From a virus, in the IMG/VR virus record IMGVR_UViG_3300021475_000047, positions 1 through 28,162 of that record: a stretch of 28,162 nucleotides of DNA. One strand, given 5' to 3'. Positions 1-28,162 of this stretch are shown in pieces. Every line of letters starts with the position of its first letter. Position 1 is the first letter of the stretch. The translations under genes were made by a program, and so were the position numbers. Under the pieces are notes generated by a model that was not told the DNA's origin, searched no databases, and worked only from the letters and a program-made list of their open reading frames with translations.

Positions 1-1
1 A

Positions 2-1174
2 CTCTGGAAGAACAGTAATGCGTTTCTGCAAAATGTGGACATGCAGTATGATGACTCCTTTGCCGTTGCTGGTGCGAAGATTGGTAATACACTGAGGATT
101 AGGCTGCCGAACGACTATATTGTTACCACGGGGCCTGCGCTGAGTGTGCAGGATACTGCGGAGCAGAATACGACGCTTACCATGGCGACGCAGAAACATG
201 TTGATATTGCGTTCACCACCCAGGAACGGACCCTCAGTTTGGATGATTTCTCGCGGAGGATTTTAGCTCCGGCGGTGAACAACCTGGCTGGGTCTGTGGC
301 CGCGGACATTATGTCAGGGGCTGAAGGTGGGATCTGCAATCTTGTGGCCAACCAGGATGCGAGTCAGAATATTTTGAGTCCTATTGCAGCGACTTATCTG
401 CTGGCCGGTGCCAACCTGGACAACAATTCCGGGCCGATTGAGAACCGGAAGGTTGTCAATAATCCGGTGACTGAAGCCAGGATGGTTGCAACGCTGGCTG
501 GACTGTTGAATCCGGCACCGGAGATTGGTCGGCAGTATGTGACCGGACGCATGTATGATGCGCTCGGTTTCATCTGGATGAAGGACCAGACCGTCATCAC
601 CCATACGTCTGGGACGATGGCGCAAGGTTCTCTGACAGTCAATGGGGCCAATCAGACTGGATTGGCGATTGCGGTTGCGGCGGCTGCGAGCACGCTGGCG
701 GTGGGCGACATTGTGACCATTGCTGGTGTGTTTAAGGTGAATAGGATCACCAAGCAGACCACTGGGCAGCTGGAGCAGTTTGTGGTCACGCAGCCGCTTG
801 CGGTTGGCGGGACTGTACTGAATCTGTATCCGGCTATTGTGCCGCCTTCTGGTGGACTGCCGGTTCAGTATCAGACGGTGACGGCAAGCCCGGCGAATGG
901 GGCTGCAGTCAATCCGACCAATGGGCTGGCGGCGTCCTCTGTCTACCGGAAGAACTTTGTGTTCGCTCCGGAAGCGGTCACGCTGGCTACGGCGGATCTG
1001 GAGACTCCAGAGGGTGTTCACGCGGTTGCACGTGAGCAGTTTGATGGGGTGAGCATGAGGATGATTACGGATTACTTTATCGGGACTGACCAGCTGATTA
1101 CCAGACTGGATGTTCTGTATGGGTATCTGTGGATCAGGCCAGAGTGGGCCGTGGTTGTGGCGGATGTCATATAA
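2..1174 (+). CDS. P22-type major capsid (coat) protein, 5' end missing
   Basis: The open frame enters from the left edge without a start codon (frame 2), so the N-terminus lies outside the window; about 391 residues remain. The protein looks like an HK97-fold coat protein of the P22 gp5 family. Supporting features are an early segment about engineered or natural contacts with 'TLRIRLP', a helix-rich stretch with 'DDFSRRILAPAVNNLA', a central Ala/Gly/Val-rich beta insertion ('GDIVTIAGVF') like the P22 coat I-domain region, and the C-terminus 'LDVLYGYLWIRPEWAVVV', which resembles coat C-termini that end in a Gly-Tyr/Trp and Arg-Pro-Glu motif. Its position upstream of gp4-like and gp10-like genes agrees. 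A strong hairpin follows the stop codon. An encapsulin-like or other HK97-fold capsid family is the alternative; I am fairly confident of capsid and less so of the exact family. Confidence 0.75.
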   Translation, partial: LWKNSNAFLQNVDMQYDDSFAVAGAKIGNTLRIRLPNDYIVTTGPALSVQDTAEQNTTLTMATQKHVDIAFTTQERTLSLDDFSRRILAPAVNNLAGSVAADIMSGAEGGICNLVANQDASQNILSPIAATYLLAGANLDNNSGPIENRKVVNNPVTEARMVATLAGLLNPAPEIGRQYVTGRMYDALGFIWMKDQTVITHTSGTMAQGSLTVNGANQTGLAIAVAAAASTLAVGDIVTIAGVFKVNRITKQTTGQLEQFVVTQPLAVGGTVLNLYPAIVPPSGGLPVQYQTVTASPANGAAVNPTNGLAASSVYRKNFVFAPEAVTLATADLETPEGVHAVAREQFDGVSMRMITDYFIGTDQLITRLDVLYGYLWIRPEWAVVVADVI

Positions 1175-1187
1175 GCCACCAACAAGA

Positions 1188-1212
1188 AGGGGGTCTGCTG
1201 CGCAGACCCTCT
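1188..1212 (+). terminator. Hairpin after the coat gene, terminator-like or mRNA-stabilising
   Basis: An 11-bp stem (1188-1198 pairs with 1202-1212, one G-T wobble) closes a 3-nt TGC loop, 14 bases after the coat stop codon. Only TTT follows after two Gs, so the U-tract is poor. It sits in the longest gap of the rightward cluster (1175-1277), which otherwise holds only a GAGGAGGA ribosome binding site for the next gene. A partial terminator or 3'-end stabiliser that sets coat mRNA level would fit. Confidence 0.5.
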
Positions 1213-1277
1213 GGTTTGAGAAGCTGGATGAGATGGGAGGCCAATTCTGGCCTCCCGAGCCAGTAGAGGAGGAGGAC

Positions 1278-1838
1278 ATGCCGGAAGTCGGTGCGAAGTA
1301 CCCGATGATGCTCTATGATGGGCCACGACAGTGTATTGTGTATGATGCCGAGGAGAGGGCTGAGGCGACGAGCCATGGCTATAAGCCGCATCCCAGTATG
1401 GAGCCATCAGCTCCGGATAAGCCGTTGATGGCTCCAGTTGTCAAACATGCTCCCTATTTGAGTCAGACTGGGAGTGTGTTGAACTGTACGATGGGTGAGT
1501 GGACGGGTGAGCCTGATACCTATCATTACCAGTTTAGGAGAGATGTAAGTACGAATATTGGGACAGACTCCAATGAGTATAGTCTAACTCCAGCGGATGC
1601 TGGCAGTACCATTGACTGTAAGCTGGAGGCGGTCAATACGGCTGGATCAGCGTTTTCGGTGTCGAATGGGATTGCTATCCCTGATTTGAGGCCTGAGCAG
1701 CGTATGCCTCCGCCTATTCCGAAAGCTACGGAGGTGAAGACCACTGTATCTGTTCAGAAGTCTGTGGAGGTGAAGAAGCCTGCTACGCCTGCTCCTGCGC
1801 CGGCGAAACCCGCTGCGCCGCCGCCGAAGAAGGTGTGA
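1278..1838 (+). CDS. Ig-like domain head/decoration protein (putative)
   Basis: 186 residues. The ATG at 1278 is chosen because a GAGGAGGA ribosome site lies just upstream; the open frame extends further 5' but runs through the hairpin. Residues 1-40 carry a small domain with YPMMLY (8-13) and a second half ending EERAEATSHGY. Residues about 57-135 look like a bacterial/phage Ig-like fold: C70, W75, a YHYQFRR strand, YSLTPADAGSTIDCK with C114, then VNTAGSAFS. Residues 136-186 are a low-complexity Pro/Ala/Lys tail. Ig-like domains of this type are common surface ornaments of phage heads and tails. Located directly after the coat gene, a head-decoration role is likely but inferred. Its N-terminal motif recurs in the gene at 2028. 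Confidence 0.6.
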   Translation: MPEVGAKYPMMLYDGPRQCIVYDAEERAEATSHGYKPHPSMEPSAPDKPLMAPVVKHAPYLSQTGSVLNCTMGEWTGEPDTYHYQFRRDVSTNIGTDSNEYSLTPADAGSTIDCKLEAVNTAGSAFSVSNGIAIPDLRPEQRMPPPIPKATEVKTTVSVQKSVEVKKPATPAPAPAKPAAPPPKKV

Positions 1839-1839
1839 G

Positions 1840-2028
1840 ATGCCCAAAATTCTGGAGGACGCTGTTAAGGCGATCAAGAAGACAAGCCTAGGAGTCAATC
1901 CCTGGGCTGTGGCGACGTCCACACTGCAGAAAGCTGGGGAGCTGAAGAAGGGAACTAATAAGCCGACGGCGAAGGGCGTGAAGCGTGGGGAGATGACCAG
2001 GGCTGAGAGACATAAGGAGAAGAAGTGA
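1840..2028 (+). CDS. Small basic protein of unknown function
   Basis: 62 residues, ATG two bases after the preceding stop codon, with an AAGG-type ribosome site. The sequence is strongly basic, with many Lys/Arg residues (GVKRGEMTRAERHKEKK at the C-terminus), no Cys and no membrane segment. It overlaps the next start (the TGA at 2026-2028 shares bases with the ATG at 2028), suggesting translational coupling. I do not recognise a family. Its place among head genes suggests a minor head or DNA-associated protein, which is inference only. Confidence 0.6.
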   Translation: MPKILEDAVKAIKKTSLGVNPWAVATSTLQKAGELKKGTNKPTAKGVKRGEMTRAERHKEKK

Positions 2029-2534
2029 TGCCAAGAAATAGGATGAATAAAGTGTACTCCATTTATCATTCGATGGAGGATAGAGGACTGTTTGAGACGA
2101 ATAAGGCTAATGTCCAGGCAGTGAGTAATGATGGGCTCTCTATTTACGAGGGGCCGGTGCAGTATCCCAAGATGCTGTATCATCCGAAGGGGGAGCTGCA
2201 CTGTATTTCGCAGGGCATTCTGGTCACGGATCGGGATAGCAGGCCGGTGTTTGATGAGACGGGGAAGCCCAAATATGCGGGAGCTGTTTGGGGAGTGAAG
2301 AATGTCATTGTGGAGAGCGAGGCTCAGGAAGAGGAGATGGTTGCGCTCGGATGGCACTATACGGAGGCGCAGGCGCTTAGAGCCAATCCGGAGACTCATT
2401 TGAAAGCACCGCCCAAGACTACACATGAGCTGCAATCGGAGGAGATTGCTGCACTGAAGAAGCAGATTGAGGAAATGAAGGGCAAGGTGGTGCCCGACTC
2501 CAAGCCGGCTTCGACTCCTGGAAAGGCTGCGTAA
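2028..2534 (+). CDS. Unknown head-region protein with YPxMLY domain and C-terminal coiled coil
   Basis: 168 residues, started at the ATG overlapping the previous stop codon (GTGATG). Residues 46-51 read YPKMLY and residues 92-109 have a V-x-E-E-E-x-LGW pattern, the same arrangement as the N-terminal domain of the gene at 1278 (YPMMLY, then EE and GY). Residues about 134-152 form a short heptad-like amphipathic helix (ELQSEEIAALKKQIEEMKG), followed by a Ser/Pro/Ala tail. No catalytic motif is visible. Its position between coat and gp4-like genes suggests a minor structural or connector-associated protein. It ends TAA-ATG against the gp4-like gene. Confidence 0.6.
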   Translation: MPRNRMNKVYSIYHSMEDRGLFETNKANVQAVSNDGLSIYEGPVQYPKMLYHPKGELHCISQGILVTDRDSRPVFDETGKPKYAGAVWGVKNVIVESEAQEEEMVALGWHYTEAQALRANPETHLKAPPKTTHELQSEEIAALKKQIEEMKGKVVPDSKPASTPGKAA

Positions 2535-3386
2535 ATGTCCCAGCTGACTCCGTTAGCGACTTCTGTCAATGATATTTGCAATGCCGCGCTGAAGGAGTGC
2601 GGTGCGCTGGGTCAGGGGCAGAGTCCGACGGGGGAGGAGCTTGCGGATGCTTGGGCTAGACTCCAGTGGATGTTGCAGGAATGGGGTGAAGACAGTTTTC
2701 TGGTATGGAGGCAGAGGACTATTACGGTCCAGCAGGTGGATACGAGTGTGCTACCTACTGATCCCGATCAGGGGACACCGGCTCGCCCTGTTTATTATTT
2801 TCCAATTGGACCGGGAGCTGGTGTGCTGGGTGGGTTTGAGACTGGGCCAGATAATACTGCGGTATCTCCGACTCAATCTTTATCCGTCGCTCCGCGACGG
2901 ATAAGGGCTGTCTTCTTGAGACAGCCAGGGCAGTCTGGAGGGCTCCCGATTGATTATCCGCTGTATGGACTGGATAGCATGGCGGACTATGCGAGAATTG
3001 CGCTGAAGGGCATGGTGAGTTTTCCGGGAGCTTATTATTATGATCCGGCGTGGCCGCTTGGGAGGATTTTCCTTTACCCGCTGCCTACCAATGCCATTTA
3101 TGGTGTTGGCTGTGTTTTACGTGATCAGCTGCCGCTTCAGTTTGTGACGGCGCAGGATGTGATTGAGCTGCCGTTTATTTATTTTAATGCGTTTTATACT
3201 AATCTGGCTGTGCGGTTGAGGCCGCATTATGGGATGAGGACTTTTCCAGGAGATACGCTGCCGGATCTTGCCAAGGGTGCGAGAGCGGCGATCAAGAATA
3301 CTTCTGTGCAGATTGCTCAGCTTAGTCTGCCACAGGAGTTGAGTAGACCGGGAATATATAACATATTCTCGGATCGGAGCTATTGA
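2535..3386 (+). CDS. P22 gp4-like head-to-tail adaptor (tail accessory factor)
   Basis: 283 residues, immediately after the preceding TAA. The N-terminal ~60 residues match the helical gp4/gp6-type connector pattern: VNDICNAALKECGALG, then GEELADAWARLQWMLQEWG. A tryptophan-containing beta strand and DQGTPARP follow. The remainder has FPGAYYYDPAWPLGRIFLYPLP and a late helical segment. In P22, gp4 binds the portal, stabilises packaged DNA and provides the platform for gp10. This protein is much longer than P22 gp4 (about 166 residues), so it carries an added C-terminal domain. The family call rests on the N-terminal pattern and on a gp10-like gene downstream. Confidence 0.7.
   Translation: MSQLTPLATSVNDICNAALKECGALGQGQSPTGEELADAWARLQWMLQEWGEDSFLVWRQRTITVQQVDTSVLPTDPDQGTPARPVYYFPIGPGAGVLGGFETGPDNTAVSPTQSLSVAPRRIRAVFLRQPGQSGGLPIDYPLYGLDSMADYARIALKGMVSFPGAYYYDPAWPLGRIFLYPLPTNAIYGVGCVLRDQLPLQFVTAQDVIELPFIYFNAFYTNLAVRLRPHYGMRTFPGDTLPDLAKGARAAIKNTSVQIAQLSLPQELSRPGIYNIFSDRSY
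2880..2926 (+). repeat. Two adjacent perfect inverted repeats inside the gp4-like gene
   Basis: First hairpin: 2880-2890 pairs perfectly with 2894-2904 (11 bp, TCC loop). Second hairpin: 2906-2913 pairs with 2919-2926 (8 bp, TCTTG loop). Both are in coding sequence, for the stretch beginning SVAPRRIRAVFLRQPG. They are neither at a gene end nor followed by T-runs. Confidence 0.75.
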
Positions 3387-3398
3387 AAGGACTGAGAG

Positions 3399-3785
3399 AT
3401 GACTATTCGTGTTCTGCCCGATACGCCGGTTACGAACAATATCACTGCGCTGGCGGGTGGTGCTTTGACGACAGCAACTCCGTTGCTGTCGACTGGGATG
3501 AATGAGATTGATACGGTTGTTACGACGGGTGACTCCGTTGTGATGCCGCCTGCCGTGATGGGCTTTAGCGTTTGGGTCAACATGCAGAATACGGCGGCTG
3601 GACTGAGTGGGAAGATACTGGCGCAGGCCAATCCGTTCAACAACAATATCCTGGACCAGTTTGTGGCGCATGGTTCTGTTGCGCTGGTGGCGGGTGCGAC
3701 TGGGTTGGTGCTGCTGAATGGGCACTGCAGCCTGTTCATCTGCACCACGCAGGGTATCTGGAAGCAGGTCGGCGACTTCTCTTAA
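3399..3785 (+). CDS. Small beta-rich virion protein, copy 1 of a tandem pair
   Basis: 128 residues. Motifs are ITALAGGALTTATPL (about 15-29), GDSVVMPPAVMG (about 47-58) and the C-terminal FICTTQGIWKQVGDFS. The next gene repeats the same plan: AGGGVALATPL, ADSVVLPPAIMN, FICMTLGKWKQIADFA. It is Gly/Ala/Val-rich with no charged catalytic clusters, consistent with a small beta-sandwich structural protein. No enzyme motif is seen. The location between the gp4-like protein and the fibres suggests a neck or decoration role (inferred). Confidence 0.6.
   Translation: MTIRVLPDTPVTNNITALAGGALTTATPLLSTGMNEIDTVVTTGDSVVMPPAVMGFSVWVNMQNTAAGLSGKILAQANPFNNNILDQFVAHGSVALVAGATGLVLLNGHCSLFICTTQGIWKQVGDFS
3469..3491 (+). 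repeat. Perfect 10-bp inverted repeat, TCC loop, intragenic
   Basis: 3469-3478 pairs perfectly with 3482-3491 around a TCC loop, the same loop as the hairpin at 2880-2904. It lies within the first paralogous small-protein gene. Confidence 0.7.
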
Positions 3786-3800
3786 TGGAAGGAGGGCGAA

Positions 3801-4250
3801 ATGCCCGGTTCTCATTTGGCGTTTCTGCCCTCTCTCCAAACGGGGAGAGGTGCTGGGCTGTTGGACTCGACAGAGATGTCGAAGTTTTTCAATATGGTGC
3901 TGGGTTGTGTGAATGGTATCACGGCTCATGCGGGCGGTGGAGTTGCCTTGGCGACTCCGCTTAACCTGGGGTTCAATGAGGTGGATGTCTGCGCTACGGC
4001 GGCGGACTCTGTTGTGCTGCCTCCGGCCATTATGAATGCGCTCTGTTGGGTGTATAATGGTGGCGCTGCAAGTATGAATATCTTTAATCTGCAAAGTAAT
4101 CCGAATACGGGCGTGACTGATGTCATTGTTCCGCATGGGGTGACAGCTGCGAATGCTGGGACGGTGGCTGTTGCGCTGACTGCTGGGCATATGACGGGGT
4201 TTATTTGTATGACGCTAGGCAAGTGGAAGCAGATTGCTGACTTTGCCTGA
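3801..4250 (+). CDS. Small beta-rich virion protein, copy 2 of a tandem pair
   Basis: 149 residues, with a good GGAGG ribosome site 15 bases after the previous gene. Residues from about 35 on align with the gene at 3399: NGITAHAGGGVALATPL, AADSVVLPPAIMN, a central strand region and FICMTLGKWKQIADFA at the C-terminus. The N-terminal ~34 residues (LAFLPSLQTGRGAGLL) are extra. A wobble-containing 9-bp inverted repeat with AAAC loop (3829-3850) lies in this extra part. The divergence of the two copies shows an old duplication. Function is unknown, presumably structural. Confidence 0.6.
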   Translation: MPGSHLAFLPSLQTGRGAGLLDSTEMSKFFNMVLGCVNGITAHAGGGVALATPLNLGFNEVDVCATAADSVVLPPAIMNALCWVYNGGAASMNIFNLQSNPNTGVTDVIVPHGVTAANAGTVAVALTAGHMTGFICMTLGKWKQIADFA

Positions 4251-4260
4251 GGAGTGAGCT

Positions 4261-5349
4261 GTGACTTTTCCAAACGGGAAATATCCTAGCTTCAACACGA
4301 GTCTTGGTCGGCTCATGCCAACCGGCCAAGACCTCCAACAGCTGGTCATGGATATGACCTCGGGAGGGGGTGGGATTACGGATGCGCCGAATAATGGAAA
4401 TTATTATGTAAGGCAGAGTGCGAGCTGGGTGGTGATGCCGAGCACTACGAGTGTGACGAGTGTGGCAGGGAAGACAGGGATTGTTACGCTTAATCATAAT
4501 GATATTACGGATTGGGCTGCTGCGACTGCGACGTATTTGACGGGCAATCAGACGATTACACTGGGAGGGGATCTTACTGGGTTGGGGTCTACGACTATTA
4601 CGGCGACGCTGAATAATGTGAATGCAAATGTGGGGACGTTCCAGGGACTGTCGGTTAATGCTAAGGGGTTAGTGACTGCGGCGGCTAATATGAATTATGC
4701 TCCGCTCAATAGTCCGGTGTTGACAGGGACGCCGACTGCGCCGACACAGAGTCCGGGCGATAATACTAATAATGTTGCGACGACTGCTTTTGTGACAGCG
4801 GCTGTGGCTGGTGGATCTGGTGGGGTCTCCAGCTTTAATACGAGGACTGGGGTAGTTACGCTGAATTCGGGGGATGTTACTACGGCGCTGGGTTATACGC
4901 CGTATAATGCGACCAATCCAACAGGATATCAGACTGCTGCACAGGTTACTACAGCAATAGGAGCGGCAAATCTCTCTTATACCAATCTGCCATCTGAGGT
5001 GCAAAAGGTTCCGATTAGTTTTGCGTTTCCGGGCGTGCCAGCGGGTAATGCGATGGTTAACGCTCCGTCGGCGATGGCTCTGACTATTCCGGCTGTTTTG
5101 GCAGGTACCGTCGTTTACGACGGTACCCTGCCAACGGCGAGTGCAGTTTTCACATTGAATAAGATCTCTGGGGGGACGACGACTGCACTGGGGACTGTGA
5201 CGATTACGACGACTAATCATACATCTGCGACGCTTTCTGGGACTGGTGGATCTTTGGCTATTGGAGATGTGCTGCAGATGGTTGCGCCGGGAACGGCTGA
5301 TGCGACGCTGGCGGATGTGGGGATTACTGTTTTGGCTATGAGAGTATGA
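4261..5349 (+). CDS. Tail fibre / receptor-binding protein 1
   Basis: 362 residues, GTG start with GAGGAG six to seven bases upstream. Residues 1-30 contain GKYPSFN, then MPTG-x-DLQQL, an N-terminal motif shared with the collagen-like fibre at 7008. Residues about 60-230 carry repeats of phage tail-fibre type: [12 protein letters not shown] and [15 protein letters not shown] (two copies of a TGxVTLN beta turn), and the [20 protein letters not shown] / [11 protein letters not shown] motif typical of side-tail-fibre shafts. The C-terminal ~110 residues form a beta-rich tip with [15 protein letters not shown]. Fibres with a common N-terminus generally dock to the same virion site. The stop codon overlaps the next start as ATGA. 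Confidence 0.75.
4301..4332 (+). repeat. 11-bp inverted repeat (one wobble) in fibre 1
   Basis: 4301-4311 pairs with 4322-4332 with a single G-T wobble and a 10-nt loop. It lies within the part encoding the conserved N-terminal motif of the fibre. Confidence 0.5.
5098..5134 (+). repeat. 17-bp inverted repeat with a one-base bulge in fibre 1
   Basis: 5098-5114 pairs with 5117-5134 along 17 bp, with a single bulged base in the right arm and a 2-nt loop (functionally a 4-nt loop). It is intragenic, coding for the [13 protein letters not shown] region. It is one of the longest hairpins in the window. Confidence 0.75.
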
Positions 5350-6995
5350 CCTGGGCTACTTGGAACCCGGCTGATCTGGTTAACGTTACAGTAAGTGGCG
5401 GTAACCTGATTGCGACTCCGACTGGGCAGGGGGGTATACGAAGTAATGCTTCTGTGATTGGGGGCAAATATTACTGGGAATATGTTTTTGGTAGTGGAGT
5501 TGCCACTAGTGTTTTCCTAGGTATTGCGATAGCCACTACTAATTTGAGTAATGTTTCGCAAAATGCCACTCTGGCGGCAGGGTTTAATGGGAGTGGTAGT
5601 AGCGCTGTTAATGGGGGTGGTGTGAGTGGTGCCCTTGGCGCGTTTGGTTCAGGGAGTGTTGGCTGTGTTGCTCTTGATGTAGGGGCACAGCTTATTTGGT
5701 TTAGGAATGGGGCTGCAGGAAGCTGGAATGGATCGGGGACAGCTAATCCTGCGACTGGGACGGGTGGATACTCTATATCTAGTCTTGGAAGTGTTCCGTT
5801 ATATGCTCTTGGTTCATTTACGATTAGTGGGGCTGCTGCAATTACGGCTAATTTTGGTGCGAGTGCTTTTACGGGGGTGGTGCCTGGTGGGTTTACAGCA
5901 GGGTTGCCAACATCTGTGGTGACTGGGGGGTTTGCAAGTTATACGGGCTATCCCAATCGTTCAAGCGGAAATGCTGGGGCAAGCTCTATATTTTTGACTA
6001 AAGTGACGGCTCAGCAGAATGGAGTTGTTAATGCTGTTCTGCTTGATATGCCTGGTGCTACTAGTGGAATTAATTTTAGGGCGCTGATTTATGATGCAAC
6101 GCCTAGTGCGCTACTGGCAAGTAGTGCCATTTTCAACTCGGTTGTTGCTAATTATAATAGGCTTGCGTTAAGTACGCCACTGAATATTGTTGCAGGGACG
6201 AGTTATTATGTAGGTTATGTTTGTGACAGTTCTTTATCTGTTACTATTACGGCTGGCCCTTCAACTTCGTGGTTTGTGAGTGGAAGTCAAAGTCCAACTA
6301 CTCCGGCTAATCCTATAGTTGGAGGCTCTAGTAATTCTAGTCAGTTGATGTTTGCGCTGGAGCTGGATGGGACGGGGGCGCAGGCTTATGGTTTCTCCAC
6401 GGATCAGTCGACGGGAGTGACGCTGTCGAGTGCGCGGAAGGTGGCTACCTTTCCGACGACTAATTTTCAAGGTGCGAGGAGTGTTGTTACCCGTCTGCCG
6501 GGCATTGGGAAGTGGTATGCGGAGATTGTTATTGGTGGGACGATGGGTAATGCTGCAGGTACTGCAGTGGGGTTAGCTAGTGTTGCTTGGGGAGTTACAG
6601 AAGGTGGGCAGAATATTCCGTATGTTGCATTTCTATATCCTAATGGTACTGCGACTATCGGAACACCTAGTATGAGCTACTCTGTTGGGGATACGGTAGG
6701 GATTGCTTATGATGCAGTTAATAACTTTATGTGGTGGAATAAGAATAATGGCTCTTGGTTTGGCGCGACTTCCACGGCTGGTAATCCGTCGACGCCGACT
6801 GGCGGTCTAGCGGTTCAGAATGCTGCATGGCCTAATGCTGTGTCAGTTCAGACAGTGGCTCTTGGGGATACTCCTGCTCTTACTTTGCATGATACGGCGG
6901 ACCTTCTACATTATGCACCACCAGCTGGTTTCTCGGCTTGGTCTGGAGGCAGTAGTGTTGTACATGGTAAGGGAAGTGTCTGGGTCCAGGCTTAA
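5346..6995 (+). CDS. Tail-associated protein with two SPRY-like beta domains
   Basis: 549 residues; the start overlaps the previous stop codon (ATGA). Residues about 1-180 resemble phage SPRY/B30.2-like domains: a WNPADL start, [16 protein letters not shown], and [14 protein letters not shown] with a Gly/Ser/Ala-rich linker. Residues about 190-340 form a separate beta-sandwich ([22 protein letters not shown]). Residues about 350-549 hold a second SPRY-like unit: [38 protein letters not shown]. The two outer units share the order 'G-K-W/Y-Y-x-E', 'GLA/GIA', 'W-W/F-x-N', suggesting an internal duplication. The protein lies between two fibres, so a receptor- or glycan-binding role is plausible but inferred. 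It is very low in Cys and charged residues, as expected for an extracellular virion part. Confidence 0.65.
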
Positions 6996-7007
6996 AGAGG
7001 TGTTGAG

Positions 7008-8618
7008 ATGACAGTAACTGGAAAGTATCCGAGCTTCAACGTGAGCACTGGACCGGTTATGCCGACCGGCCTAGATCTGCAGCAGCTGGCTGCTGAGGCG
7101 GACAGTCATCCATTGATTGCGCCCTCTGATGGGCAGGTCTATGGAATGCAGAATGCCGACTGGGTTGTGCTGGACGAAAGTCAGGGAGGCGTCGGACCTC
7201 CAGGACCGCAAGGGCCTGTCGGACCCAGTGGTCCTCCTGGAAACACTGGACTACAGGGAATACCTGGGCCAGCTGGACCGCAAGGTCCAGCTGGCACTGA
7301 TGGGTTGCAGGGTGCGTCGGGAGCACCGGGGACAATTGGACCTGCTGGTCCGGCTGGGCCTCAGGGAGCGGCTGGTCCGACTGGGTTGGCTGGGCCGGTG
7401 GGACCGGCGGGACAAGATGGAGGCGTTGGGCCAGCGGGACCGCAAGGTGTGCCTGGTGAGGCTGGGCCGCAAGGGTTGCAAGGTGGGCAGGGTCCGGCTG
7501 GACAGCAGGGACCGACGGGTAATACGGGACTGACAGGACCGCAGGGTCCGGCCGGTCCTATGGGACAACAAGGGGCGCAGGGACTGCCAGGGCCGACTGG
7601 GAATACAGGGGCGCAAGGTGTGCCTGGACCAGCTGGGCCGTTAGGACCGGCTGGGCCATCCACTGTGAGTGCGAACACGGGGAATACGGCTGCTCTGGGA
7701 ACGGATGGCTATATCTTTGTGCCAGCTCCGGCTGTGCCGAGTGGGTCGAATGTGGTGCCTGCACCGGATGGGGCCGGATCGGCAGGTGCAACGGCTACTT
7801 ATTCGAGAGGGGATCATCAGCATCCGTCTGATCCGAGCAAGCTGTCGTTGTCTGGTGGGACGATGACAGGGGCACTTATACTGAATACTAATCCGTCAGT
7901 GCCGTTTGGGGCTTCTACTAAGCAGTATGTGGATAGCTCTGTGCCTGGGCCTTCCACTGTTGTTCCGCTCATGGCTGGGACGGCGGCTGTTGGGACAGGG
8001 ACTACTTGGGCTAGAGCGGACCATGTGCATCCCTCGGACGCTAATAGGGTGGCGAAGTCTGGCGACACTATGTCCGGACTGCTGGTGCTGTCGGGTGATC
8101 CGACGAATGTGCTGGGAGCTGTCACGAAGCAGTATTCGGATACGAAGGTGCCGCAGGCTGGCGGCGTTACAATGGGGGGTGTGTTAAATCTGCTGGGGAC
8201 GGTGGCGCAGGATAACGCACCTCCTGGGTGTGTGGGAGAGGTTCTGTTCACGTCGGTGACAACTGGGGTGGCTATTGGGCAGACGGTGCCGGTCAATATT
8301 GCTACGCTGGCGCTGACAGCGGGTGATTGGGACGTGTCTGGCGTGGTTTATTTTACGGCGCAGACTAATCCTACATCGATAACTGCAGGAATAAGCCAGA
8401 CGAGTGCTGCGTTGCCGACTACGGCTAACGTGCTGGCTGGTGTTGCCTCGATATCACAGCAGCAAGGTAATATGCAGTCAGGAGCATTCTTTGTGAATGC
8501 TGGAAGGTGTAGGATCAATACCAATGCATCCAAGAGTGTGTTTCTGATTGTGCAATTGACTGGTGCTGGGGCAAGTGCGGCTGGAATGGGTTATATTGGG
8601 GCGAGGAGGGCCAGGTGA
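7008..8618 (+). CDS. Collagen-like tail fibre
   Basis: 536 residues. Residues 1-30 repeat the GKYPSFN / MPTG-x-DLQQL anchor of the gene at 4261. Residues 60-218 are about 53 uninterrupted Gly-X-Y triplets rich in GPA, GPQ and GPT, predicting a collagen triple helix. Next come two repeats, each with an Asp-His-x-His-Pro motif (D269/H270/H272 and D338/H339/H341), followed by TMTGALIL...STKQYVD and TMSGLLVL...VTKQYSD shaft repeats. The C-terminal ~130 residues are a beta-rich tip starting near [10 protein letters not shown] and containing [17 protein letters not shown]. Trimeric fibre assembly is well established for such architecture; the His pairs could bind metal in a trimer axis as in other fibres (inference). 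The gene is preceded by a GAGGTGTTGAG ribosome region. Confidence 0.85.
7185..7661 (+). repeat. Gly-X-Y collagen-coding repeat tract
   Basis: About 53 consecutive codon triplets beginning with GGN and mostly coding GPx or GxP/Q/A. The DNA copies are imperfect 9-base periods and therefore prone to slippage, so fibre length may vary among relatives. A perfect 12-bp hairpin lies inside at 7268-7295. Confidence 0.85.
7268..7295 (+). repeat. Perfect 12-bp inverted repeat with GCAA tetraloop
   Basis: 7268-7279 pairs perfectly with 7284-7295 around GCAA, a GNRA-type tetraloop in the mRNA sense. The collagen repeat makes partial palindromes more likely here because GGACC and GGTCC codons alternate, so it is weaker evidence than hairpins elsewhere. 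Confidence 0.7.
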
Positions 8619-8658
8619 AAATTTTTTTCTGGGGAATTTCAATTTACAGGAGAAATAG
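8619..8658 (+). promoter_or_regulatory. AT-rich intergenic element before the gp10-like gene
   Basis: A 40-base gap in an otherwise tightly packed cluster contains AAATTTTTTTCTGGGGAAT and then CAGGAG as ribosome site for the GTG at 8659. The T-run has no upstream stem, so it is not a standard terminator. A closely similar string is at 23904-23924. A promoter or upstream activating element is possible; no convincing -35/-10 pair is seen. Confidence 0.3.
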
Positions 8659-10224
8659 GTGAGACTGCCGTTAGTTGGTGGAGCATACTCAGCGCGATCT
8701 AATATTGCAAGCTGCACGAGGGCGATTAACCTCTACCCGGAGGTCAATCCGCGGGAGTTCGCGGTTGTCCCGATGACCCATTATCAGAGGCCTGGGTTGC
8801 AATTCATAACGAATGATCCGGCCAATCTGACGCAGGTGCGAGGGATTTGGAGCAGATCGGACTCGAATGGGGCTTATGTGGTTATTGGAGCCACTGTCTA
8901 TTATCTGGACAATGCGCTGAATTTGACTGCTATTGGGACCATCGGCTCCGTCGATGGTCCGGTGAGTATGACGGATAATGGTGTGACGTGTATGCTGGTG
9001 GATGGATCGGCGAATGGCTACTTTATTCAGTTTGTGGGGAATGTGTTCTCTGTGATTAATGATACGACAGGGACATTTACGGGCGCGACCTCCGTTGATA
9101 CGCTGGACACGTTCATTATTTGGGGATTTCTGAACTCTAATTTTTTTGGATCTACGCTGGCTGGGAGTGTGACATTTGATCCGCTCTATTTTGCGGCGAA
9201 GGCTGCTTTTCCTGATCCGCTAAAAAGGCTGATTGTGAATAAGAGGGAAATTATTCTGTTGGGGGCGAAGAGGAGTGAGATTTGGTATAATACAGGAGGG
9301 GCTCAGTTTCCGTTTGCGCTGCTTCCGGGTATTTATGTTCAGCAAGGGATACTTGCGCCCTACTCGGCGGCGTTCCAGAATATTGAGGTTTATTGGTTGG
9401 CGGGGAATGAGCAGGGGCAGGGTATTGTTATGATGCAGAGGGGGTATGAAACGAGGCGGATCTCTAATCACGCACTGGAGTATCAGATGAGGCAGATGGC
9501 TTCAAATGGGACTATCCAGGATGCGGTGGGGTTCACCACCCAGGTTGACGGGCACATCTTTTATGTGCTGACATTCCCGGCTGGTGATCAGACCTGGGTT
9601 TATGATGCGTCGGTCACTGATCCGAATGATGCGTGGCATCAGTGGGCTTGGACAGATTATCAGGGGTCGCTGCATAAGTCGAGAGCTTATTGTGGAGCAT
9701 TTATGCAGAATGCTGTGTGGGGAGACCAGAATGGGTTGTTTGTCTGCGGGGATTGGCAGAATGGGAGTCTGTATTTCCTCAATCCGAACTACTATTATGA
9801 TGACGCGGCTGAGTTGAAGACTACTGTGGCTGGGTATCCGCCGAGTAATCAGCCGGGGCCGATAAGCTGGATTAGGACTTTCCATCATATTGGGAAGGCG
9901 AGGGCGCAGGGAACTATGCAAGAGGGGATGGCAGACGGGAGAAGGATTAAATTTAATTTTGTGTATGCTGACATTGATGCGGGGCAGGTGCCGCTGGATG
10001 CGGATGGGAACCCGATGATTACGCTGAGGTGGAGTGATGATAGAGGGAATACGTGGAAGAATGGGATTTTGCAGCCGTATGGGCCGCAAGGGAAATATGA
10101 CACCTGGCCGACTTGGAGGGGGCTTGGGATGGCGAGGGATCGGATCTTCGAGTTGAGCTTCTCGGCTGCTGGAGAGACAGCGCTGAATGGAGCATGGCTC
10201 GACGCAGAAATTTTAGACTCGTGA
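8659..10224 (+). CDS. P22 gp10-like packaged-DNA stabilisation / tail hub protein
   Basis: 521 residues, GTG start with AGGAG six bases upstream. The N-terminus MRLPLVGGAYSARS, then CTRAINLYPEVNP, is characteristic of phage gp10-family hub proteins. Later features are FGSTLAGSVTFDPLYFAAKA, INSIDE-type beta-propeller-like repeats (KREIILLGAKRSEIWYNTG), IYVQQGILAPYSA, WLAGNEQGQGIVMMQRGYE, and a C-terminal ITLRWSDDRGNTWKNG followed by WRGLGMARDRIFELSFS. In P22, gp10 is a hexameric ring closing the portal and binding the tail needle; this protein is about 50 residues longer. The stop codon lies inside a perfect 16-bp hairpin. Confidence 0.75.
   Translation: MRLPLVGGAYSARSNIASCTRAINLYPEVNPREFAVVPMTHYQRPGLQFITNDPANLTQVRGIWSRSDSNGAYVVIGATVYYLDNALNLTAIGTIGSVDGPVSMTDNGVTCMLVDGSANGYFIQFVGNVFSVINDTTGTFTGATSVDTLDTFIIWGFLNSNFFGSTLAGSVTFDPLYFAAKAAFPDPLKRLIVNKREIILLGAKRSEIWYNTGGAQFPFALLPGIYVQQGILAPYSAAFQNIEVYWLAGNEQGQGIVMMQRGYETRRISNHALEYQMRQMASNGTIQDAVGFTTQVDGHIFYVLTFPAGDQTWVYDASVTDPNDAWHQWAWTDYQGSLHKSRAYCGAFMQNAVWGDQNGLFVCGDWQNGSLYFLNPNYYYDDAAELKTTVAGYPPSNQPGPISWIRTFHHIGKARAQGTMQEGMADGRRIKFNFVYADIDAGQVPLDADGNPMITLRWSDDRGNTWKNGILQPYGPQGKYDTWPTWRGLGMARDRIFELSFSAAGETALNGAWLDAEILDS
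8936..8960 (+). repeat. Perfect 9-bp inverted repeat inside the gp10-like gene
   Basis: 8936-8944 pairs perfectly with 8952-8960 around a 7-nt loop. It is intragenic with no T-run downstream. Confidence 0.55.
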
Positions 10225-10246
10225 AGCAGAGCTTCACGAGTCTAAA
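10212..10246 (+). terminator. Perfect 16-bp hairpin wrapped around the gp10-like stop codon
   Basis: 10212-10227 pairs perfectly with 10231-10246 around an AGA loop. It is the longest perfect stem in the window. The TGA at 10222-10224 is inside the left arm, and the AAGGAG ribosome site of the next gene begins at the base of the right arm. No T-run follows. It may act as an mRNA 3'-end stabiliser or attenuator, or may couple translation of the two genes. Confidence 0.55.
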
Positions 10247-10255
10247 GGAGATGTA

Positions 10256-10723
10256 GTGGGAGTTAATCCGTACCAATTTTCGTCGGCTTATCCCAAGGAC
10301 TTCCAGATTGTGGATAGTCTGGGGCAGCTGCAGCCTGCGTGGCAATATTTCTTTCAGGCGCTGTGGGCGAAGACAGGTGGCGGCTCAACGACTATCAATA
10401 ACTCGTATGTGGTGATTGAGACGCCTTCTGGGCCGGTTATCTCGGGTCCGGGACCGAGCAATGGAACGCCAATCGGTGGTGGACCGCTGCCGAAAGAGCC
10501 TCCTGTTGTGCAGACGCTGGTTACGAGCCCGTGGGCTTTTAGGGCTACGGCGAATGGGTTTATGGCACTGTCTGGGGGTGAGGTGGACTATTCGAGGGAT
10601 GGGACCAACTATTATAAGGCGTCTATGCTGGGTGGGCAGATCTTGATGGTGGAGGGCGATCACATAAACGTGATCTGGTATGGGCCAACTCCCTCGGCCA
10701 TCTGGTTTCCAGGAGGCTTCTGA
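10256..10723 (+). CDS. Unknown tail/virion protein
   Basis: 155 residues, GTG start five bases after AAGGAG. The N-terminal ~35 residues are aromatic (NPYQFSSAYPKDFQIVD, then PAWQYFFQALWAKTGG); a Ser/Thr/Pro/Gly linker (about 40-75) follows, then a beta-rich C-terminal domain (SPWAFRATANGFMALSGG, then GTNYYKASMLGG and VIWYGPTPSAIWFPGGF). In P22 the gene after gp10 is the tail needle gp26, but this protein shows no long coiled coil, so it is not a clear needle. It overlaps the next start as TGATG. Virion location is inferred from context. Confidence 0.55.
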   Translation: MGVNPYQFSSAYPKDFQIVDSLGQLQPAWQYFFQALWAKTGGGSTTINNSYVVIETPSGPVISGPGPSNGTPIGGGPLPKEPPVVQTLVTSPWAFRATANGFMALSGGEVDYSRDGTNYYKASMLGGQILMVEGDHINVIWYGPTPSAIWFPGGF

Positions 10724-11289
10724 TGCATGAGCCATTCATCATCTTTGCCCTGCCGCGGAGTCGGACTGCCTGGCTTAGTCACTGGTTGTCCTATATTAAG
10801 GATGGGAGCCGGGTTAAGTCGGTGGGGCATGATGCGTTCAGCAAATGTTCTTCCCTTGAAGAGTGCTTATCACTCTTCGAGACTCTGAATGGAACTGTGG
10901 AGACTGGGGCTGCCTTTGCTTATTCCGTTCTCCGAGATAGGCTGCCGAAGGCGAAGCTTCTGGTAGTGCAGCGGGAGCCTATGGATTGTCTACACAGCCT
11001 GATGAAGAAGGGGATTACAGTTGACCCAGATGATTGGGCTCAGAGGGTTAGGGATTTGTGGACTGTGAGTGCAAGTGGGGTGAGGACGGTTGCTTATCAG
11101 GATTTGGATCTGGAGAGCTGTGCGAGGTGGATTTGGGAGTACTGTTTGGATGTTCCGTGGGATGTCCAATGGTGGGCTCAATGGACTCCCATTAATGTGC
11201 AAGTGGATATGCAGAAGAGGGTTGAGGAGCTGAGGAAGAATGCGGATAGGGTTGCACAACTGAAGCTGGAGATTGCAAATGCTAGCTGA
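10723..11289 (+). CDS. Sulfotransferase-like P-loop protein
   Basis: 188 residues. The N-terminal strand-loop-helix FIIFALPRSRTAWLSHWL (residues 5-22) matches the 5'-phosphosulfate-binding loop of sulfotransferases (hxxxPRSxTxWL). A second region, AKLLVVQREPMDCLHSLMKKG (about 77-97), resembles the 3'-phosphate-binding strand, where Arg and Ser are expected (R-x-P-x-D-x-x-x-S). It is shorter than most host sulfotransferases. The C-terminal ~25 residues are a charged helix. Such proteins are seen in some phage structural clusters, where the substrate is unknown. It may sulfate a surface or metabolite, or be non-catalytic. It overlaps the downstream gene by 11 bases. Confidence 0.6.
   Translation: MHEPFIIFALPRSRTAWLSHWLSYIKDGSRVKSVGHDAFSKCSSLEECLSLFETLNGTVETGAAFAYSVLRDRLPKAKLLVVQREPMDCLHSLMKKGITVDPDDWAQRVRDLWTVSASGVRTVAYQDLDLESCARWIWEYCLDVPWDVQWWAQWTPINVQVDMQKRVEELRKNADRVAQLKLEIANAS
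10858..10878 (+). repeat. Perfect 8-bp inverted repeat in the sulfotransferase-like gene
   Basis: 10858-10865 pairs with 10871-10878 around CTTAT. It is a short member of the hairpin population and could be chance on its own. Confidence 0.4.
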
Positions 11290-11788
11290 GGCTGCGCCGC
11301 ACAGATTTGTAAGAGTTCAAAGGGAGGCATTTGAGGCCATCTGGCCTGCAATAAGAGATCTGACGAGGGCTCATGCCAAGGAGGTTGAGCCGGAGGGGAG
11401 TCCGAGGCCGTTCAAGCTGGACGTGGCAAGGATTATTCAGGCGGATCGGCTGGGATTTATTAGATGGTTTACGCTGAGGGTAGACGGTGAGATCTATGGA
11501 TACTGTTCGTGGAATGTGAGCTGGGATCTGGAGAGTGAGGGGTTGCCCATTGCTACGCAGGGAGCGTGGTATGTTGGGGAGGGTGCTCCGTGGGGAGGGG
11601 CTGCCAAGCTGTTCATGGTCTCTCTGGATGAGCTGAAGAAGATTGGCGTGCAGTGTGTGTTTCCGCATCATAGGCTTCAAGGCAGGGGTATGAGATTGGG
11701 ACGGTTCTTCCAAAGTCTGGGAGCCGTTCCTATTCAACAGACTTACATGCTTTGGGTTGGCGAACGCCCACCCCAAGAGGAGGCGTAG
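11279..11788 (+). CDS. GNAT-type acetyltransferase-like protein
   Basis: 169 residues. The ATG at 11279 is preferred because GGAG lies seven bases upstream within the end of the previous gene; an upstream TTG at 11273 is the alternative. The sequence follows phage GNAT-like families: GFIRWFTLRVDGEIYGYCSW (about 59-78), the acidic/aromatic region TQGAWYVGEGAPWGGAAKLF, a helix AKLFMVSLDELKKIG, HHRLQGRGMRLGRFFQSLG (about 130-148) resembling the acetyl-CoA-binding and terminal region, and a final strand QQTYMLWVG. Its partner is the sulfotransferase-like gene with which it overlaps. The substrate is unknown. These relatives are often found near fibre or ejection genes. Confidence 0.6.
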   Translation: MLAEAAPHRFVRVQREAFEAIWPAIRDLTRAHAKEVEPEGSPRPFKLDVARIIQADRLGFIRWFTLRVDGEIYGYCSWNVSWDLESEGLPIATQGAWYVGEGAPWGGAAKLFMVSLDELKKIGVQCVFPHHRLQGRGMRLGRFFQSLGAVPIQQTYMLWVGERPPQEEA

Positions 11789-12586
11789 ATGCCATCACTT
11801 GGCATTGGAGCAGTAGCTGCCTTAGGAGCGGCTGGATCTATTGGTGGTGGGCTTATCTCGGCTGGTGGAGCGCAGGCTGCGGCCAATGAACAGTTGCAGG
11901 CTACGCAGCTGGGCATCCAGTATCAGATACAAAATAAGGCGCAGCTGCAGGGGATGCTGCAGCCCTATATGAATACTGGACAGTCTGGATTAAATCAGCT
12001 GACAGCGAATATCGGTTCTCTGACTACGCCGTTCAATCCCACGATGGCCAGCCTGGCTGCTACGCCGGGCTACCAGTTTACGCTGGGACAGGGTGAGCAG
12101 GGAGTGGCGAACGCTTACTCGGGGCAAGGGCTTGGGGCGGGTGTGACTGGTGGTGCGACTGCGATGACGCCTTCTGGTCCAGGGGCGAAGGGCGCGATCA
12201 ATTATGCGGAGAATCTGGCGAGCACTACATATCAGCAGCAGTTTCAGAATTACTTGGGGCAGAATTCGCAGCTGTTTAATATGATGATGGGACAGGCTGG
12301 ACTGGGAGAGCAGGCGGCGGGGACGTATGGCGGGGTGAGCCAGAGTGCGACGAATGCGATCTCGGGGCTGACGAGTGCGGGTGGGGCGGCACAGGCGGCT
12401 GGGACGCAGAGTGCGGCCAATGCGATTGGGCAAGGTGTGACTGGTGCGACGAGTGGGCTAAGCAACTTTGCGCTGCTTAACTCGCTTGGGGGCGGAAGTC
12501 TGTTTGGGGGAGGTGGCGGGCTGAGCGACTCTACGTTGACGAGTGGGATCAATGCAGTATATGGTAATCCGGCAGGCGGAGCATAG
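11789..12586 (+). CDS. Ejection-type internal virion protein (P22 gp7 / p32-like)
   Basis: 265 residues, strong GAGGAGG ribosome site. The N-terminus (about 4-32) is a Gly/Ala hydrophobic segment with small-residue spacing (GIGAVAALGAAGSIGGGL) able to span or insert in a membrane. A central coiled region (EQLQATQLGIQYQIQNKAQLQGML) follows, and then ATPGYQFTLGQGEQGVANAY, a pattern typical of phage 'DNA transfer protein p32' / gp7-type ejection proteins. The remainder is Gly/Ala/Ser/Gln-rich. In P22, gp7, gp20 and gp16 leave the head with the DNA and help it cross the cell envelope. The position at the head of the ejection block agrees. Confidence 0.7.
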   Translation: MPSLGIGAVAALGAAGSIGGGLISAGGAQAAANEQLQATQLGIQYQIQNKAQLQGMLQPYMNTGQSGLNQLTANIGSLTTPFNPTMASLAATPGYQFTLGQGEQGVANAYSGQGLGAGVTGGATAMTPSGPGAKGAINYAENLASTTYQQQFQNYLGQNSQLFNMMMGQAGLGEQAAGTYGGVSQSATNAISGLTSAGGAAQAAGTQSAANAIGQGVTGATSGLSNFALLNSLGGGSLFGGGGGLSDSTLTSGINAVYGNPAGGA

Positions 12587-12595
12587 GAGGCTTAA

Positions 12596-13258
12596 ATGCC
12601 GAATGGGAATATGATGTCTCCTATGGGAATGCCAGGTGGGCTGCCTCCAGGAATACCGATGGGAGGGGCTGCTCCTGGAGGTCCACCGCAAGGCGGACCT
12701 CCTCCGAATGCGCTGGCGAAGCCTGCTCCTCCGCCGGGGCAGACTCCGGGTGGCTTTTCTGTGGAGCAGCATGTTGAGCAGAATTGGCAACAGGCGGAAG
12801 CCCAACATAAGCTGATAAAAGCTTCTATGAAAAGGATGAATGTTGCAAAAACTATGCTGGACTCCCTGAAGAAGAAGGGGGATCAGATCCAGGTGGAGGA
12901 TGTGATCGAGGGGGCCGGGACGATGGTGGGGGCTGGGTTTAGCCCGACGGCGCTAGCGCAGATGTTGGCGCAGATGCCGACGACTGGTGGGGAGGCGCTG
13001 CAGGCGTGGGTCGAGCAGCAGGATCAGAGAGCCCAGCAGATGGATCAACAGCTGCAAGCGAAATATAAGGCGTCCGCTGTTCACAGGGCTATTACTGGTA
13101 TGGCCTCCCTTCACGTCCACTCAATCAAGCAGGGGCATTTGAAAGCGCAAGCTGCTATGCCTGGATCTAGCGGTCCAGGTAATGCATTAAGCCCACAACA
13201 GCCGGATGAGGAAGCTGATCAGGCTCCTGTTTCGGCGGAAGCCGAAACAGGAGACTGA
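12596..13258 (+). CDS. Internal virion protein of unknown function
   Basis: 220 residues, AGGAGG ribosome site. Residues 1-55 are Met/Pro/Gly-rich and probably disordered. Residues about 56-190 are predicted helical with Gln-rich heptads (HVEQNWQQAEAQHKLIKASM, QDQRAQQMDQQLQAKYKAS). A Ser/Pro/Glu tail ends in VSAEAETGD. There is no enzyme motif. The final codons lie in a perfect 13-bp hairpin. Its position between gp7-like and larger ejection genes suggests a helper or a component of the ejected complex. Confidence 0.55.
   Translation: MPNGNMMSPMGMPGGLPPGIPMGGAAPGGPPQGGPPPNALAKPAPPPGQTPGGFSVEQHVEQNWQQAEAQHKLIKASMKRMNVAKTMLDSLKKKGDQIQVEDVIEGAGTMVGAGFSPTALAQMLAQMPTTGGEALQAWVEQQDQRAQQMDQQLQAKYKASAVHRAITGMASLHVHSIKQGHLKAQAAMPGSSGPGNALSPQQPDEEADQAPVSAEAETGD
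12677..12702 (+). repeat. Hairpin with GCAA tetraloop and one mismatch, intragenic
   Basis: 12677-12684 pairs with 12695-12702 (8 bp), and after one A-C mismatch 2 bp more close a GCAA loop. The same tetraloop occurs at 7280-7283. It lies in the Gly/Pro-coding region, which favours GG/CC runs. Confidence 0.5.
13224..13253 (+). promoter_or_regulatory. Perfect 13-bp hairpin between gene end and next ribosome site
   Basis: 13224-13236 pairs perfectly with 13241-13253 around GGAA. The right arm includes AGGAG, the likely ribosome site for the ATG at 13260, and the stop codon (13256-13258) follows immediately. Base pairing would hide the downstream ribosome site until ribosomes translating the upstream gene open it. 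This predicts coupled translation. Confidence 0.55.
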
Positions 13259-13259
13259 G

Positions 13260-14888
13260 ATGCCTGGATTAATTCCGGACGCCACTGGACAGCCTGGTGG
13301 AACGGGGATGGAGAATCCATTTGGGATGGCTAACTCCCTCATGGATTTTCAAAATAAGGCTAACCAGAATAGGAAGTTTCAGGCGGAGTTCATGGCCAAT
13401 CAGGCGCTTGGAGAGATTATGGCCCATGCTCCGTCTATGGAGGAAGGGCTTAACCAGGCACAGAAAGATCCGATGATTATGGGATTTGGGGGTGAAGGGC
13501 TGTTGAACGCGCGAAACACTGCGATGGTGCAGGCGCAGACAAGACAGATTGGAATGAATATCGCGGCTGCTAAGACGAAGCTGGGACAGGACTCGTTTCT
13601 TAATGTAGCGACAGCTGGGTTGCAAGGTGCGGATGATCCTCAAAACTGGAATAAGTATTTTGATACTGCGATGAAGGGGGTTGACCCGGCTGCGATGGAT
13701 TTTGTTAAGCCGAGAGTTGATGCGCTGAAGGAGGGGATTGCAGCCAAAATTCAGGGGCTGAATATGAATGACCCTGCGCAGAGGGCGCAGGCGCAGAAAG
13801 CTATTCAGACGCTGGTTGCTGGTGGGTTCATTGGGGCAAACGGCGACATGAGCAAACTGTCGGCAGTTCTGCCTACCACTTCAGTCGATCAACAGGGTGT
13901 TCCGTATCAAGTCCCGTCTGCAGTAGGACGTATACGGGGTGAGACTGAAACTCCAATTCCTGGGCAGGTGCCTCAGCCGCAGGCTCCGCCGGAAGCTACG
14001 ACATTCACTAACTCAGCAACTGGAGCTAGCGCTCCGGTTGACGTGTCAGGGGTCACTCCATATCTGGTTAGGGATAGGCAGGGAAATCCGGTTACTACTG
14101 TACAAGGGAGAAATCTTATCGACCAAGCCAAGTTTGGGGATATGGATAAAAATCTCAAGGAGCAGCATAGTGGACCAGAACTGACTGCCTATAATGGTGA
14201 TAGGAGTATGCTTAATAGCCTTGGCCAAATGCAAGCAGCTTCTGATGATTTGACAGCACGAGGCGGCTTTACAGTCCCTGGATTGTTTGGTACGGCTAGA
14301 GGAGCCATCTCGAATGCATTGGAGACTTTTGAGAATATTACAGGGACAAAACTTACTGGAGATGCAGCATTGCCTGCTAAGGATGCGGATGCTCAGGTCA
14401 TTAATAAGTGGGCTCATGCTCTACCATTTGCCCTAAAAAATAACCTCGACGGAACAAACGGACGAGGACTGGGTGTACTGATGGAAGCTGCAGCGGCCGT
14501 ACCAAGCTTAGAAAATACTCCGTTGGGATTTAAGGTGTTGACTGCGGGGCTGAAAGCGCTGGCCAACTGGGATATCGGGAAGTATGAGTTTAAGGAGAAG
14601 TATTTGGCGCATCCGGGAAATAGCAGTGGGTCGCTGCTTGGGTCGGATGTAGCCTATAATAAGGTTTCGACTCCGCTCGGCGAGGCTATGAAAGAGCTGT
14701 CAAAAGAGGGAATTGTATTAGATGGAACCCACATAAAATTTACTGATGATACGAAACTGACGCAGGCTTATCAAAGGGGTCTGTTCGGGAAGCAGAAAGA
14801 TAATCCGGATGATCCGGATGGCCCTGCAGAGAAAGCAATGGATGACATGTATGACGTCATGCATCCAGATCTGAAGCCGAAGAAATAG
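13260..14888 (+). CDS. Large internal virion / ejection protein (putative gp20 position)
   Basis: 542 residues. The ATG at 13260 is chosen because AGGAG lies seven bases upstream; the frame is open further back but overlaps the previous gene. The N-terminal half is Met/Gln/Asn-rich and helical (FQNKANQNRKFQAEFMANQA). A central disordered Pro/Gln/Thr region (about 220-290) follows. The C-terminal half has WAHALPFALKNNLDGTNGRG and ALKALANWDIGKYEFKEKYL-type helical segments. No catalytic signature is evident. Length and place between a gp7-like and a 770-residue protein suggest an ejection protein analogous to P22 gp20, but sequence similarity was not recognised by eye. Confidence 0.55.
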   Translation: MPGLIPDATGQPGGTGMENPFGMANSLMDFQNKANQNRKFQAEFMANQALGEIMAHAPSMEEGLNQAQKDPMIMGFGGEGLLNARNTAMVQAQTRQIGMNIAAAKTKLGQDSFLNVATAGLQGADDPQNWNKYFDTAMKGVDPAAMDFVKPRVDALKEGIAAKIQGLNMNDPAQRAQAQKAIQTLVAGGFIGANGDMSKLSAVLPTTSVDQQGVPYQVPSAVGRIRGETETPIPGQVPQPQAPPEATTFTNSATGASAPVDVSGVTPYLVRDRQGNPVTTVQGRNLIDQAKFGDMDKNLKEQHSGPELTAYNGDRSMLNSLGQMQAASDDLTARGGFTVPGLFGTARGAISNALETFENITGTKLTGDAALPAKDADAQVINKWAHALPFALKNNLDGTNGRGLGVLMEAAAAVPSLENTPLGFKVLTAGLKALANWDIGKYEFKEKYLAHPGNSSGSLLGSDVAYNKVSTPLGEAMKELSKEGIVLDGTHIKFTDDTKLTQAYQRGLFGKQKDNPDDPDGPAEKAMDDMYDVMHPDLKPKK

Positions 14889-14895
14889 GTGAACT

Positions 14896-17208
14896 ATGGC
14901 TGATGACCAACCGTCTCTCACTGGAGCAGCCGCATTACGCGCCCAGCTTAGGACACAGGCACCGGTCCAAGCTGCGCCGACACCTGTACAAACAGACCAG
15001 GCAGCGCCTACACAAGGTTCTGCTCCGGTTCCGTTAACTGGGGCAGCTGCATTACGTGCAGCTGCCCCACCGCTCCCTGGGGCCGTACAAAGCCCAGCTT
15101 CAGACACGCCTAAAACTTGGGCAGATGTTGCAAGGGGGGCACCGCATCAGCTTTATCAGGGGGCGATTGAGGGCGGAGCTGGGATGTTAGGGCTGCCCGC
15201 AATAGCAGAACACGCAATAGGCGCTGGACTCTCAAAACTTGGAGTTGATATCCCGGATAATGCGCTGACAAGGTTTCTTGCACCTCATACGGCGAGTGAG
15301 ATGTTGGGGGAAGCGCAGAAGAGTATTGGATATGATCCGACACAGCCGAAAGATCTCAGCAGTCAGGTGATAAGGGGAGCTGGACAGGCGACTGCTTCGC
15401 TGCCGCTGGGCGAGGCGATGGGGATGACTCGACTTGCAAATGCAGGTTACACTTATCTGCCAGCGGCTGTCGGCGATGTGTGGCATCACGAAACCGGTAC
15501 GAATCCACTGTGGGCAAGTTTACCAGCTGCGCTCTCTTTGACGGGTGCTGCGAGGCTGTGGGGAGAGTCGGGTGCGAGGCAGGCGGCAACCCAAGCTGCG
15601 GAGCAGGCGGCAAAAGAACAGGCTGAGGCCACTGCGGCTAGACAAGCTCACGACGTCATGGCACCTGATGAGTCGCAGCTGCAGAAGGCGCAGACTCGAG
15701 GAACACAGCAAGTAGCAAAAGCATTCAAGAAAGGTTCTGTAGCAGATATTGATAACCGATATTCTACTGATACTGGTGCGGCTGACACGCAATTGCAGGG
15801 CGAACATACGGGAGCTGATGCTGACCGAGAGGCTGCTGCGGCCAAGTTGGGAACGTCGAAGACGCTGGAGGAGGGTACGGGGAAGATGCAGGATCAGGCC
15901 CGACAATGGTTGGGAACCGAGTTCAAGCCTGCGCTGAGTAAAGCTGAGGATGGGATGTTTTATAAAAATCCAGCAGACCACAGTCAGGGTACGCTGGTTC
16001 CTCAGGACGCGGAGGGTGATGCGACTCATCTTAAAGGCTCCATAGAACACTCTTATGTGACGGGGGCAGGAGTAGAGGGGGAGCCGATTGCTGCAATGTT
16101 TAGGAGTAGGCTGCCAGAAGCAGTTAATGCTAAGCTGGATGCGCTGGCGAAGGCACAAGGACTGCCTGAAGGGGCAGCGCCTAAGTTTACGTTTGCTGAT
16201 CTGAGAAATATTAGGTCGGCGATTGGGGATGCGGCAGGCGATCCTTCAGTGATCTCTGGTATTGGGGTAAAAAAGCTGAATGAGATGTATAGGGGGGTGA
16301 ACGATGACATAAGAGCAGCCGTTGGCAATAGTGCGGGACAGCAAGGGCTGGATGCGTTCGATAAATTCAATAAGGAGGCAACACGCCTGTTTGGTGTGGC
16401 AGGGACTGTGGGTGATAATATTGTCACGACGACAAATCTTGGGAAGGAGACTATTACTCCCAAGATGTTGGCTGATAATAATGGATTGTGGAATGACAGC
16501 ACAAAGATAAATCAGCTGAGGTCGGAGCCGACGCTGGATAAAGGGGTCAATGAGGTGGCAGCGTCCAAATTGAGGGCGGGTGGCAGGGATACAGAGACAG
16601 CCTATGATAAGTTGCCAGAAGCTAAGACTGCAATGTTTGGAAAACAAGCGCCAGCGCTGAATGCTATCACGGCTAGGAGAACGGCAGCTGAGAGCGCGGC
16701 TGCGGATGCGAAGGCGGCGGCCGACAAACAGCGAGCACAGTTGTTAAAGGATACTCAAGAGGCTAAACAGGATATTAGCGCACATGGGGCTGCATTGAGG
16801 GATGTGGACATTAATGCAAGAGCGAAGACTAAGATTGGGTTAAGCCAGACAGAGGAGAATGCTAAGGCGAAAACGCAGGAGCTGACTGCTTGGGCCAAAG
16901 AACTCCAAAGAAGGGCTACGTCAGTTGGCGGAAGAGAGTTCCCGTTCTGGATCAGAAATATGCCTTCGCTGGCAAGCGGATATCTGGGTGGACAACATCT
17001 GCTGAATGAGTTCGGGATGCAAATGCCCGACTGGGGTCAGCAATTGATGAGTGGAGCAGCTGGTTTTGGTGCTTACGGGATGACGCAGGGGGCAAAAGAA
17101 CTCTATCATAATCCTCATGCGGTGAGAAATTTGCTTCAAGCCGGGGTTGCTTCCGCACCTCCATCAGCTCCTAATAAGTTGGGCTTCAGTGTGACACAGA
17201 ACAAATGA
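14896..17208 (+). CDS. Largest ejection / internal virion protein (putative gp16 position)
   Basis: 770 residues, started at the ATG with AGGTG upstream. The N-terminal 60 residues contain two exact copies of LTGAAALRA (8-16 and 47-55) in an Ala/Pro/Gln-rich region. Residues about 85-240 are Gly/Ala-rich with hydrophobic stretches that could insert in membranes (GGAGMLGLPAIAEHAIGAG). A long coiled-coil-prone region follows (AATQAAEQAAKEQAEATAAR), then charged helical sequence up to about 660, then an aromatic C-terminal part (FPFWIRNMPSLASGYLGGQ). No muramidase motif was found. As the last and largest of the internal proteins it occupies the place of P22 gp16. Function is inferred from context. 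Confidence 0.6.
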   Translation: MADDQPSLTGAAALRAQLRTQAPVQAAPTPVQTDQAAPTQGSAPVPLTGAAALRAAAPPLPGAVQSPASDTPKTWADVARGAPHQLYQGAIEGGAGMLGLPAIAEHAIGAGLSKLGVDIPDNALTRFLAPHTASEMLGEAQKSIGYDPTQPKDLSSQVIRGAGQATASLPLGEAMGMTRLANAGYTYLPAAVGDVWHHETGTNPLWASLPAALSLTGAARLWGESGARQAATQAAEQAAKEQAEATAARQAHDVMAPDESQLQKAQTRGTQQVAKAFKKGSVADIDNRYSTDTGAADTQLQGEHTGADADREAAAAKLGTSKTLEEGTGKMQDQARQWLGTEFKPALSKAEDGMFYKNPADHSQGTLVPQDAEGDATHLKGSIEHSYVTGAGVEGEPIAAMFRSRLPEAVNAKLDALAKAQGLPEGAAPKFTFADLRNIRSAIGDAAGDPSVISGIGVKKLNEMYRGVNDDIRAAVGNSAGQQGLDAFDKFNKEATRLFGVAGTVGDNIVTTTNLGKETITPKMLADNNGLWNDSTKINQLRSEPTLDKGVNEVAASKLRAGGRDTETAYDKLPEAKTAMFGKQAPALNAITARRTAAESAAADAKAAADKQRAQLLKDTQEAKQDISAHGAALRDVDINARAKTKIGLSQTEENAKAKTQELTAWAKELQRRATSVGGREFPFWIRNMPSLASGYLGGQHLLNEFGMQMPDWGQQLMSGAAGFGAYGMTQGAKELYHNPHAVRNLLQAGVASAPPSAPNKLGFSVTQNK
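15040..15068 (+). repeat. Perfect 12-bp inverted repeat in the second LTGAAALRA copy
   Basis: 15040-15051 pairs perfectly with 15057-15068 around TTACG. The left arm encodes part of LTGAAALRA. The first copy (14917-14943) encodes the same peptide but lacks the palindrome because of synonymous differences. Confidence 0.7.
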
Positions 17209-17474
17209 GGCGGGCGCTGTCAAGGAGGCAGCGTGAGTGTCTGCTCTGGATTGCGCGCGGGAAGACGTATGATGATATAGCAGCTATTGAGAAAATTTCA
17301 TTCTCCTCGATTAAAAATTATCTGGATAATGCCAGACACAAGCTGAATGCAGTTAATTTGCCGCAGGCTGTAGCCATCGCTGTGGCTACAGGTGTTCTCA
17401 AGTTTGACGAGCTGCATATTGAAGATAAATCTATTTCCCAGGTCTATCCTCCAAGAGACATCATGTCAGTCTAA
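17205..17474 (+). CDS. Stand-alone LuxR/GerE-type HTH regulator
   Basis: 89 residues; the ATG overlaps the preceding stop codon. Residues about 4-65 match the LuxR C-terminal HTH: LSRRQRECLLWIARGKTYDD, then IAAIEKISFSSIKNYLDNAR, HKLNAVNLPQAVAIAV. The four-helix pattern with the E11 / G19-K-T / I25-A / SSIKNYL recognition-helix positions is conserved. There is no receiver or autoinducer-binding domain; the remaining ~24 residues are unlike known sensors. It likely binds DNA as a dimer. As the last gene of the structural cluster, tail to tail with the replication operon, it could control late or lysis genes or a host promoter. The target is unknown. Confidence 0.75.
   Translation: MRRALSRRQRECLLWIARGKTYDDIAAIEKISFSSIKNYLDNARHKLNAVNLPQAVAIAVATGVLKFDELHIEDKSISQVYPPRDIMSV
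17368..17391 (+). repeat. Perfect 9-bp inverted repeat in the HTH gene
   Basis: 17368-17376 pairs perfectly with 17383-17391 around a 6-nt loop. Intragenic. Confidence 0.55.
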
Positions 17475-18653
17475 ATCGGATAGACTTTTGCCAGTTACAC
17501 GCCAAGTTTTATCGTCTTTCCGAGCTATGATACCGCGAGCTATTAGATTGTTAATTATGTAAGGAATGACCTGTGTCTTGACCATTCCGCTAAGCCAGCC
17601 ATTGAGGAAGTTGTCTGTGATGGGTTCGCCCTTGCTCATCTTAACTAGCATGGCAGCGTAAAGTTTGCGGATTACGCGGATCTCTGACTCGCCCTTTGCG
17701 CTGTTGAAGGCGTTGGGCATCACGCCCTCGACCTCCAGCAGCCATTGGAGGGCGCGTTCTACATGGGTAAGCTCGATTGTCATGGATGGACCTTCACTCA
17801 TTGAAGCTATCATGGACAGTTTCATTAGGAATTGGGTGCGCGAAGTGTTGTAGTTTTTCAGGTCCTCGTGGACTGGGCGAGGCTGTCCGCCGTCTTTGTG
17901 CCACTTGGTGAGAAAGTCTTTGGATGCCTGAGCCCATTCCATCTCACCACAGATCATTCTAATCTCACCGAGGCGTTCACATATGCTCCGTTGAAGATCT
18001 AAATTGATTGAAGGAGCATTGAATGGAGAGATGCGGTCGGCTACTTCGTTCCAGACGAGAATGGAGCGACGAAGAAAGCCCTGGTCTTGAGCATCCTTCA
18101 TCAAAATCTTCTCCAGCAAAGCTGGCTGATAGCCGAAGAGGGCCGTGATGAGTGGGTAGTCAATTTTGATTTCGCCACTCTTACGCCGACGCTCCTTGAA
18201 ATGGGGTGGGGCATCGTAAATAGTGGTGAGGAATGCGAGAATGTCAGCCTCGAATTTTGAAAAGGAGTTGGAGAACTCCTCGATAGGCAGCAAGAGATTA
18301 TGATATTTGAAACCAGTTGGACCGTGGTCCTGAGAGGCGTTTTCCAGGGCGTCGAAGAGGGCGGCCTTAGTGGAGTCATTCGCCCCTGAGAAGAATGCTG
18401 GCGCGTTCACGTCGTCGCGAGCCATGTCCCATAGATCACGGACTACGTTGATCACACTTTTGCCACTGCCTGGAGGGCCAACCAGCATTACGTAGAGATT
18501 TGCATAATTGGTATCCCTGCCTGCAACAGCCCTGATGCGGCGCTCCATTGCCCCGCCGACCATAGTAATGGCACACCATTTACGATATAGAAGACAAGAC
18601 TGCATACCTTCAGTGTATGCCATGAATTGATCGACCAAATCCCCAGATGGCAC
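17466..18653 (-). CDS. DUF3987-type AAA ATPase (helicase/primase-module protein)
   Basis: 395 residues. The GTG at 18653 follows a purine-rich AGGGAGGGTAGG ribosome region. Walker A is GPPGSGKS (59-66) and the Walker B-like strand is NLLLPIEEF (119-127). Further matches to the DUF3987 pattern are CAITMVGGAMERR, LFGYQPALLEKIL and a QGFLRRSILVW arginine segment. The C-terminal ~70 residues look like a winged-helix (INNLIARGIIARKDDKTWRV). DUF3987 proteins are phage and mobile-element replication ATPases usually next to primase or polymerase. No separate replicative helicase or primase is in the window, so it may serve that role. It ends tail to tail with the HTH gene, the two stop regions overlapping by 9 bases. 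Confidence 0.7.
   Translation of the reverse strand: MPSGDLVDQFMAYTEGMQSCLLYRKWCAITMVGGAMERRIRAVAGRDTNYANLYVMLVGPPGSGKSVINVVRDLWDMARDDVNAPAFFSGANDSTKAALFDALENASQDHGPTGFKYHNLLLPIEEFSNSFSKFEADILAFLTTIYDAPPHFKERRRKSGEIKIDYPLITALFGYQPALLEKILMKDAQDQGFLRRSILVWNEVADRISPFNAPSINLDLQRSICERLGEIRMICGEMEWAQASKDFLTKWHKDGGQPRPVHEDLKNYNTSRTQFLMKLSMIASMSEGPSMTIELTHVERALQWLLEVEGVMPNAFNSAKGESEIRVIRKLYAAMLVKMSKGEPITDNFLNGWLSGMVKTQVIPYIINNLIARGIIARKDDKTWRVTGKSLSDLD
17468..17489 (+). terminator. Weak terminator at the end of the rightward cluster
   Basis: A 6-bp AT-rich stem (17468-17473 with 17481-17486) is followed by TTTT reading rightward, partly inside both stop codons. Weak by stem length but rightly placed for ending the structural transcript at the convergent junction. 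Confidence 0.3.
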
Positions 18654-18668
18654 GACAACCTACCCTCC

Positions 18669-20201
18669 CTACAGTCGTTCTAGGCCTGACGGCCTAGAAC
18701 GCCTGTCATGCGTTCCCCTCCTCCATTTTAATAGTCCAGCTGGATTGCCTTTCGATTCAGGTGCCCAATTCCATCCTACTTTAGCAGCCCCAGGCGCGAC
18801 ATAAGTTCGTTGACCCTTCGGGTCAACGAGCCTTATGTCATTCAACAGAGCTAAAGTAGAAGTGATTAATTCGTCTGGATCTGGATCATTCTCTCTGAAT
18901 TGAAATGTGATGGAGTCGTGTGTCTGCGCGAGGAGCTGAATGCGATCTCCAAGTCTGGCCCACGCCATCCAAAGCCAGAGATTTGTGCGCTCAGCTGTCA
19001 TGTTTTGGGGGACGAAAGCAATCGCCTCCCGTAATGTGGCGTCGCTTCTATGGTCCCCAAAGAAGTGACGCTGACGCCCGAATGGGGTCGTGATGAAGCC
19101 CTCGACTTGGAGCCGGTCAGCTATCCAGTTCCAGTATTGTCTGAGGGCTGGATAGGCTGGGCGGATGTTGTTTCGGATGTCGCCCCGACAATATCTGGCT
19201 TGGAACTCCACGCACACTTTCATGGGGAGTTTCAGGACGCGGCTCATTGTCCATGCAGTGCCATTGTAGTTTGTGAGGTGGCCTCCCCGCTTGGCCAAGT
19301 CGCGCATTGTCCAGTCTCTGTAGACGGGAATGCGTTCAGCCAACTGGCGGCAACCAGCGGGATCTGCAGGCCAAGGCTGATCCGGCCATATAAGTCTGCA
19401 GTTGTTGGTGTGGAAGTCTCCCGACTCGCAAGAGTCCAGGAGAGACCAATCGCCAAAAAGTACCCCACAAAGAAAGCCAACGTCACGAGCCTCCACTTGT
19501 TCGAGGTCAATGGAGCAGAGTTTCCAGCCTGGATCAGAGATGAAAACGCGGCGCAGTTCTGGTGCAATGTTTTGAGCGTTGCCTCCAGTTCCAAGGACTG
19601 AAGTTGAAGAACTAAGGCGACCCGTCTCAGTTCCTCCAATGTTATAACTGGTTCTGTGTCTTCCGTCTTCATCTATCTCCTCCGTTAGGACATCCAACTG
19701 CTTGTAGAGATCGCGGCATGAAAGGATGAGGGAGACAATTGGCCGAGCATACATATACTCGTCTATCTTCTCTAGGGCCTCCCGATTGACTGACAGCCGC
19801 CGCTCACCCTTAAAGGATAGCCATATCTCGGGAATCTTCATTGTCTTATAGAAGAACTCGGACAACTGGGTGTGGGAGCGGGGGTTAAGTTCTTTGCCCC
19901 AGACGTGCTGGGCGAGTATGTTTAGCACTTGACGGGACTCGGCCACCTGCTGCTTGACTTTAAGCTCCATCCGGTGCCGATCAAGACCATCTATGAGGAA
20001 GCCGTGGAGAGCCATCTCCAGGAGGGGGGCTTGAAGCGCCCGCTCGAAGGAGTAGATTGGCTCCGCACCGCCCGGATGTTCCTTGTTAATGTTCTCCAAA
20101 ATCTCGAGAGTGAGCATGGAGTCGAGTGCGCAATAGGTCTGGTGTTGCTCCTCTGTATTCAGCTTGCCAGGTTCTATCGTAGCTGTCTGGATGACTGGCA
20201 T
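18669..20201 (-). CDS. DNA polymerase I-type core (family A) carrying the ExoIII motif
   Basis: 510 residues; its ATG overlaps the DUF1937 stop codon by one base (TAATG). Residues 23-27 (Y-C-A-L-D) followed by TLEI are the ExoIII motif of the 3'-5' exonuclease, so this ORF begins inside that domain. Polymerase motifs follow: TGRLSSS (193-199), motif A SIDLEQVEARD (230-240) with D232, motif B R300-x3-K304-x3-H308-x3-Y312-N-G, and motif C THDS (427-430) with D429. The O-helix position that is Phe/Tyr/Leu in studied enzymes is His308, and the Glu after the motif C Asp is Ser430. It works with the upstream UDG-exonuclease gene, which has ExoI and ExoII. The frame is the same as that gene but separated by the DUF1937 gene. 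Replicative polymerase role is likely. Confidence 0.85.
   Translation of the reverse strand: MPVIQTATIEPGKLNTEEQHQTYCALDSMLTLEILENINKEHPGGAEPIYSFERALQAPLLEMALHGFLIDGLDRHRMELKVKQQVAESRQVLNILAQHVWGKELNPRSHTQLSEFFYKTMKIPEIWLSFKGERRLSVNREALEKIDEYMYARPIVSLILSCRDLYKQLDVLTEEIDEDGRHRTSYNIGGTETGRLSSSTSVLGTGGNAQNIAPELRRVFISDPGWKLCSIDLEQVEARDVGFLCGVLFGDWSLLDSCESGDFHTNNCRLIWPDQPWPADPAGCRQLAERIPVYRDWTMRDLAKRGGHLTNYNGTAWTMSRVLKLPMKVCVEFQARYCRGDIRNNIRPAYPALRQYWNWIADRLQVEGFITTPFGRQRHFFGDHRSDATLREAIAFVPQNMTAERTNLWLWMAWARLGDRIQLLAQTHDSITFQFRENDPDPDELITSTLALLNDIRLVDPKGQRTYVAPGAAKVGWNWAPESKGNPAGLLKWRRGTHDRRSRPSGLERL
18676..18701 (-). repeat. Perfect 11-bp hairpin at the 3' end of the polymerase gene
   Basis: 18676-18686 pairs perfectly with 18691-18701, 4-nt loop. 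It codes for the last residues (RSRPSGLER), and the stop codon at 18669-18671 and the AGGGAGGG ribosome site of the next gene follow. No T-run. It may be a weak terminator or regulate passage to the ATPase gene. Confidence 0.6.
18807..18829 (-). repeat. Perfect 10-bp inverted repeat in the polymerase gene
   Basis: 18807-18816 pairs perfectly with 18820-18829, 3-nt loop, coding for LVDPKGQR near the polymerase C-terminus. Confidence 0.65.
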
Positions 20202-20593
20202 TAGAGCATTCTTGTCCAGTTCAGAATTACCTCATCCCCCTGATATGTAGGAGGCGGATCGAGCGCCCATACTGGACAGCCAATTACCTTGCTGTAGTCA
20301 AGTTCTTTGCGCACGCCTTTTGATTGCGCCCAATTAGGGAGGCAAATGAGGATCACTCCTCTGGAGCGGAATATCATGTGGCGGTTATGTTCATTCCAAA
20401 ACTCAGCGTCTGTTGGCATGTTATATGTTTGCGCCATGTCATGATAGTGAATGATGGGAGCATATATAGTGAGTTTTGTTCTTGTTAGAAGGGCTGCTAT
20501 AGCTAAATGCTCTTTGTAACGCTCCGGTATATTGTCGGAGTATGGGCCGGCCATATACCAGTAACCTTCTCCTGGTGTGGGGTGATCATTCAT
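20201..20593 (-). CDS. DUF1937 / nucleoside 2-deoxyribosyltransferase-like protein
   Basis: 130 residues. Motifs follow the DUF1937 pattern: YMAGPYSDNIPERY (13-26), IYAPIIHYHDMA, DAEFWNEH, and VILICLPNWAQSKGVRKELD (80-99) with a Glu at position 97 placed as in related deoxyribosyltransferase-fold proteins. The fold family binds nucleotides or sugar-nucleosides; DUF1937 has no assigned reaction that I can state. It starts 8 bases inside the upstream UDG-exonuclease gene (ATGAATGA) and its stop codon overlaps the polymerase start (TAATG), so it sits precisely between the two halves of a polymerase. A nucleotide-metabolism role is possible. Confidence 0.75.
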   Translation of the reverse strand: MNDHPTPGEGYWYMAGPYSDNIPERYKEHLAIAALLTRTKLTIYAPIIHYHDMAQTYNMPTDAEFWNEHNRHMIFRSRGVILICLPNWAQSKGVRKELDYSKVIGCPVWALDPPPTYQGDEVILNWTRML

Positions 20594-21752
20594 CTAATTT
20601 CTCCCCTTTTACTTTAGTTGCACGATGCCGACCCATCAGCTTCCAGCTGGCCTCATTGGTGTAGATGGAGCCAAGGAAACCGAGACTCTTCTGCACTTCT
20701 GGGTAGAGGGAATGGTGCAGGAGCATGGTGTCCTCGCGGGCATGTCGCAGGTTAAAGCCCATGCGGATGAAGTACTGCATGTCATACATGCCGTTCTGAA
20801 AGACGAGAGGTCTTCCACACTCTAAGAGAGCTTGAACGTATTTCCAGGCTTGAAGCTCGTCTTCAAGTCTGGTCCAGTAGTTGCGGGTGCCATCTTTGGA
20901 TCGGAATGGAATAGTGATTGCATACTGGGAATTGTGAGCGAAGCTGATACAGGTGATTAGCGGGCCTGCTGTCTCACAGTCTACGGCTAGAGGAGATGCC
21001 CAAGAAATAACTCCATGAGTGAAGCCTTCGACTTCAGCTAGTGTAGGATTGATTATAGCTCTGCGCTCGGGCCGGACTACTCGGGGGTGGGATGTTTCGC
21101 GCCAGGCCTTTAAGAAGTCGGCCATGCAGATGATACGCCACTCCCTACGCCCGCGTCCCGGCAATACGGCTGAGGGGTGATAGGTGGGGAGGACTTTTAG
21201 TCCCGGAGCAACCCCTCCTTGCGAGCCCATTGTCGCAGTTCCACGGACATTGCTAATGTCAGATCTTCCAAGGAGCGCCCAGGTTGCGATAGCTCCAGCT
21301 GCAACAATACATGTCGGCTTGCTGATGGCAAGTTCGTTGCGTAGACGTTCAAGCTCACCGAGATATTCCGCTTTGAGGTAGGCGAGCTTCCCTCGCCCGA
21401 GCGGGGGTATTTGAGGATAGTCATTTGGAAGCTCCTTCTTAGAGCAGAGGAGGAAGTCGAAGTCATTGTTTGGTGGACGAAGTGCGGCCACATTCGTTAA
21501 GCCGATCCCGGCCTCCTTAGCCCATACGTTCCGCATCTGGTGCCATCCGCTTCGCGCAAGCGCATAGCGGAAATCAGCTGTGTATTTGTTTGCTGGAATT
21601 GTCTCTAAGAGGATGCGGGAGAGTTCGGCTCCGGCTACTCCGCAGAAGGGGATGCCGCCTAACTGTTCTTCAGACTCGCCCCACGCTTCGCCAATGATAA
21701 CTAGGCGCGGTTCACGGGAGCCAGCCCATCCTGAGAAGGGCGGCCGAGTCAC
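20586..21752 (-). CDS. Uracil-DNA-glycosylase-like domain fused to the first part of the polymerase 3'-5' exonuclease
   Basis: 388 residues, GTG start overlapping the methyltransferase stop codon (GTGA). Residues 1-215 are a UDG-superfamily domain: GEAWGESEEQLGGIPFCG (21-38) matches the active-site motif GEAxGxxE...G-x-PF-x-G-x-AG, and YHPSAVL (191-197) matches the HPS motif. The four-Cys iron-sulfur pattern of family 4 is not seen. Residues about 240-388 are a DnaQ/Pol I-type exonuclease: ExoI D258-x-E260 in AVDCETAG, and ExoII N320-x3-D324 in FQNGMYDMQYF. The ORF stops after KVKGEKLDE, before the ExoIII motif, which is on the polymerase gene. UDG-polymerase fusions are known in phages; a split at this point is unusual. 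Confidence 0.8.
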   Translation of the reverse strand: MTRPPFSGWAGSREPRLVIIGEAWGESEEQLGGIPFCGVAGAELSRILLETIPANKYTADFRYALARSGWHQMRNVWAKEAGIGLTNVAALRPPNNDFDFLLCSKKELPNDYPQIPPLGRGKLAYLKAEYLGELERLRNELAISKPTCIVAAGAIATWALLGRSDISNVRGTATMGSQGGVAPGLKVLPTYHPSAVLPGRGRREWRIICMADFLKAWRETSHPRVVRPERRAIINPTLAEVEGFTHGVISWASPLAVDCETAGPLITCISFAHNSQYAITIPFRSKDGTRNYWTRLEDELQAWKYVQALLECGRPLVFQNGMYDMQYFIRMGFNLRHAREDTMLLHHSLYPEVQKSLGFLGSIYTNEASWKLMGRHRATKVKGEKLDE

Positions 21753-23125
21753 ACGTGGACTCGGTCGTGAGCTTCTGCGTTTACGCGGAAGCTAAGGAGC
21801 GACTCTCGTCCGACCGAGACGAAGCGCTCCTCAATCTCCAGACCGAGGACATTTTGTGGTAATGCACCTAGGCTTTCGGCGGCTCTGAGGGAGGAGGCTG
21901 CTCCGCAAGTGGGGTCTAGGAAGCGGGTGTTTCCGTCGACCAGGGCTCCGAAGAAGTGGCGAAGCATCGGCTCTGGTTTGCAGGATGGATGGAGCCTGCG
22001 GTCGCCCGGACCTGAATAGGAGTCTGCTACGGTTCGGACGAGGGGACGGCGACCTCGATAGGCGAGAAGGGCTGTCTCGTATGTGTGGCGAGGCCACCGC
22101 TGGGAGTCACCGACTATGCCGCTGTTGTCCGACTTGTGCCAGATGAGAGGGTATGGGTAGAATTCTATGCTGGGGCCTTTAGTCTCGAAGAGGCGAATGG
22201 TCTTTAGCATAACGGATGGCTTGGGGCTGAGCCAGAACATTATGTGACCGAGGGGGGATAGGAGATGATCTAGATTTTTGATTAGACACTCCGTGAGAGC
22301 CCAGTAGTCGGTGGCCTGGTCGGAGTAAGCGCCCTCTTGGTCTTCTGGTTTGAACTGGCCTGCGCCGTCGAAGACGTTCGCGCCATATGGGAAATCGCAG
22401 TGGATTAGGTTGAATGTGGTGCCTGAGTAGGTTGATGCCCAATCGAGGAAATTGTCAAGTTTGATTGAGCGTTCCACTGATTGGCGGGACCATGTCACTT
22501 CGACGGACTCAGGTGCGGGTTGAGTTTGGGGGGTTATTATGCCCTGTGTAATGGGGGACGGCTTGCCCTGGACTGTTACCATTTCGCGGGCGAAGACAGC
22601 CATGTCGTTTATTTCAGCTTCGTCCTCTCGCTCTTTCCGGCGGCGGATGAGGTTGCGAGCCTCGTTGACGGAGGCTGCTTTGGCTACGCGAGGATCTTTT
22701 AGGTGGGTGGCGACGAGGAGGGTGTTGGAAACGTGGCCTGTATCAAGTGACAAAGCGTCGGCAGTCATTCTCTGGTTCCATGCGGGGTCATTCTTGCCGT
22801 AGAGGTAGTGGAGTTCCGCAATGGCTCGTACAGAGTCTTGCCATGAGAGGTCTTTGCGCTTGATGTTCTCTTCAAGCTCGATGACTTTTAGCTCGTCGAT
22901 GTTCAGATCGTCTACCCAGCGGACTGGGATGGTTGGGAGGTTGAGTGCTTTGAAGGCTTCCCATCTGCGCTCGCCTGCTATAAGCTGATAGTCTTTGGTG
23001 ATGATGATGGGGTTGATGAGGCCCACTCGTTTGATGCTGGCCTGGAGTGCGGGGTCTGGCTCTAGCTTTCGGCGTTGGCGGGAGTCTCGTTTGACCCAGA
23101 TGAGGGAGAGGGCAATGTCAGGCAT
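21749..23125 (-). CDS. ParB-like domain fused to DNA methyltransferase
   Basis: 458 residues. Residues 1-110 are a ParB/Srx-fold domain: SIKRVGLINPIII, YQLIAGERRWEAFKALN (47-63, with the GERR motif), VIELEENIKRKDLSW. Residues about 110-170 resemble the helical ParB region (TADALSLDTGHVSNTL). Residues about 215-458 are a beta-class amino-methyltransferase: catalytic motif IV as DFPYG (244-248, DPPY variant), HPSCKPEP (379-386), and AdoMet motif I as FLDPTCGAASS (402-412). The order (catalytic motif before AdoMet motif) fits N4/N6 MTases of the beta type. It lacks a partner endonuclease here. It could methylate phage DNA against host restriction. It overlaps both neighbours (8 and 4 bases). A GC-rich hairpin with one mismatch lies at 21771-21792. 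Confidence 0.8.
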   Translation of the reverse strand: MPDIALSLIWVKRDSRQRRKLEPDPALQASIKRVGLINPIIITKDYQLIAGERRWEAFKALNLPTIPVRWVDDLNIDELKVIELEENIKRKDLSWQDSVRAIAELHYLYGKNDPAWNQRMTADALSLDTGHVSNTLLVATHLKDPRVAKAASVNEARNLIRRRKEREDEAEINDMAVFAREMVTVQGKPSPITQGIITPQTQPAPESVEVTWSRQSVERSIKLDNFLDWASTYSGTTFNLIHCDFPYGANVFDGAGQFKPEDQEGAYSDQATDYWALTECLIKNLDHLLSPLGHIMFWLSPKPSVMLKTIRLFETKGPSIEFYPYPLIWHKSDNSGIVGDSQRWPRHTYETALLAYRGRRPLVRTVADSYSGPGDRRLHPSCKPEPMLRHFFGALVDGNTRFLDPTCGAASSLRAAESLGALPQNVLGLEIEERFVSVGRESLLSFRVNAEAHDRVHV

Positions 23126-23339
23126 TTTTGGATCTTTTCTTTAGAGTGCGAGCGAGTTTTTCGACTGCCGCAAGTTCTAGGGAGACGGAGACTGATTTTG
23201 GTGGCGGGCCTTGCCTTTCCCACATGCGCCACAGACGGAGAAGGAGTTCGCCTTCAATTTTGCTGTCGTTTAGGATTATGCTTTTGAACTCGTATGGATT
23301 TAGACTGCGCCAGAACTTTGTAGGGATCGGCTCGGACAA
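23118..23339 (-). CDS. Small unknown protein
   Basis: 73 residues if started at the TTG at 23339, chosen because AGGAG lies seven bases upstream and because the longer frame would run back into the 8-bp hairpin at 23359-23382. The C-terminal half is helical and charged (ELLLRLWRMWERQG, then LELAAVEKLARTLKKRSKNA). Its stop codon overlaps the ParB-methyltransferase start by 8 bases (ATGCCTGA). No family recognised. Confidence 0.5.
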   Translation of the reverse strand: MSEPIPTKFWRSLNPYEFKSIILNDSKIEGELLLRLWRMWERQGPPPKSVSVSLELAAVEKLARTLKKRSKNA

Positions 23340-23358
23340 TGTAAGTCTCCTAAATTTA

Positions 23359-23382
23359 GGGGGAGGCCGCGAAACCTCCCCC
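23359..23382 (-). terminator. Perfect 8-bp GC-rich hairpin in the 23340-23430 gap
   Basis: 23359-23366 pairs with 23375-23382, a stem of five G-C pairs plus GAGG-type pairs around an 8-nt loop. The sequence after it on the minus strand is TAAATTTAGGAGACT, AT-rich but not a T-run, and it holds the next ribosome site. It is a second hairpin in the same gap as 23406-23434. Partial terminator or processing site is plausible. Confidence 0.4.
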
Positions 23383-23405
23383 AAGGACTGCCCTCCCGCA
23401 ATCCT

Positions 23406-23434
23406 ATAAGCTCACACGGGAGGCGTGAGCTTAT
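23406..23434 (-). terminator. Perfect 10-bp hairpin containing a stop codon
   Basis: 23406-23415 pairs perfectly with 23425-23434 around a 9-nt loop. The TAA of the upstream gene (23431-23433) is in the first arm. No T-run follows. It resembles the stop-wrapping hairpins at 10212 and 13224. Confidence 0.5.
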
Positions 23435-23862
23435 TCTGTGCCGATGAAGGCCTGGGCGACGGCCCAGACCTCACCAGTTTTTTTGCTGATTTGGTGCTTT
23501 ACGGTGGCGAGGACGTGCTTGCCGACCAACTCGTAGTTGGTTTGCTCCGTGATCTCCCCGGTGATCCCGCACTGCTGGCACAGGCGGCCATATCTGTAGT
23601 CAAGTGGCAGCCAGTAGTCACAGTTGACGGAACGCTGGGCGATGTTCTCGACCAGGGCCTTCTGCGCCTCGTCGATGGAGTCGTCTGCGGGCCAGTCGAG
23701 GATGCGGGCCGTGAACCGCAGGATGGGAGTCTGCTCCGCATTGCGGGCTGTTGTAAGCTCGAACTTGGAGATCACGGCTGGATAGTCACCGATGGGGAGG
23801 GTCGGTGGACCTTTCACCAAATCCTCGACTCGGCCTTTCATCAGTTCTGCTAGATTTGCCAT
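23431..23862 (-). CDS. Unknown replication-operon protein, possibly ssDNA-binding
   Basis: 143 residues, strong AAGGAG ribosome site. The N-terminus (MANLAELMKGRVEDLV, then LPIGDYPAVISKFELT) followed by TPILRFTARILDWPAD, NIAQRSVNCDYWLPL and a final HVLATVKHQISKKTGEVWAV strand pair looks like the phage OB-type proteins encoded near Sak4 and polymerase genes (DUF669-like or ssDNA-binding). I cannot confirm an OB fold by eye. A 7-bp perfect hairpin (23525-23541, CGT loop) lies inside. Its neighbour Sak4-like ATPase makes an ssDNA-binding role attractive but inferred. Confidence 0.55.
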   Translation of the reverse strand: MANLAELMKGRVEDLVKGPPTLPIGDYPAVISKFELTTARNAEQTPILRFTARILDWPADDSIDEAQKALVENIAQRSVNCDYWLPLDYRYGRLCQQCGITGEITEQTNYELVGKHVLATVKHQISKKTGEVWAVAQAFIGTE

Positions 23863-23954
23863 TTACTCACTCCTTGGGCAGCTGCCCTGCTTACATCACT
23901 CCCAAATTTTTTTCCTCTGGGAATGAATTCACAAATCTGTTTTATACAACTGGA
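23863..23954 (-). promoter_or_regulatory. 92-base gap, AT-rich with palindrome; possible internal regulatory site
   Basis: The longest gap in the leftward operon. It contains the palindrome GGGCAGCTGCCC near 23877-23888, the ribosome site AAGGAG, and at 23904-23930 an A/T-run string (AAATTTTTTTCCTCTGGGAAT read on the plus strand) resembling the element at 8618-8637. No clear -35/-10 pair. An internal promoter for the replication genes is possible. Confidence 0.3.
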
Positions 23955-24320
23955 TTAATCTGGTGTCTTGACGCCTTGAAACGCAGCTTCAAAAGCCGCA
24001 TCTTGTTGAGCGTCTCTCTGCTCGTCCGGGTCTGGCCCGATGTCTCGATCCAGCTCTCCGAGGACTGATGTGCTGTTTAGAAGTTCCCACATCCATGGTG
24101 GAATGTCGAGGAGGGTAATTGTGCGGAAGTGGGCCCAGAGTGGCGCTCCCTTTCTGATAAGGGCTTCCTCGATTTTAAGCTCGATTTTCTCCACTTGAAT
24201 GTCTGTGATGTCTGGCCCGTCATGCTTGTTTTCGTAGGGCACTTCGATACGATAGTAGTAAAGTGCCTTGATACGGTATGATCCAAACTCCGCGATTGTT
24301 AGGCTGTCTGTTAGTCTCAT
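23955..24320 (-). CDS. Unknown protein of the replication operon
   Basis: 121 residues from the ATG at 24320, which overlaps the upstream stop codon (ATGA) and has GAGGGAG seven bases upstream. Features: N-terminal beta region (LTIAEFGSYRIKALYYYRI), acidic/charged middle (DIQVEKIELKIEEALIRKG), hydrophobic aromatic DIPPWMWELL, and an acidic Asp/Gln/Glu-rich tail (DPDEQRDAQQDAAFE). No motif recognised. Confidence 0.55.
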   Translation of the reverse strand: MRLTDSLTIAEFGSYRIKALYYYRIEVPYENKHDGPDITDIQVEKIELKIEEALIRKGAPLWAHFRTITLLDIPPWMWELLNSTSVLGELDRDIGPDPDEQRDAQQDAAFEAAFQGVKTPD

Positions 24321-24982
24321 TGCTTTGCTCCCTCTGGTAAAAGTTTCCATGCGGCTTCACGCATACGCTCAAGCTCCTGAACTGCCTCGGGCCCGTCTTT
24401 CTTTGCCATTGCATACAAGAGCGGGTAGCCAGTTGTGATTGACAATTCAATTTCAGCTCGCGTAGCTTTTCGACCCGAGCTGAACCAGTCGACGCGGTTG
24501 GGCGGTCCGAGCTGGAATAGGTAGCCGCCTCCGGCTTTGAAGGCTTTCGCTGTCCCAGCCTCGTAGAGGCAGACTGCGCCCGGATTGCGGTCTATATGCT
24601 CTCCCGCAATGAAGCGTTCCTCTGGGAGGCCTTTCATGTCGCGCTTCTGGCGGGGGCGCGTGAGGAATGGGCAGGCTTTTGCTGCGAACTCGGCACACTC
24701 TCTGTGGGATGGCGGCTCGCTAGTTATCCGGTTGACGACGCACATAGGGCCGATCACATAGATTTTGTGCTGGCCTAGTGGCTCGCCGCAGATCCAGCAG
24801 CGGTGACGGGTGTAGGCTGTCCACAGTTTGCCGGGTGCCACTATGCGGAAATCTGGCTCGCCTTGGCCGGGCGGACAGAGTTCGCCAGCGTACATCCATG
24901 CTACGAACCACGGTACTGGGTAGCCCCGCTCGTCCTTGGGAAGATATGAGATGCGGTGAGGGAGTTCAGGTAGGTCGATCAC
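24317..24982 (-). CDS. Cys-rich putative zinc-binding protein
   Basis: 221 residues. The GTG at 24982 overlaps the Sak4-like gene stop codon (GTGA). Conserved-looking ligands are C62 and C65 (CWIC), C81 (GPMC), H93, C96 (HRECAEF) and C104 (ACPF), suggesting one or two metal sites. The N-terminus has ISYLPKDERGYPVPWFVAW. The sequence type (CWICG ... VIGPMC ... HRECAEFAAKACPFLTRP) is one I have seen as uncharacterised proteins in phages; no function is assigned. Its place between Sak4 and unknown genes suggests a recombination or replication accessory role, or a regulator; that is inference. The frame is open further upstream, but that part lies on top of the Sak4 gene. Confidence 0.65.
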   Translation of the reverse strand: MIDLPELPHRISYLPKDERGYPVPWFVAWMYAGELCPPGQGEPDFRIVAPGKLWTAYTRHRCWICGEPLGQHKIYVIGPMCVVNRITSEPPSHRECAEFAAKACPFLTRPRQKRDMKGLPEERFIAGEHIDRNPGAVCLYEAGTAKAFKAGGGYLFQLGPPNRVDWFSSGRKATRAEIELSITTGYPLLYAMAKKDGPEAVQELERMREAAWKLLPEGAKQ

Positions 24983-25842
24983 TGGAGGCTCCGCACGGCT
25001 GCGAAATAGTCGGCTAGGCCGGTTTCGATTGGATAGGTGGATTTGATCCGGCCTGGAGCTGCGCTTTTCAACTCCACTACGCCGTCCGACTGGGTGATGA
25101 TGGAGTGGCGGTTGCCGACGGTGGCGGCCCGGATTGTGTGGTTGAAATAGGTGCCGATCTCCCGGTTGAGGGCTCGGCCAGGGCCTGCGGGGAGGCCGTG
25201 AAGGATTTCGTTCTGGTCGGTGTCGTAGGCGATGTGGGCGCAACAGATTACGTTGCATTTGATGCTGGCGTCGAAGAAGGTGGACAGGACGTCGAGGATC
25301 ATCCCTTGGCAGGTGCCCCACTCCGGTTGGGTGGGGTTCTGGCCAAGGCGGTTGTTGATAGCAAGAATGAAGTTGAGGGCTGTGCGCCATGCGTGGGTCA
25401 GCGAGTCGAAGACGAGGACGTCCTGGGAGGTCCATGTATAGACGGAGCCGAAGGACTTGCCTGTGATCGGGTCTTTCCAGTCAGTACAAATGAGATCCAC
25501 TGCTTTCTGCCAGGCGTCCACTTTGGTTGGAATGGCACTCACTCGCCATCCACGAACATTCTGGCCATCCATTACTGGGATTTTCTTTGCCATTCTTCTA
25601 TCCTGGAGGGGGATGATTGAGCAGGTGGCGTACTCTTCTGGGGTGAGAAGGTTCTGGAGGATTTCGGTGCCGTTGTCGAAGTCCATAATGCGGAGATTGT
25701 AGCCCGCCTTCACCAAGGATGCGAGACTCCCTGTTTTCCCTGAGCCAGGGTCGCCAAGCATCAGGATTTTGACTGGCTTAAATGTTGGGGCGGGCTCGAC
25801 TGGCTTCTCGCCGAATAGGTCTTTTTTGACTTCCTCGTTCAT
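24979..25842 (-). CDS. Sak4-like RecA-fold ATPase (AAA_24 type)
   Basis: 287 residues; the ATG overlaps the upstream stop codon (ATGA). Walker A GDPGSGKT at 30-37, a second strand RIMDFDNGTE (51-60), and Walker B DVLVFDS at 141-147, with CNVICCAHIAYD (196-207) as the motif following it. The end is GNRHSIITQSDGVVELKSAA and a final helix. This is the layout of phage Sak4-type proteins, RecA-core ATPases that help single-strand annealing in recombination. The neighbouring PD-(D/E)XK nuclease and possible ssDNA-binding protein make up a typical recombination module. Confidence 0.75.
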   Translation of the reverse strand: MNEEVKKDLFGEKPVEPAPTFKPVKILMLGDPGSGKTGSLASLVKAGYNLRIMDFDNGTEILQNLLTPEEYATCSIIPLQDRRMAKKIPVMDGQNVRGWRVSAIPTKVDAWQKAVDLICTDWKDPITGKSFGSVYTWTSQDVLVFDSLTHAWRTALNFILAINNRLGQNPTQPEWGTCQGMILDVLSTFFDASIKCNVICCAHIAYDTDQNEILHGLPAGPGRALNREIGTYFNHTIRAATVGNRHSIITQSDGVVELKSAAPGRIKSTYPIETGLADYFAAVRSLQ

Positions 25843-26024
25843 TTGGCTTGTCCTTGACTGTCTTTCTCTGCTGCTTTTCTTCTTATTTCATAAGCTTCAC
25901 AGATTTTTTGAATGTCGTCGGCCAGGCTCCAGATATCGTCTTCTGTCGCGCCAGGGACTTCCCCAAGGAAATGCTCTGCTAAGTCGTATGACGCGGGATC
26001 TACTGCTGGACGTTTCTTTTTCAT
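25839..26024 (-). CDS. Small charged protein of unknown function
   Basis: 61 residues, ATGA overlap with the gene upstream and with the Sak4-like gene. Begins MKKKRPAVDPASYDLAEHFL, has an acidic middle (GATEDDIWSLADDIQKICEA) and a basic end. Helical, no motif. Confidence 0.55.
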   Translation of the reverse strand: MKKKRPAVDPASYDLAEHFLGEVPGATEDDIWSLADDIQKICEAYEIRRKAAEKDSQGQAK

Positions 26025-26227
26025 TTGGACGTTTCCTTTGGCAGTTCATAGTGGCAGGTGATTGGGATGCAGTGGAGGCCGTGTTGCTTGGCATCCAGGA
26101 TTTCTTCTGAGGTAGGCCATCCGAGAAAAAGCTGCCAGCATTGAGCAATGCTCTCGTAGAGGCCAATATGGATCAGCGTGCAGTTGCGGGTGTCGTAAAT
26201 CCCATATGGCTGAAGCTGCTTGTTCAT
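26021..26227 (-). CDS. Small protein of unknown function
   Basis: 68 residues; the ATG at 26227 overlaps the stop codon of the nuclease gene (TAATG). Four Cys/His-type residues (NCTLIHIG, AQCWQLF, GLHCIPITCHYEL) give it a Cys/His-rich look but no clear zinc motif. The frame is open upstream of this ATG, but coupling favours this start. Confidence 0.55.
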   Translation of the reverse strand: MNKQLQPYGIYDTRNCTLIHIGLYESIAQCWQLFLGWPTSEEILDAKQHGLHCIPITCHYELPKETSK

Positions 26228-27195
26228 TAGCGGGGCTCCCCGGCTGGGTCCCAACGACGGATCTGGAATGTGGCGTCCATGATTGGTTTGCGAGCTAGCG
26301 GGCTTCGTCCGCAGATTTCACGGAACTGGCAGCCGCCATAGAGGCCGCAGGCTTTGTCATTCTGGGGATAGGCGGCCTCGGGATTTGGCATGGGCTCAGC
26401 TACCACGGCGCAGCTTTCCATGAGGGATACCCAATAGGGGAGGGCTTGGAGCCACTCGTCCAGGACGGGCTGGGGGCGGTAGACGGGGAAGCGCTGGAAA
26501 CGGACGAAGTTGACGCCAATCTGGGCAGCGTCGAGGAGGATACCACGGGCAGGGACGCCGAGGGCGACTCGGCCCGCGATGGTGTAGAGAGTGAATTGGT
26601 TGTCGGGGGTGAAGCGTTCAGCGTATTTGGAGCTGATGGCTTCCAAGGTGGTCTTTAGGTCGGCAATGAAAATATCGTCGTTAAATGCTACGAGGCGGTC
26701 TATGTGGCCGCATAGTGAGATGATTTCGTTGGTCATGGAGCGGAAGCCAGCGTCGAACAGGAATGTCAGTTCGACTGCCGGCTTGCCGTTTTCGAGCTGG
26801 AGGGTTTTGAGTGGGGAGCCCTGCTTCTCGTAATGGTCCAGGTATTCGACGGCAAACCTTATGAGAGATAGCCGGTTTTTCTGAGGATCATCAAATGAAG
26901 GAGCGTTAGCTTTGTAGTCCCAAGTACCTGAGAGGGCTTTGACGACTGTGGCTTCCAGGGCGTCTTCGTGCCCCACATCCTGGGATCTAAGACGCTGGTA
27001 ATTTTCTGAGACATGATGGGCTGCTGAACCGAAGTCCAGATGGATTTGAACGCCGATTTTTGTGTAGCCGCAGACAATGGAATAGTAGTAGTAGCGGGCG
27101 CATTGTTTGAACGCGCCCAGGGAAGTGGAGTCGATTGAGGTTTGGAAGCGGGGTAGCTTCTGAGAGAAGCTTTTATTATTTTCCCAATTCTGCAC
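26227..27195 (-). CDS. PD-(D/E)XK RecB/Cas4-like nuclease
   Basis: 322 residues from the GTG at 27195, just downstream of a purine-rich AAAAGGGGCAAGAAG region and 27 bases after the tRNA 3' end. An upstream extension of the frame would run through the tRNA and is rejected. Motifs: GHIDRL (163-168) and IADLKT (177-182, D179 and K181), with QFTLY (200-204) as the QxxxY motif, typical of RecB-family PDDEXK_1 enzymes. Cysteines at 32 and 283, 289, 295 (C-x5-C-x5-C) match the layout of the [4Fe-4S] cluster in AddB/Cas4-type nucleases. Together with the Sak4-like ATPase it forms a recombination/end-processing pair. Length is normal for such phage proteins. Confidence 0.8.
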   Translation of the reverse strand: MQNWENNKSFSQKLPRFQTSIDSTSLGAFKQCARYYYYSIVCGYTKIGVQIHLDFGSAAHHVSENYQRLRSQDVGHEDALEATVVKALSGTWDYKANAPSFDDPQKNRLSLIRFAVEYLDHYEKQGSPLKTLQLENGKPAVELTFLFDAGFRSMTNEIISLCGHIDRLVAFNDDIFIADLKTTLEAISSKYAERFTPDNQFTLYTIAGRVALGVPARGILLDAAQIGVNFVRFQRFPVYRPQPVLDEWLQALPYWVSLMESCAVVAEPMPNPEAAYPQNDKACGLYGGCQFREICGRSPLARKPIMDATFQIRRWDPAGEPR

Positions 27196-27222
27196 TGTCT
27201 TCTTGCCCCTTTTGCTTATTTT

Positions 27223-27312
27223 TGGCGGAGAGGGAGGGATTCGAACCCTCGGCACACTTGCGCGTACTCCGCATTTCGGGTGCGGTGCGATCGACCACTC
27301 TGCCACCTCTCC
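27223..27312 (-). tRNA. tRNA-Ser(CGA) with encoded CCA and C33
   Basis: 90 nt. Acceptor stem GGAGAGG / CCTCTCC, discriminator G, and encoded CCA. The anticodon stem CCGCA/TGCGG is perfect around the loop CCCGAAA, giving anticodon CGA (decodes UCG), with C at position 33 instead of U. The variable arm is long (class II, TACGC GCAA GTGTG with G-T pairs) as expected for Ser. T stem GAGGG/CCCTC with TTCGAAT is perfect. The D stem GCA/CGC has one A-C mismatch. The 5' end lies one base after the stop codon of the upstream CDS, so it must be cut from a polycistronic transcript. Confidence 0.9.
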
Positions 27313-27313
27313 A

Positions 27314-27496
27314 TTACTCGGCTGCCATTTCGATTGGAGTTTGGGTGACCTCGAATGTGATGACGATGCGGCCAGTGTGTGGGTCATGGGCGATCAGGAG
27401 GTCGTTTTCAGCAATGATCAGGCCATGTTTTTCGACGTGGATGCTGATGGGTATGCGGAGTGTTTTGGTGAATTGTTTGAATAATTCTTCGATCAT
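27314..27496 (-). CDS. Small protein of unknown function
   Basis: 60 residues from the ATG at 27496, with GGAAGGG six bases upstream; an ATG at 27511 adds five residues and overlaps the previous gene. Contains IEELFKQFTKTLRIPISIHV and beta-strand-like LIIAENDLLIAHD and GRIVITFEVTQ. It ends two bases before the tRNA. No motif recognised. Confidence 0.55.
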   Translation of the reverse strand: MIEELFKQFTKTLRIPISIHVEKHGLIIAENDLLIAHDPHTGRIVITFEVTQTPIEMAAE

Positions 27497-27498
27497 CT

Positions 27499-27687
27499 TT
27501 AGCCCTTCCATTTGATTAGTTCTACGTAACCGCTACGCTCCCAGATGGTGTCGCGGTATCCCATTGGCTCGATACAGAAACGCCAAGACTGGTCGGTCTC
27601 TGTTATGAAGGTTTTGATCTCCATGCGGGGCCATCCGCGGTCGTGCCGATTGGGCGCAAGAAGAGTTGCATGTGCCATTTCAGCCAT
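27499..27687 (-). CDS. Small protein of unknown function
   Basis: 62 residues, ATG overlapping the previous stop by 8 bases. Contains LLAPNRHDRGWPRMEIKTFI and a WRFCIEPMGYRDTIWERSGY stretch. Aromatic-rich, no motif recognised. Confidence 0.5.
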   Translation of the reverse strand: MAEMAHATLLAPNRHDRGWPRMEIKTFITETDQSWRFCIEPMGYRDTIWERSGYVELIKWKG

Positions 27688-27790
27688 CGAGCCACTCCCG
27701 AAGCCGGATTGCTGGATCGTACTTGCAGGGGAGGCAGAGGCAAATGAGTGCGAAGACGCCCAGAGCGGTGCAGATGTCGTCCCAGGTCAT
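27680..27790 (-). CDS. Very small single-span membrane protein
   Basis: 36 residues, ATG at 27790 overlapping the upstream stop codon (ATGA). The middle is hydrophobic (TALGVFALICLCLP) with charged ends (TWDD, KYDPAIRLREWLDG), a plausible single membrane helix. It overlaps the following gene by 8 bases. Start-stop coupling on both sides supports that it is real. Function unknown. Confidence 0.5.
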   Translation of the reverse strand: MTWDDICTALGVFALICLCLPCKYDPAIRLREWLDG

Positions 27791-28059
27791 TTGTCGTCTC
27801 CGAAAAGCAGTTCTTCTGCGGTGAGGAGAGATTTGACTGGGAGGGCGTCGGCCATCTTGGAGGGGCGCGGAATGCGCTTGCCAGCTTCCTCGGCTGCTCG
27901 GTTGCGCTCGGCCTGAGCGCGAAGCTCGATGATGAGCCGCTTGAACTGTTCGGGATGCTGCTGGTAGAGGGCGAGGGGTTCTCGGTTGAAGAGTTCGGCC
28001 ATTGACCATTCGGGGTCCGCCTTAGTCAGCAGGTCGTTTCGAGGCAGCTCTTCAGTCAT
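27787..28059 (-). CDS. Small charged protein of unknown function
   Basis: 90 residues. The ATG at 28059 follows GAGGAAA and lies 8 bases inside the upstream gene. Contains NDLLTKADPEWSMAELFNRE and IIELRAQAERNRAAEEAGKR, helical, then PRPSKMADALPVKSLLTAEE. I have seen similar short phage proteins, but their function is unknown. Confidence 0.6.
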   Translation of the reverse strand: MTEELPRNDLLTKADPEWSMAELFNREPLALYQQHPEQFKRLIIELRAQAERNRAAEEAGKRIPRPSKMADALPVKSLLTAEELLFGDDK

Positions 28060-28162
28060 GTGTTTCCTCGATTGGCACATTAGGAAGCTGGTCTACATGT
28101 TCCCACAGTTTAGCTGCAGTCTCGGATTGGATGTAGCGCTCTTCGCGGAGTTGGAGGACTAC
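28052..28162 (-). CDS. 3' end of an unidentified gene at the right edge
   Basis: 36 residues plus stop in an open frame running to the window edge (VVLQLREERYIQSETAAKLW ... EETHD, stop at 28052-28054). Helical and charged. The coupling overlap with the next start supports it. The start and function lie outside the window. Confidence 0.6.
   Translation of the reverse strand, partial: VVLQLREERYIQSETAAKLWEHVDQLPNVPIEETHD

Follow-up and report, generated by a model that had tools for sequence, protein, structure and literature searches.

Functional phage genes in pieces are already known. In the T4-like Aeromonas phages 25 and 44RR, gene 43, which encodes a family-B DNA polymerase, is split into gp43A and gp43B, and the two proteins of phage 25 co-purify with polymerase activity (PMC2988022). 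The nrdA gene of Aeromonas phage Aeh1 is split by the insertion of mobE (HNH), and its enzyme stays fully active (PMC2988022). Among family-A polymerases, those of the OM43 phages MEP401 and MEP402 are split within the polymerase domain, and most group I relatives of MEP401 share this pair of ORFs, which flank a third, small one; an intron was suggested for this split, not shown (PMC10580990). There the cut lies before motif A, leaving the exonuclease whole on the first chain (PMC10580990). The family-A polymerase of Vibrio phage VS-ABTNL-3, which we tested here, is likewise encoded by two ORFs, with the cut before motif A and the whole exonuclease on the first chain. Here we describe a phage clade in which the exonuclease site itself is cut between two chains; this, the age and breadth of the arrangement, and the recurrence of splits in the same loop distinguish it from these cases. 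To our knowledge, family-A proofreading active sites are known only within one chain, and we know of no demonstration that the exonuclease site of gp43A/gp43B is cut between its chains. In the literature that we searched, mostly outside subscription journals, we found no earlier account of a PolA that is divided between ExoII and ExoIII.

The window, by which we mean the whole stretch of 28,162 nucleotides that was analysed (IMG/VR virus record IMGVR_UViG_3300021475_000047, positions 1 to 28,162), carries the split polymerase in an operon on its minus strand. The order of genes is ParB/methyltransferase, exo half, DUF1937, pol half and DUF3987 primase-like. According to motifs, Pfam and PHROGs, the exo half (20586..21752) combines a putative family-4-like UDG domain with ExoI (D258-x-E260, VDCET) and ExoII (N320-x3-D324, QNGMYD) of a 3'-5' exonuclease; its C-terminal tail, KGEKLDE, is basic/acidic and conserved. 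The pol half (18669..20201) begins with a conserved N-terminal strand, MPVIQT, continues with ExoIII (Y23-x3-D27, YCALD) and has the complete and intact family-A motifs A (SIDLEQ), B (RDLAKRGGHLTNYNG) and C (QTHDSI). In the gap between them lies the DUF1937 gene (20201..20593), nucleoside 2-deoxyribosyltransferase-like (NDT-like), with a strong and clear Shine-Dalgarno sequence (aaaaggggag) ahead of it. This gene overlaps both neighbours, the exo half through an 8-nt stop/start overlap (ATGAATGA, 20586..20593) and the pol half through the stop/start overlap TAATG (20199..20203), in which one base is common. An earlier sequence-only reading of the window had described the three ORFs, the motif positions and both overlaps exactly as we find them. 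Directly upstream of the exo half, with a 4-nt overlap, is a ParB-N plus methyltransferase gene (21749..23125); a DUF3987 primase/helicase-like gene (17466..18653) lies directly downstream of the pol half in the operon. The ParB/methyltransferase neighbour is of the same kind as that found beside the polA of intact relatives.

Profile searches recognised UDG, DNA_pol_A and DUF1937/NDT-like domains at the locus (Pfam and PHROGs). The N-terminal domain of the exo half matched Pfam UDG at 2e-13 and TIGR00758 at 2.4e-13, the latter below that model's cut-off; the HP motif of this domain was present in 95 of 97 pairs of halves, and GEAWG (GEAPG-like) in 58. The pol half matched Pfam DNA_pol_A at 7.6e-26, and Klenow/Taq were also matched by profile. 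The DUF1937 match scored 30.5 bits against a curated cut-off of 23, and phrog_355 was matched as well. Furthermore, the two halves cover the phage DNA polymerase model phrog_17 consecutively (549-798 for the exo half and 808-1198 for the pol half), and thus together amount to one polymerase.

We gathered relatives from IMG/VR by searching with each half and with profiles, obtaining 110 that were non-redundant. All 110, which come from independent assemblies and include Caulobacter phage Kuura, are split at the ExoII/ExoIII loop, and this recurrence excludes chance as the source of the cut. Kuura, which was found among named phages with tblastn, has a matching split arrangement at 35-37% identity; its gap holds two other small genes, and its exo half is annotated as a hypothetical protein. 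Wherever a locus showed one half only, the contig ended there, leaving 1.2 kb or less for the other half. In a 115-row tree, the split clade forms one side of a branch (SH-aLRT 98), corresponding to one change, and its sister group consists of single-chain UDG-exo-pol proteins (such as MW202489, PP438425 and many IMG/VR contigs) with neighbouring genes in common. These intact proteins resemble the window in domain order, in catalytic residues, in the ParB/methyltransferase upstream and in the DUF3987 primase downstream, but they are one chain, with an ExoII-ExoIII spacing of 65 residues and without the extra tails. From these sequence comparisons, the split appears to be old, with a single origin at the base of the window clade, and to reflect neither assembly error nor decay. 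A scan of a genome collection yielded only five MAG contigs.

The locus differs from the systems described earlier. Like gp43A/gp43B, whose pieces are separated by an inserted homing endonuclease or an untranslated spacer, it is a phage replicase in two pieces; gp43A/gp43B, however, belong to family B rather than A and occur in a few phages. Aeh1 NrdA is also an enzyme encoded by a gene in pieces, although it is a ribonucleotide reductase and a single case, not an old clade.

Alignment to intact relatives places the join between 'WK..DE' (YWKDE, after ExoII) and 'E(D/E)Q..YN..D' (EDQLW.YN..D, ExoIII), bearing out the earlier prediction that it would fall between ExoII and ExoIII. On the Klenow fragment, the exo profile reaches to about residue 122, and the pol profile takes over at about 169. 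The exo half runs on for 61 residues from the ExoII Asp to its end, and the pol half has 22 residues from its start to the ExoIII Tyr, giving 83 in the split enzymes versus 65 in total in the intact ones, so that the tails add about 18. Both ends are conserved: the exo half closes on an acidic residue (D/E) with a lysine close by (…KRDE) in 90 of 96 cases, and pol halves start with M-x-[IV]-x-T-x-x-L. The DEDDy motifs ExoI-III are all present but lie on two polypeptides, departing from the single polypeptide of family A.

Catalytic residues are retained throughout the clade. The ExoI D/E, the ExoII D, the ExoIII Y/D, the motif A D, the motif B R/K and the motif C D were invariant in 97 of 97 full-length pairs, and the ExoII Asn was kept in 96. 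Each pair therefore shows the family-A signature of a catalytic Asp in motifs A and C with R/K in B. Among close relatives, dN/dS was 0.09-0.13 for the exo half, 0.056-0.07 for the pol half and 0.067 for DUF1937, and pairwise distances in the exo and pol halves were correlated (r = 0.81). Both chains thus appear to evolve under purifying selection as one enzyme.

The two halves are also predicted to pack against each other, in line with one of the two alternatives that the sequence-only reading had proposed, a site rebuilt from two polypeptides. For this prediction, we translated the DNA of the window continuously in the frame common to both halves, with stops as Gly; the DUF1937 region, being out of frame, became a 130-residue junk linker, and the AlphaFold2 input alignment had 142 rows, with rows from the phages collection left out. 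AlphaFold2 folded exo half, linker and pol half into one Klenow-like enzyme with a pTM of 0.85, a value to be read as that of a single-chain prediction on an artificially joined chain, whose packing could have been learnt from the intact relatives that were aligned. Both halves had a pLDDT of about 95 (mostly >90), and the linker was disordered (<50). A control in which the pol half was joined to the primase, with an alignment of paired read-through rows, gave a pTM of 0.57; since this alignment was shallower (19 rows versus 142), the contrast between 0.85 and 0.57 is suggestive rather than exact. The ExoIII segment reached a pLDDT of about 89-97 with the exo half and about 45 in the primase control, which fits a predicted ordering of this segment by the partner chain. 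Foldseek matches spanned both halves and included Klenow 1kln (TMt 0.77), 8oo6 (TMt 0.74) and a single-chain viral polymerase of 823 residues (TMt 0.78), all target-normalised. Sequence and predicted fold together place the pair among the family-A proofreading polymerases.

The gap between the halves varies widely. In the window clade, its length ranged from 2 to 3,314 nt, with a median of 588. The shortest case (L081) has the KRDE stop, 2 nt and then the pol-half ATG, and is thus a split without an insert. DUF1937 was found in 20 of the 110 gaps and DUF7768 in 22, so that 42 carry one or the other; these genes mostly lie directly ahead of the pol half, and elsewhere they occurred in only 2 fetched loci. 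Gap genes further include DUF1937/DUF4406, pyrophosphatase/MazG, HNH, ribonucleotide reductase, ligase, methyltransferase and many unknowns, and they often abut with 4-nt overlaps. Among gaps of the window clade inspected one by one, an HNH gene was present only in L020. Judged by its gene content, the gap is a cargo site, with DUF1937/DUF7768 (nucleoside-deoxyribosyltransferase-like) the most typical cargo and not a required one. Of the two features that the sequence-only reading had paired, the split is universal among the relatives, and DUF1937 (20/110) is not.

We consider it highly probable that this polA is a gene in pieces and that it encodes a natural family-A polymerase of two subunits, whose proofreading site spans both chains. 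The anatomy of the locus, its conservation, selection and phylogeny, and the predicted packing of a two-chain polymerase form the basis of this reading, and from them we infer physical association of the chains and exonuclease activity. A natural two-subunit enzyme was one of two outcomes foreseen from the sequence, and it is well supported by deep conservation, invariant residues, purifying selection, co-inheritance and the predicted joint fold. The other was that the exonuclease is lost: the split would have killed proofreading, the pol chain would work alone, and the upstream protein would be kept for its UDG or would be a decaying relic. Exonuclease-deficient family-A polymerases do exist in nature (Taq-like), and the exo half evolves somewhat faster than the pol half (dN/dS 0.09-0.13 versus 0.06-0.07). 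However, a relic would have lost catalytic residues by the time that identity had fallen to about 37%, whereas those of ExoI, ExoII (Asp) and ExoIII are invariant in 97 of 97 pairs, and ExoIII, which is useless without the other chain, is equally conserved. Loss of proofreading is thus not supported, and we regard it as quite improbable. An assembly or sequencing artefact might be suspected of a metagenomic contig, but is refuted by the relatives: the arrangement is repeated in independent assemblies (L006, L008 and L009, pol half 72-95% identity) and is present in an isolate phage, Kuura.

Phage polymerase genes commonly carry group I introns and inteins, and the halves might be joined after all, through splicing of an intron, trans-splicing by a split intein or ribosomes that bypass the gap. 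An intron has been raised for the similar split in OM43 phages (PMC10580990), and the halves of the window happen to be in one frame. Against this, Rfam at its gathering threshold found no group I/II intron, either in the window or among 26 related loci, and at a relaxed E-value nothing credible in 19900-21000. Intein models of Pfam and NCBIfam matched neither half, and the two ends together (61 + 22 residues versus 65 intact) exceed the intact linker by only about 18 residues, with no intein-length extension. The gaps, from 2 to 3,314 nt, contain unrelated genes, and Shine-Dalgarno sequences stand at the restarts of L205 and L261. The shared frame was correctly reported for the window by the sequence-only reading but is trivial: the offsets across 96 relatives are random (26/39/31), and frame sharing is chance (26/96). 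In-frame joining of the halves was rejected on these offsets, and joining by any such route is very improbable. We also judge it improbable that the NDT-like gap protein serves as a third subunit, whether by linking the two halves or by sanitising nucleotides at the fork. In its favour, the dN/dS of DUF1937 (0.067) points to purifying selection, the gene overlaps those on either side of it in the window, and DUF1937/DUF7768 genes occupy 42/110 gaps, mostly directly before the pol half. Yet 68 of the 110 gaps have neither, and in the sister clade an intact polA, too, can have NDT-like genes next to it, so that a nearby nucleotide-metabolism gene explains the position of DUF1937. Because gap contents vary and the gap of L081 is empty, DUF1937 is not an obligate subunit, and the suggestion that it might be a stable third component does not hold.

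Polymerase genes of the sister clade have been split more than once. Their ExoII/ExoIII loop is also broken in L205, L244, L246, L249 and L261, which count as five changes on the tree. The gap holds an HNH gene in L246, two small genes in L249 and a 27-codon remnant in L261; L205 and L244 show a bare stop and restart, with a Shine-Dalgarno sequence (GGAGG) upstream of the new ATG in L205. Other positions are cut too: between UDG and exo, with an HNH gene, in L233/L247, to which the intact L197 is a close relative; between exo and pol in MW202554; and inside the polymerase before motif A in L229, L234, L236, L239, L240, L242, L243, L265 and, as noted above, VS-ABTNL-3, with an HNH gene in both L240 and L242. 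HNH genes flank polA in L205, L208 and L221. Two routes to splitting are thus visible in these sequences, homing-endonuclease insertion and simple stop/restart, and part of the sister-clade pattern could be re-fusion rather than repeated splitting. For the window clade itself, the intact sister clade, the one origin and the mapped join indicate an ancestral ORF that was split while relatives stayed intact. The sequence-only reading had remarked on the lack of a homing endonuclease; this is true of the window, whose gap holds DUF1937 and no such gene, but HNH genes do occur in the polA splits of several relatives. Either route may have founded the window clade; a homing endonuclease as the founding route would follow from analogy with the sister clade, and the HNH gene of L020 could be a later arrival.

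In the two-subunit polymerase that we favour, the upstream gene would give a UDG-ExoI-ExoII chain and the downstream gene an ExoIII-polymerase chain, each translated from its own start in one polycistronic operon. One Klenow-like enzyme would form from the two chains by non-covalent association, its exonuclease fold being completed by two elements of the pol chain, the N-terminal strand and the ExoIII helix. Proofreading would thus depend on both subunits, and the break would sit between ExoII and ExoIII, in a surface loop that tolerates interruption. The split would have arisen once at the base of the clade, probably by a homing endonuclease or stop/restart in an intact ancestral polA, and would have been kept since, the junction then becoming an ordinary intergenic site that gathers operon cargo, here DUF1937. 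A possible but unlikely extension is that the split is adaptive, with the UDG-ExoI-ExoII subunit detachable from the ExoIII-polymerase, fidelity and uracil removal tuned by subunit supply, and the NDT-like gap protein an optional partner.

For the engineering of polymerases whose proofreading can be detached, these loci supply split sites found in nature. They also make split-enzyme evolution testable, in terms of cut-tolerant loops, initiation by homing endonucleases, and neutral versus useful cuts. Where the exo half is labelled hypothetical, as in Kuura, surveys of phage polymerases could miss such replicases or call them exonuclease-less. A widespread clade of phages appears to build its proofreading site across two chains, and to have kept it through deep divergence.

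The DUF7768 and DUF1937 genes, both nucleoside 2-deoxyribosyltransferase-like (NDT-like), are located, across the loci covered, almost exclusively in the polA gap, the stretch between the exo-half and pol-half genes, as in the gap ORFs of relatives L027, L029 and L043. Their usual place within it is immediately ahead of the pol half. Among the 97 full-length split polymerases of the window clade, the motif C histidine is replaced by tyrosine or phenylalanine in 22 (for example, the L015 pol half). Motif A is atypical in the L020 pol half (DAKSGE). In Caulobacter phage Kuura, the UDG-exonuclease half (L001, 7974-9083; WCD44107.1) is labeled "hypothetical protein", and exo halves throughout the clade are likely misannotated in the same way. 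Elsewhere in the window, a tRNA-Ser(cga) at 27223-27312 lies within the 5' part of ORF 26227-27387, a PD-(D/E)XK exonuclease; the true start of this gene is therefore probably further downstream.

Relatives also have polA cut at other places. At L181 (1727-4364; MW202554), the split falls at the exo|pol boundary and the first chain carries ExoIII. The loop from NLQNIP to the strand preceding motif A has been split repeatedly (L236, L239, L240, L242, L243, L234, L229, L265 and L002), with HNH (homing-endonuclease-type) genes in L240 and L242 and an NDT-like gene in L265. Separately, in Lactobacillus phage Semele (L186, 3899-8235), the DNA polymerase is annotated as two pieces separated by a 972-nt ORF. 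A very recent HNH insertion occupies the UDG/ExoI junction at L233 (679-3383) and L247 (3995-6666). Their near relative L197 has an uninterrupted polA, and comparing it with L233 and L247 offers a good natural before/after pair for HNH insertion between UDG and ExoI.
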